Positions 1-64,000 of a DNA stretch of 64,000 nucleotides are shown here, piece by piece. The stretch comes from Neoscytalidium dimidiatum (Eukaryota; Ascomycota; Dothideomycetes; Botryosphaeriales; Botryosphaeriaceae). Positions within the stretch are counted from its first letter, which is position 1. Each line of letters opens with the position of its first letter. The notes under the pieces are model-generated. The model was not told the origin of the DNA. It saw only the letters and a program-made list of their open reading frames with translations, and ran no database searches. A program made the translations under genes and the position numbers. The stretch spans positions 4,030,001 to 4,094,000 of the forward strand of contig CM074695.1 in NCBI GenBank assembly GCA_037367355.1, written 5' to 3'.

Positions 1-651
1 TACGCCGGCGCTTTGTTGATATCCGTTCCCCATCGCCTCGGCAGCTGTCGTCGTCGTCGTCGACATCGGCGTCGCGCTCTGCACTTCCGCAGCCTGCGGC
101 GTCTGCCTCGCGCGCTTCCTCGGGCTCTGGCTGCCCGCCCTGCCGCCGCCGCCGCCCTCCTCCACGACGCCACCACTGCCCTCTTCCCCTCCCACCGCGG
201 CCTTGACCTCGTCATCGGGCGTGCCCGTCCTCTTCCGCTTCTGCCCCGCCGCCAGCGCCTCGTCCAGCATCGCCGCGCCCCTCAGATCCATGTTCCGCGC
301 GACCTTGCGCAGGCCGCCGCCGGCAAGGTTCTGCTGCGCCAGCTGCTGCTGCCGCTGCGACTCGGAGGTCGCCTTCGCGGCCGCCTCGAGCAGCTCGGCC
401 ATGTTGCCTTCCAGACTGTTGTTGTTGTTGCTGTTGTTGTTGGAGAAGAAAGAGGGAGAGGAGGACTGCGGCTGCGGTTGCCCGCCGGTCGCGTACACCG
501 TCGCTGCCTGTCCGGCGGCCGAGGACTGCATCAGGTCGTCGTATGCCTGGTGGTTCGCGGGCGGTGGCGGCGGTGCGTCGGCCGCAGGCATGGTGGTCAG
601 GCGGCTGCGATGATCGGCGGTGGTGGTGCCGTAAAGACCGCTCGAGTTCAT
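1..651 (-). CDS. Unrecognised, probably nuclear protein (5' part, runs off window)
   Basis: An open frame of 217 codons runs from an ATG at 651 to the first base of the window with no stop. A second in-frame ATG at 591 sits in a stronger ACCACCATG context, so the start is uncertain. The protein opens with Pro/Ala-rich sequence, then an Asn-rich stretch, an Ala-rich helical stretch with Gln (MAELLEAAAKATSE followed by QRQQQ), and basic clusters (QKRKR, PRKRAR) that look like nuclear localisation signals among Gly/Glu-rich linkers. This composition fits a transcription or chromatin factor whose folded domain lies beyond the window. I recognise no domain in the visible part. The other frames here are also long because of GC-rich codons, but only this one has a sensible low-complexity plus NLS architecture. 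Confidence 0.6.
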   Translation of the reverse strand, partial: MNSSGLYGTTTADHRSRLTTMPAADAPPPPPANHQAYDDLMQSSAAGQAATVYATGGQPQPQSSSPSFFSNNNSNNNNSLEGNMAELLEAAAKATSESQRQQQLAQQNLAGGGLRKVARNMDLRGAAMLDEALAAGQKRKRTGTPDDEVKAAVGGEEGSGGVVEEGGGGGRAGSQSPRKRARQTPQAAEVQSATPMSTTTTTAAEAMGNGYQQSAGV

Positions 652-915
652 TGGAGCGGGGGAGAGCTTTTATGCGGCCATGGATGGGGGTGGGGGGTTT
701 CGGTCGTGTTATGGCGGATGTGTTTGCTCGGGATTGAACGTGGTAGCGGCAGGTGAACTTTGGCGTCGGGTGGTTGAATGATCGCAAGGGCGTAACGCGA
801 AAGAGGTGATTGTGCGAGCGAAGTTGTAGCGAGGTCAAAAGAAGAAAAATCTAGGGCGGGAAATCAGTACCACGGCTCGGCGACATGGCGTTTGGCGAGG
901 CCATTTGCGGATTTG

Positions 916-960
<45 letters not shown>

Positions 961-1830
961 CGGCCGTGACGTCGGGATCGTCCTCACCGCGGAGGAGCTT
1001 TGACAGCTCGGGAGGGGTGGAAAAAGGGAGCTTGGGAGGCAGCTAGCTGTCTGTCCTGGTTGGAGCGCAAGTGTTTGTATCCTTTTGTTTGTCTCGTTTG
1101 CTTGTGATGCATTCCACCCACTCAACTCGACGGCGCCAACCCGCTGCGTTACATAGCGCCCGGCTAGGCTGGTTTGGGCCTGAAGTTCATTCCTCCTGCC
1201 TTCAACGATAAATAATATTGCTGCGCTATTTTTACCTCCGGCAAGACAGGGACGCTGCACACAAGACACGGTGTGCGAACCAGGGATCTTATCCACGTGT
1301 CGAGCGGAAGAGAATCTGCCCCGTCGCAAATATGCAGAAAAACGCAACAAACCGACCGGATGCCTGCAGCAGCTCTCATCAAGGTGCATCATTACAATGC
1401 TTCGTTGCGATATCTCGGTAGAGGCCAGGCTCTGAACATGCACGCGGCTCATTTCCAACAGGACCATCGAGATCAACATGGAATATTAGGATTTGGCATG
1501 TTTTGCGTGTTGATTGCAGCAGCTGAACGCCCGAGCGTTGAGTGCGTCCAACTTCGCACTTGCCCGTGCGCTACTCCTCGAACTTACACGAAATCATGTA
1601 TCAGAATTATCTATACGTGAACTTGATCTGTATCTCCAAAAGCAAAAGCAACCATCCATCCACCGCGCCGGAAAAATGTGTTTACGGATCCGCCGTGCAA
1701 CAGTATGTCGGAGTCCTCATGCCCTCTAGACGCATACATGATATCAGATGCTCGAATTCCACAACGACCAACCCTGAAACGCCAAAAGTCATAATGCCCT
1801 ATTGTTGTCTTCAAGAAGCCGAACAAGTGT
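652..1830. other. Intergenic spacer
   Basis: About 1.2 kb between two minus-strand genes. It should hold the promoter of the gene at 1-651 and the 3' end of the DUF3431 gene. It contains one AG microsatellite (919-956). The overlapping short frames on both strands have no recognisable protein features. Confidence 0.6.
919..956. repeat. (AG)19 microsatellite
   Basis: Perfect dinucleotide repeat, 38 nt, just upstream of the gene at 1-651. It is a simple repeat in a probable promoter region. Confidence 0.97.
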
Positions 1831-3136
1831 TCAAAACCAATCGCCTTCATGCCACTCTCTCCCGCAATCATCCGCTCTGGTCCGCGGGTCATTGCCTCGT
1901 TCGATCGCAGCATCCCGTCTTCGCTTCAAGTCTTGCTTGATGCGCTCGATCTCGTCTTCGAGCCACTTGTCCCTGCCAACTTCAGGGATGTCGATCTCGG
2001 CGAGCTCGTCGAACGTGCCGTCCTCCATCGACTGGTGCACGAGCTTTTCCTTGTCGTGCCAATCTCTGAGCTCGTACTCGTAACCAAGCTGCGTGAAACG
2101 GAGGTCCGTCCATGCTTTGTAGTTCTCTTCGTTCCCGAAGCAGACGCCGAAGCCGTCACACATGCAGACGTGCTGCACGGGGCAGTAGACGTTGGATCCG
2201 GTGAAGACGTACTGCCAGATGTATTCCCACACGCGGCCAGAAAGCGAGTCGTCCAAGGGCGTGCGGAGAAGCCAGTCACGGTAAGCCACGAATCGCTGTA
2301 GAGGAATGGCTCGGATGCGCTCCCGGCTAAGAGCGAACTGCGCGCAGCAGGGCTGTGCCAACACCTCTGGAATGGGATCCAACGGGAACAGCTCACTCCA
2401 AGCCTTGGCCAGAAGCTTCTGTTCGTGCTTCTGGATATCATCCTCGACTTCGCCAGGGTGCCTGTACTGCTTAGTATTCAAAGAGAGTTGTACAAAGCAG
2501 TGCGACAACTTACATCCAGTCCGGGCAGCCCGGATCCCAATGGCAACGCATGTTCATGTATCCCTCGCGAAGTACGCGGTTGGGGTTCAGGCGACGGATC
2601 ATTTGCACCGCATCCAGGTCGAGCATATCGCTGTTATGCCAGGCGTACCTATGCGCATGCATGAAAATGGCAACATCGGGCAAGTCGGCATAGTTATCGA
2701 TGATCCAAGACAGGTAAATCATGACTTCATGACCCTTGTTCTTGGGTGGATGTAGAGGTGCGGAACGGTCATCAGCGACGTACACAGCCGTCTGGTAATC
2801 CGGCAAGTGCTCATCGATCCAGTCCACGTTCTCATCTCTCGTTCGTGGAATCACTAGAACTGTGCTGAAGTTATAATCCGGGCCCATGCCTGTCCCGGGC
2901 TCAAACTTCGGAATGGAGCTCCATGTTTGTTTGGGCTTCGCTGGGCCTTGGCTGCTCGACGATCCCGATGCGCTTGCAATCTTGGAAGGTGATGGCTCTG
3001 GTACTGCTTCGCCCAGGCCAATCTTCTGTGGTAATCCCCTCCACGATTCTTTTACGTTGGTGTTGTAGTATAGAAAGGAGAAAAACGTGACGGTCGCGAT
3101 GGCAAGGAGGGGAAGGAGGTTTCGTGGTGACGGCAT
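1831..3136 (-). CDS. DUF3431 family type II membrane protein
   Basis: Two exons, 3136-2514 and 2461-1831, joined across a 52-nt intron (GTAAGT donor, branch-like TACTAAG, TACAG acceptor), give 417 residues. Residues about 6-25 form one hydrophobic segment with no cleavage-like end, so I read it as a signal anchor. A Ser/Pro-rich stem follows, then the conserved globular part with motifs typical of DUF3431: VIPRTRDENVDWIDEHLPDY, a YLSWIIDNYADLPD segment and a FMHAHRYAWHNSD block. The family is common in fungi and is often suspected to be glycosyltransferase-like and Golgi-facing, but no activity is established. The C-terminal 60 residues are charged and helical. Family assignment is good; function is inference. 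Confidence 0.88.
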
Positions 3137-5619
3137 AGCGGGCGGCTTCGCCGGAGGGCGCGGATGCGAAGGCTGCGTGGGGGGGAAAAAAAAAAACGAA
3201 CGCGGGACAGCCAGGCGGCAGATATTTCAAGAAGGAAACATGTGGCTCTTCTATTGGCAAGGTCAGCGTGGCGCCATAACAGAGTCAACCCCACCCCTCT
3301 TGTACAGCGTCTCATGAGGCCTTGAGCGAATGGAATGTTAGGAAGCACAGTACCTAGACGGTTACGACACAACGCAGGGCCCCACGACGAGTTCAAGTGC
3401 CTGCGGGCATCATTCGACGGGCTGGCAGTCGTAGGCGCGCGCTCGTGGATGACGTGAAGTTGAAGGCGGCCGCAGAGACCGGCGCGAGGAGTGTCGTATT
3501 GCGGCTGGGGGCCTGTCCAGAAGTTGCGGAGCTTTCCAGCAAGGCCAGGCAGGGCTCCGCAGTCAAGCTTTGACTAGCGATCATTCGGGACGACTTGTTT
3601 CGATCATGGTCGCCAATTGGCCCCGGAGTGGATGTGCTTGCGCGGCCACCTTGCTCTATACTTGATAAGGTTGTGTGATCGGCCGTTCGCGCGACAACTC
3701 CTGCGCGGGCCTGCGACGCCGTCACGCTGTATAAACAACTGTCAATCAAACCTCACAACTGCCGCGCATTTTTAGGCCTTTGACACCGCAGCAGATGCTC
3801 GGCAGCCCTTTCGGCCGCGCCCAACGTCGTCTCTCGACGATCCAGGGTCGTCGCCGTCCCAACGGTTGCTGACAACAAGAGCGTAGTGCCGGTCGCTTGC
3901 CCGCAGCTGCAACACCACCCGCGCCAATCAGACACAAACGCGGCGCCGCCAGCACACCATTTCAGCTCCTTCTGCAGCTCGAGGCCTGCACTGTCGTCTT
4001 CAACGCTGCATGTCAGATATGGCATAGCCGACTCTTTTCATCCTGCAGCGTTCATCGAAATTTGCAGTGGTGATCATTTGTTGAGCTGTTTATATACCCT
4101 GAGACCGCTGATATCCCCGTTAACATTTGCTAAATCAAGCATACATATTCCATTTTGCTGTGCCTCAAGTCCGCGTCATGTTCGGATAGAGGAGCAATGC
4201 GACCTGGAAGCGAGCACCATTATCTTGGGTACCCTCTTGGAAGTCGCCGTTCTGGAACGCGCAGAGATTCATGTCTCCCAGTCTAAGTATGAAGGACTAG
4301 TTCTTAGGCGAGAATGCCATGCAGGCTCGAAAGGCGCCTCAGAAATCTTGCGACAACGCAATGATGTCAGATCTGCGCAGTCGACGCGGCAAAAGTCCGG
4401 CCGTCGCGCAAAAACTGCCCAACGGCCCACTGCACTGGATAAGTGACGACCGGTAATCAATGAGAAAAGAGCGGGAAGAGCATCGTGAAGAAACAATGAC
4501 GATGGCGAGCTAAGGAGCACTTTTCCCTTGGCTGCAAATCAAGGAGAAGGGAATGCCTCGGCAAAACCGGCAAGGGCGGAACAGGAAAAGGCCAGATATC
4601 TTGGTGCTTCAGGACGAGAGATGCGAAAGCTTGAAATAATTGGGAATTACATGAACTGTGAACACTCACCGTAGGCCCAAGCATGGTGGCCGCGTGCATT
4701 GCCATAACGCATCGGGACCCTGCAGCGACCGGACAGCGCCAACCGCTCCACCGCTAGGTACGGCAAACGCGCTGACATCCGAGATGCTGTCAATAGTCCT
4801 CACGGCAAGCTGCTTCACTCACCGCGCAACGCTGGGCTCATTCCGCAGTCCTTTTATCTTTTTTTTTTTTTTGTTCATTACACCGGAAAGGCGGCACCGT
4901 GCAATTTCTGGGCGATTTGCTGTCTACTACGAGGATTGCGTTGCTCCCGTCTCACCAGAAACAGATTTGAATGGGCGGTTGGGCACTCTCAGCTGATGGA
5001 GTTCGTAAGGTCCCTACAGGGACAAGGACGATTAAGTCGCCGGTACAGGCAGATTCTGCAATGGTGTCTGCACGCACGGTGTTGGAAAGGGAATATGTCG
5101 ACAAGCGCAGATGTCGAGTGTGATGGGAAGGCATAGTAGTACAAAGTGAGATCTGAAGTCGGATAGAAGAGCTGCTCCAGGAGATCCAGTTTTTCGTCAC
5201 CAATTCGATTAAAAGCATGTTTGCCGCAAGAATCCGTAGCCGTTCTCTGTCAAAGGAAATCCACCGAAATTCACCGGAAGCCGAGACCTTAGAAGTGGCG
5301 TAGGCAAATTCGCTAAGCCGTGTCATACCTATGCCTTAGGTGAGGTCTCCCGTCCAGCAGCAGATTGAGTGAAAGCCGTTGTTTTTTTTTTTGAATCCGT
5401 CGCCCGCAGAAGATATCGCTGAAAATCGCCGTAGCCTGATTGTGCGTCGGAGACGTGGAGATGCAAAAAGCCATAAGCAAGTAATACAGGTACGAAGATG
5501 AGGCAGCAATCCCGAAGACGCAATTGTCCCGGGGGAAGCAAATCACGTCGGTCGTGATGGGACCCCTAGTCTTCTGCCGTTACTCGCGAGGGGGTTCTGG
5601 GAGAATTAGTGTCGAGTAC
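3137..5619. other. Intergenic spacer, no supported gene
   Basis: About 2.5 kb. It contains the promoter of the DUF3431 gene at its left end and the 3' region of the RRM gene at its right end, with poly-A/T runs near 3188, 4860 and 5383. Several frames of 60-190 codons exist on both strands, but they overlap each other, have no recognisable motifs and show no intron signals connecting them. Confidence 0.5.
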
Positions 5620-6693
5620 TTAGTAGCGAGAGTAGTAGTCATCACCACGGTCATCGTAAGCCCTTCCACCGCCATAAGACTCGTCAGCGGGCGGGCCACT
5701 GTAGGCACCGCCATCGCGGCCATAGCGATCTTCGCGGCTCGAACCATAGCGGTAGCGGTCGTCGCGGCCGGAAGCGTCGCGGCCGGAAGCGTAGCGGTCG
5801 ACACCGCGAGGAGGGCCGTAGTCGCGATCACGGCGGGAGTATCCGCGGTCGTAGTTTCGCTCGTAGCCACGGTCGTAAGAGTCGTAGCGAGGACCGCCGC
5901 GCGAATAATCGTCGCGACGACCACCGTAGCCACGCCTGTCATCGTAGCGGTCGCCGTAGAAGCGGCCGCCACGACCGCCACGGAAGTCTTCTACCTGAGT
6001 TAGCTTATCCAGCCGTGACGCATTGAGGGGAGTACCATAAGAGTGGTGGTAAGTCGTACCGCGCTTCGGCGGACCGTAGTACTTGCCCGGAGTGGGCGTC
6101 CTGGGGCGCGAGCGACGAGCCTTCTCAATGCTGAGAGTACGGCCCTCAATGACCTCGCCCTGGAGTCCTTCCTTGGCAGCATCAGCCTGCTCAGGTGTGA
6201 CCATCTTCACGAAGCCGAAGCCACGCGACTCCTTCGTGTGCGGGTCGCGCATGATGTTGCACTTCTCGACGTCGCCGTACTTCTCGAACAGACGCGAGAC
6301 TTCCTCTTCGGAGAGACGCGGGTGAATGCCGGTGACGAAGAGGTTGGAGCCCGGGTTCACGGACTCGTCGTCGCGGTCGCGCATGGGCTCGTTCGTAGGG
6401 CTGTCGTGAGTTTTGTCAGCGAGTGTTGCAGAGGATTGAGGCGCAAGAGATTGCTGTACCGATCGTCCATACGGTCGCGCGCGCCAGGAGAAGCACTGCG
6501 GGCGCGGGCATCTTCGTCGACACGGCGGTCGTTGCGCGGAGAGCGGCTGCGGTCGCGCTCATAATCGCGCGGCTCTTCTGTTTGCACAGGCGTGTCAGCG
6601 GCGCGTCATTGCTGGAGTTGGGCAGCGCGGCAGTGAAACAGCGGGCTTACCGTCATACGGACGCGGTTCGGCCTCGTAATCCATGGTGGACAT
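5620..6693 (-). CDS. TRA2-like RRM splicing regulator
   Basis: Three exons (6693-6651, 6577-6460, 6400-5620) encode 313 residues. The N-terminus is short and acidic, followed by an RS-type patch (RDRSRSPRND). A single RRM lies at about 72-150, with RNP2 LFVTGI and RNP1 RGFGFVKM (113-120). The C-terminal half is almost entirely Arg/Gly/Asp/Tyr repeats (DRYDDRRGYGGRRDDY type). RS region, one RRM and a C-terminal RG/RS tail is the layout of Transformer-2-type SR proteins, which bind exonic enhancers in pre-mRNA in the nucleus; similar proteins also shuttle. Introns are 73 and 58 nt with GTAAGC and GTACAG donors. Two ATGs compete: 6693, and 6684, which sits in a near-perfect CCACCATGG context and would shorten the protein by three residues. 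Which RNAs it binds cannot be told from sequence. Confidence 0.88.
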
Positions 6694-7422
6694 GGCAGAG
6701 AGAGGTAGTGTCAGTGGTTTGCAGCGAAGAGTGCGGCTGGGTGGAGCTGAAAACGGGCAGCGGAAGAGGTGGTTGCGACAAAGCGGCGGTCCGGCGAGCA
6801 GCTCCGATCGGCTTGAAAAGGACCGTCGCAGTGAAGGCTAGGGGAGAGAAAGGTAAAAGAAAAGTGCGTGGGTGCGGACGGCAGGTTGCCAGGCTGTGGT
6901 GAAGGAGCGAAGTGTAGCGGCTTTCGCGACGCCGAACAAACGCGCTGTGACAGGCGCAGGCTGACAGAATGCCCGGGCAGCCTATCAAGGGGCGCAACCA
7001 AGGAACACGCCCGCGAGCGAGCCGCAGCCTCTTGGCTCCCAGCTGGCAGGCAGGCTTCCCGCAGAGCCCTCGCAAACGTGCAGCCTCGCGATTTGCACTC
7101 ACTGCGCGTCTTGCACGTCTCAGCCCCAGTCGCTGGTGAGCGAAAATCACTGCAGTCATTGCGGTAAAAGTACAGGCGTCCATGCTCCAGCGATCTAGCT
7201 AATCGACACCGAGCCAACAACACCGCCCACAAGCAAATAGGTATATACTATCGATACTGAGCCCATGCCCGACGCCGCGCGCCCAGAACCCTCCCGTACT
7301 TCCCATACGAAAGCCAGCCCCGTGTGCCCGAGAATTGTGACCAGGAATCGAAAATGGTATACAGCTCATTCCCGCCGTTACCCAAACGCCCCGCAAACTA
7401 AAAGCCCAGCACAAACAAATCA
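6694..7422. other. Intergenic spacer
   Basis: About 730 bp between two minus-strand genes: promoter and 5' leader of the TRA2-like gene and the 3' end of the NTO1-like gene. The open frames on both strands (for example 6423-6902) are GC-rich shadows without motifs. Confidence 0.55.
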
Positions 7423-10400
7423 CTAGCCCCAGTTTGTCCTCTTCTGGACCTTCCTGCGCTGCTGCGCTCGTACCCTCGCCCGCTGCGCCCGCTGCAACGT
7501 CCCTTCATCTGCATCCATCGTGTCCTGGTCATCAATGGGTGCGTCGGCCATGTCTTCGTCCCCAAGCATACCATCCAACTCATCGTCGTCAATTTCACTG
7601 AGCTCCTCGCTCATGCCCCGCACAACTTCACGGCCGGACCAGACCTCGTCGTGAATTGTCGTTCCATGCGGGTCGAAGCTTTGCAGGTACCACGGAACGC
7701 CACCTCGCGATAGAGCGAGAACGTCACCATCCGACTGTGGTGGTGTAAGAGGGTCAGGATTTGCGCTGGATGGATGGGTGCTGCCCGAGTTGGAAAGCGC
7801 AGGGGCTGTTCCAATGCTGCCTTGGCGGCCCTCGCCAGATTCTGCCACGGCATTGTTGGTGGGTGCCTCTGCCGGCTCTTCTGGCAATTGCAACTGTAGT
7901 CTTATGGCAGCGTCATCCGCTTCATGATCAGGCTCATCAGCCTCGGCTCCAAGTTTCTTCTCAGCCTCTTCATCTTTCATTTCGCTGTCGCCATTGACAA
8001 ACCCGTTTGTCGTTGCGGTACCGTTTGCCATACATTCCGTAGCCTCGGACATTTCTACGTCTTGTGAGACGTTGTGTCGTTCTGCCCCGTCGTCATTACC
8101 TTTGTCGCAAGATGTTTGGGAAGCCTGAGCTGACGAGGGTCTAGACCGCGCACTGTCCACGAACAGGGCGTCCAGCTCTCGCAGCGGCTTGTCATATTGC
8201 TTACCGGCAATCTGAGCCTCCTTTCGAGCGGCGTCCTCGAGGGCGGGATGGATGGCCTTTATGATACGTTTGGCCAGCTTTTTCTTATCTTTCTGCTCTG
8301 GAGTAAGGTCGTTGTGCGAAGCACCACCTTCGTTGAGTTGTTCGTGTGCCTCATGAGCGTCGGTGATTTCGTCCAAGCCGACGACGGAACGGAATACTGC
8401 GCCAATGTCTGCAGAGAAGGTGGAAACGGATGCGTAGAAGCGTTCTTCAAGCTTACGCTCAATCACGTCTAAGCCGTCCTTGAAGACACCTTTCGAGTCG
8501 AGACTGAGATTTCATTAGTCAAACTTCGATATGCGGAAGCCGAGAAGCGATGACTTACTTTTGGGCCTTTTCCAGTATTGGCCAAAGCAGAGGGCAAATA
8601 GGGAAGTATACAGTGTCGACTATCGACTTCAGTATCTCCACATCGACCAGCTTCTTCTCCTCTCGCTGTTTGACCAAGCGACAAAGCTCCTTGACTTTTT
8701 CCATATCCTTCTCGAGTAACTGTGCAAACTCGATCCGGCGATGAAGTCTCGGACGACCCGCGGCACCCATACCGGCGAAATTACGTCGAGTAATCTCCAT
8801 GGATGAAAACGTTTCCATCTGGAGCTGGAGCCTCTTGAGCAAAGCCGCTCCACGACGAGCCTCTCTTTTCAATGTCCAATATTTGCACGCTTCTGCAACG
8901 TATTCCTTGCGTTTTCGAACATTGAAGCGAACTAGCGATGCCTCAACCTTCTCATATACGAGCTGAGGGACGACAGGTGCACCTGAGGGCAACCTCCACA
9001 CGCCTTTTGTGGACTGGCTACGCTTTCGTTTGTTGCTCCCTGGCACTTGATTCACGTCGTCCCCATCGTCGTCTATGCCAAACGAATTGGAAGAATTGTG
9101 GGCTGCAGCTGCCTGGCTCTCTGCCCAGCGCCGGCCCCGCATAGTCTGGCGGTAAAATGACATGGCCTCGCGTGTAGCGGTCTCAACGTCGTTTTCTCGA
9201 CGCCACTCATTCGGAACATGCTTGTGACAGAACGCTTTGAGGACACTGGCATCAACATTGGCAGGTCCACTGTGCGCAGATTTCATGCGCAGGAACAGTT
9301 TCGCACGTCTTGCACAGGTAACGTGGAAGGCAGAATAGCAATTCTTGTTCCCACACTGGATGCAAGCGCCCATTTTCTGATCACAAATGTAGCATTGCTA
9401 TGCAAGTCAGAATAGTCTCGAGTGAAAGTACAGATGTAGACTTACCAGCTTCCACCTTTGCTTAGGGACCTTCTCGACATCCATGACAGGCTCCATAAAA
9501 GTGGTGTTTCCCAGAGAGACTTCCGGAATCCATATAGCGCAGAGCAGGTGTGACCAACGCTGAGGATTTGCAGTCTGTTTGAAGGCGCCATCGACGTTTG
9601 GGCAGAATATGCAAGTCTACAACATGTCAATAGCACGATACTACCAAAGGAACGAGAGCACTCACGGGTGTACCTCGGCCAATCAGCTGGCACTTGCGGC
9701 ACAACCACTGGCCCTCAGGTATAAAAGGAACTCCATAACACTCCTGATGCACTGCGAGGTCGCAACCGTCGCAGAAAACAATCGCATTGGTGTTTTCGCA
9801 GTCGCCATCGTCGCATACTGCGCACTTTGTGTCCTGTTCTTCCCCATTGCCTATTGGCTCTCCATTAACCGCAGCTGCCGAACTCGATCGTGGTCGATGG
9901 GTCTGAGGAGGCTTCGGGTTTGGCTTGGGAATTCCTTGGACGCAAGCGAGTCAGCAAAGATCATTCGCACCAGATAATCGACAAAAACTCACTTTTCTCG
10001 AGGGCGTGCCATTCCTTCTCGATCTGCGTCATGGTTATCTCGAATATCGCGGGCTTTATAGCTTCGACTTGTTCCTCCTTTCTTTGCGCATTGTATGCTT
10101 CAAGCCACCGATCGTCTTGTTCGTCCATATCATATTCGACCCGACCGATAGGGTGGTTGTGTGTTTCTCCCTCGATGCTAAGCGCAAGGTCCAGGTCTTC
10201 TTCAAGGTTGCCATCGACCATGCGGATGAGTCGCTTTTCAGGACGTATGAACATGTCGCTTTCCTGGTATCCCACGCTTGCCATGGTGCGATCAACATAG
10301 TTGACCTGCGCTGAAGGGTCTTGCTCGTAATGCGAGAATGTATCGACAGTTCGATAGGAAGGCTTTGGTAGGCTCAGCTTTTCGCGCTTGTCTTTCGTCG

Positions 10401-11190
10401 GCAAGGGCTCGATTCTGGGTGCTGGAGGGGAACCCAAGCCAGTGAGCATTGATCCAGGGCGTCGTGGCGGTCTGCCGGGTCGTCTTTTAATCGTTGCAGG
10501 TATCATAGGCAGTTCATTGCTTCCGCCTACATTGACCGTATCCTCATCGTGGTCAGCGAACGATGACTCTTGGGTCTTCAATGCCGGAGCTCCATTTGGA
10601 ACTGATGAATCATCTGGCCCTGAGCCATTTCGCGAATCGCTCTGGCTCAAGCCAGTCACCGGTGTGGTGGGTTTCGTCACTGGTGGGCTGATGCCATCGA
10701 CCTCCTCCGCACTAAACACCATGAAGTCCGCGTCAATGTCCAAGTCTTGATGAAATTCTTCCCAACCCCGTTCCTCTCTCGGCTTGTATCCATCGTTTTG
10801 AGCAACCGCAGCAGCTGCTGCAGATGCGGAGCTGGCTCGAGGTCCAGCAGCGGGGCGGTCGCGCCGCGGACGCGTGTATGGTCGGGATGGAGACGCAGCG
10901 TCGGGCGAATAGTTGCGAGGTGCTGCTGGGGTGCGCGATGGACGGGGCCGGGGTGCGCTATGTCTCCGGCCAGCGGCCTTGAGCAGTGGTATGGCGACTT
11001 CCTTGGGAATCTCGGCACCAGTATCAGGGTCGATGTAGCGGCCACCACCACCTGGTCCGCCGGGAATATACTTGGGTCGTTTGGGCGGCGCGGATGCAGG
11101 GGCAGTAGGAGTGGCGCTGTGGTCAACGCGTGGAGGGCGGCCGGGACCGCGTTGATTGCGCCTCGTGGGCGTGTCAGATGGCACGGCCAT
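7423..11190 (-). CDS. NTO1: NTO1/BRPF-type PHD-zinc knuckle-PHD protein (NuA3-like HAT complex)
   Basis: Five exons (11190-9993, 9934-9666, 9616-9446, 9397-8559, 8503-7423) encode 1185 residues; introns are 48-58 nt. The N-terminus is Pro/Arg-rich and AT-hook-like ([11 protein letters not shown]). An Epl1-like block follows (about 285-395, with [17 protein letters not shown]). Then comes the PZP unit: PHD1 from Cys436 ([27 protein letters not shown]), a zinc knuckle ([18 protein letters not shown]) and an extended PHD from Cys548 ([24 protein letters not shown]). A divergent bromodomain-like region lies at about 795-875. In yeast Nto1 this PZP module scaffolds NuA3, the Sas3 histone H3 acetyltransferase, and reads histone H3. 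The acidic, Ser-rich C-terminus ends in a basic [15 protein letters not shown] patch. It is divergent from the cystinosin gene across about 690 bp. Confidence 0.92.
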
Positions 11191-11878
11191 TGCTGTAAAG
11201 AGAGGTATTCCTTAAGATCGCGTTGGGCGCAGTGAGACTGCGGTCACGCAGCGCGAGTGGAGGCGCAGGGAGAGGACAGCAGGTGCCAAGCTACCGGCTG
11301 CGCGGACGCGTCGTGCTGCGGATTCGGGCGAAAGACATGTGTGGAGGGCACGGTAGAGACGAAGGAAGCGTCGTGAGGCACTGCGATCGTGTTGCTGGAG
11401 GCTTGAGCCAGCTGGCGCGTCTGGCAACTCGGGCGTGTGGTAGCGATGGAGGTCGTCTTTACCGCCCTGCGGCGCGCTAAGCCGCTCGGAACTTCCCCGC
11501 GCCGCGCCAGAGATCCATACCTAGGTCGAAAGCTGGCAAGTGCACCTGCAAGAGTGCTCTCCCCACGCCTTATCCATGCGGCTCATCGCGCCCGTTCACC
11601 GCATCGCGTCACGTCCGCCCAAGAGGAAGCACCTCCACCGTGACGCTGCGCGGCGTGCGACCCCTTGAGCCGTCACGTGCCCGGTCCTGATGATGCCATC
11701 GCCAGACTCACACTAACAGCGGTTGTTTTGGGAGAACCTCGCATCTTAAGTGGGGTGTAATCCCGTCATCTTCGATTCACCGCGTCGCGTCTCACTCAAC
11801 GAGCCTTCATCTCTCTTCACCTTCGCTGCGCCGTTGTCTGCTCTGAAGCACGCTAAAGCTGTCGAGGTACCAACCGTA
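11191..11878. promoter_or_regulatory. Shared divergent promoter region (NTO1-like / cystinosin-like)
   Basis: 688 bp separate the two start codons, transcribed away from each other, so both promoters must lie here. It is GC-rich in the left part and I see no clear TATA box. Confidence 0.45.
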
Positions 11879-12969
11879 ATGGCGTCGTCGGAGCTTATTT
11901 TCCTCGCTCGGGCGTTGTCCCGAGTCTTGGGATGGTCATAGTATGGTAGCCGCTTTCAGCATACCGTATTTGAGCACTGTGGCTGACAATATTGAAAGCT
12001 TCATGTGCTGGTCTCTCTCCTTCTACCCTCAGCCTCTCATGAACTGGCGTCGAAAGTCGACACTAGGGTTCGGGATCGACTTTCCTACCTTGAATATCCT
12101 TGGCTTCCTTGCGTATACCATCTCTACCGCCACGATGCTGTGGTCTCCGACCATTCGCTCACAGTATGCCGCTCGGTATCCGGTTGCTCCGGAACCCACT
12201 GTACGCTTCAACGACTTCGCCTTTGCGCTACACGCCGTTATATTGTGCATCATCATCTACAGTCAGTTTTGGTTGAAAACTTGGGGGTTCAAGGTCGGCG
12301 CGGATCAGAAAATAAGCTCCTTGGCGCTCGGAATATTCTGGGGAAACATTCTGGGTGTAGTCATCATCATGTTCACCGTTTGGGCGAAGAGCAGCGACGG
12401 TGGCTATGACCCTGATGGTTGGGCGTGGATTGATGTGGTACGTAGTCTCTCTTATTGCTTCACTAAAGCGCAACGACCCTCAAGGATCCCTCAAGTTCTG
12501 TTCGCAGATTCCCGCGACAAGCAACGCACACGGAGCGGTGTTTCGCTCAACGATCATACGGTCGTTTCCACGCCACTCTCAGCAATTTTAATGACTAACC
12601 CATTTTCAACTTCAGATTTACGCCGTCGGATACGTGAAGCTTGTGGTGACTGTCGTTAAATACGTTCCCCAGGTGTGGCTCAACTTCAAGCGAAAATCAA
12701 CCGTGGGCTTCAGCATTGGTGGAATGCTGCTCGATTTCTCGGGTGGCATACTATCGAATCTTCAGCTGATCATTGACTCTTCACTGGAGGCTGACTGGTC
12801 TGGTATTACGGGAAACCCGGTGAAGTTCGGTCTTGCGAACGTTAGTATTCTTTTCGATCTCATCTTCTTCATTCAGCATTATATTCTCTATCGGCATGCG
12901 AGAGAGGTCGACGAGGCGGATGAAGAGTCTGCCGGAGAACGGACGGCTTTGCTGAGTGCTGAATCGTGA
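11879..12969 (+). CDS. Cystinosin-like PQ-loop transporter
   Basis: Three exons (11879-11940, 11999-12437, 12616-12969) encode 284 residues. The first intron is 58 nt (GTATGG, branch GCTGAC); the second is long for this genome, 178 nt. Two PQ-loop motifs mark the family: [18 protein letters not shown] near the N-terminus and [19 protein letters not shown] near residue 185. About seven hydrophobic segments are visible. Cystinosins export cystine from the lysosome or vacuole with protons; the yeast relative Ers1 is vacuolar/endosomal. The tail ends with TALLSAES after an acidic stretch. The frame is also open upstream to a non-ATG codon near 11750, but the ATG at 11879 gives the short N-terminus ([11 protein letters not shown]) expected of fungal homologues. 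Confidence 0.9.
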
Positions 12970-14706
12970 TTCGCCCCCTTAGAGCGCGAATCCATTGCCG
13001 TTGCATACCATAGACTTCATCATCGGGGGCAGGCCGGTCCCCGGATGATAGCAATTCGCTGATATTAGAAACTTTTCCATTTGTGTCGTTCCACTGTGGG
13101 TCTCACAAATTTCCCGTGGTCATGCTTCTATCCCATGAAGTATGACGAATTGTTTGTTATGCCGCGATGCTCGGGCAGATCTCACCGCCTAGACGCCGAG
13201 AGTTCTTCATGCCGGCCCCTGCAGATGCAGGCGACGAGCTTCTGTTAGTCCAGCTGTGTGGTGACGCTAAGCGGCAGGCTAGGGATGGGGATGATGTCAG
13301 GCGCGTGCTGTGCCTGATCAACGCAGTCTTACCCTTGGCAACATCTCCGCTGCTATCACGAAGTTGAAGAAGCGAGCGTTGAAAAGGGGCTAGTCTTCCC
13401 GTTGACAGGAGGAAAGGATCTAAAGCCAATCTCGATCCCCAGGGACTCTCGGCTCCTTGTTAAGCGACCCCGCGATCGAACAGCACCTGAAGAAATTATC
13501 ACGATGATCCAGTATAAGATCAACATCAGCTCGGAGTTGCACCGGTTAAAGGCCCGCCGTGCCCTATGAGGATCCGAAAAAGCTGGAACAGCGGCACAGG
13601 AAACGTGATGTGAGCCGCACCGTTGTTCCTGATGCCTGGAGCAGCCAGCCGTGCCGCTGGCAGCTGCAAGATTGGAGCAACCGCCTTCCTGGAAACGGCA
13701 ATGCTGGCGCAGTGGGAGCCAAGCACACGACGTTTGGGGTGTAGCGTCTGCTAGTCAGTTGATAGCCCAAAAGCCAATTGTGGCGTTTGGATGCGGTTGA
13801 ATGGACGCTCAGAGCAAGACGACAACGCCACTGCTGAGCAGTAGCTATCTGGCTAAAATGATCAATCGCAGATCGTGGGTCGTAACCACTCGCGGGCTGA
13901 CTCTGGAGACGATGGGCCGATTGAGTTCGCCTGATTTAAGCGCATCGGGGCACTGCAGGAGGCCGAAACGAGATGATCGGAGCAAGGGATGGAGACAGAA
14001 AAAGCAATTGCCGACGAGCCCTTGTCTAGGATCGCCGGCCGGCGCGTGAACGCGTGGAGCATGGAGTGTTCGCGGGCCGATGAGCCTGGCCAAACGTCGT
14101 GCATGCCGATACCACCATCAGCGGCGCGAAGTGAGGGACGGCCACATGCAGTACGTCACCGCTCGCGCAGTGCACCCCGGCGGGCGTTCTGGCAGATGTC
14201 AATTGCTCTGTTTCAGCGATGCAGCGCACACCACAGGAGCCTTGTCAGACGGCAGGATTGGGGTGAGCTGATGCAGTCCTGAAGCTGGGCCCGGCGCCGC
14301 AGCTGAAAAGAAAGCAAACGCGCAGCGGCTCGCAGTCCGGCCGGAGCGAGCCAGGCCGTGGGGTGTCCGAGCAAGGCTCAATTGGCTGCCGCATCCCCGT
14401 CCGGTGCCGACTACATTTGCAAGCTCTCTCCAAAGTCCGGTTCCGAGCGTGTCGGGCCCCGCGATTGTCATTTAGCCACCGCTTCACCCCCCATCGGCGC
14501 CCACGCTCTGCCATCGGGACCCTGGCTTGCTCCACCGCTGCCGGATCTGTCATTAGGGGTCCGAGTGTTGTGCTTCTGATCTGGTACGTCAAATGGTCTA
14601 ACCGAGTCTCCCTGCCGTTGTTTTAATACTCCGCCGTTTGCCGCTCGCGAGCCTCCCAGCGTTCTCTACACCACCCAAGCCCCTGTTTTTCACAGCTCTT
14701 TGCCCC
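12970..14706. other. Intergenic spacer, no supported gene
   Basis: About 1.7 kb between cystinosin and the RGS-LOV gene. Short frames on both strands have no motifs. The right end must include the promoter and leader of the photoreceptor gene; the frame of its first exon is open upstream to about 14638, but without an ATG. Confidence 0.5.
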
Positions 14707-17487
14707 ATGTCTGCCATGAAAACAATGCATCGCTTCAGAGTCAAGCGGAACTCTGCTCATGATATCTACTTCACCCAGGCCGACTCCCACCTCCCTGAAG
14801 CGAGCCGTTCCACTGCCAGCATCTCGCCCAGTATGGTGAGCACGGACGAAGCTCGTCCCACTGCTGCTCTTAAACAAGAGCCAGAAGTGCAGAGGCACAC
14901 AGCAAACGACAACCAACCGGTAGTTCTGGATTTCCAAGAGCGCCATCAATCGAAAATGGCCGCACCTCAGCCTCGCGCTGCAGACCCTCCGCAGGAAACC
15001 GTCTCCAGCAGGTTTGACATGAGTTCCGATGAGGACGACGAAAACTCGGCCCCGCCCGACATTGCTAATCGGACAATTCATATTCCAACAAGAACGACGT
15101 AAGCATTCCTGCCCTTCCCGCTGCTTCCACATATACATTTCTATTTTCTTCCTGCACCAGGGTACATGAAGGGCTATCATTACGAAATGAAAAACCCCAT
15201 AGGTATTTTCTGCTAATTACGTCCCATAGAAGCAGAGAGGGCACGAAACGCAATTTCTCCAGGCCCAAAAGTAACGATTACAGCACTTCCTTTCCGACAT
15301 CGAGGCCAAGACTTGCGACGCCGGAATCCCGGGACCGTGAATCTAGTGGTTCCAGTGGTTCTGCAGAGAAAGGTTCCGCAGACTCCGTCATGTCTTACGA
15401 GACAAATGCCACATCCATCCGCACCATACCACCATTGCAGACGAAAGGTGCTGTCGATGACAACGACAAGCTCGAGCCCCTCGTTGAGGACGACCCAGCG
15501 AACTTTGATCTCGTCGCCCCAGCCGAAGGAGAGACTAGCGACTACTCTCTCGAGAAGCGGGCTCAACAGATTTTGTCCAAAGAGCATCTCCGGTCCATCT
15601 TCTTAGATCCCGCACTGTTGAACAAATTTACTTCGTTCCTCAGCGCGTACAGGCCTAAATCGATGCCCGTTCTCATATATTACCTGGACGCTCTCAAAGC
15701 TTTAAGAGCCATCAACTACGCCAATGCTATCGCTGAAGCACTTGACCCAATCGAAAACCTGGAATTTACTTCCCATCCTGCCCGGCCTACTTTGAATTCT
15801 GTTTTGGAGGAGAAGGCTCAGCGCGCATTCGACCAGCTAGTCTGCGAAGATCTCCCTGCCTACGTCAGCCATATCTGGGTCCAGGTCGTGAGCGTGAGCA
15901 TCCAAATGAGAATAACAGGAACCTTACCGCCACACTTGAGAGAGACTTCCGAGGGCCTTGCCGAGACATTTTGTCTCACGGATCCGTCAAGAAAAGACAA
16001 CCCTATTATCTTTGCTTCTGAGGGTGAGTAAATCTCCGGAAGTCGCCCTACTCAACCCATACCTCGATCGAAAGCCCGACATATCTTGCCTGTCTCTCCA
16101 ACTACTCTTTCTCTGCAGTGGACCACCCATTTCCTGAGCCAAACGCTAACATGTCTGAAAGAATTTCATCGTACCACTCAATACGGTGTCGGCTATGCCA
16201 TCGGACGCAACTGCAGGTTCCTCCAAGGAGCCGGCACCAACCCACATACCGTGCGGCGACTGAGCGAAGCGATCAGAGACGGAAGGGAGATCTCTGAAGT
16301 TTTGCTCAACTATCGACGAGACGGCTCGCCTTTCCTGAATTTGCTTATGATGGCCCCACTTATGGATAACAAAGGCAAGGTCCGCTACTTCATTGGCTCT
16401 CAAGTCGACGTCTCCGGCCTCGCCAAAGAATGCGCAGACCTGCCAGCCCTGAAGCGACAGCTTGTTCGTGAAGGAGAGGTACCAGCAGATGAGGTTGAAC
16501 ACCAGAAGGAAGAGGAGAAGGACGAATTCCAAGCCTTGTGCGAAATGTTCAATCAACATGAAGTTGAAACGGTCAGGAAGGTGGGCGGACGCATGCATCG
16601 GGAACAGGTAGAGGATGATGACACCGCCTCTGTCTATCATCAGCCACGGCTTCTTCTGAAAGACACCAGTCCTCCTCTTGGTGCTCACTCGGAAGTGTTT
16701 GGTAAAGTCAAGAGTAATGGCAAGCTGGCCGGTATCTACAGCCACGTAAGTCAAGGGCATTACTACCAGATTTAGCACATGTACGTCCTTCTTTTCAGTG
16801 CAATGCTAATTCCAAGTACAGTACCTTCTGGTCCGACCATACCCTTCCCTTCGTATCCTCTTCACTTCGCCATCACTGCGAGTCCCGGGCATTCTCCAGT
16901 CCGCCTTTATGGATCGCATCGGCGGAAGCTCACGAGTGCGCGAAGAATTGGAGCATGCAATGGCGGTCGGTCGAGGTGTCACCGCTAAGGTCCGTTGGCT
17001 GAGCAGCTCCCGCCCCGAAGATGAGGGCCGAAGCCGGTGGATCCATTGCACACCTCTGCTCGGCCAGAACGGAACCGTCGGTGTCTGGATGGTTGTTCTT
17101 GTTGACGATCCCAGCAGTCTCGCCTCCCGGAAGTGGAGAACCGCTCCTCCAGTGTCGCGAGAAATTGGCAGCAGGCGCGGTCATCCGGCCGATCGGGCCA
17201 TGAATGGGTCGAATAGAGCTGAGACTCGCAGCCCTGCAGGACGCGCTCTACAGCCGGCCCTCGGGCGCAAATACATTCCCGTTGTCGAGACGAAAGGGCC
17301 AGGTAAATTCGAAAGGACGCTCACTGAGGAGGAATTTGACCGGCAAATCGAAGAAAGAGACCGTGTCATGGGCCTCGCATCCCCACGGTCTCCGCGCTCT
17401 CCGCATACGTTTGTCGAACGCCTAGGTACGACTAGCCCGCATCCGCCAGGAAGCGCGTCAAACTCGCTCGATTCTTTCCGTATTTGA
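14707..17487 (+). CDS. RGS-LOV blue-light receptor (BcLOV4 type)
   Basis: Four exons (14707-15098, 15230-16023, 16162-16745, 16822-17487) encode 811 residues. Residues 1-240 are low-complexity and Ser-rich. An RGS-like helical domain spans about 245-365. A LOV domain follows at about 378-481, split by intron 2, with the flavin-binding signature GRNCRFLQG: adduct-forming Cys413, plus Asn445 (NYRRDG), Asn455 (FLNLL) and Gln476 (GSQVDV), all key residues for FMN. After an acidic linker the last exon holds a second PAS-like region (about 590-690) and a basic Ser/Pro tail. RGS followed by LOV is the architecture of fungal proteins such as Botrytis BcLOV4, reported to bind anionic membrane lipids on blue-light exposure. 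It may link light to heterotrimeric G-protein signalling, though GAP activity is not shown for the type. The intron 2 acceptor is CTGAAAG, preceded by the branch GCTAAC. Confidence 0.9.
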
Positions 17488-18740
17488 TTGCACGCGTGGT
17501 AGTGGAATTATCTCTCTTGTACAAAATCTTCATATTGGCCTTGCAATGGACGACCCTGCAGAATCTACGCCATCGAAGCTGGCGGAAACTTTCGTTGAGA
17601 TTCCTTTTGTGTTGATACCCGTCAAGTAGTTCCGGTGGCTGGTCTGCATACCTACTTGTAAGAATATAGTATAGCCCTACATGTTTAAATAAAATTGCGC
17701 AGATCAAAATGGTCCCCTTTCCTTCAGCCTTGTTAGGGCGGCAATCATCTTTGATCCGTTGCGACTGATTATTTGGTACGGCGATATGATTGCATCTACG
17801 CGTTCTGGATTTATTGCAATGTTTAGCGCAAACACTTGTGAAGTTAAAGCAGTCATCCGAGCGTATGTCTAAGATATTTGATGAACTGCGGCTGAATGGC
17901 TGCTTCGACTGCCCACGAGCCCCGACGTGGTGCCACTTGTTCGTTGTGATATTTTCGTAGTCAGTCCTGTATATTGAGTTTTCCCATCAAAACTCTATTA
18001 CAGTATCGTGGCGGCACTGTTTGATTTGGCTATCTAGGTATGGCTAGAGACCTAATTTGAATCCTTACTGCACGATGAAATCTTTCAAGAGTTGAAGAAA
18101 GCGGCTAAGAAGCCTATGCTTATGTGACATCTCCCTCCTATTCTAGCCCGATGTATGAACAATCTTGTTGGGTATCTGAACCTCTCCATATGCACCTAGA
18201 TAGTCTGCGCGATGACCGACAATAGTCCACTAGTGAATTCGTCCATCATGTAAATTCAAGAAAGTTGGTCTTACGAAAAGCCGTCGTAGAATTGTTGTAA
18301 GTTTACCGCTAGCATCAATTAAGTCTGTATACGGATCTCGCGTAGATCATCGCAGGGGCAAGGTAAGCAAAAACAGGAAAATCTATGCTAATTGTTGGGC
18401 AGCTTGTAGTACTGTTGCTACTGTCGTCGGTGGCTGCAACCGCAAGTTGGTATTCATCATCTTTGTTTGGTGTGGGGCTCTACTTATATCGGCCAAGTTT
18501 GGCAAGCCAATCAGCTTGTTCCTAGAACAAAAAGAAAAACAAATTGCCCATCTCGTCAACCGCCACAATGGAAAGGGTGTCGCATGGTTGTTGTTCTAAG
18601 TAGGGCTGAGCGGACCCTTGCGACGTCAGAGCTCTCGCGCGCAGATCCACCCCCACCAAAAAAAACCACTACAACAACACCGTTCTATAACGACGACGAC
18701 GACGACGACAAAGACGACCGCCCCATAGCCTCTGCCAGCC
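17488..18740. other. Intergenic spacer, no supported gene
   Basis: About 1.25 kb, visibly richer in A+T than the flanking exons. No open frame of note and no RNA gene recognised. Confidence 0.6.
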
Positions 18741-19474
18741 ATGGCTTCCATCCGGCCAATGACACCGATGGACCTGCTCCACTTCAACGAGTGCAACCTC
18801 GATCCCCTTACCGAAACCTACAACGTCAGCTTCTACCTCGACTACCTGACCAAATGGCCGCACCTCTGCAAGGTTATTGAGGGCCCGCACGGCAAAATTG
18901 AGGGCTACAGTACGTACCTCTCGAACCCCGAGCACCACTGCTTCCCCCCTTGCATAACACCAGCACTCCGGGATCCCTCCCACGACGGCACCCCGCTCAC
19001 CCCGGAATCGCACGCGCAACCCGCCACCAGCTAACCAGCTCCCTCTCTCTCTGCCCACCACGTGCAGTCATGGGCAAAACCGAAGCCTCGCCCTACCCGG
19101 CGCCCGTGCAGCCCTACTCGCCCGACACGAACCCGAACCCGAACTACCTGCCGTGGCACGGCCACATCACCTGCCTGACGGTGTCGCCGTCGGCGCGGCG
19201 GCTGGGCCACGCGACGCGGCTGACGCAGCTGCTCGAGCAGGCCTGCGACGCCGAGGACGCCTGGTTCGTCGACCTGTTCGTGCGCGCCGAGAACGTCGTC
19301 GCCCAGAAGTTGTACGAGGGCATGGGATACTCGGTGTACCGCCGCGTCGTCGGCTACTACAACGACGACGCCGACGCGTTCGACATGCGCAAGCCGCTGA
19401 GCAGGGACAAGGAGAGGAAGCACGTCAGGGAGAACGGGAAGGAGTTCAGGGTCAGCCCCGAGGACGTGTGGTGA
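18741..19474 (+). CDS. NAT3: NatB N-terminal acetyltransferase catalytic subunit (Naa20/Nat3)
   Basis: Two exons (18741-18909, 19068-19474) around a 158-nt intron give 191 residues, close to the usual Naa20 length (about 180). The whole protein is a GNAT fold: an N-terminal DLLHFNECNLDPLTETYNVS stretch typical of Naa20, the acetyl-CoA loop region LTVSPSARRLGHATRL (R-R-x-G-x-A), the WFVDLFVR strand, and the YEGMGYSVYRRVVGYY motif that ends in DMRKPLSRD, all diagnostic of Naa20. With its partner Mdm20/Naa25 it acetylates nascent proteins starting Met-Asp, Met-Glu, Met-Asn or Met-Gln at the ribosome. Exon 2 is markedly GC-rich with mostly C/G third positions. The partner gene is not in this window. 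Confidence 0.95.
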
Positions 19475-20772
19475 GTTGGTTGGTCGGAGAGGAATGTCGA
19501 GGCGGGCGGGCGCGTGGCCTGCCAGGCTTTTTTTTTTTTTTTTACGACCATAATGCAACGGACATCTTGGATACGGATTGGTGGGCTTGTCCATGCTGGG
19601 CCGGCAAGGAGCCCCATCGGTGTTACTCGCATGGCATACAGTCCGAGTGCGCCGGTGTGAGAGTTCATTCAGGGCACGGAACGGACTATGAAATAGCCCT
19701 CTGGCGCCTTGGAGGGAACACTGAGCATGTGAGCGTTCCAGGTGGGGGAATTTTCAACTTCGAAAGCATGGATTCGGGACTACAATGAAGCATTTGGAAC
19801 GGAGGTCAAGACCGGATCCCGCGAGAAGCAACCGTATTATAAGTATTCTAAGTAACAGAGATACCATGGTGCAAGGGCTGGACATGCTGGCAGAACCAAG
19901 GCTATTGATTGGATGATTTGCCACTTTTCCGCAGTTTAGGGACGAATCAATTTCATAGCCAGGAACTTGAGGGAAGCGTAGTATTAGCATGCCTTCTGAG
20001 ATCAGGCGTTCTTAATGGGGATTCGAGCATTACATCTTTGGGTAAAGGACCGATGGATGTAGTGGAAAAGATCCTAGTCAAATCTTGTACCTATGTGGGA
20101 ATACATTTTCGAAGCCAGTGATCCAAAATTCGTCATGAAAGAGGTATCGCAATTAAAATATGGAAAGCAATCACATACCTTGAGGCCTTCCCCATAGCTC
20201 GAGAGAAAGATGACGTAGTGGGTGAAATTTATTGCCTTTTCATTGATGAGGCAATTTAGAGTCGGGACGCTACTGATATCGGCTAGGGAAACATTCAAAA
20301 CACAAGTATAATTTACCCATATCTTGCTCCTCTACACATCTTCCACAAATTGAGAGCTCTAACTATTTCTTTTCTCGTACTTCTGTATATAAGCAAGAGT
20401 CAGAATGTGCTGGCGTTTTGCAGTGGCTGAGACGTCCTGCTTGCTCCTTTTAATGAGTGGGAAGAGCATCTTTCAGTATGCATCAACACTCTACGAAACA
20501 GAAGAGGTATTGAGCTCTCCATTTAATCCGTAAGAATAACGTCTTCCCATGCGTACCAAAAGGTGAGTATCTTATCCCCCACAGTGCCTATACCCATGCG
20601 GAGAATCGGTGTGCAATCTCGGACGGCGTATATTAAATGAAATAGCAAGCTTTTAAGTGATGACAGCAACCGAATAATGGTTTTCGGTAGCCGATTTCTT
20701 AGCTGTCCTCATTGCACCAGAAATGCGGATAGACACCCCGGTGTATGCATCCCATCCGCTTCCATGATTGAC
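19475..20772. other. Intergenic spacer with poly-T run
   Basis: About 1.3 kb between convergent genes. A T-run near 19528 follows the NatB stop. The rest is AT-rich with no supported frame. Confidence 0.6.
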
Positions 20773-22818
20773 CTACGCTTCTCCAAGCATCTTCAACACA
20801 TGCCTCGCCAGCACCTCATCCAGCAGCTCGTCCTCCCTCATCTCTTGCACCGCCATCAACACCGCCTCCCTCGCCTCCCCAACAACCACACCTCCCCCGC
20901 TGGCGCCCCTAAGCATCATCGACACTCCACCCTTCCCAGCAGCTTCGACCCTCTCCTCCGCACACGCCACACCGACGGCCCGCGCTTTTGCCTCCGCCTC
21001 GGCCCAGCACTGTTCCGCTCTGCGCGCCTGCGCAACCGCTTCTGCGATGTTGGCTGCCGCGGGGTCGGTGACACACGCGCCGCGCAGCCGCCAGTGCACG
21101 TCGCCGAGCGCGATGCACAGCTGCGGCGCCTTGTGCGCGGGGGCGGCGGGGCGGCCGGAGAGCGCGGCGGTCAAGACGTCGTGCGCGCGCTTCAGCACGT
21201 CCGCGTGCACGGCGTCGCTCGTCCACGACTCGCCGACCTGGTCCGGCGGCGCGGCGGGCGGGAGCGCCGTCGGTGCCGCACCGTCCGCTGCCGGGATGGA
21301 GGAGGCCTGCTCGACGTACGCGGCCTCGCCCCGAGCGCGTGCGTCCGCGGCGGGGGCGGTGGCGTCCGCGATGCTGAAGAGCGAGTCGATGAGGGCGCTG
21401 TGGACGTCCGGGCTGAGGGCGGGATTGGTGTCGGCGAACTTGGTGAGGACCGTGAGGTACCAGGATGCGGCAGAGCGCTCGCCACGCCGGAACTCGACTT
21501 CGCTGATGGCGGAAAAGAGGCGCGCGGAGGCGAGGGAGCCTTCGGCGACGGCGGAGTCATATTCGCTGGGTTGGGCCTGAGTGGGTTTGGGAGGGGCGGC
21601 GGTGAGGCTGAGAGAAAGAGTGGGGGTGGAATCGGGTTCTGTGATAGACTTTAGTTCTGCATGTCTACGCTTCATGTCTGTCGTACGTACCTGGCGAGGG
21701 GGCTGTGTGATCGAGCTTGTCCCAGTAAGGCTGAAGAGCACCGGATGTGAAGAATCCAACGACCAGCTCCACATCTTGGCTCATAGCTTCCAAATTGTCG
21801 GGCGGCAAAACCCCCAGTAGGTCGGCAATGATATTCGCGAAGAAGAAAATGGAGTCAAGGATAGCACTCTCAGTGACGGCTTCCTCGACGGTGGCGAACT
21901 CCTCCCCGGACAATCCAGAGGCAGACTCGTCCTGAGCCGACGTTGACGGAGGAGCAGTATCCATGGCCGGATCACCGGAGTTGGCAGCCTGGAAAGCAGC
22001 CTGGAGATTTTCGTACTCCTGGACCTGCTTCTCGAGGCAGCGACGAATGTGCTGGACGGATTCCTGAAGTAGAGGGATTGCGTCTGCCTTGCTCACGCGA
22101 TCCGCCAAGTCCGAGAGAACGTTTGCCGTGTTGAAGAGAATGTCAAGGTTGTTGGGGTTTAGCGTCATGGCAAATCGGTGCGAGTCTAATGCCTGGCGGA
22201 GCAGGTCGACAAGAGGAGGACCAATCTGCGCAGCGATACGGAGATCCTGCGTGATCTGATATTCAAGCAATGCCCTAAATTTTGTCGGTTAGCTTTCCCC
22301 ATATTCACCGTCAAAGTACACGCAGTTTATACTACACATTTTGCTAGGGATACGAGGCAGAGGACACTGCTACAGTGCCGCGTCGCGACGAAACGACACA
22401 AACTTGAGAAATTCTCTCTGATCCCAGTCAAGATGGAATATTCGAAGGCAGTGGGCGGAGCAAGGATCATGAATGTATATGAACCGCATGTTATAAGAAG
22501 CGGTATCACTTACTTATTGTAGGCCAGGTCGAAGGAGCGGGGAAACCTTTGCAAGCCAGTAGCGTAGGCATCAATGGCACGCTGAAAGAAGCGGGCAGAT
22601 TTCGCAGCATCGCCGGCCCTCCACTTGCCAGCACTCTTTTCGAACTCATCGGCAGCGTCAAGGAAATCATCTTCAGTTTCAGGTTCCTGAGCGATGTCAG
22701 TCAACGCTCGGCCGGGGGGCGCCAATCACAGAGCGGCCAGCATGCATACTGGGTCTTTCTTCTTTCCCCGCGCAGCTTGCTTGCTGTTGCTCTGGAGAAA
22801 TTGCTTCTTCTTCGGCAT
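20773..22818 (-). CDS. TPR-domain protein, possibly a ribosomal-protein chaperone (Acl4-like)
   Basis: Four exons (22818-22750, 22686-22514, 22274-21691, 21638-20773) encode 563 residues; introns are 63, 239 and 52 nt. The protein opens with a Lys-rich MPKKK leader, then an acidic DDFLDAADEFEKSAGKW block and TPR-like helices (FFQRAIDAYATGLQRFPRSFDLAYNK, FAMTLNPNNLDILFNTANVLSDLA). A long helical region with Ala-rich, GC-rich sequence fills the last exon and ends in a helical VLARHVLKMLGEA. The layout resembles the fungal TPR proteins related to yeast Acl4, the dedicated chaperone of ribosomal protein L4, but I hold that only as a possibility. The 239-nt intron is unusually long here; I found no exon inside it. 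Confidence 0.75.
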
Positions 22819-23156
22819 GACAGAGATGGCGCACTATGGAACGCGCCTCTGCAGGATTTTTGCTGGCAGGTGGTGGCACGCGTCGTCCAAGACTGGTGGC
22901 GTAGAAGAAGTGTTTGCGGAGGATCGGGATCTCAAAAATTCGCTTCCGCTGCCGGTCATGGCGATCGTTTTGTCGCACGACCAAACCCTTTTCCTTCCTT
23001 TTCCATCCCGCACTCTGCGCTTTTCCATCTCACTTGCATGTGATCATCGACACTCTATCACGGCAATAACGAGAAGCCACTTTTGAGAATGCGGCGATTG
23101 TGTGCGACGCCCACGGTTGCGCTTCTACCTGCCGCCCGCCATCTCTGCGTTATCAT
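22819..23156. other. Short spacer between tandem minus-strand genes
   Basis: 338 bp holding the promoter of the TPR gene and the 3' end of the MGMT-like gene. No distinct element seen. Confidence 0.5.
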
Positions 23157-23560
23157 TCAGAGCTTGAAATCGTCCCACCATCGCGCTCGATCGACGAGCA
23201 TGCCTTGATTATCGAACATGACGCCCTCCTCTGCTAGAATCTTCAGTTTCTTTTCGCAATTCTGCCCGCTGGGAACGTCTCGCCAGTCCCCCTTGTAGCC
23301 GCCGATGAACTGGCGTTGCAAGGTCAGCAATTGCTAATGCTGTCGCCACGCTGGAATCTCCCACTTACCCCGCTGCTCGCAATGCATCGATGACAGGGGA
23401 TCTCCGGCGCGAACGGGTTGCTTCGCAGTGCTCCGCCAACGGCACGAGGTGAGGAGCCGAGCGCCCGGGCCAGCGCCGCATACGATGTAATACGGCCCTC
23501 CGGAATCTGCTGGAGCAACGTGTAGACGCGCGTTTGGTACTCCGACACGGTCTTCGACAT
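23157..23560 (-). CDS. Short MGMT/ATL-type DNA-alkyl-repair protein
   Basis: Two exons (23560-23369, 23309-23157) around a 59-nt intron give 114 residues, only the C-terminal DNA-binding domain of O6-alkylguanine-DNA alkyltransferase. Visible signatures are the YAALARALGSSPRAVGGAL helix-turn-helix, with the finger Arg in RAVG, the SNPFAPEIPCHRCI active-site loop, and the C-terminal GGYKGDW stretch. Alkyltransferase-like (Atl1) proteins of similar size replace the acceptor Cys by Trp (PWHR) and only flag lesions for nucleotide excision repair. Here the Cys is kept (PCHR, Cys about 57), so real alkyl transfer is possible. The start is the ATG at 23560 (MSKTVSEYQTRVY); an in-frame extension upstream lacks homology-like sequence. 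The last residues (DRARWWDDFKL) are family-like. Confidence 0.88.
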
Positions 23561-24144
23561 GATGCAGGCTTTGATGATTTTCGCTGGAGATGGCAAAAGC
23601 TGTGAGATGGTCTGGCCTTTAACATGGCGGACACGCGAGCGCCTGTAAGCCCAGTCATCCGTTTGTGATGAGCCCATTGGCCACTTCCACAGCAGCATCA
23701 CGTCCGGTCCGCGCCATCACGTGGGCGGAATCTCCACGCCATTCTACCTGGGAGATCTGGTCACGGCCTGGGTTTTGTGGGATGAGTCTTTGCATGCGTC
23801 AACTGACCTCGCATTCTCCGCTCATGCGCGAAGGCCAGAGGCTGACCAGGCGGGCGAATTGAGATCCTCGGCTTACAATAAGACCGCACTTCTAAAAGAA
23901 AATCTTACGAAGCTTCCGGAAAGCTCTCTATATCTCTGGTGCGGCTACTCCATTCTGTGTTCCTTGGCTGGCTTGTCTGCCAAAGGAGAAAGCCTTCTCT
24001 ATGCGATCATGCACTCGGGCAGCCACGCATCCAGCATTGCTCCTGCTTCGACATGTTGACCCATCAACTTCTTAACTTCTGATTCCTCTGCAACAGCGAT
24101 TGCGTGCTTAGCCCATTTACATCCCAGCATCAGCATCACCAGAT
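23561..24144. promoter_or_regulatory. Divergent promoter region
   Basis: 584 bp between the start codons of the MGMT-like gene (-) and the large unrecognised gene (+). Both promoters should lie here; no TATA box stands out. Confidence 0.4.
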
Positions 24145-26577
24145 ATGGATCCACTCGCACCACCATTTGCACCCTTCTCATCGGCGCGAGCCGGCAAATC
24201 GCGCATACGTTTACCCGACGGCCCATGGCCTGCCGAAGGAATCAAGCCATCCTTCTTCGTTCTGTGTGCCAACGATGATCGAATCAGAGAAAACATCAGA
24301 TACCGCATCTTTGACTTCTGTTTCGATATTGCATACGACCCGTTACCATCCCCCTTGATTGGCCACTACATCAGGATGTGGGATACGCAGCCTCACAAGC
24401 TCTTCAAGAGGGACTTCTGGGAAAGCACAATGAAGTATCGACCTTGGAGCCATCAGCCTCGCGGCCTTGCTCTCTTCGGCGTATCCCGCGAACTGGGGCA
24501 GGAAGCCCGCTACCGTTTCTTTTGGTTCCATTTTCCCAACTATGTCATACAAACGACTGATCTCAATGTCCTGCGGGACCGACTAGAAAAAGTACCGCAC
24601 CTCCACAAGGCCAGTGTGAACGCAATATTCAGGGTGAAGTGGTCTAAGTTGAATTCCGAAGACTACAATCTCAATCTCCAGAGAGCGGGACTACTGGAAA
24701 AGCGTGTTCCCTGGATGGACTTCACCTGTGACTCGGGTCAACGCCAGAGGATCATAACAACAGAGACCTTCCAAATTCTCGAGGAAGTAGATCATCTCGG
24801 CAAGTCCGAGTCTTTGTGCGTGGTAGGAAAGCTTGGAAATCTGGAATATCGCTACCCGAAGCCGTTCTTGAAGCTGAAATTCGACGATGAATCTTACTGG
24901 AAGATGCGCGAGTTGTTCAAGCTCTTCTTGGAAAGGAAGAACTATCGCGTTGATAGAGTCCTTGGGTACTTTTCTCGAACCTTCAGCCCGACTGGTCCCG
25001 GTACTAACCATCAGCAAGCAATTCCAAGTCAAAGGGCCGTTGAAACCGAAAGATGCGAGCGCCGGCCATCAGGATCATTCTCTCAGCCCGAGGACGATTG
25101 GAAGCCTAATCTGCCGCGAACGCCTTCCAAAAAATCATCACGAGGACTCTTGCGAACTCATCCGACTTCCCACCAGGGAACCAAACTTCCACATGGTTCT
25201 CCAACAGAAACTCATGGAGATTTTTCGACCCTCGAGCCGATGTCAGAAGAGGCACCTGATTTTGATCGAAAAGACTCAAAGGCATGTGCGCCAGACAAAC
25301 TAGGCGACAATGACACAAGCCTGCCAGGGCTCGGAGCCCAGCTCCATGGAGGAGGCATTCGCGCAAGGAACGATTCGACGCGTCTTGATGTTGTGACAAC
25401 CATCACCAAGCTTCTGCAAAATTTCCGCGCTGGCTCGCATTGCCCGGATGTGGAAGACGAGTTGCGTGTCATTAAAGTAAAAAGAAAGACATTCACATCA
25501 AAGCCGGCAGTTACGGAACGAGCCTCTGACCTGCAGGACATGGGGTCTTCTTTTACTAGGCTGAACAACGAGATATTGATATCCGAGGTCGAGGAAGAAG
25601 AGCATGAGCCACAGAAGGGAGTTGAGCAAGAGAAGGAAGTAGATGACCACGCACGTCCTCGTCAAAGGCAGCACCAGCTTACGTATGAGATACTACCAGA
25701 GGATACCATCCGTCCATTTCGACCTTCAAAAGACCGTGCCTACCTCAGCCAGGCTCTAAGCCAGTGCAACGATATCCGATCAACACCGGCTACAGTTCTC
25801 CAGCCCAGCCAGTCAAGAGAGACCAGCTTCGAATACCGCATCTCACAGTGGATGAAGCGCGAACGGGATACGGATGGACCACGCCCAACCTCAAGCTCCT
25901 CTTGGGTGGATGGCAAGGAAGCGCGCGAACTTTCTTGCCGCAAACGTGTTTCGTCCTCCAGCTACCACACCTGTCTGTTGGGTTCTTTGTATCAGAGACA
26001 CTCGTCCAACGGTAGCACACACTCAGCCACACCATCCCGCCTCTCAGCCGAGCGTAATGCCGCCGAGAATAGTCTCGCTCCTGAAGTCCGTGCTGCATCT
26101 ACTGCCGGTGCCAACACCAGCGCCGAGTCCAAGCCACGGGGACACCAAGCCTTGTCGGAAACCACGTCACCAACCACCCCTAACCCAGATTCAGGCCTCC
26201 AAGGCACGGCCTCATCGACCCAAGCCGCCCCGCTGTCGGAGAACACGAACGCCGCGACCGCCGGGTCCCAACTCCGCACCAACCTGTTGCCGGCATCGCG
26301 CCGGGTATCTTCTACATCCTCCAATATGACGAGCCTATGCGTTGGGGGCAAAAATAATGTTGAGGATGATGTTGGTGATGTGGTCGGAGAGGAGGTGCCT
26401 AACTTCCCGGGCGCCAGGCAATTCCTGACGCCGAAGAAGGATGTCAAGCCTTGGTGGGAGATGGGCGAGGTGGAGGCGGCGAGTAAGAGTACGGGAGCCA
26501 GGAAGAAGAGAGATGGAAGGAAGGAGAGGGAAAGGGGGCAGAGGGGAAGTACGAGCTCATGGGTTACGGTGGATTGA
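24145..26577 (+). CDS. Unrecognised fungal protein, 810 residues, single exon
   Basis: An uninterrupted ATG frame of 810 codons. Residues 1-290 look folded: several aromatic-rich segments (RYRIFDFCFDIAYDP, RYRFFWFHFPNYV, YWKMRELFKLFLERKNY) spaced as in fungal lineage-specific proteins with a degenerate F-box-like N-terminus and a 'distance from the village' composition (many Trp/Phe/Tyr in short conserved blocks). From about 300 on the protein is low-complexity: Ser/Thr/Pro/Gln-rich with acidic and basic patches, including EVEEEEHEPQKGVEQEKE. The tail is Lys/Arg/Glu-rich. No catalytic motif, signal peptide or membrane segment is visible. The single long exon is unusual beside its intron-bearing neighbours. 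I do not recognise the family; F-box-like is a weak guess. Confidence 0.75.
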   Translation: MDPLAPPFAPFSSARAGKSRIRLPDGPWPAEGIKPSFFVLCANDDRIRENIRYRIFDFCFDIAYDPLPSPLIGHYIRMWDTQPHKLFKRDFWESTMKYRPWSHQPRGLALFGVSRELGQEARYRFFWFHFPNYVIQTTDLNVLRDRLEKVPHLHKASVNAIFRVKWSKLNSEDYNLNLQRAGLLEKRVPWMDFTCDSGQRQRIITTETFQILEEVDHLGKSESLCVVGKLGNLEYRYPKPFLKLKFDDESYWKMRELFKLFLERKNYRVDRVLGYFSRTFSPTGPGTNHQQAIPSQRAVETERCERRPSGSFSQPEDDWKPNLPRTPSKKSSRGLLRTHPTSHQGTKLPHGSPTETHGDFSTLEPMSEEAPDFDRKDSKACAPDKLGDNDTSLPGLGAQLHGGGIRARNDSTRLDVVTTITKLLQNFRAGSHCPDVEDELRVIKVKRKTFTSKPAVTERASDLQDMGSSFTRLNNEILISEVEEEEHEPQKGVEQEKEVDDHARPRQRQHQLTYEILPEDTIRPFRPSKDRAYLSQALSQCNDIRSTPATVLQPSQSRETSFEYRISQWMKRERDTDGPRPTSSSSWVDGKEARELSCRKRVSSSSYHTCLLGSLYQRHSSNGSTHSATPSRLSAERNAAENSLAPEVRAASTAGANTSAESKPRGHQALSETTSPTTPNPDSGLQGTASSTQAAPLSENTNAATAGSQLRTNLLPASRRVSSTSSNMTSLCVGGKNNVEDDVGDVVGEEVPNFPGARQFLTPKKDVKPWWEMGEVEAASKSTGARKKRDGRKERERGQRGSTSSWVTVD

Positions 26578-27618
26578 AGGAGGTCAGGAAGACTCGATTG
26601 GTCATACTGACGCTCTTCGATTGGTCGAGGGGCAAAAGGTTATTGCTTTGGCTATCCCACATAACTTTTGAGGGTTGAAGTCTCCTTTCCCTCATTCGTA
26701 TGGTTTGCAATTCATACTTCGGATACGACCGTGGAATTATCCAAAAGTATTTGACGCAAGGCACGAGTCGACGACAACGTATTGTTACAGAAAGGCATAC
26801 AGGAGGTAGTTGATCATCCGCCCCACACAATATTGCTACTTCCGAGTGTCACAATAACCCAGCAAATTACGCGACATCATTGGCTGCCCGATTGTGGTAC
26901 CGCTTTGAATGTAGTACGCGTCGGAACAGGGTCGTGGCATCTTTGAGCCACAAATCTAGCTGACTGTCTGACTCATCACCTAATGTCTCTAATTTTCCAA
27001 GTGGCATGGTCTCTGATCATTGAACAAATGGCGATGTTTCCGCCGTAAATGCTTTTACCCCGCAATTATTTCCATGAGCTATTCTCGGTGCCATAACGGC
27101 TGGCTCTTGTGTTCAAGACAATGCTACCATGCACTAAAGGATGGAGCCTTCGTCCGGATGTGTGGGAGAGGTAGACGAGAGAGTCCATAGTCAGACGAAA
27201 AGCATCCCCGAACGGTGGCAAAATAATTCCCTCCTTCAGCCGCAGCGGCATGGCCCTTAAGGACGATAATCGCACGCGTAAGCCCTTCGCACGCCGCAGC
27301 ACTCATGGAGTCGAAGCGATCATCCAGATGCAACCGTCGTCCACGCCTTCGAACATCCACGCTCTATCAACTGCGTCGACTCCCTACGCAGACATTTCGT
27401 CCGTTGCATTCCGGGAACCCATTTCTTCTGCATCTCACCGTGATACCGGCCCACAATCACAACAAGCCGCAGCAGCCTCGCGTACACGTTTGACGCCATC
27501 CTTGCGGCCATTCAATACTCCCGGCCATGCTCAACACCCCTGAGACATAAATTTTGTCTGCCACGGACAAAGTCATGTGACAAGCCAAAGCTTCAGGCAC
27601 TCAAGGCGCACACAGTCT
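26578..27618. other. Intergenic spacer
   Basis: About 1 kb. A plus frame at 27250-27543 and minus frames opposite it overlap and carry no motifs. Nothing supported. Confidence 0.55.
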
Positions 27619-27690
27619 GCCCCTTTAGCTCAGTGGTAGAGCGCGACACTAGTAATGTCGAGGCCATCGGTTCGACTCCGATAGGGGGCA
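27619..27690 (+). tRNA. tRNA-Thr (anticodon AGT)
   Basis: A complete 72-nt cloverleaf with no intron. Acceptor GCCCCTT pairs with AGGGGGC and the discriminator is A. The D stem is GCTC/GAGC around loop AGTGGTA. The anticodon stem CGACA/TGTCG encloses the loop CTAGTAA, so the anticodon is AGT (inosine-modified, reading ACU/ACC/ACA). The T arm ATCGG-TTCGACT-CCGAT is intact and contains the B-box. Confidence 0.96.
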
Positions 27691-29152
27691 TGCGTCCAGC
27701 GTGCTCATCCAGCTTCAGCCTCGTGCGCCTTAGGCGTACAAGAAATCCATCTTTTTGCGTTTGTCGAACAGTTTTTGTGTGGGGTGGAGCGGACCCACTT
27801 TCAGGGTCTTCGACCCGAGACAGGGGTGGGGGGGATGAGATTGAGCCATGCTCTTTTTGGGCGGGTGGGAGAATGGCTGTCGAGGAGCTACGTTGTGGGG
27901 CCGGAGCATGTAATCACTTTCCTTTTTTTTTTTTTTTTTACCCTTTTACTTTGGGAAAGCCGGGTAGAAAGATGTGGTAGGGATGCCGTTGGTTTCGGGC
28001 GGCCGCCATGCTATTGTAAGTACGTGTGCTGTAAGTGGGGGCCGCATAACAATAAGCTGAAGATACCTTGAACCATGTGCAATATATTTTACATGCCGAG
28101 GCTAGAGAACAGGTTTTCAGCTGTTCTCAACAGCATGCACTCAAGGAATTTGCGCTGAATGGGAAGTTTGCGGCCCGACGAGTCCCAAGGACAAGGGTTT
28201 CGACTCAAAAAAGCCAGAAAATTTAGACTCGAGAGCAGCCAATGAGGCGGCAGCGGACGATTTCCCGTGGGACACTGCTCAACTCTAGACCATTGGTGTA
28301 ACTCTTTGCGGTAACATATGCATCTTGAATTGCACGACCGCTGCGATCTCCCGAACGGTCGCACTCGCAAGGTTCCCCGCAAAGAAGAGCAGAGCAAAAG
28401 TAACTTCTGCTTAATGCGCTCCAAAAGCATCTCGGCCAGGCACCAGTCAGATTGTCTACGAGTCGATGGTCTTTGTCGGGTTTCGAGAAAGAGGATTCGT
28501 CAGAAGTTCTTTCATTTGCGAATGTGTAAAAGAGAGCAGAAACAAGGTTGGTCGTGTAATCTCAAATAATGCGTATGGAGTTCGAGGCAGATGTATCCGT
28601 GGAGCCTCTCGAAATGTTGCGCATATTTGTCCGAATATAACGGCATCCCAACTTGAGTCTTGCATGTCACTCATGGCGACCTCGGGTCAGGTTGAAGCTG
28701 ACTTGATGATGACTGAGACTCTCGCGCTAGTTGTCGGCTGCAATGCCAAGTTGTACAACATGGAAAATGGATCTTGGCATGAATCTGACTTGCAGCTTGC
28801 GTCTGAGACACGCCTGTAGCTGAGTGAGATGCCAGTCTTCCTGATAGCTGGACGGTGACGCTACGGTGATCTATGAAAGCCTCGAGCAGATGGACAAGGC
28901 GTCTCGGTGTACCGCATTGGCTTACCACCTTCACATTCAAAGACATGCGTGCGTGTAGCCTCCGGTGAAACAAGATTGCAGGGACTTCCGATTCTATAAT
29001 AGAACAAGTTGAGCCTATCTAGGCTATCTGGGCGTCGCATGTGCTCTGTTGAGGTTTCCTCTTGTCCTCTGCATTTTTGTCAACCTTGCAGATTGTTTAA
29101 TCTACCAGCTTTCCGGCTAACTTTCTCATTTATTGACAAGCGGCTCGCTGAA
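27691..29152. other. Intergenic spacer, no supported gene
   Basis: About 1.45 kb between the tRNA and the MFS gene. It holds a T-run near 27923 and a 117-codon plus frame (28466-28819) with no recognisable features. Confidence 0.55.
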
Positions 29153-29646
29153 ATGGCGCCAGCCGATGTCGAGAAAGCTGGCACTCAGCCAACCAATGTC
29201 CGAGAAGTTCAGGCGAGTGGTACTTCGGCAGCATGGGAAGAGGAGGGAGACGGTGACATCCAAGTTCTGGCCGACGCCAACACATCGGCTGGCATCAAAT
29301 CAACACCGGATGGCAAGATAATTTTGATTCCTCAGCCTAGCGGTAATGGTTTCTGCATCTTGAAATTGAGTAACCGGAGCTGATACCTAAAGCCTGGTAA
29401 AGATGATCCAGATGACCCACTAAACTGGCCTCGCAGCAGAAAGCTCAAAGTGTTTGGGACGTTGATCGTGCCAGCCTTTCTTACCGATTTCTCCATTACA
29501 TATGGGGCTGCTATATTTGAAAAGCAGGCTAAGACGTGGAACATGAGTGTTGCTGCGGTCTCAAATTCTATCAGTGGTGCCATATTCATGCTAGGCCCTG
29601 GGGGAATACTGGCAGTGCCTCTTACTGAGCGGTTTGGAAGGTGAGT

Positions 29647-29651
29647 CGAAA
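29647..29651. repeat. Target-site duplication, left copy (CGAAA)
   Basis: CGAAA directly abuts the TGTTAC end of the left LTR and matches 36180-36184. It lies 6 nt inside the MFS intron donor GTGAGT. Confidence 0.93.
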
Positions 29652-30036
29652 TGTTACGCCGGGACTCTTTCTGGGGGAGTCGAGGCGCGTCGTCAGGCAG
29701 CTTGGGCTTTCTAGGGGCCAATACAGTGGTAGGCAGGGGAGGTTCGTACAATAGTAGGGTAGGAATCAATTGACAAGTTGACCACGAGGGTCCTAACTAC
29801 GATAAATGAGTGTGGTCTATATACATGGAGTGATCGGTACGATCAGTAGTGATCTGTAATGTTAACCCACTGATCAGTACTGATCGGTGGTCCGAGCTTT
29901 GCTGAGCGAGTGTGCGGTGGTCTGGTGCATCAGTGTCGGTAGGTATTCTGCCGAGTTAGGCCCCGAGTTGGTCACGTGGGCGGTGAGTAGTCGTAGGGTT
30001 TCGTTATCCGCCTTTCTGGGCGACTGTGCCGTAACA
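29652..30036 (-). repeat. LTR, downstream (3') copy in element orientation
   Basis: 385 bp, base-for-base the same as 35795-36179 on reading both copies. It begins TGTTACGCC and ends GCCGTAACA on the plus strand. It contains a GATC-rich palindromic cluster (29830-29895) and TATATA at 29818. Confidence 0.96.
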
Positions 30037-30052
30037 CTATCCCCCCTCTAGG
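30037..30052 (-). other. Polypurine tract
   Basis: On the minus strand this reads CCTAGAGGGGGGATAG and directly abuts the downstream LTR, the expected place and composition of the plus-strand DNA synthesis primer. Confidence 0.8.
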
Positions 30053-30055
30053 CAA

Positions 30056-30070
30056 CCTTCGGCCCGAAGG
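30056..30070. promoter_or_regulatory. Perfect CGG-N1-CCG palindrome (candidate operator)
   Basis: CCTTCGG-C-CCGAAGG is a perfect 7-bp inverted repeat with a one-base centre. The core CGG-N1-CCG is an inverted pair of the triplet bound by Zn(II)2Cys6 dimers. It ends 5 bp before the TATA box of the antisense gene. It could also be an RNA hairpin. Confidence 0.45.
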
Positions 30071-30075
30071 TCGAG

Positions 30076-30082
30076 TATAAAG
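30076..30082 (+). promoter_or_regulatory. TATA box of the antisense gene
   Basis: GAGTATAAAGG lies 49 bp upstream of the ATG at 30131 on the plus strand, opposite to gag-pol transcription. Position and sequence fit an RNA polymerase II core promoter. Confidence 0.55.
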
Positions 30083-30130
30083 GTAGTTGAGCTCCCTCCT
30101 TAGTTCCCTTGAGATTATTTCTCTGCCGTC

Positions 30131-30677
30131 ATGTCCAGTTCCGCTCGTCGACGCGCGCTTCTCGTATCCTTCGTAACGGTACTGACGCTCCCAGACGTTG
30201 TTCCTTTTGTGGGAGACCTCGTCTTCGTTGTCTTGTGTCGCCGGATTCCAAGAGGTGTTACGAGTGTGCCAAGCGAGGCCACCTTTGTTCCTTTCCTTCT
30301 GACATGGCTTCCCTATTGAGTTTCGTCGTGTGGATCAACAACGGGACCGGGTGCGGGCTCAGATTGAGCAGACCCAGCGCGAGATCGAAAGGGATGAGGC
30401 CGAGATTCAGCGGTTGCAAGAGGAGGCTCAACGTTTGGTTCGTCGTACCGCCACTTCTCGGTCCAAGGTGATCCGCCTGTTGCGGACACTTTCCTTCCTG
30501 GATTCCCGGAGTCAGGAGTTGTTTGAGCGGGAGTTGGCGGCCATTGAGGCTGAGGAGGCGCAGGAGGCGCGGGCGGCTCAGGGGTCCTTGTTATCTGGTT
30601 CAGGCGGTGGTGACGTGGCGGGTTCCGACGGGCTGGTTCCTCGAGAGGCACCGGTGGACCAGTTTCAGGTGTCCTGA
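30131..30677 (+). pseudogene. Antisense accessory gene of the retroelement: Zn(II)2Cys6-like cluster plus coiled coil
   Basis: Runs opposite to gag-pol and overlaps the end of pol tail to tail by about 78 bp. From the ATG at 30131 a short basic Ser/Arg start (MSSSARRRA) is in one frame. A cysteine array at 30199-30288 lies in the next, with spacing C-x2-C-x6-C-x8-C-x2-C-x6-C, exactly within the Zn(II)2Cys6 (Gal4-type) consensus, and with basic residues between the cysteines. From 30318 the third frame encodes about 118 residues that begin as a long charged coiled coil (RVRAQIEQTQREIERDEAE, then QRLQEEAQRLVRR) and end in an acidic Gly/Ser tail. Zinc cluster then coiled coil is the Gal4 DNA-binding/dimerisation layout. 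Two small indels (about 30155 and 30290-30317) separate the frames, like the indels in gag and pol. Function is inference. Confidence 0.6.
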
Positions 30678-33600
30678 CGCCTCCTCCGGGGTTTGCGTCG
30701 TGGGAGGATGCTCTGGGTTTGGGCGGTCAGGGTTTCGTCGGTGGTATTCATGGATGAGTTCCTCGCAGTTAAGGTAAGAGATTGGTTCCCATGAGGGTTC
30801 CCACGGGTTCCCGGCGGAATCCGCTCCTTCCCATTTGATGAGGTACTTAAATTGACCGTCGATCCAGTCTCCATCCAAGATTTTCTCTACGTCCCATTCT
30901 TTGTCGGCGTCATCGGGGTGTATTTCAAGTTCTGGGTCAGGTTCGGCGTTGCTGTGTGCGGGTTCAAGTAAAGAGATGTGGAAAACTGGGTGTATACCCA
31001 CTTGTTCTGGCAATCTGAGTTTAAAGGAAACAGGTGAAAGTTTTTCTCAATTTGGTAGGGTCCGATTTTCTTGTGGTCCAATTTGTCGTTCGATCGTGTT
31101 GTTTTGATGTTTTTCTGAGGAGCCAGACTTTATCCCCTCCTTCAGGGCGGCGACGCCTGGCGCCGTCTGTCATGGTACATGGCCATTCGGTATGCGGTGA
31201 ATTTGATGTCTCGGGCCAGTTCCTGGTGTAGTTCACGTAGCTGGTCTGCTCTGAGCATAGCTTTTGGGCGAGTACTTCGCAGATCTGGGGTTCTCCGAAG
31301 GCAGTAGGGTCGAATCCGTAGTTGGCGTAGAAGGGCGTGGTTTGTGTGGCTTCCGTTGATGTGCTGTTGTACGCGTATTGGGCTAATGGTAGGAGTTCGA
31401 CCCAGTTGTTTTGCCTGTAATTCAGGTAGAATCTTAGGTACTGTTCTAGCGTTTGGTTGGTTCGTTCCGTTTGTCCATCGGTTTGCGGGTGTGCCGTTGT
31501 TGACATCTTGTGTTTAGTTCCTAACTTGTGGACCAAGGTTTGCCAGAACTTAGCTCTGAATCGTGGGTCTCGGTCCGTGATTAGTTCCTTGGGCATCCCG
31601 TGGTGGGCGAAGACATATCTGAGGAAGAGGTAGGCGCAGCCTTCTGCTCCGATTTTTTGTTACAAGGGATGAAGTATGCCCATTTTGTCAGGCGGTCGAC
31701 AATGACCAGGATGGCGTTGTGTCGTGCTTTAGTCACAGGGTCTACTGAATTTGGCAGGTCGGTGATAAAATCCATTGTGACCGATTCCCAGGGTTTGGTT
31801 GGTGTTGTGATGAGCTGTAGTTGTCCGTATGGTGCATGTCGTGCCACCTTGTTTTTGCGCATTCGTCACATTCCTGGATGACTTTCTCTACTACTTTCCT
31901 CATTCGGGGAAAGTAGAAGTGTCTTGCAAGCCGTTCCAAGGTTCTTGTCATTCCTGGGTGTCCGTGAACTGCGGACTCGTGGTATTCCTTTGTCAGCCGT
32001 TTGCGCAGAGGTGTGGGTACGTAGATTTTTCCGCGGAATAGTATGTTGCCTCTATGGTCTTGGACTAGGTCGGGGTCGTCATGTTCGGGGGTGCCTATTC
32101 GTTGAAGCAGTTCTTGGGATAGCGGATCATTGTTATATTTTCCTTGGATGATTTGTTCCCAAGTGGCGGTGTCATCTTCTTCCTCGTTTACCCTCTTCCG
32201 TGGTTTCTTCAAGTGTTGGTATGGGTTCCTCGTCCTGCGGTTCCTCTTCGTCCTCCGGCTCCTGCTCTGGTGTTGGGTTTCGTGGAGGTTCGTCGTCGTC
32301 GATGGGGCTCCCTAGCCTTATGATGGGTGCCAGTATTCGTTCTTCCCAGGGTGCGTCGGATTCTTCAATGATTCGGGGGCGGTTGGGGCCTAACGTGCCG
32401 TCGTCATTTTGTCGTAGTACTGCTGGTGATAGTTCTGGCTTTCCTTCCACGTGGTCGGCTCTGCGGCTAAGTGCGTCGGCCTTGCCGTTTTCACTTCCCT
32501 TGCGGTAGTGGATCTTGAAGTAGAAGGGGGCGAGTTGTTCTGCCCATCGTACTTGTCTTCTGTTTAACACCTTGGTGGTTGTGAAGTATCCCAGGTTCTT
32601 GTGATCCGAGTATACCGTGATTTCGTAGTTAGCTCCCTCAAGGTAGTGTCGCCATTCCTTGAACGCTGTGACGATCGCAAGCAGTTCTTTGTCGTGTATC
32701 TCGTAATTGAGCTCGGCGGGTGACATTTTGCGAGTAATACGCGATAGGGTGTAATCTTCCCTCGTCGTCTGGCTGGCTGAGGTAGCGCCAATGGCATAGT
32801 CGGATGCGTCAGTTTCGAGGTAGAGTGGCTTGTCAGGATCGAACATGAGGAGTACCGGCGCTTCTACGAAGGCCCTTTGAGTTGATCAAACGCCTCTTGT
32901 TGGGGTGCTTCCCAGGTGAAAGGGTATTTTTCGGGTGAGTCGGATTAGGGTTCGGCTACATGCGAGTATCGTTTGATGAATCGTCGGTAGAAGTTGGCAA
33001 ACCCTAAAAAGGCTTGTACTTCTTTGACGTTCCTTGGTTCTGGCCACTTCAGGATGTCTTCCACCTTTTTTGGGTCCATGACTATTTTTCCTGGTTCGAT
33101 GATAAAGCCTAGGAATTCTACCCTTTGGGCATGGAAGGTACATTTTTCTGGTTTGACGGAGAGGTTGTATTCGAGTAGTTTCTGGAGGACTTTGGATACA
33201 TGTTCCTTGTGTTCTTCAAGGGTTTCTGAGTAGATCAGGATGTCGTCGAGGTAGGCTGTGCAGAATCGGTCCAGATATTCTCGTAGGACGTGGTTGACAA
33301 GGGCTTGGAATGTGGCAGGGGCGTTGGTAAGTCCGAAAGGCATTACCAAGTACTCGTACAAACCGTATCGAGTTCTGAATGCGGTTTTCCATTCATGTCC
33401 TTCCTTGATTCGGATAAGGTGGTACCCATCCCGCAGGTCTAACTTGGTGAAGAATCGTGCCCCGGAGGCGATCCCTTAGTTCATCGATGCGGGGTAGAGG
33501 GTAGCGGTCTTTGATGGTAATGTCGTTCAGGGATCGGTAATCCACACAGAGGCGTAACTTGCCTCCGGGCTTTGGTACGAAGAGGACGGAATCCTGCTGA

Positions 33601-34408
33601 GGATTGAGAGGGTCGGATGTATCCCTTCTTCAGTAGTAAGTCCAAGTGTTCCCTCATTGCTTGTAACTCCTTTTCCGACATTGGATATAGGGGTCCAAAT
33701 CGGGGTTCAGTGCCTGGTTTCAAGTTGATCTCGTGGTCCCATGGTCTGTGTTCCGGTAGTGCGTCTTCGATCTTTTCTCTGAAAATTTCCTTGAACCGGT
33801 GGTATTCCTTAGGAACGCCATCAAGGTACTGTTCGTGTATCCTGGTGGGGTCATCTCTCCACGGGTGTCGGGTAGTCTGGTTTTTCTCGTCTGGTGGCAC
33901 TAATCTGTCGGGTTCTTTCTTTGTTTGTAGTGGTGGGGCGATACCACATCATCCAATTGCTTGCCCCTTCTTTCGGGTCCTTTCCAGCGCAGCTTTCGAA
34001 ATTAGGCTTACGTGGGTAATCGGTTCGGCTATGGTGCGTGGTTTCCATTCTGGTTCTTGGTTTCGTTCTCTGGACTTGAGGGTAATTCCTCCATTGTCCC
34101 AATCGTATTGTATTTTCCATTTCTTCTGCCAAGGGATGCCGAGAATGACATCATACTTGGGGATCTTGGTAACGTCTAGACAGATACGTTCCCTGGTTTT
34201 TGTATTCGAGGGTCAGTTTCGGGGTTTCGATGATTACCTTTCCATCTCCAAAGGAGCTGGGGGATCCATCAACAGTTCTCAGCTGATATGGTTGGTCCTT
34301 TTCTCTGGGTTTTAGGTTGGCTTTTTCTGCAAATCGGTTTGAGACGTAGTTCCCTTGTGATGCGGAGTCGATGAGGGTGAGCGCTCGGCGTCCATTGATT
34401 TTTGTCAC
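30600..34408 (-). pseudogene. pol of the chromovirus (protease-RT-RNase H-integrase-chromodomain), frameshifted
   Basis: Read on the minus strand the parts come in order but in changing frames. A retropepsin-like block (34408-34151) has LIDSASQGNYV, which departs from the usual D-S/T-G. Reverse transcriptase spans about 33900-32945, with the catalytic YLDD at 33253-33242. RNase H starts near 32846 (LYLETDASDYAIG). The integrase HHCC zinc finger is at about 31981-31860, and the DDE core has its Asp near 31772 (TMDFITDLP), second Asp near 31575 (LITDRDPRF) and Glu near 31464. A chromodomain lies at about 30899-30730 (EWDVEKIL, YLIKWEG, WEP). One-base indels break the frame near 33590, 33465, 32950-32870, 32190, 31740 and 31600, mostly at runs of one base. 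No full-length Pol can be made from this copy. Confidence 0.9.
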
Positions 34409-34716
34409 GACAACCCAGTGGTTCCCGTATTCTGCGGAGTCTCCTTTGCTTTCTGGTGGGTGTCCTGTGGTTTTTCCGGTCGATGCTGCTATGGTCCTGT
34501 GGGGCAGGGCCTCGCCTGCTGTAGCCCCAGTTCAGTAGGCGTTTCTAGTTTTTGGGTGGTACCCGCTGATGTTCTTAGCTTCCTGGTGAATGGGGCAGGC
34601 TTCGATGCTACAAGTGGACCAGTGGATGGTGTCATGGTTGGGGGTCTCGGTCGTCCTTCAGTAGCCGAGGTGGTTTTCTTGTCGTTGGTTCGCTGGTTGC
34701 TGGTTCGTTTGTCTGG

Positions 34717-35739
34717 GCAGTTTCTGCTGATATGTCCGTGCTTTCCACAGTGGAAGCAAAGACCCTTTCACGCCGTCGCTGTTCTTCCTCCGGCGCCAGC
34801 CGAGGTTTCGTCGTTGGTTGGCATCTAAGTCCATGGGGTCCCGGGGTAGGTTGTTTCGAGGTTGCGCGGTGTTGGCCGAGTATCGGTTTGGCCTGTCTCT
34901 TGTCTGAAATTGAACAGTTGTTGGTCGACTCGGATGGCCGTGTCGATGGTCTCGCTAAGGTCCTTGGGTAATCCGGTGCGGGCGAATTCGGCCTTCACAT
35001 TGTGCTTTAGGCCCTTGTAGAAGATGTATTTGAGGGATTGGTCGTTCCAATTGAGGTAGGAGGCGAGCATGCGGAATTCCGTGACATATTCCGAGACTGA
35101 TCGGGTTTGTCGGAGGTCCTGAATTCGAAGGGCGGCCTCCTGCTCCTCGTTCTTGCTACCAAAGGCTTGTCTGATTGCGTCGGCGAAGCGATTGTAGTTG
35201 GCGAACAGGCTACTGGTTTCCGTACGTGGGATGGCCGAGCGGAAATCCTTTCGATAGGGTTCGAACCACCGTGCTGCTGCGTTACCTCGGAGGTAGGTTC
35301 CTGCAAAGCGGACCCTTTCTCATCGTCCTTGAATGATGCTTTGTAGAATTCAGTAATTCTCTAGTTGGGCCAGGAAGTCGTTGAGCTTACGCCGATCCCC
35401 ATCGTAGGTGTCGGGGTCTTGATCTTTAGTTTGGTGTTGTGGGGGTCGATTCTGATGTCGCGGGGTGGCTGGGGTGGAGGGCCGCATAGTACGGTTGACA
35501 GTAAAGGCTTGTCCTCGAATGAAGTACTCCAGAAGGACTTGGCCGCAGTCCTCACTGGCGTTCTCTGGTACTCTGGGTCCGTTGATTGCTCGACTCAAGG
35601 AGGCTATGCCCGAGGAATATGCTTCCGAAATGAGCAGCCTCATGTTAAGAGCTGGGTTTCCAGGGATCAAGGGACGGATTGACTGAAGCTGTTCCTCCTC
35701 CGTCGGAAGGTTGTTCCTGATTTCGGTCCAGGATGTCAT
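34717..35739 (-). pseudogene. gag of the chromovirus, frameshifted
   Basis: It starts at an ATG at 35739, about 55 bp inside the upstream LTR boundary, and opens with MTSWTEIRNNLPTEEEQLQ. The capsid-like part continues with gag-type motifs in the same frame after two compensating indels near 35345 and 35300 (for example GTYLRGNAAARWFEP and EYVTEFRMLASYLNW). A further break near 34825 precedes a CCHC zinc knuckle (CFHCGKHGHISRNC, 34758-34717). The nucleocapsid would package the RNA. As it stands the frame gives only a 129-residue N-terminal fragment. Confidence 0.85.
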
Positions 35740-35794
35740 GGTTAGTAGTTTTCAGGGTGGGGTTACCTCCGGTGCCTAAGAAAGGTGGTCAAAG

Positions 35795-36179
35795 TGTTAC
35801 GCCGGGACTCTTTCTGGGGGAGTCGAGGCGCGTCGTCAGGCAGCTTGGGCTTTCTAGGGGCCAATACAGTGGTAGGCAGGGGAGGTTCGTACAATAGTAG
35901 GGTAGGAATCAATTGACAAGTTGACCACGAGGGTCCTAACTACGATAAATGAGTGTGGTCTATATACATGGAGTGATCGGTACGATCAGTAGTGATCTGT
36001 AATGTTAACCCACTGATCAGTACTGATCGGTGGTCCGAGCTTTGCTGAGCGAGTGTGCGGTGGTCTGGTGCATCAGTGTCGGTAGGTATTCTGCCGAGTT
36101 AGGCCCCGAGTTGGTCACGTGGGCGGTGAGTAGTCGTAGGGTTTCGTTATCCGCCTTTCTGGGCGACTGTGCCGTAACA
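35795..36179 (-). repeat. LTR, upstream (5', promoter) copy in element orientation
   Basis: 385 bp, identical by eye to 29652-30036. Transcription of gag-pol must start here toward lower coordinates. TATATA at 35961-35966 is a plausible TATA box, and the GATC-palindrome cluster at about 35973-36038 lies directly upstream of it in that orientation. Confidence 0.95.
36015..36028. promoter_or_regulatory. 14-bp perfect palindrome in the LTR promoter
   Basis: GATCAGTACTGATC is self-complementary over 14 bp and sits among other GATC half-sites (TGATCGG, CGATCAG, TGATCTG) about 50 bp upstream of the LTR TATA box. The twin copy is at 29872-29885. It may be an upstream activating site. Confidence 0.45.
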
Positions 36180-36184
36180 CGAAA
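36180..36184. repeat. Target-site duplication, right copy (CGAAA)
   Basis: CGAAA follows the GTAACA end of the right LTR; pairs with 29647-29651. Confidence 0.93.
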
Positions 36185-37558
36185 GGTGTTGTCAATGAAG
36201 CATTGTTCTCTTTTTCACGATGCGTTTGCTGTAGACTTCCGGTCCTCTTTTGGTCACAGCTCCTCGGTTTGGCTCTCATAATCGGTGCAACCTTGTCACC
36301 AACATATGCGGGATTCACAGCAGCGCGTGTATTGCAGGGGTTGTTCGTTTCCCCGCCTCAGGTCATTGGCTTAACGTTCATCCACGACATGTTCTTCTTT
36401 CACGAGCGAACGCGGAAGATTAATTTCTGGTGCGTGTCGTTTCTGATTGGGCCGGTCTTTGCGCCCGTAATGTCATCGCTGCTCCTCGTGAGGCTTGGTT
36501 GGCGCGAAAACTTTGCCGTACTGGCAGGAATGTACGGCTTCTCTCTTCTAATCGTTCTTGCTGCCGGGGATGAGACCTGGTATGACCGGAAAAGCCCCTG
36601 TAACAATCTCAGACGCCGAGGATTCTACGGACGATTGGCTTTACTGACGGGCATCACCGGGTGGAGAACAAAGGGTCGACCAAGTTTGGGATCAGTTTTT
36701 CTGCAGATGGTTCAAGTGCACACGAGACCGCAAATCATCCTTCCGAGTAAGCTGTGTTTCTATGGTGGCCCCGCGCACCCTAACATTGCTCAGAACGCTG
36801 ACTGTGATCATAGCTGTCGGCTTCTACATGGTTTTGGTCATGTGGACCATCGGTTTTGTTACGACTCTCTCATAGATTTTATACGGGGATCCTTACCATT
36901 TCAGTCCTGCTTCCGTGGGCTTCTTCTACTTCAGTCCATGTGTAGGCAGTATTTGCGGTGAGTTTTACGGTAGGGTGTCAAATGATTGGCTGCGCACGCA
37001 CTATATCCGGAAGCACGGCGGTAAATGGTCTCCGGAGACTGGGTTGTGGAATTGCTGGCTTGGGCTGTTGCTGGGCGTTGTGGGCCTCGTGGTATATGGG
37101 CAGGCTTTACAACACCAGCTGTCGTGGGCGGTCCTGGCAGTAGGATACGGGGTCTATGCGGTAGCGCAGAGTACGTATTACGCGTTCCCAGCGTGGCCGA
37201 CACGCCAGTTTCGTCTCTTTCTGCTGACCCATAGCGTCCACCAGCCGTCGTACCAGTAGCTATCACCGCATATCTTCTCGATACCTTTCCGCACCATTCA
37301 GTAATTACCTCTGCAATAATCAACTTGTGGTAAGTGCAGGCATTGCTGGTCCACATCGGTTGAATGCATCGCTTACTTTCGAACTGGCGAACCACCGGCG
37401 GTTTCTGCGTGAGCTATTTTGAGATGAAGTGGGTTTCCCGCGTCGGCGCGGGCGCTACTTTCGGCACACAAGCCGCCATCTTGGTCGCCAGCTTTTCGAC
37501 TATCATTGCTGTGCAGATCTGGGGGAGGAAATGGAGGGCGAAATACCCACCGCCGTAG

Positions 37559-39766
37559 GTCACTTACTGATTGTTGCTCGATCTGAGTCCATGCGACAGC
37601 CCAGATCGGATATCGCAACAGAATCGTACGAGAAGGCGGCTATAGGAAACGATTTGGGCTCCACCGTGATATTTTCTGCTGTCATATTTGCTTCTGGGCA
37701 TCGTGCAACGTGAACGTCTTGGTCCAGGGCGACAATACCTTGACTTAGTGCGGAGATGGGGTGGACAGGAGAAATCCATCATGCAGTATGGTGGCAAATG
37801 CATGATGGGCACAGCAATGAGCCGTGAGACGTAGCTGCAGGGTTCCTCGTGATGCTTTCAGGAACGGCCCTGTGGCCGAGCCTGTCGATATAGTCAAGCA
37901 AGGTCGGACTTTGTCATCCGGCAATGTGCAGCCGGATGCTTGATCAGGGAGAGGGGGGGTCAGCGATCTATCAGGGCGAGTGAATCGCAGTCGGGAAGGC
38001 CGAAGCGACGTGCGAAGCCATGCTCTCGCGTCCAGAAATGAAGACGCATCATCGAGGCCTGCCACAATGATAGAGGCTGAGAGTAGTGAGAGTAGCGTGG
38101 GTAGTGCCGTTGAAGTCCGAGAGGCTATCGGGGGCTTTGATTCGAGCAGTGTTGGACACGTGAAGCGGACTGGGCGGCGGTTGTCTAAGGAGAATGCAAT
38201 AAGGTGGCACAGCTGCATGGCTGACTGTCAAGCGTGGTGCTGCAGAAAAGTCTTGCCAGATCCCTTGCGGTGCGCGCACTGCTATTGTCCCGGGCTGGAG
38301 TGGCGGGCGCCGGCAGTTGAGCACTGGCGTGTAGGGCGTCGCGGCCCCTGTAAATGGCGGGCGATGGGGTGGAGAGGGCTGAGAAGGAGCAGAGCCGTTG
38401 TGCGCCACGTGATAGAGGCAAGCAGCCGTCGGGGATGGGGCTTGCAACGGGCCGGGCGTGCAGAGGTCGAGAACAGCGGGCGTGCACGAAGAGAGCAGCT
38501 CGAGGGAGCGAGGACAGGGTAGGGATGGCGGCGGTCTATTGGCTTGGCGGGCCTTTGGCAGGTTTTGGCAGGCAATCGGAGAATTGCTGGCAAAAAAGAC
38601 GGCTGCTGCCAGGTGCCAGGTGCCAGGTGCCAGGTGCCAGACGTTCCTTCCTGGAGGTCACACGGCGCGCCTGTCTCGGCAGCGGGCATGGAGCGCGCAA
38701 CAGACCTCTGGGCCGCTGGACCGCGAGATCCCAAGACTGCGAGACTACGAGAGACGGCGAGACACGGTCGCTTCGCAGCACAGAGCGAGCGACGTCAACG
38801 CGCGTTCCTGGCGATTGCGCAGCATGGGAGCTAAGCGGGACGAGGGCGCAGCAGCCACAAGACGGCCCCGCGGCTCTTATTTTTGGGCCTGTGGCCCTGC
38901 GGTCTGGCCGCTCCGGCTCAGGAACCCTCGCCGGCGGTCAACCCTGCTGGCAGAGCCATGCGCATAGAAAAGGTGATTACTCCTGCCGACGTATTGGCTG
39001 CCTGCCCGGATTGCCCAGCCAAACATGATTCGTACGCCATGGAGCTCCTCGACTGCCGGGCCGCTGCTTTGGGCGGCCGCGGCCGCTTTGGGATGCTGGA
39101 GGCGTGGTCTGACAGCTCAGATTATTATTGCCTATGCTCACCGGCCACACGCGTGTTTCCACTCGCCTGCCGCGCCGGCTGCCCCCGACTTGGAGCCTTG
39201 CCCCAAGCCGTTAATTGCACTGCTGCTTTGGGAGCCAGGCCTCAGATGTGGCGCTCCTGCACGCGCTAAAGACTCATGGCTTGCTGGGCCACAGGAGGGA
39301 GGGCGTTGACAGCCCGCAGCAGCCCTCCGATCCACGCATTCGGGGGCTTTCGAGCGGCCGTTCTGCAGCTGCCCGCATGAAAGACGGCCTGCCGCCCTTC
39401 AACACCGCCCCAGAAGCCCAGAGGCACCGCTCGCGCTCCCACCCTCGTCGCTCGCTTTGTGCGGTTGCTCAAACTCCTCCGCTGTCTTTGTTCGCGGATC
39501 TTCACCACCACTGGCCCTCCCGTCGTACGGCCCGTTTCGATCTGCAAGGGGCTCCCGACTCTCGACCATTCCCCCGGCTGCCTGCAGAGCTTCCACAGCT
39601 CACGCTCGCGCTCACGCCCGCCGCCCCGTGCAATTGCTGCAGAACCGCCAGCCCAGCGCCAGCTCTGCGCGTGCACGCTGCTGTTGGGCAGACGGAGCGT
39701 GACCGACGCGGCTTGAGATTAAAGGATGCTCTGGCCCTGTAGGCGGGGTTCCTCGGCCTTGCGATC
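37559..39766. other. Intergenic spacer, GC-rich, no supported gene
   Basis: About 2.2 kb. Long frames exist on both strands (for example 38354-39028 +, 38282-38734 -), but they overlap, have biased Arg/Pro/Ala composition and no motifs. One short tandem repeat is present. Confidence 0.5.
38608..38640. repeat. Short tandem repeat, 7-bp unit (GCCAGGT)
   Basis: About four and a half uninterrupted copies of a 7-bp unit, 33 bp in all, in a GC-rich spacer. Confidence 0.9.
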
Positions 39767-41136
39767 ATGAGCGTTTTGGACGACAGCAGCTCGTTCTCGT
39801 CGTGCAGCTGCACCCAGCGGGGCCCGCCCATGGCCTGCCAACAGCGAGCTGCAGCCCAGAGGCCCAGGTGCGCGATAACGGGTCTGTCGCACCATGGCCG
39901 GCGCCGCCTGAGACATCGCCCTCCGCCCTCCAAGCGTGCGGCGTCTCGTCTCCGTCATATATCTCGGCTCCGACCTGCGCTGCGACCAGCAACCGCCCTC
40001 CCAGCTTTTGGTCGCACGCTGGTGCTCGTCCTGTTCGCGCTGTTGTTGTGCTGCGGATGCGCCTCTGCTGCAGGGACTCAGACTGATCGGCAGCGGCTGC
40101 GTTCGCTAGCTCGCAGAGGAGAGATCGTATACGATCGCAGCGCTCCTCCTCCCTCGCCCCGACATATGCCGCTGCTGGACCGCCGCCAGTCCGGCGATGA
40201 CGACTCTGCCTCCTCCGCACTGCCCACCACGCTGGTCCCCACGCGCACATCATCTGGCTCCTCTGCCACCTCCCTGGTCGCCGACACGGGCTCCTCGTCG
40301 ACGTCCATTCCACAGCCATTCGATTCGAGCCTAGGCTCCAACTTCACCAGCCCCAGCTGTCCCAACTTCTTCAATTCCTTCCTCGATAACAGCACCTTCG
40401 TGGATTGCGTGCCGCTGTCCCTCCTTCTCCAAGTATGCGGCCTCCCGTCTCATTTGCATTCCGGCGATCCCACTAACAATCACAGACCTCAAGCTCCTTC
40501 TTCGATGCCACCCGCTCTCTCGTGCGCACCACCCAGGTGCTCGATGCGTCATGTTCGGTCAATTTCACTCAGTGCAGCGCTATGATGGATCAGTTGGCAA
40601 CGGAGCTAGTTAAAGAAGACAATTGTGGCCCAGACTACAAGGCGAGCAACCCCACCGTGTTGCAGGCTTACAAGGGGCTCGTGGCGTACGCGCCCGTGTA
40701 TCAAGCCGGCTGCATGCGGGATTCGTCAGGAAGCTATTGTACGTGTTTCCTCCCCTGATTCACTGGTGCCTGCGCTGTCCCGCTGACTGTGCGGAATTCA
40801 GGTTTTGCTAATGCCATAACGAATTCCACGTCGCCCACGGATTCCTACCCTTACTATCTCCCTGTTGGCGTGGCGCTGCCCGGCGGTTCCCGACCCACCT
40901 GCAACTCGTGCCTCCAAAGGACCATGGATGCCTTCTGGACCTTCACGTCGAACAAAACGCAACCGATCAGTCAGACGTACGCCCAAGCTGCAGGAGTGGT
41001 CAATATCCAGTGCGGGCCCAATTTTGTGAACGCGACAGTGGCCACATCGACGTCTGGCGGAGTAATGATGCATGCCCCGCTGCCAGGCCTATCGTCAGCA
41101 GCCCTCCTAATTGCGCTATTTACCTTTCTTCTCTGA
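39767..41136 (+). CDS. Secreted, probably GPI-anchored fungal protein (DUF7729-like)
   Basis: Three exons (39767-40432, 40486-40738, 40802-41136) encode 417 residues; introns are 53 and 63 nt. The first 80 residues are basic, then one hydrophobic segment (LVLVLFALLLCCGCASA) acts as signal peptide or anchor. A Ser/Thr-rich stem follows, then a domain with regularly spaced cysteines and N-glycosylation sites (NFTSPSCPNF, DNSTFVDC, CSVNFTQCSAMM, CNSCLQRTMDAFW, NIQCGPNFVNAT). The C-terminus, hydrophobic after a small-residue stretch (LPGLSSAALLIALFTFLL), looks like a GPI-attachment signal. The layout matches fungal cell-surface proteins of the DUF7729 kind; function is unknown. The long basic leader is odd; a later ATG at 39832 would shorten but not remove it. 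Confidence 0.8.
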
Positions 41137-42436
41137 ACGAGGCAGAAGCGCTCCGAGTGTGATCGAGGATTCATGAAACACCTGCCGGAGCATGGGTTCG
41201 CTCATGGGCTTCCCGCAGCTAAAACCTAAAGCTAGGGAAACTTCCCGGGAATCCCGCTTGGGGTCTTGGCTCCCGCGTCTGATTAGACACGACTCGCAAA
41301 GCTCTGCGGGCCGGCTCTCCTTTAATTTATCGCACCTCAGAACAACTCGCCACGATGTTGATACCGGCGCACATACCCTCAGGATACTCTCATACATAAT
41401 TTTTTCCTTTTACACATATACAGCGATGGCGCACTGGACCTTTTCTTTGATTCATACCCCCGACCTGCGGAGATGGGAATACCCGCGAAGGATCAGCGCT
41501 ACCCGAGACCGGATCTGTGCCCAACAATCTTTGGGAAATGAGGTCCCCTTTATAGAATTGACACAGAGGCTTCTCTTTGCTGGCCTTGATAGCCAGCGTA
41601 CATGGACATAGGGACTGGCGGTGCTGGATAGATTTGGCCTGGCGAGGTCTTGTTGACGACGTTGATGAAGCTGTACAAATCTAATAGACTTGTCCGTAAC
41701 TACTGTGGAGTGAGAAACTGTATGGCGCAGACGTGTCGTGTGATTTGCACGCAAGCACCGGCAACGAGCTCCCGGCGTTCCTGACTCGGCTGAGCGGCAG
41801 GTCGGGCATTGCCGATTGGCCGGCTGACGACAGGAACCGATCGCACAGAAGTTTGTTCCTGTTCCCAGGCAGCCGATCGAAGCCCGATGAGCTGCACGAC
41901 TTTCTGGCGTATCATACGCACGCAGCTGCATTGTTGTTCGCTATGGTGGGACGGTACACAGTATTGCAGGACTCAGAGATGGCGGGGAGACTGGGGAACC
42001 CTGGCCAGGGCAGCGTGCGTCGTCCCCGGTTGATCGGCCGGCTGTGGCTTGGCGACGGGGAAGCACAACGTGTCTGAGAGCGCTGGGAGGCGATCAACTC
42101 TCTCTCTCTCTCTCTCTCTCTCCCCCTCTCTTCCCCTCTCTCTCGTGGGTGTGCTTGTGTAGCTCTGCAAGCGGCGCGTGGGTGCAGCTGGCAGCCAGGA
42201 ACAGGAAGCAAGCGGCGCAGCGACGGCAGAGAAACGGCGGCCGGGAACGACGCTGGCATGCAGACCTTGCCAAAACACGCCTCGTTTCAAGACAGCAGAT
42301 CTATCCTTATCCCTGTGTGCGACGTCAGCCTTAAACCTACGCTCTGCTGGCCTCACCCGCTGCGCAAAGGATATCACTGCACGACCACCCGCTCCCAACC
42401 CCTCGTGCAAGCCCCCGCCGCAACAGCACCCTCGGT
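41137..42436. other. Intergenic spacer with CT microsatellite
   Basis: About 1.3 kb. A (CT)12 tract with further CT-rich sequence lies about 300 bp upstream of the next start codon, common in fungal promoters. No supported frame. Confidence 0.55.
42098..42122. repeat. (CT)12 microsatellite
   Basis: Perfect CT dinucleotide run followed by impure CT-rich sequence to about 42144, in the probable promoter of the gene at 42437. Confidence 0.95.
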
Positions 42437-44548
42437 ATGGCTACAGCGGGTGTGATGCGGCTCGACGCCGCTCCCACGCGCCGGCAGGACATCGTTTCCG
42501 CGATCCTGAGCAGCTACGGAGACAGCAGCAGAGACGCCGACGATGACGATGTGTACCTGGACGATTATTACACGCAGGCCCAGACGTCGCCTGCACCCCC
42601 GCCGGCGTCTGCGCCCGCCGCAGATGCAGCTGCAGCGCTGCCTGTGCAATCTGCACCCGTGTCGCCGGTGGTCAAGGACAAGCCGCTGCCGCCGCTGGTC
42701 GGCGTCCAACTGCGAGGTGGGTGTGCCCCGAAGCCCTTGCTGGAGCCGGTTGCGATCGTCGCCGCCGACATTCTTGCTCCCGGGGCGCCGTGCGGTAAAC
42801 ACTGCGCTCCACCGCACCTGTTATTTCCGCAACATGGCGATAGGCGTCATATGAGATGCGCTTAGCCAAGAGCCTCGCTGACCGCGCTCTGATGCAGTGG
42901 CCGATGCGCCAGCAGCCTCGCACCCGGGCCCGCCTGCCGGAAACACGCAGGAACCGAAGATGCTCATCTCACGCTCACTGTCGTTTCGCGGCAGACGCCA
43001 AAAGCCACCAGACCTGAAGCTGGCCCGCAGCAACGGCTCCACAGCCCTCACTGCGGGCTCCGCTGCCACGCCTGCCAAGACCGACACCAGCTCCCCGTCA
43101 CCTTCCCTGACACTCTCCGCTCCTAACCTCCAACACCAGCCCACCCCCGACCGTGCCAAAGCCCACGCTGCCGCCCGCTTGCTCAACGAGCTACCCCTGC
43201 CGCCCACCCCGCCGCAGCCCCCCGCGAAACCCGAGCTACGCAGGCCGACTGATCCAGCCATCACCGCTGCCGGCGCGGCTACCATGGGGAACAAGGCCTC
43301 GAAGGCCGCTGGCGACCAGGCATTGCCCTCGCAACGCTCCAAGTTCTCTTTGCGCCGCAAGCCTGTCAAGAAGGATGCGTCGCCACCTGCCCACCAGACC
43401 AATGGCGCCCCTATAGCTCCAGCTCAGGGACATGTCGCACCAGGAGCTCAAGCTGCGGCCGCGCAAGCTCAGCCGCAAGCTCAAGCTGCCACTCCAGCAG
43501 TACAGAACCCCCGCTCCCACGCGCTGCTGCAACGTCCAGCAACCGAACCGCAGTCTTCCCCATCGCAGCCTGATGGCAACACCGTGAACGAGCCCAACCG
43601 CAATTCACAGTCGATTTCCACCACGCTATCGGAAGCTACCGTCGTTAGGGATCGCTCAAACTCACCGCCAACTGAGCCTGACGACGAGGAGCCGATTACG
43701 CCCACGTTGAAGCCCACACCGGCCGATTTGCTCCCCTCCCCCAGCCCTGTTCCCGAGGAGAGTCCGTCGAAATACGGCGTGGTTAAGAAGCCCAGTAGCT
43801 CGACCATGAAAGAGCAGAAGGTTGCTATGCATTATCGTGGAAAGAGCAGCACGGGCTTCGACATCTTCAAGGTAGGCGCCCCTCCATCACATGCAAAGTC
43901 TCCCTTGGTGCGCGTCGTTCTTTGTGCTTAACACGTTCGTTTACTCTCAGCGATTGTGAGAATAACTGAAACTTCCAGTCTTCGACGAACAAGCTCCAGA
44001 ACACCAAGCCCTACAAGAACACCCTTTCGCCGCCGATCTCACCAACCCCTGCCAACGTCTCTACCACTCCCTCTTCTGCCCTCGCATCACTGCCACTTAC
44101 GTCTCCGACCGAAAGCTCAAGTCCGACACTCATCAGTCCGACTGAACCAACCTTCGAACTCTTCAACACACAATGTCGGCCTGAAAGGACAATCGCGCCC
44201 CGGTTGAATTGTGTTCACACGCAATGCTTCCATAATCACCGAAGGTTCCACCGAAGCAACAATCGCATACTTCCCGTCGGTTGCATGTTATGCTTCTCAA
44301 CCTCCCCGGAGTTCCAGTGGACTTGCACATGGTGTGCTCTGCGTATCTGCCAGGGTTGCCGCGCGAAACTTGAATCGATCCCACGGAAAAGCCTGGACAT
44401 ATTTATCGGGGAGAAGATAGGGGAGCAGATTGTTGACGGGAACAATGGTACGGACATGGGTTCAGCAAGAAATAAGGAAAATTTGATGGTTAAGAGGACG
44501 AGAAGATCAGTGCACGAACCAAAGAAGGTCGTCGTGTGGGAGGCTTAA
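42437..44548 (+). CDS. Unrecognised protein, disordered with a C-terminal multi-Cys (zinc) module
   Basis: Three exons (42437-42716, 42898-43871, 43979-44548) encode 607 residues; introns are 181 and 107 nt. Residues 1-450 are Pro/Ala/Gln/Ser-rich with basic and acidic patches (SLSFRGRRQKPPDLK, FSLRRKPVKKD, SPPTEPDDEEPITPT) and read as disordered. The last third carries a compact cysteine module: LNCVHTQCFHNHRRFHR, then VGCMLCFST, WTCTWCALRICQGCR, that is a C-x4-C, three C-x2-C pairs and nearby His, which suggests two bound zinc ions. It looks RING- or zinc-ribbon-like but fits no class I can name. The tail is basic. A protein-protein or nucleic-acid-binding adaptor is possible; that is inference. 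Confidence 0.78.
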
Positions 44549-47500
44549 GGGGGGATCGACATCCTTTGGGGAGTAAGGAGTCTTTCGTGGATTACCACGG
44601 CGTCTGGCGTGTTCATTCGGCTTTGCATAGCATCACTCGGCGTTTCGCGCACGCATTTACGGTTCTGGTTCTGGTCCAGGTTTTCGCTCTGGTTCTGGCG
44701 TTTGCTCGGCGACACTCTGGGAGCACTGTTTTTCTCTGTTTACGTCCAAGAACGCTGGTTTACGCTGAAATATTGGGTGGGCATTGGCACACACACACGG
44801 AGCTCAAACTCCGCGTCTGCCATTCTGCAATGTTCAGATGGTCTCATCTTTTCTGTTGGCCTACAAAACTCGCGGGTCGCATCAAGCTTGCTGCAGCGCG
44901 TCCTTTCCTTGCAAGTTTATCGTATTATCTCATACCTGGGTTTTCGTTTCCTACCCATATCGGTTTTCACTTCACTACTTCTGAGATGCTGGGCGATTCC
45001 TCTCCCGTGGGCTTAATCAGGAAACTTCTCCAGTCGAAGGATGGTGACGGAAGAAAAATACAGGACCGGTCATGAAGCTTCTCAATGATATCCCCTCAGG
45101 TTCTTGGCCACTCGATAGATTTCATATCCTTTTCCGTCTCGCTTGAGCACCTCATGCAGCAGCTACAGCATCTGGCATGTATAGCACAGAAATAATAATT
45201 TCTTTTCAAGCCTCTACTATTCTGACTTTTCCCGCCTTCACACTCGTCTCCACTGTTTCCCCGCATATTCTGGATCACACGTTCCGCAGTTCTGTTGCGG
45301 AGACCCGGTCTACCTTTAGGTGTCTGCGAATCGGAGTTGGGCGGATGAAGGCGGGCATACGCGGCATGCTCCCACTCCGGCGATCACCTGTCTAAATAGC
45401 ATCGTGCGGCTGGTCTCCCATCTCGATTATGAAGGTGCGTTATCGGACAAATTTCTGCGCTCTTTATCTACGATGCTTCACCTGACTCCTTATTCTTCTT
45501 AGTCTTGTCTGCGTCGATCGATTCAAATATTTCCAGCTGGATCCTACAATGGCTCTCTACACATCTCCGCTGGACGTTGGCTCTGAATCGACTGTACGAT
45601 CCGATTCGACCTGAGATCTGAAGTTGCAAATGTTAACTGTCCTGTCGAGAAAGCCTTGGACGACCTTCACATCTCACACGCATGATACTACAGGGGAGAA
45701 GATGAGGATGGCTGGCGATGCTCCATTTCCGAGACCCACAAAGGACGCGTACTCTCGCGGTCGGCAGCCCATTATCACCACCAACTTCAGCTTCTTTCGC
45801 AATGCCCAGACAGCGGAAAACGTCTTGTGTGGTGGATATGTCAATGGACGCGCGTCTGTTTAGAGGTGATTGGAGACAAGGGACTTGGCATTCCGGTGTT
45901 GCCCCATAGCCGACTGCGCAATGAAGATGACTCCAGAGAGACTGGTTTAAGAGCATCTTAGCTAAGAGAACGGCGGGGATATAGTTTGAGGGTCCCAGCT
46001 ACCCGGAGGTCGCAAACTATGTATGTGCCTATGCAAAGCGATCGCGATCAGTCCGCGCAGACCCCAGCTCAGTAGAGCCCTAGACCTTCCCAGCGAACAG
46101 CCCTGCGATTGAGAGTTGTTCGCTGATTTGTTGGTATTCATCTTCACTGAACGTCATCTGCTGACAATTATACTACGACATCTAAACCTATCGTCTCCAT
46201 TGGGTCCGAGAAGTCATGATACTTCAAGCCTGTAGGCGAGGGCTTTCGGAGATGCAGTATGCAGAAATGCTGGATTACTGTGAAGCGACCCGGCGACTCT
46301 GTAGGTCAGCAGCCCTTTCCCAAGCTCCCAATGAACGCCGGGCGAGTGGCCGCAAAGCCTTCCGAACCGATTTTCGAATACTCCTGACTATCACGGTTAT
46401 TTTCTCTCTGCGTACCTCCCTTCAGCCCACACAATCCAACGACCTTTCGACTATTGCCGCAAACCCGACGGAAATGGAATAAAGCAGAGATACAAAAAAA
46501 GAAAGCAAATAGGGCGCCTCCTGCAAACCCTCCCTTCTCCTGCCGGGCCGAACGGTTCGCCGATGCTGACAGCCTTGCCGAACTACCGACACAAAGCCCG
46601 CCCAACCAACCAACCAACCAAAAACCATCCGAACCGCTACCACTTCCCCGATCGGGTAAGGAGGAAACACTATCCGATCCCGCACCCAGCGAGAGAGAAA
46701 AAAAAAAGGGAAAAATTCTAGACCGCGTCACCCATACAATGAATAAAAGCAAGAGCGGGACGGAAATCCTTTGGTCGCTAGCTTACCCGGACGGAATAGA
46801 CGAGCGGACGGCTTCAGCTTGGTCAACGGCGGGTAAGGGTAACAGGCCCACCCCTCCTCTTCTCCTCCCCCCCGGTCAACCAGATCGTGCCGGGTCTCGC
46901 GTTTTATGCGCGCTCCGTCATTTAGCTTACCGTCAACGCGAGAATCCGGGCCGACCGATCGGTCGGTTTGCCCGGCGCAGATCTCGAACCGATGTTTTGG
47001 GACGTGTCGAGGTTGGAGGGGAGGGGGGGAGGGCCGGGCTGCGGGTAAGCCAGGGTGGTTGAAGCATGTCAAGGCAAGGGTACGAGACAAAGTTTCGAAG
47101 GCAAAACGGAGAAAAAGAGATTAAAAAGCATGGGTGGGGGGGGGCCCGTTGCATGGGTTTGCGAGAACGACAAGGGGAGGGGACGGACTGCGAACTGCAC
47201 GTTGCACCCGCGCCGTCGCAGTTGATTGTGGATGGGCTAGATGGACGGGACGACGGACGAACCAGCTCCATTACCATAGTCATTACGCGGCGGCTTTGCT
47301 TAGTGCATTTCGTGCGGGCGAGCCTCTGGGTAGGGTACGGAGTACGAGGAGGAACCGAGTTTTTGCGCTGGCAGAGAACAGTGTTGCGGAATGGTGATGC
47401 ATGTGCTGGTGTGGGCAGCAAAGACGGCATTTCGATAGTGATCCTGTTTCCTTTTGGTTTTCCTCGTGGCGGCGCAAAGGCGCATTGTCCGAGGCGTGTC

Positions 47501-48432
47501 GTCGGGATAAATGCTGACAGGGTCCAGTTGTATTATTGGGAGGCGTCTTACACGCATATGCAGGCACGATCATCATGGTCTCAGATTGGGGAGGGTGTGA
47601 TGAGGGAAAAAGACCTGCATGTAAGGAAAGGGAAAAAGCAAACAAGCGCATAGGAACTTTCCGTTTGAGGTGTCACAAGTATAGGAGAACAAGGACGGTT
47701 CAATGTTAAGGGGAAGGACAAGGCTTATGATTTGCTTCAAAACGACAGCTCTGTACTCGCATACGTTTCCACCGCAGCTACGACTTTACGTATGTACTCC
47801 CTTCACTCTCCGCTGCTGCGGTCTGCCTTGTTGCGGGGTATCTTCAATTGCAACGGAAACTCCAGTCGATCCAATTTTCCCAGTCCTAAATCTCCACCTA
47901 TCCAACACCGTTCCATAAAATGAGAGAGATAGTACAAGAAAAGCAAAGAAAATATGTTCAAGGAATGTACTAAAAAGAGACGCATCCGAGCAGAGGGAAT
48001 GACAGCGAGCACATATATCTGTGCTATTCAATCGATGATGGGGTATCTTCCAACGCCTTTCGGCGGCCCTGGCGCAGAATTTCCAGGGTGCCTGTTGTGC
48101 AAAATGATTTGAGCAACTGCCGACGCCAATTACAGCTCGCCGCAAGCACTGCTGCGCGGCCGTTCGATGCCTCCGTACGTGGTTATGAGGAGATTCGTTT
48201 ATCATTACAGTGTCTTATCGTTTGGTTGCTTCTCCCTCTCCGGCCTGCAGTGTAGGTAGCTTCGCATTCCGGATCGGTTCAAGATGAAAACCGTGAGGTG
48301 CTCGGATGTTGTTCGCTGGTTCGCTCAGGGATAACTGTAAATGGAAAGGATGAGACAAATGAAAGGATGAATGGAGTTGGCTTCGCCTTAGAGTGCCATC
48401 AGGTGGCGTGTGGCGAGTGCGGCACGGCTTGT
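44549..48432. other. Long intergenic spacer, no supported gene
   Basis: About 3.9 kb between convergent genes. Frames on both strands are short or compositionally biased (for example 46454-47062 +). It includes a G9 run near 47133. No tRNA or rRNA pattern noticed. Confidence 0.5.
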
Positions 48433-50160
48433 CTAGACGACAAGTCCACCAAATGCCTCGGCAACACCCGTGAGCGGGGCCTTAACCCTGTCCAACAAGC
48501 GACGCTCGGTGCGCTCACCCTCGGTTTCCACCTTGGTAAGCTGTGCCGTTGTGGGGCTGGGCGGCACGCTGTCGTGGACTTGTTGGTCAGCTTGGCGCAA
48601 CTCGATGTCATCAATATCTGTCCGCGGCTGGGTGCTGCGGCTTGCGACCGGGGTGAGTTCAGCATCAGCGTCCCGATGGAAAGACATAGCGACGCTATCA
48701 TTGGAAGCTTCGCGTCGGACGTCTGGTCGGGAAGTCATGCGGAGACAGGCATCACGGTCGCCTTGGGTGAAGCGATGTGAGCTGTAATGCGGAGGTGATT
48801 CGGTAAACTCGGTAACGATCTGCTTCCTCGCATTTACGCGGAGTCGGATCCCATCGCAGTAAAGGATATCGCTAGCACGAGGAGAGGAGGCAAGAAGCAC
48901 CGGGGCGCAACGTCGGCGGTAGCGGGTGATGGATGACGGAGATGGTTGGGGTGGTTCCCCGAAGGGATACTTGGTTGAGTCGGGGGCAAGCCGCTCGAAA
49001 TGGGAATCCACCGAAGCACGGCGGGTCGTAGTACGCTCGACGGCGTTGTCATCCATATTTTGAGTGCTGCTGTTGGAGAGATTGCCGGGTCTCGGAGAAG
49101 ATGGCCGGCCGGGGAAGAGCATGTCGGCAGCATCCAGGTCCTCAGCATCAGCATCGGCGCCTCCTGTGCCCACTGGTTGCTCGGGCTGTTCATCCTCAGA
49201 GACACGAGCAAGATTGGGATATAGTGTTCTGATGATGCGCTCCTGCTCGGCAAGAAGTCTCCTGGCGCTCAGATCGATGTTGTCCTGACGGTTGGGTCTG
49301 CCATCCAGCTGCCTCTGCCGGCGGCCTCTTCTGGGCAGACTGCGGTAGCGAGGCTCGCTGCGGTCCTCCAACGGGGGGCTGATATCAACAGCAGCACAGA
49401 GTTGCTCGACCCAGTCCAGCATGCCCTCTTGCTCGGCAGCGCAGAGCAGAAGCTGATCCGTCTCGACGCGCAAGCGAATCACGTGCTCTCGAATCGGCCA
49501 GAACAGATGCGGGTCTGTTTGGTAGACAGCATGGCGCGCATTCAGCGGCACCAGCTTTGCCAAAGGAGACTTTGGAATGAGGTCAGTTTTCTTGAAATCC
49601 AACGCAAGGCCGAGTTCGGCGTGTTGCAGGGAGTAGGTGCGAATTAGCCTGCCAGGAGACGGCTTCTTGGGTTTGGAGAACAAGCTCGTTTTGAGGCGGT
49701 GGATGTTGAGCTGGGTGCCACGGAGGATGACGTAGACGTCTTGCCATTGGCGTTCCTTTGGGCACGGCTTTTCGAAGATGTTGATGAATTCGGTCTTGAA
49801 ACCAAGCGGCCCCTCGAATAACACCGAACACGAGTAGCTTGGCAAGGCGTCCCCTGCGGGGGTGAGGTCAGGGTTGCGCGGTGTGTAGACGGGCGGTTGC
49901 GCAGCTGGGTCTGCGGGCTGCGAATGGGTGTGAAAGGTGTTGTGGTAGCCATAGCAGCTAGGGACGGTTGTGGTAGCGGTGGAGGAGGTTGTGGTATTGG
50001 CGGCGGACGAGTTCTCCGGAGGCTCGTTTGCGGGGTCGGCACGCTGCTGCTGCTGCTGCTGCTGCTGCGGCGGCGGCGGCGGCGGATACTGGGGCATGGC
50101 GCATTGCATCATGGCTGAGTGCTGGCGGAAGAGCGCAGCGCCGAGGGCGGAGGCGCTCAT
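48433..50160 (-). CDS. PH-domain protein with polyQ N-terminus
   Basis: A single-exon frame. The first in-frame ATG with sensible context is at 50160 (MSASALGAALFRQ), giving 575 residues; the frame is open about 100 bp further but only to a TTG codon. Residues 25-45 are Pro- and Gln-rich (six Pro then eight Gln, encoded by a CTG/CAG-type repeat). A PH domain spans about 110-255: YSCSVLFEGPLGF, the QWQDVYVILRGTQLNIH strand pair, a long basic insert, IRLRVETDQLLLCAAE and the closing helix MLDWVEQLCAAVDIS with its conserved Trp. The rest is low-complexity with acidic patches and a second small conserved block around ARRLLAEQERIIRTLYPNL. A membrane-phosphoinositide adaptor is likely; the partner is unknown. 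Confidence 0.85.
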   Translation of the reverse strand: MSASALGAALFRQHSAMMQCAMPQYPPPPPPQQQQQQQQRADPANEPPENSSAANTTTSSTATTTVPSCYGYHNTFHTHSQPADPAAQPPVYTPRNPDLTPAGDALPSYSCSVLFEGPLGFKTEFINIFEKPCPKERQWQDVYVILRGTQLNIHRLKTSLFSKPKKPSPGRLIRTYSLQHAELGLALDFKKTDLIPKSPLAKLVPLNARHAVYQTDPHLFWPIREHVIRLRVETDQLLLCAAEQEGMLDWVEQLCAAVDISPPLEDRSEPRYRSLPRRGRRQRQLDGRPNRQDNIDLSARRLLAEQERIIRTLYPNLARVSEDEQPEQPVGTGGADADAEDLDAADMLFPGRPSSPRPGNLSNSSTQNMDDNAVERTTTRRASVDSHFERLAPDSTKYPFGEPPQPSPSSITRYRRRCAPVLLASSPRASDILYCDGIRLRVNARKQIVTEFTESPPHYSSHRFTQGDRDACLRMTSRPDVRREASNDSVAMSFHRDADAELTPVASRSTQPRTDIDDIELRQADQQVHDSVPPSPTTAQLTKVETEGERTERRLLDRVKAPLTGVAEAFGGLVV

Positions 50161-53100
50161 GGCAGGCGGGAGGGTGGATGAGGGCCGGAAGGGCTTGCGG
50201 CGGGAGGCGTGGATTTGAGGACGGATGAGGGAGGGCCTACTTTGGGCAATTGGCAAGCATGACGGCTGAAGGGTCTGAATATGAGGACGAAATGCGCTGG
50301 CTCGCAGTGTCTGGCGAGCGGTCGTGGCTCAGGCGTTAGCTCGGCGCGGACTGGTCGTTGTTTTAGCTGGCGCAGAGGATGGGAGCTGGACGGTGCGCGC
50401 GGCGGCGTGTCTCAGCTGTGTATTTGGCCTTGTTCTCGGTCGCCTGTGGCTTTGGACGGGTAGGGCCTGGACAAAGAGGCACTCGGCAATGGACAATAAA
50501 CGGGCAATGGGCGTCTTTTCGACGGGCGCGTGTGGGCTTGATATCTGGGCATGACCTGCACGCACTCGGGCTGGGGCAGGGGGGCGCCTTGCAGCATGCA
50601 GGCCAGCAGCCGTGAGCGCGGGGAACTGGTGCGGCCATCACACCACAGGCCTGCGCGTGAGCCACCAGCAATCGCTGCGCGAATAGGCGACCGGGGAGCC
50701 CACGCCGCCGCCCCAACTTCCCAAATCGCCTCAAGGGCCCAAGCACGCGCAAGAGGGGTTTGCTCCTCCCACTACTCCCACTACTCCCACTCCCACGCCC
50801 ACGCCGGCTTTCACCGCAGATCGGCCAAGACGACGAGCCGCGCCCAAGCCCCGTCTTCTCCTCCCGCCATGCCATGCCACGCAGCCGCAGCCACGGCCTG
50901 GCCGCCCACCCGCCGTCCTCGCGCCCGCCGAGCATGCTCACCCGCACCCGCACCCTCACCCTCACCCTCACCGCGCCCAACCCGCTGTGCGACCTCGCTC
51001 CCCGTTGCGCTGCGCGTTCCTGACCTGCGCCCAGGCCGTCCTACGCCTGCGCCGCCGTCGCGACTCAACTGGAAACAAAGCGGGCCCCACTGTTTGCCTT
51101 GTTGCGGCGGGCGCTTCCGAGGCAGATCTCACCTGAGGTCATTCTTCGATGATCGCTGCCCGCCCGCGACTCATTCGCGTCTTGACCGCCGGGGAGCTGC
51201 CCTGTCACGTTACCGCTTCCCTGTCGCGCTGCCCGCCGCGGTGGATAACGCTCTATTCTGCAGAGCGCACCAGACCAGCGCGAGACCTGCCGGGTGGGTA
51301 ACGCGCACGGCGCCGTCTTTTTTCGCGCCCTGCATTGTTGCATTGCTGGCAGACCATGGCGCGCGCAAACATGGCTCTGTCATGCGCAGCCGGTGTGGAG
51401 AGCCGTGGTCAGTGGTCACACTGGCCGTGCCCATTTTGGCACCTAGCATGGCGGTCTGCCGCCCGGCGTCCTCAAGCATCAGTCTCCTCGCCCGCACATG
51501 ATGCCTCTCTTTACCGTCGCTGGCCTAGCGTCTGCCCGACCTGAGAAGCGTCGCGCGCCCGAGAAACTTCTATTCACGACCGTCTCAGTGCGACACCATC
51601 TACATGCAGCGCCTTATCACAAGCCATATCTCCAGGCTACCCGTCGCATCGCATCAGTGTCAGTCGGCCCATCGCGACAGCTGCCGTCGCCTGGCCCGCG
51701 CCCGTCGCACCCAGCTTCGGTGGCGCCCGTTCGACCTGTGGTACAGCCCGTACAGGCGTCCCTCCACGAGTCCCGTCACGTTCTCGCGCTGCAGCTTCTG
51801 CTTGTGCGCAATCTATTGTGTCCGCCAGGCGCGTTTGGCATACCGCCAGCTCGTGCAGCCCGGCCAGCATCAGCTTCCTCATCTCAGCCAGCCGTATGTG
51901 CGATAATAAGCCCGGCTGAAGCCTCATCTGGCCTTTTTTTTTTTTTTCCTTAGGATCTATCGCATAGTTGTTGTCTCGGCCGCAGATGTGTTGCTGGCCG
52001 AGCGCAGCTCATCATACTTCGCCACTGCTATTTTTTGCTAATAAACATGCAGTTCCAGGGTGCGTTGGCTCTCCCGCAAGCCAACGCATGTCATAGTGCT
52101 GACGGATGTTTCGGAGAGCTTGCGACGTGCTTCCCAGACGTTATACCCAGCGCGACGGGCGGATCGCTAGCATATGCTCGGGATACCTGGAAACACCCCT
52201 GTGCTATCAGAAACAGCGAGGAAGTTCGTGCGAACCATCTGACCGCCGGCACTTCCGTCCTTTACCTCGACCGTGTTCTATCTTCAGCAATTTTTTTTTT
52301 TCTTGTAGGTATATGATAAAATTTGAAGAATAGAATTGAATTCAACGCGAATTGTCACCGAATTCCCGCCGCGCACATTTTCCATGGTGCGGAAAACCTC
52401 TCCTCGATGGCGTACAAGCCTGGTCGGGTCGTGCGGGCTCCAGTCTGACGTCACTCCCTATTTCCCGATATCGCAGCCCTATAACAAGGCTGCGACATCG
52501 TCTTCAAGCTTTTGCTGGCGACTACGTCAGTCGAAAATCATCGTCGCTGCTTCTGCGTGTGCCTTCCTCCAATTTAGCTCCATTGGAGCACGGATACTTA
52601 CGGACGCTGACGACATGCGTCTGATAAGGTTCCAGACTCGCTACATCCGCAAAGACCCGGCCAAGTGGACCACCTCTGTTGATGTAATATCTGTTCTCTT
52701 GCGTTGCCTTCAGCTTGAATGGGGCTTGCGGCATTGAGCAGTTAGGGTTCAGGATCAGATGCCTGACACGAACAAAAGACCCCGCAGAACCCCTAAGCGC
52801 CTCATGAAGAACTCATATACTTTCGGTAAGCTGCAGTAAGAAGTTGTTCAATCTCCTATAAGCTTCTACCCTCAGAATCATGACGACCCTCCTCCGTAAG
52901 CACTAGTTTCTTGACGTGGCTTGCACATACCCAAGATCTGCTGAAATGCGTACATACACGTACTATTGCACCAGATTGTGCGTGGTGTGATCTTCTGGGG
53001 CCGCACCAAGAAGCGACTGGAGAGTACAGCACAGATAGTGTCGCATTAACGTTTGTCCTACTGCCGAATTCTTGCCCGCGTTTTGATACGTTCCACGACT

Positions 53101-54439
53101 CCACCGCTGTGCAGTCCAATTGGAGGAGCCTCAAAGGTGATCAGAAGTTTTGCATGAAACTGCGGGATCGACAATACCCCAGTAGCGATGTGGCTGCGGG
53201 AGATCGAGCGGATAAGTCAGTCCTGCTCCCATTCGTTCATGCCTGCTGTAAGCTGAGAGGGCTTACTCAACATGGGACGCCCCCGTTGAGCAGCCCAATC
53301 AGCTAGCTGTCCAGAAATTACGGACAGATTCGACTGGGGTTGAGGTCAGCATCAGAAACACCCAAACTACTGGGACAGATTTATTTGGAAATACTTTTTA
53401 TTTGATTGACCAATACCGAAGCCCTTCACATGGGTGATCTTCGAAAGTACTTTAAATCGACCGCCTTCAGATGAGAGGCGGATATCTCACCACACTCTCG
53501 CAGTTGATATCTGACATATATATCTAGTAGCTTGTCAATTATCGTTTTATTAACCTCGCAAGCTTATTGGCTGGAAAGGGGACTAGAGCTGCAATGGCTT
53601 TTTTTTTTTTGGTGGACTGCGTGAGGTAAGATCTGGCACTGGGAAGCGGTCAAATTCACCGCCCGACTTTTCTCTCTTCTGCCGCTCTTTTTTTTGGCCT
53701 CTCAATTGTGCTATACCCGCCAAACAACATTTCGGTCACACGTGCCGGGCATACGCAAGTTGGGGAAGAACCGACACCGCAAGTGAATAACTTCAATGAG
53801 TCCTATTTCTTGCATTCTAACTAAGTACACTATTATTACATACGCTCAGTTAACCTACCACGCGAATATATACTAACACCCGAGCTCTTCAGCACTATTA
53901 TGTTGTTGTTGTCATTGCCGCAAAACCGCAGATCAGAGACGTTATAATAGTCACAGAGTTATTTTCGCTTCGGGAAGGCTTTTCAATCAGCAGATCGAGG
54001 ACCAAAAGGGTAAAACTCAACCTTGAGAATTTGGCGTGTCACCATCTGAATGCTTCTTTATACAGCGGCTCATGCAAGCAGAGCCTTTACAAAATCAAAT
54101 ACATAATACATACTGGAAGCAAAGAAAGCTCGATGCGCGGTTGAATAACCTCGCATCGTCTTGACCAAAACATTGCTCCCTGGAACTGGATGGACACTCT
54201 TTCCAGAAAGTTGACCTACATCCAAGCCCAAGGCGCAAGGGGGAAAAGAAAAACCGGGTATCGCTTCATTTCTTCGTCCCAACCAACCAATTCTCCCTCA
54301 CGATCCTCGGTGAGAGGAACCATCTTTCCTCCTCTTGTCCCATTCCGTACCCGTGCCCGATACAATGCAGTAAAAACGAAGAAATGGCCGCCCAAACGTA
54401 TGGCTGTACAATGTCTCATTTCACATTGCGGGAAGGAAC
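50161..54439. other. Long intergenic spacer, no supported gene
   Basis: About 4.3 kb between two minus-strand genes. The left 1.8 kb is GC-rich with long biased frames (for example 50551-51501 +); the right part is AT-richer with T-runs near 51936, 52289 and 53599. Frames at 52336-52737 and 52911-53306 (+) have no recognisable motif. Confidence 0.5.
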
Positions 54440-57146
54440 TCAAGCCAACCCAGGAGTACCGCCGCCGCCCACTGGTTCTTCCCTCTTGATACGATAAAAC
54501 GCCAACTTTGCGAAACGTCCCAGACTTGCCCAAAAATGTCTTCCAGCAGGGTGATCCATGACTTTCTCGAGCAAACTCACAACCGCCTGGCGGACATCCT
54601 GTCTTGGGTGGAACAAACCGAGGGACAGGTAGAATAAGCCGGAGTTCGATTCAGGCGTCACGCTCAATAGCTGCAAGATCGTGTCGTACTGGCGTTGAGC
54701 AGCGGCTGAGTGGGGTGAAAGCGTCCGGTCCGGGAGGTCAGGAAGGTCAATCTTGGCTGTAGGACTGACTGGACTGCCCTGGTCCCCGTTAGTGGCCGTA
54801 GCATCATTGCCGTTCGTGCTCGCAGCACCGTTAGTCTCGCCAGGTCTGGGCTTTCCAGCTTCCTCAACAGCACGAGCGAGAGCCAAGTAGATACCAGCAC
54901 TTTGTTCGTGAGTGACACGGGTGGCACGAAGCCGGTCATGCAGCCATAGGAGATCGAGGTGTCGGATGGGCTGACGTTCCCACATGCGGGCAAGATCTTG
55001 GACGTAACTGTAGTACGAGCGGGTGTTGCGCCATCCTTCAACTCGGTGCACGTTTGCTCCCAGTTCTCGGAGCCTTTCGCTCTCCGTTGGCCAAACATAG
55101 CCGTGCCCTTTAATGTTGGCATCCACCGGTGAGAACTCTGCTTCTGGCGAAGTAGGAGACAGCGCAGAAGCCGCGGATGAAGCTCCAATGTGCAACGCGG
55201 AGGCACCATATACTGTCTCTTCCAAGGCCGCAGCAAGACGGGTAAATTTCAGTACCCAGTCTCTCCACCGTGAGCGAATAGCCCCTTCACCGAGACGGTT
55301 TGAGATCGCCTGGAGAAGAGATTCCATGAATTGCGTGTCGCCTGTTGGATCGATATCTTTTCCAGCAGTGCTTGGCATATTCATACTGAGGTTGGCATTC
55401 AGACCTTGCGAAAGAGCACTTGACAGCCCTGGAGGTAGATGCGTCTGTTGCTGCTGGAAATAGAGGAGGCCTTCCGTGACCCCTGCGCCCTCGATCTTGT
55501 GAGAGATCTTCATACGACCAGTCGGCAAGTCGCAAAGAACATCCCACCATTCTGGCTTGTGCGCAAACGCCGGATTAGTGACGCCTGCAATAAAACCAGG
55601 CACTTTTATTAAGTCGTCAATCTTTGTTAAATCAGTATAGGGGAATGCATGTCGAGTAAATCCTCTCAACAGCCCCCCCGAAGCCAATGCACAAGCTGCA
55701 AGAACAGCTTCCGCAACTTCTCCTGACGGTCTATTGTGGCCCAAAAAGACGATGCGCTTCTGCGTCAAGAGGGCGTTGACGAGGACGATGATCGGATGTG
55801 TATACGCTCCGGACGTCGTCAGGTGCGGATGTAGGGTAAACGGCTGAGGAGACGCTGCGTGCGGGGTGGAGAAAGTTTGGATAAGCTTAATAAGGGAGAA
55901 GTCGCCCACTGTCTCTGGTTGAATAGCTGTAGGAACCTTGATTGGTACAGGAATTCCGTTGTACATGACCCGCGACTCGAATTCGTGGGTATCTCTCGGA
56001 AGAGTGTACCGGTTAACGAGCGGACGTGTCGGAGACCCAGAAACGGTTTTGGATAATGCCAGGCGGGATTCTTGCATATCCTCAACCTGCCTTTGAGCAA
56101 CCATTTGCTCAAACTTTTCGATGAACATATCGGGCGCCGAGGAAGCCTGAAGGATGTTTCGCTCGAGGAAGGATAGCTTTGGCATCAGAGACAGGTCCAT
56201 AGCATTCAGAGCATCATAAAGCGAGGCTAAGGTCTCGGGGACGGGGGCACGGAAGTACTCCTCGAGTGCTAATAGCAGCAAGGGCTGTAAACGAGTTAAC
56301 GCACGCTCTTTTAGTGAGAGGATCGGGAGAGGCTACCTTGTATATATGAAGGAAACTATGCCTTGTGCATATCGCCATTGCCTTGCATACTGCACCTCTG
56401 CTCGCTCGTCAGTCCCGTCACACAACGATTTTGCCGATTGGACCATACCTCTTGACCGTGTTATCCTGCTTCGTGTTCACCAGGTTAAGCACGTATATCA
56501 ACGGCGGACCCTCGAAGCCCTCGTCACTTTCTTCCGACTCCTCCGAGTCGATATCATCATCGTCCTCTTCTCCGTCCTCCTCGGTAGATTCGCCATTTAC
56601 CTCATCGGCGTCGCCGTTCGCGGCCCTTTTCTCCTTGCGCTCCCTTCGCAGTCGTCTACGCTCTCTCCTTTCCTCCTTGGCCTCTTCCTCGGCCTCGGTG
56701 TCCTTGTGCAGGAAAAATATGGTCCAATCTTGGCTGCGCACATGGGCCTGATCCGGCAGCATCAGATCGGCCAACATATGCTCGTCTCCGCTGATGGGAC
56801 CGGGGTATTGGTGCTCCATAATACTCCCCCGGTCAATGTCGAAGCTCGCAACCAGAATGTACTCGACATGGTTCTCTCGCGAATTGGCGGGGTATTGCGA
56901 TCGCAGAGGGCGGCCCATTCGGGACGAGTATGGCTTGAGAACACGCGACGAGACGGAGGGGCTGTAGTCGCGGGGCACCAGTGGGGTTGCGGGCGAGCGC
57001 GAGGGGCGCGAGAGAGTGGAGGGCGAACGCGAGGGCGGAAAGCTGGACAGCGAGGACTGGCGATGAGGTTTCGGCTGGGTGGGAGTGGTGGTGGAAGTGG
57101 TTGTGGAGGAAGGCGGTGGAGGCCTCTGGACTTGCACGGAGGCCAT
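54440..57146 (-). CDS. AFI1: Afi1/MesA docking protein (DENN-like, polarity and vesicle traffic)
   Basis: Three exons (57146-56449, 56397-56337, 56284-54440) encode 867 residues; the middle exon is only 61 nt. After a Ser/Pro-rich leader comes the Afi1 docking domain ([49 protein letters not shown]), interrupted by a very charged insert of Arg/Glu/Asp repeats. The small exon supplies [20 protein letters not shown], and exon 3 the SPA/DENN part: [47 protein letters not shown]. Yeast Afi1 binds the GTPase Arf3 at the growing tip, and Aspergillus MesA keeps the polarity axis stable. The C-terminal half ([20 protein letters not shown] onward) is also conserved in type. It is divergent from the EF-hand gene across 524 bp. 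Confidence 0.93.
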
Positions 57147-57670
57147 CGTTTGGGGAAGGGGCCAGGAGAGCTCTGATGCGAAGTGGAGCAGGGGTGATGG
57201 AGGCCTAGTCGGTGGGGGGGATTGACTCGCGCGGGGAGCTGCGCTGGTGCCGGAGCGGAGTGTATACCGAGAGGACGGCGCGGCACAGAGGCGGAGCCAT
57301 GTTATATCTTCAGCCCATCTGAGGAGCCATTGCTGGAGACGATGGGAGTTTTACTAGCAGAAATGTGCCCAAAAGTACGCGGTGGTGTTGCAGGGCCGAG
57401 GCTCGCCCCTGTCAACGAGGCGAGCGTGCGACAAGCCTTAGAGCGAAGGCTAGCTCCCGTGCGGGTCCAGCGCAGCCCAAGGCCCGAGAGCTGGTTGCTC
57501 CACCGACGCATCCCAAACTGGCGAACCGTCAACACACCCGCGCGCGTCATCGCTCTGCTTCCGCGACTGCGACGGTGCAACCGATTTCTTCCAGCACGCC
57601 CGACTTTGCGACAACCGCTCACCACCGCCTCCACCTGCTCTGCGAATTCCGATTCTAATCCACCAGCAAT
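57147..57670. promoter_or_regulatory. Shared divergent promoter region (AFI1 / EF-hand gene)
   Basis: 524 bp between the two start codons, read in opposite directions. Both core promoters must lie here; no TATA box is obvious. Confidence 0.45.
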
Positions 57671-58783
57671 ATGGTAAGGCCCACGATGCCCGAAGCTCTG
57701 CTCTGCTCCCTGCTAACGAGCCCGTAGTCGACCGCTCCGGGCCCCGGTAGCCCGTACAGGCCCTCGCCGCTGTTCGCGAACTCCAACCGCGCATCTCCCT
57801 TCCGACGCTCCGGCTCCAAGCTCGACACCCAGTCTCCAGCAGCCTTGCGTGGCTCCCCTGCCCCATCTCCGACGAAGCCCTCGGACAACCGTCCGACTAC
57901 TCCTTCAAGGCTGTCCCCCGCGAAGGATCGTGAGAGTCCGTTCCGTCGCTCGACCTCTTCCTTGAGGAGCAATGGTGACAACCCAACCACCAACGGCGAC
58001 GAGTCAGGTTACGGTTCTGCTGCAGAGACTCCCGACAGGCCCAGCCTAGGCAGTCCCTTTTTAACGACCCGCAAGACGACCGTGAGCCCTGATCCGCCGG
58101 CCTCGCCCACACGTCCTCCCGTGCAGCGCAACATAACCTCACAAACAATGACCACTGATACCAGTACGGTCAAGCCTCCTGCCTCGCCACCACTTACACG
58201 TCGATCCCAACCTCCGTCAGCATCCACAGCTATACCCTTCCGCGGCGGAACTGATCCCCTCGCTCACATCCCACCCGTGCTGCTACACAACATGCGCGAA
58301 TCGTTCAGTGTGCTTGATCGGGACAACAAGGGTACTATCAGCGCGCCGGACGTTCAAGAAGCCCTCTCGCAAGTCGGTCTCGATAATGGACCAGCATCAA
58401 TTGCTCCATACTTCTCGGGACAGCCACAGTCTCTCAACCTTGCTGCCTATCTTAACATGATGGCATCTCTTCTTGCTCCTATGAGCAGGGAACAAGAACT
58501 TCTCTCTGCATTTGAAGCATTTGACGACCAGGATGATGGGCAGATCGATGTTTCGGAATTGACCGAGGCGCTCTTGAACACTGCACCTGAGCCCGGGCAG
58601 CAGCGGTTGACTGAAAGGGAGATCGAGAGGGTTGTGGAAGGGTTTAGGGGTCGGAGGGCCCTTGGTAAGAAAGGCAAAGGCGGCTTAGGTCGCGGCGATG
58701 TTTTCCGTTACAAGGAGTTTGTAGGAAGTGTTTGTGGCAGTGGATCGGCAAAGGATGTCAACGGAGAGGCTACTACAGCTTGA
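57671..58783 (+). CDS. EF-hand protein, myosin regulatory light chain/calmodulin-like
   Basis: Exon 1 is the ATG alone (57671-57673). A 54-nt intron (GTAAGG, branch TGCTAAC, CCGTAG) follows, then exon 2 (57728-58783): 352 residues. The first 175 residues are Ser/Pro/Arg-rich, with many R-x-x-S phosphosite-like motifs (SPFRRSGSK, SPFRRSTSS). Then come paired EF-hands: loop 1 DRDNKGTISAPD (about 198-209) has all calcium-ligand positions; the second clear loop, DDQDDGQIDVSE (about 267-278), is near-canonical and follows a MSREQELLSAFEAF helix as in light chains. A last degenerate EF-like region ends in FRYKEFVGSV. This fits fungal Cdc4/Rlc1-related light chains that bind the IQ motif of myosin II, with a fungus-specific N-terminal extension. 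Its divergent neighbour Afi1 also works in polarised growth. Confidence 0.87.
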
Positions 58784-59389
58784 TGGATTGTTCATGGCTT
58801 GGGTGACTTGGTAATTTGGCGTTTAGCGGGATAGGTGACTGCTGATGAGGGGCTTAGTTCAATGGCAAATAGATACCTCGATGATGATACAGATGTATTT
58901 TCTTACGGTCAGCTCAGGGTTGAGTATCATTTGTTTGGCGATTCTCGTGGTCTATGGAAAATGGGGAAAGTACCGGCAACTGTTTTGGCCGCTAAGTTTC
59001 CCGAACAATAAGCTAGAATCGGTAAGCTGAGTGAATGCCGGTGGGTAGCAAGGCGAGTGAATAGAAGGTCACAACCATAAAAACCCACCATGTGGTCAGT
59101 ACTACGCGTACTGTAACAGGATGATCCGGATAGCAGATTAGCTAAGCAATCATTTGGGTACAGTCGGGGATCTGGTTGATTACTTCGATTCCCTATGCAA
59201 CAGCGCTTGCTTCGCTTGGGCAGTGAATGAAGGTCGTAAGGGTAGCAAAGAAAAGTGCGGTCGAGATCTTCCTTATGGTAGTTCGGAAGACTTCTACAAC
59301 GACCGCCACTACATATAAAAGAAAACAGCGCAACCATCCCCACGCCATCGCCTGCTCACCCAAAGATCCTCGTCCACGGCGAACAACAC
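58784..59389. other. Intergenic spacer
   Basis: About 600 bp between two plus-strand genes: 3' end of the EF-hand gene and promoter of the next. Nothing else seen. Confidence 0.55.
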
Positions 59390-60451
59390 ATGGACGTCGA
59401 TTTTACAGCGATGAGCGATCATGTGCCGCAGGGTCTTGGAGAGCATGCTTCTAATGGGCCGAATGATGAAGTCAGTTTTCTAACATCACTACTTTCAATA
59501 CCAACTAACTACATAACCAGGTCAATAGCGATGCCCAAATGGTTGACTCGGAAAATTTTAAGAGTCTTCAGAAGCCACCAACGCCAAATTGGATGACAGA
59601 TCCTCATGGATGGGCTAAGGTCGTTGTCAGGCCCAACGTTGGTGATGAGCTTAACGTAGGTTCCGCTCCACTTTCCAATATTTGACAGACTTGCATACAC
59701 GGAACAGGATGAAGTGTGTGTTAGAGTATTCTACTTTACAAGTTCACACATGTCAATCATTGCCACGACAAACCAATCCCGTTCTAACAAGGGCCTGAGC
59801 CAGACTGCCATCGTCACGGAAGCGCAGCAAGGCCAGATCATCCAGAAGCAGCAAGCTACTCAGACTCACCAGCATCATCAGCCCTCTCAGCTGTCCCAAC
59901 AGAGCGCCACATTGCCACGCCGCTCTTCACAAGCCCACCAGCTTGTCGCTGCTCAGGCTGGTTCTGGCGTTCAGCTTAGCCAGACAACTTATGTTGTGGT
60001 TATTCAGTACAAGCCGTTGGTCGAGTCTGGAGGGTCTGAGTTCATGTTCTCCACGCAGGAACCCCTCGGTAGTGACCAATTTGTCACTTTTTCACACTAC
60101 ACCAAGGTCTTCGCCAGTTTTGACGACGCTAGAACGTACGCTATGCAGCTTTTCACTGAGCGAATCGCTATGGACTACCGCTACGTTATGGCGAAAGCTT
60201 GGAAGGACCTTAGCGTCGAGGAGATCCAGGCGTACGGCATCGGAGAAGATGGACCGTCGCCTCACGTTCCTGGATTCACGATGCGTATAGGCGAGCAGAA
60301 CAAGCCCTGGCAGATACACTTCGGCTGTGAGGAGGAGTTCTGCCGCATTTTCATTGCTGAGTCACCGTCGAGTCATCCAAAGCTTGAAGGGTACCGGTTG
60401 ATTGGACCCGGAGAGCCTCACGGCGAGATCGAGCGCCCGATCTCTTCGTAG
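59390..60451 (+). CDS. Unrecognised conserved-looking protein, 319 residues
   Basis: Three exons (59390-59470, 59521-59655, 59708-60451) encode 319 residues; introns of 50 and 52 nt have clean GTCAGT and GTAGGT donors and an AACTAAC branch. The N-terminus (MDVDFTAMSDHVPQG) is followed by PTPNWMTDPHGWAKVVVRP and, from about residue 70, a Gln/His/Ser-rich linker. The C-terminal 170 residues look folded: TTYVVVIQYKPL, FSHYTKVFASFDDARTYAMQL, MDYRYVMAKAWKDLSVEEI, FTMRIGEQNKPWQIHFGCEE, ending in EPHGEIERPISS. No signal peptide, membrane segment or catalytic motif. The very short introns placed to keep the frame argue strongly that it is a real gene. I do not recognise the family. Confidence 0.82.
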
Positions 60452-62694
60452 AGGTCATTTGCGGTCATGGAGGAAATCGGGAATGCTTGCGAGATGTGGT
60501 TGGCACGGAAGTAAGGCCCATTTGGAAAGACAGGACTTGATTAGATTGGTCTCATAGGAAAGCAATGATCAACATTGCGTGTCATTCCTTGGCGGCTATA
60601 TGCGGCTTTGACGATAATTTAGAGACTAAACGGTACTATGAGATAGGTTCAAAAACTTTTGCCACGGCAAGCGGAAGTGTATCCGCGGAGTCCAAGCAGT
60701 TGGTTGTATGCGAATATCAGACTAGACTGGCATAGCTATGACCCGAACGCTTCTACATCTGCCCATGGATTGTGCTGGAAGATCACCTCGCTATTGCAGT
60801 ACTCTTTGAAACAACCTGCTTCGCGTGCCCCTTGATACATGGGTAGAAGATAGGCTGCCAACGTTTCCAATAGGCCACCGGGCACGCGGTGATCTGATCC
60901 TTTTACCCCGGATACGGGAGATTGCCAGCTTGGGACTTGACGGAAATGCGGATGACGACATGGACCGAGCGGAGAGGAGAGGGGAAGCCGGCTCCTGCGG
61001 TGTAGTCGAGAGCGGGTGCCGGCCGGAGCTTGCCTGCATAAAGCACAAAGACGGTAACGGTAGCACGGTAACAGGAATGCGGTTCTCCTGCTTCGGGGCC
61101 GGAAGGAGCTTCGTCCGACAGGGTCGAAACGAAAGAGCGTGAATTAGCTGACTGCTCGCGGAAGAAGGCGGCGAAAGGGGAAATGGGCAGTTTGGAATGG
61201 GCGTATGATTGGCGGGAGGTGCACAGAGCCAATACTCGCGGGCGATCGGCATCGCTTCTTCACGACATGTTCACTGTTACGGCAGGGAGAATCAGAAGAG
61301 CGTGGGGTGTTCATCCGGTGGACTTGGCCGTCACTCGATCAGCGGCTCCTTATGGGCAGCGCAGTCAGCAGGTGTAAGGCGAGGCACGGCCAGGGGTCAT
61401 CCTTCGCGGTTGAAGCGGCGGTCTTTGAGCGAGGGCCGTGGCGCGCGGCGGCGGTGAGTGGCGTGGCGGCCTCGTGACAGGCGGCGAGGGCGGCTGTCGA
61501 AGGCACAAACAGAGCGTGACTTGAGCGGGCGCTGCGAGAGGACGAGCAGGGCTGCGAAATGACGAAGATAAAGGTCCGGTTCACGTGCGGCGCCGAAGGT
61601 GGGACCAGGCCCGGCGCTGCATGGCCCCGCGCTTGCGCTGATGCCCCCCCCCCCCCTCCCGCCGTCGGCATGCAGCTCGCAGATACTCCCCGTATCAGCG
61701 CAGCTACACTCCAGAGGTACTGCCTCAACAACTTGCCTACCCCACTCCCAACGCTCTCCGCCCATAAACCACCCTGTCTGAAGCTCCGCAGGCCCTCTGC
61801 GTGCTTCATGAACACGTCTGCCTTCGCATAGTCGGTCGAACCGCAATCGGAATTCACCGGCCCCCAGCTTTCCCGCCCGCATACCCGCGCCGCTGTGACT
61901 CTACGCCCGGCGCGTATCGCAACCGGCGTCCTGCTGAGCCGCGACGAGAGACAGCTGCTTCGCCTGCCCCAAGAGCAGGTCCGGCACGCGTAGGAACGAG
62001 CACAAGGCCTCGTCACGGCCGAGTCACACGCCGCAGTCGTCCATTGTCTCAGGCACCGCCGGTGACGTCTCCCCGCCACGAAGCCGCCGCGTCCGAGCTC
62101 CTGTATACCAACACACAGCGAGCAGACGGTCACCGCCGCTCGCTATCCACAACCACATCGACCGCTGCCCAAGCGCCCCCGAACTCTTCCCCGTATCCTC
62201 CGCAGCTTATTTCATGCCCTCGTCGCCCGATAACGCGGCAGCCCTCACGAACCCCCAACCCGGCATCGGATACTTGTATCAGCAGCACCACCGCAACCGG
62301 TCGAGAGGCGTAGACAACGTGCAGACGCGTGGGCGGAACATATCGCGATATGAATTTGGAAGAAGAGACCGCTATGGAGAGCGCGTTACGCGTATCTTTC
62401 CTAGAGAGATGTGAGTTACCCCGCTGGAGTGAGGTGTGAGTGCGAGGGGCTGTCGAGGCCTTGCAGCGGCCTTCCTCGGGAACTGCGGCTTGTCATCAAC
62501 GGACAGATGCCAAACGGTTATTACGCTGGTCGTATGCTCCCTCGAGCCGTTGTTTGTGCCGGGCCAGCAGTGCCGTGGACCCCGAGAGCTTTCGCGAACG
62601 TGGTCGACAACGCTGGCACTTCACCGCCCACGACCCGCCCACCTGCAGCTCAGCAAAAAGCACCATCCCCCATTCTGGCCTTCTGTTAACTTCT
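60452..62694. other. Intergenic spacer / long 5' region
   Basis: About 2.2 kb upstream of the BCAS3-like start. It includes a C13 run (61644-61656) and a possible upstream frame (62214-62414). Minus-strand frames (60791-61252, 61339-62133) are biased and unsupported. Confidence 0.5.
62214..62414 (+). other. Possible upstream ORF or 5' exon of the BCAS3-like gene
   Basis: An ATG frame of 66 codons starts MPSSPDNAAALTNPQPGIGY and ends 280 bp before the BCAS3-like ATG. It may be an upstream ORF in the leader, or an alternative first exon, but I see no splice pair that clearly joins it. Low confidence. Confidence 0.25.
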
Positions 62695-64000
62695 ATGTCC
62701 GACAGAGCAAAATCTCCGCAATCCGCAACGCGGTATCAAGCCTCCCCCAACCCTGCGACGTCGCCCCTCATTTCCGCCTTCGGCACCACCACGACTACCG
62801 CTGCACACTACACAAGCGAGTGGACAAAGTCGTTGCCCTTCTTCGCCGGACAAGCCTTGCCCAATGGGAGGAGTGTGAGCGGGTCTCCAGGCCAGAACTA
62901 CGGTGCCTCCAACTCACCGCCCACCATTGGTGGTAGACCGATGAGCCACCCGAATCACTACCCGAGCTTTGGCGGCAGGATGCAGGCCTCCCCACACCAG
63001 TCGCCGCCGCGAGATCGCCGTGCCTCCATGTTCTCGCAGTATTCCCAGCAGCCGCCGCTTCCTCATCAGCCCCAGTCTCACTTTTACGGCCTTTCCGATG
63101 TCGACTTTGGCTTGGATCCTCCGCAGGGGGAATTGATACCTGGCGCAAATGGGTACTTCTGTGGCTTCGACACACTTGACGCAGCTGGCGATAAGCCATC
63201 CTCGCGTCTGGGACAGAATGTACTTCTGGTGGGTTATGAGGGAGGTATTGATGTTCTCGATGTCAGAGCGCAACATATGAATGTGCTGGGTAGGGTTGAG
63301 GGTCTGCGTGGGGCTGTCATTGGCGCCAAGATAGTGCAATGGTCCGGCGGTACAGACCCGTGTGCAGACGATCGCCCGCTGGTTGCTCTTGTCATTCATG
63401 GACCGCTTTTGGATGGTGTAAAAGATACCCGTCATTCAAGTGGCTCCTCCTCTGGCGCCTGCACCGATGAGAACGAGGGTTCCTCAAGCCCGCCCACGCG
63501 CCCAGCCTCAGCTCTGGGCGATACCAACTTGGCCGACGTGACCAGCTATCAAACCACTGTCGAAATATGGTCCTTGAAGAAAGGCACGCATGTTGCGACA
63601 TTGTACAAGGCCCCACCCGTACCTGTCACGACTCCATTGGACAGCCCTATGTTCCAGCCCCCGGCTCCCGTCGGTGATCTACGGATCGACGCCAAAGGCA
63701 AATTCGTCGTCGTCGCTTCTGGATGCAGCGGAGAAGTCTTCATATTTGCTCCTAAAAAGGATGAAGCGCACCCAGAAACATTCAGATGCATCGGCAAGGT
63801 GTGGACCACGGTCCAGATCCGCGAACATACTCCGACTCCCAGCTCCGCCAGCTCGACTGAGTTGAATAGTCTTGAGGGTGAAAGCCCTGTTTCATTTGGG
63901 AATCCACTCTTCTCCCTCAGTGAGCGCTGGATTGCGGTAGTACCACCGGGCTCTTCTTCCTTGTATTCTCTGAATGGCGCAACTTTACTGTCACCTTCGT
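62695..64000 (+). CDS. BCAS3-like WD40 (beta-propeller) protein, 5' part, runs off window
   Basis: The frame is open from the ATG at 62695 (MSDRAKSPQSATRYQ) to the end of the window, 435 codons, with no intron seen. The first 145 residues are disordered (Ser/Pro/Gln). Propeller-like blades follow: FYGLSDVDFGLD, NVLLVGYEGGIDVLDV, NVLGRVEGLRGAVIGAKIV, DRPLVALVIHGP, TTVEIWSLKKGTHVATLY and GDLRIDAKGKFVVVASGCSGEVFIFAP. The order and the GYEGGIDVLDV blade match the fungal members of the BCAS3 family, which in animals and plants bind phosphoinositides together with a second propeller protein at autophagosome formation sites. The BCAS3 domain proper would lie beyond the window. Role in this fungus is inference. 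Confidence 0.82.
   Translation, partial: MSDRAKSPQSATRYQASPNPATSPLISAFGTTTTTAAHYTSEWTKSLPFFAGQALPNGRSVSGSPGQNYGASNSPPTIGGRPMSHPNHYPSFGGRMQASPHQSPPRDRRASMFSQYSQQPPLPHQPQSHFYGLSDVDFGLDPPQGELIPGANGYFCGFDTLDAAGDKPSSRLGQNVLLVGYEGGIDVLDVRAQHMNVLGRVEGLRGAVIGAKIVQWSGGTDPCADDRPLVALVIHGPLLDGVKDTRHSSGSSSGACTDENEGSSSPPTRPASALGDTNLADVTSYQTTVEIWSLKKGTHVATLYKAPPVPVTTPLDSPMFQPPAPVGDLRIDAKGKFVVVASGCSGEVFIFAPKKDEAHPETFRCIGKVWTTVQIREHTPTPSSASSTELNSLEGESPVSFGNPLFSLSERWIAVVPPGSSSLYSLNGATLLSPS

Follow-up and report, generated by a model that had tools for sequence, protein, structure and literature searches.

A fungal chromodomain Ty3/gypsy retrotransposon carries an antisense accessory gene that was under selection as a protein

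A recently inserted chromodomain Ty3/gypsy retrotransposon in the Neoscytalidium dimidiatum genome carries, on the strand opposite to gag-pol, an accessory gene of the aORF-3R (brtn) kind, whose product is most likely a nucleic-acid-binding dimer that regulates its own element, a functional reading that we hold with moderate confidence. That the gene itself is real we consider highly probable: it has a constant location and a conserved reading frame, its codons have been under selection, relatives occur elsewhere, its modules appear to have been exchanged between element families, and in a second family it is divided by a candidate intron. Positions below are those of the window, i.e. the whole 64,000-nt stretch of DNA that was analysed, unless a locus is named.

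The host element spans 36179 to 29652 on the minus strand. Its two 385-bp LTRs, recovered by repeat search (3′ LTR at 29652..30036, TGTTAC...GTAACA; 5′ LTR at 35795..36179; both minus strand), are identical (0 differences) and are flanked by a 5-bp target-site duplication, CGAAA, at 29647..29651 and 36180-36184. The gag-pol region (30600..35751, minus strand), located with Pfam and the list of open reading frames, is split over several frames in the window copy and encodes gag (capsid), zinc knuckle, protease, reverse transcriptase (RT), RNase H, integrase and chromo domains; the order of RT, RNase H and integrase, the C-terminal chromodomain, the LTRs and the target duplication identify the element as a Ty3/gypsy chromovirus. 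A purine-rich tract read from the sequence at 30037..30052 (minus strand) adjoins the 3′ LTR and, judging from this position, is probably the polypurine tract. The assembly searched for further copies comprises 43.8 Mb in 40 contigs, and several of its small contigs are sized at exact multiples of 20,000. Young copies of the element are clustered or nested with old ones, as at L030:2943-3640 and L006:1-407, where a diverged gene region is ~75% identical. Many old copies (among L039-L059 and L069-L085) show dense C>T/G>A changes with a CpA preference that resemble RIP, and the full-length antisense frames of these RIP-like copies typically contain 10 to 15 TAG and 4 to 12 TAA stops.

The antisense gene occupies 30131..30757 on the plus strand, with its ATG at 30131 and its stop at 30755-30757, and thus has the LTR at 29652-30036 on one side and the end of pol, which its 3′ part overlaps, on the other. 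Pfam domains and LTRs agree with the original prediction on this location, antisense to gag-pol and between pol and the 3′ LTR, which is also the location that defines an aORF-3R. The gene end that had been placed at 30677 is a frameshift stop. The parts that the prediction named (TATA box, ATG, Cys array and coil) are all present, but in the window copy they do not form one reading frame: the frame opened by the ATG closes after 62 aa, a second frame holds the Cys array, a third (30303-30677, plus strand) the coil, and the C-terminus lies in a further segment. One uninterrupted antisense frame was found in two of the 30 copies fetched (29 sisters and the window copy), namely L002 (211 aa) and L007 (210 aa), so that the intact copies which were to be sought elsewhere in the genome do exist. 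An aORF-3R is expected in most copies of its family, and an antisense gene lay within about 70 bp of all 40 scored pol ends (40 of 99 candidates were scored), 36 of these genes belonging to family 1 and four to family 2; pol ends were paired by eye with the antisense-gene listings (40 of 77 and 150 of 179 candidates scored). It is also expected to be coding, and the codon-level selection described below indicates that it is.

Short deletions break frames throughout the young elements (e.g. window 29652-36179), many of them at recurring sites. Comparison of the 30 young copies with L002 under gap-friendly scoring gave 134 indel events, of which 131 were deletions and 82 lay in homopolymers, alongside a single mismatch; with another scoring the figures were 132 indel events and eight mismatches, and relative to the window copy there were up to four mismatches per copy. 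As many indels with hardly any substitution are hard to obtain by mutation, errors of assembly most likely account for the frame breaks of the window copy, a view that we infer from the assembled sequences, and this indel-rich, substitution-poor pattern makes real decay of the young copies unlikely as the cause of the frameshifts. The indels are unevenly spread, with 6.9 events per kb in the antisense gene, 4.9 in pol and 0.7 in the adjoining LTR (eight gap events in 11094 bases of young LTRs, 27 of 29 being gap-free), a contrast that a uniform rate of assembly error would not produce; it could be explained by short-read polishing from unique flanks, the young elements being probably unpolished repeats. 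Gap events in 15 old, RIP-mutated copies numbered 0 in 9514 bases of the antisense gene, 34 in 14198 bases of pol and 19 in 5650 bases of the LTR, these last at eight sites (in gap letters, 0, 58 and 22, respectively). Similarly, the best stretch was gap-free in 30 of 32 old loci, with one gap in one locus and nine in another (five stretches were partial). Such gap counts would also point to selection on the antisense gene as protein. However, the list from which the old copies were taken was ordered by protein match, so that gap-free copies were favoured, and together with the rarity of LTR indels this weakens the argument from gaps while leaving the codon evidence untouched.

For the codon analysis L002 was compared with 47 loci, 15 of them young, using the longest aligned stretch per locus and excluding C>T and G>A differences as possible RIP; differences were taken relative to this one copy, sites were treated as independent, and expectations came from 5000 rounds of base-matched resampling. 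Among the 42 unique non-RIP differences (two of which come from the young copy L060), 30 fell at the wobble position of the antisense frame and 26 were synonymous in that frame, as opposed to 13.3 expected, and none of the 5000 resamplings reached 26. The original prediction had named a random Ka/Ks-like pattern between copies as an outcome that would speak against it; the pattern seen was this synonymous excess. Selection on pol is a potential source of such a signal, given that a Pro-rich pol tail runs antisense through the accessory gene (L002:330-1886, L061:1-1362): in L002 pol remains open for 443 nt into the gene, and in L061, of family 2, a pol-strand frame of 453 aa crosses exon 2 and most of exon 1. 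These long open stretches would fit an antisense frame that is a by-product of the open C-terminal tail of pol. The wobble positions of the two strands differ, and the test can therefore separate them. Within the stretch shared with the open pol tail, 19 of 31 differences were synonymous in the antisense frame compared with 10.0 expected (P 0.0004), whereas in the pol frame only six of 31 were, compared with 9.4 expected (P 0.95), and the N-terminal part of L002, with its Cys array, sits past the pol stop. The antisense frame is thus not a shadow of the pol tail, and we regard the by-product explanation as very improbable.

The controls behaved accordingly. Pol upstream of the overlap showed a synonymous excess of its own (48 of 106 differences versus 23.6 expected, in the 14 loci that could be aligned out of 15 old copies). 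In the 15 old copies the antisense gene gave 15 synonymous differences out of 22 versus 7.0 expected, a figure that, like the one from the 47 loci, the ranking of old copies by protein match may have slightly raised; in the same copies the two other frames of the antisense strand showed no excess (P 0.95 and 0.9995), nor did the three frames of the LTR show a significant one (P 0.09, 0.30 and 0.82). Within the gene the synonymous excess is confined to the antisense frame, which has therefore been selected as protein; no selection could be measured on the pol tail. Codon-level selection thereby marks an antisense accessory ORF as a protein gene in an element with identical LTRs. The same confinement bears on the idea that the antisense transcript itself is functional, through dsRNA/siRNA or transcriptional interference, with the protein being secondary. 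This possibility is raised in the part of PMC7264820 consulted and would suit the presence of an antisense TATA box, but of the frames tested in the gene it is the antisense one whose codons show selection, which makes it quite improbable.

A second family of elements (eight loci, L061-L068) was 95-96% identical to L002 over the compared region, namely the terminal 0.6-0.7 kb of pol that was fetched, and this similarity breaks sharply within the last 30 codons of the antisense gene. Past the breakpoint, blastn recovered only a 45-bp block at the purine tract (in L062 and L063) and a 79-bp LTR stretch (in L063), and the N-terminus of the family-2 antisense protein gave a weak match to the profile of family 1 (E 0.00033, probability 38, 31% over 64 columns). 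A database relative of the family-2 protein, P0007 (87% identical), matches the family-1 profile at the coil and tail (E 5e-15). It looks as if modules have been exchanged repeatedly between antisense genes, with mosaic genes in other genomes as well. By eye, the database proteins P0006 and P0014-P0017 carry familiar C-terminal tails on other N-terminal parts, the matches of P0015-P0017 being weak. The family-2 gene is interrupted between its Cys and coil parts by a 48-nt segment that begins with GTAAGT, ends with CTAG and contains an in-frame stop; this form was present in six of the eight loci, L067 having 46 nt and L064 lacking an exact 5′ motif recognisable by our script. The frames on either side join at ...DAE|FRR-LD, which recreates the EFRRxD motif of the intronless relatives, and in our gene model the segment is a candidate intron of the antisense strand. 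An intron that lies opposite to the genomic RNA survives retrotransposition, and this one would therefore be an indirect sign of antisense transcription and splicing.

Upstream of the gene, the TATA box announced by the original prediction is present: TATAAA at 30076..30081 (plus strand), a candidate antisense promoter, is followed by 49 bp and the ATG. It is preceded by a 17-bp inverted repeat read from the sequence at 30055..30071, ACCTTCGGCCCGAAGGT, which has a CGG-N-CCG core and is palindromic save for its centre base. The family-2 counterpart, GCTTTCGGCCCGAAAGC, is likewise followed by TATAA at the matching place, and in this comparison of two families the repeats differ at two base pairs with both sides changed, i.e. 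the differences are compensated. The pattern common to both repeats had 50 exact matches in the genome (42 of type 1 and eight of type 2) and 16 further matches at one or two mismatches, while a reversed control pattern had none. At least one of the 16 mismatched sites seems unrelated, the palindrome-like site C1:4126069 (L086), near which no recognisable related gene was found. RNA folding of the palindrome stretch was no better than that of shuffled sequences (z 0.31 to -0.20). The inverted repeat may be a dimer binding site or a structure tied to plus-strand priming.

In an elaboration of the first of these options, the antisense gene would encode a self-recognising repressor or copy-number regulator, and element lineages would swap whole LTR-plus-antisense modules as an immunity-group system. 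Dimerised through the coil, this regulator would bind the CGG-N-CCG inverted repeat, which has the purine tract on one side and the TATA box of the gene on the other, and would thereby control both the antisense promoter of its gene and the element's 3′ end; the repeat would coevolve by compensated changes, akin to the swapping of repressor-operator immunity modules in phages. We consider this rather unlikely; if true, it would amount to an immunity-group system of retrotransposons. The two families, which are 95-96% alike at the compared pol 3′ end and have strongly different antisense modules, provide a natural comparison that makes both the binding target and element-to-element immunity directly testable.

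The six-Cys array predicted on the plus strand is present at 30199-30288, identified by pattern match with the spacing C-x2-C-x6-C-x8-C-x2-C-x6-C. One array of this spacing class occurred in the real window, while 40 first-order Markov windows contained none, which makes a chance origin unlikely. Zn2Cys6 clusters have the spacing C-x2-C-x6-C-x5-12-C-x2-C-x6-8-C, and it was partly on the exact agreement of the window array with this consensus that the gene had been called Gal4-type. The first loop, however, was x7 in all six intact relatives examined, with the spacing x2-7-8-2-6 in P0002, P0003, P0004, P0005 and P0009 and x2-7-8-2-7 in the family-2 exon 1 of L066. As x6 was seen in the window copy and L005, both of which are frame-broken, the match to Gal4 spacing is an indel effect, and the true array reads C-x2-C-x7-C-x8-C-x2-C-x6-C. 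The Pfam profile Zn_clus (PF00172) did not match P0002, P0003, P0009, L066 exon 1 or the window frame at E<=10, although in this genome the same profile had 301 candidate matches, 150 of them scored; as judged by eye, no match among those listed lay at an antisense gene. Moreover, proteins with both the Cys array and the coil are merely 190-243 aa long, and no fungal transcription-factor middle domain was found by Pfam in the antisense proteins searched, for which no family at all scored above its cut-off. DUF3716 (PF12511) gave a sub-threshold match to family-2 exon 1 (E 0.0097, 16.2 bits, cut-off 22) and none to the family-1 protein P0002. A 448-aa open frame at G000:C4:927650-927802 also has a sub-threshold DUF3716 match (20.3 bits, same cut-off).

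What held of the Gal4 comparison is the long coiled coil after the cluster. The AF2 model of P0003, built with seven relatives (mean pLDDT 63.8), has a single long predicted helix at residues 65-165, with block pLDDT values of 84-98 for residues 71-160, whereas the Cys part was modelled at low confidence (44-57); by alignment this helix corresponds to approximately 30318..30590 (plus strand) of the window. Capture of a host Gal4-type (Zn2Cys6) transcription factor by the element would account for the two CxxC-x(6-7)-C halves, the basic N-terminus, this predicted coil and the CGG-N-CCG inverted repeat upstream. Set against the x7 loop of the intact relatives, the unmatched Zn_clus profile and the missing middle domain, such a capture appears quite unlikely to us, and the tests run do not support a Gal4-type regulator.

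A single-sequence search returned five database proteins at E<=0.001, and a profile search 15 at E<=0.1, some of them through the C-terminal tail alone and three above E 0.01. P0003-P0005 share the six Cys and the coil at 52-59% identity, and P0009, a hypothetical protein of Thermoascus aurantiacus, is 43% identical to P0002 over 226 columns; conservation across the alignment is among the highest in the stretches DSK-CYEC and EFRRVDQ. The name BRTN did not appear among the database matches of the antisense protein searches, viral contigs held no relative of P0003, and a sequence search of the PDB yielded nothing significant for P0002. With phmmer, chains of retroviral nucleocapsid proteins partially matched the second Cys half, at non-significant E values of 9.2 to 9.9. 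These matches, and the fact that the module adjoins the purine tract, would agree with a structural or chaperone-like particle helper whose zinc module binds RNA and whose coil multimerises, and which is no transcriptional regulator. An antisense product would not be made from the genomic RNA, which would make co-packaging less natural, and no significant similarity supports such a helper; we view it as possible but doubtful.

The reading we prefer, a regulator of the element itself, can be outlined as follows. Transcription would start at a small promoter that has the 3′ LTR/polypurine tract on one side and the ATG on the other, and would head away from the LTR, against gag-pol, and in family 2 the transcript would be spliced at the candidate intron. 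The product would join the six-Cys module, which is probably zinc-binding, to a long dimerising coiled coil, and the resulting dimer would bind nucleic acid and regulate the expression or replication of its own element. Such a regulatory role is probable in light of the architecture and of analogy with HBZ, TRP28 and brtn. Indel-ridden repeats in assemblies can hide antisense genes of this kind behind false frameshifts, maybe one reason why few have been annotated.

Compared with known systems, the antisense protein resembles the Zn2Cys6 regulators (PF00172) in that its six Cys fall into two CxxC halves, with a predicted coiled coil behind them, and differs from them in its x7 first loop, the absence of a PF00172 match, its shortness and the lack of a middle domain. 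HBZ of HTLV-1, a coiled-coil regulator, is a bZIP protein and, to our knowledge, has no Cys array; it belongs to a vertebrate virus, and the likeness drawn here is one of layout. Like the protein described here, it is encoded antisense at a retroelement's 3′ end (PMC11963269, as excerpted).

LTR retrotransposons were recognised years ago to carry antisense accessory genes, to which no function has been assigned (PMC7264820, in part), and the original prediction that a control system of this sort had not been described was too strong, as antisense genes are on record in Boty (brtn) and in plants (excerpts of PMC7264820, PMC8365987 and PMC11963269). The main text of a survey of fungal LTR elements (PMC3248453) does not contain the word 'antisense', and among the papers listed by searches of open-licence PMC we recognised none on a Cys-array antisense gene in a fungal chromovirus; the kind of gene is thus known already, and those searches did not turn up the Cys-coil type with an intron and a paired inverted repeat. 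The plant aORF-3R genes (Grande gene23, RIRE2, Retand TRP28 and PvRetro13 ORF2) differ in the protein domains reported and in their plant hosts, Retand being described as a non-chromovirus; they too are antisense, between pol and the 3′ LTR, and for them the excerpts consulted describe an own promoter (in Grande) and possible DNA-binding or regulatory proteins (PMC7264820, PMC11963269, the latter for the antisense TRP28 ORFs in Retand).

The fungal counterpart is brtn, which Boty-like retrotransposons carry in antisense orientation (Zhao et al., 2011, Virology 417:248-252, as cited in the parts seen of PMC8365987, PMC7264820, PMC4227169 and PMC5987419). The accounts of brtn in these parts describe no Cys array, coil, intron or palindrome, and the likeness drawn here is one of description. 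The additional ORF of BcGypsy1 is brtn (PMC8365987, in part), a Monilinia transcript similar to BRTN has been reported (PMC5987419, in part), and Boty is grouped with elements that have antisense ORFs, of function not known, between pol and the 3′ LTR (PMC7264820, in part). A Boty-like element combines gag-pol bearing a CHROMO domain with 'brtn-106' (PMC4227169, in part), and brtn thus resembles the gene described here in its place, antisense and flanked by pol and the 3′ LTR, within a fungal Ty3/gypsy element of which at least this copy carries a chromodomain.
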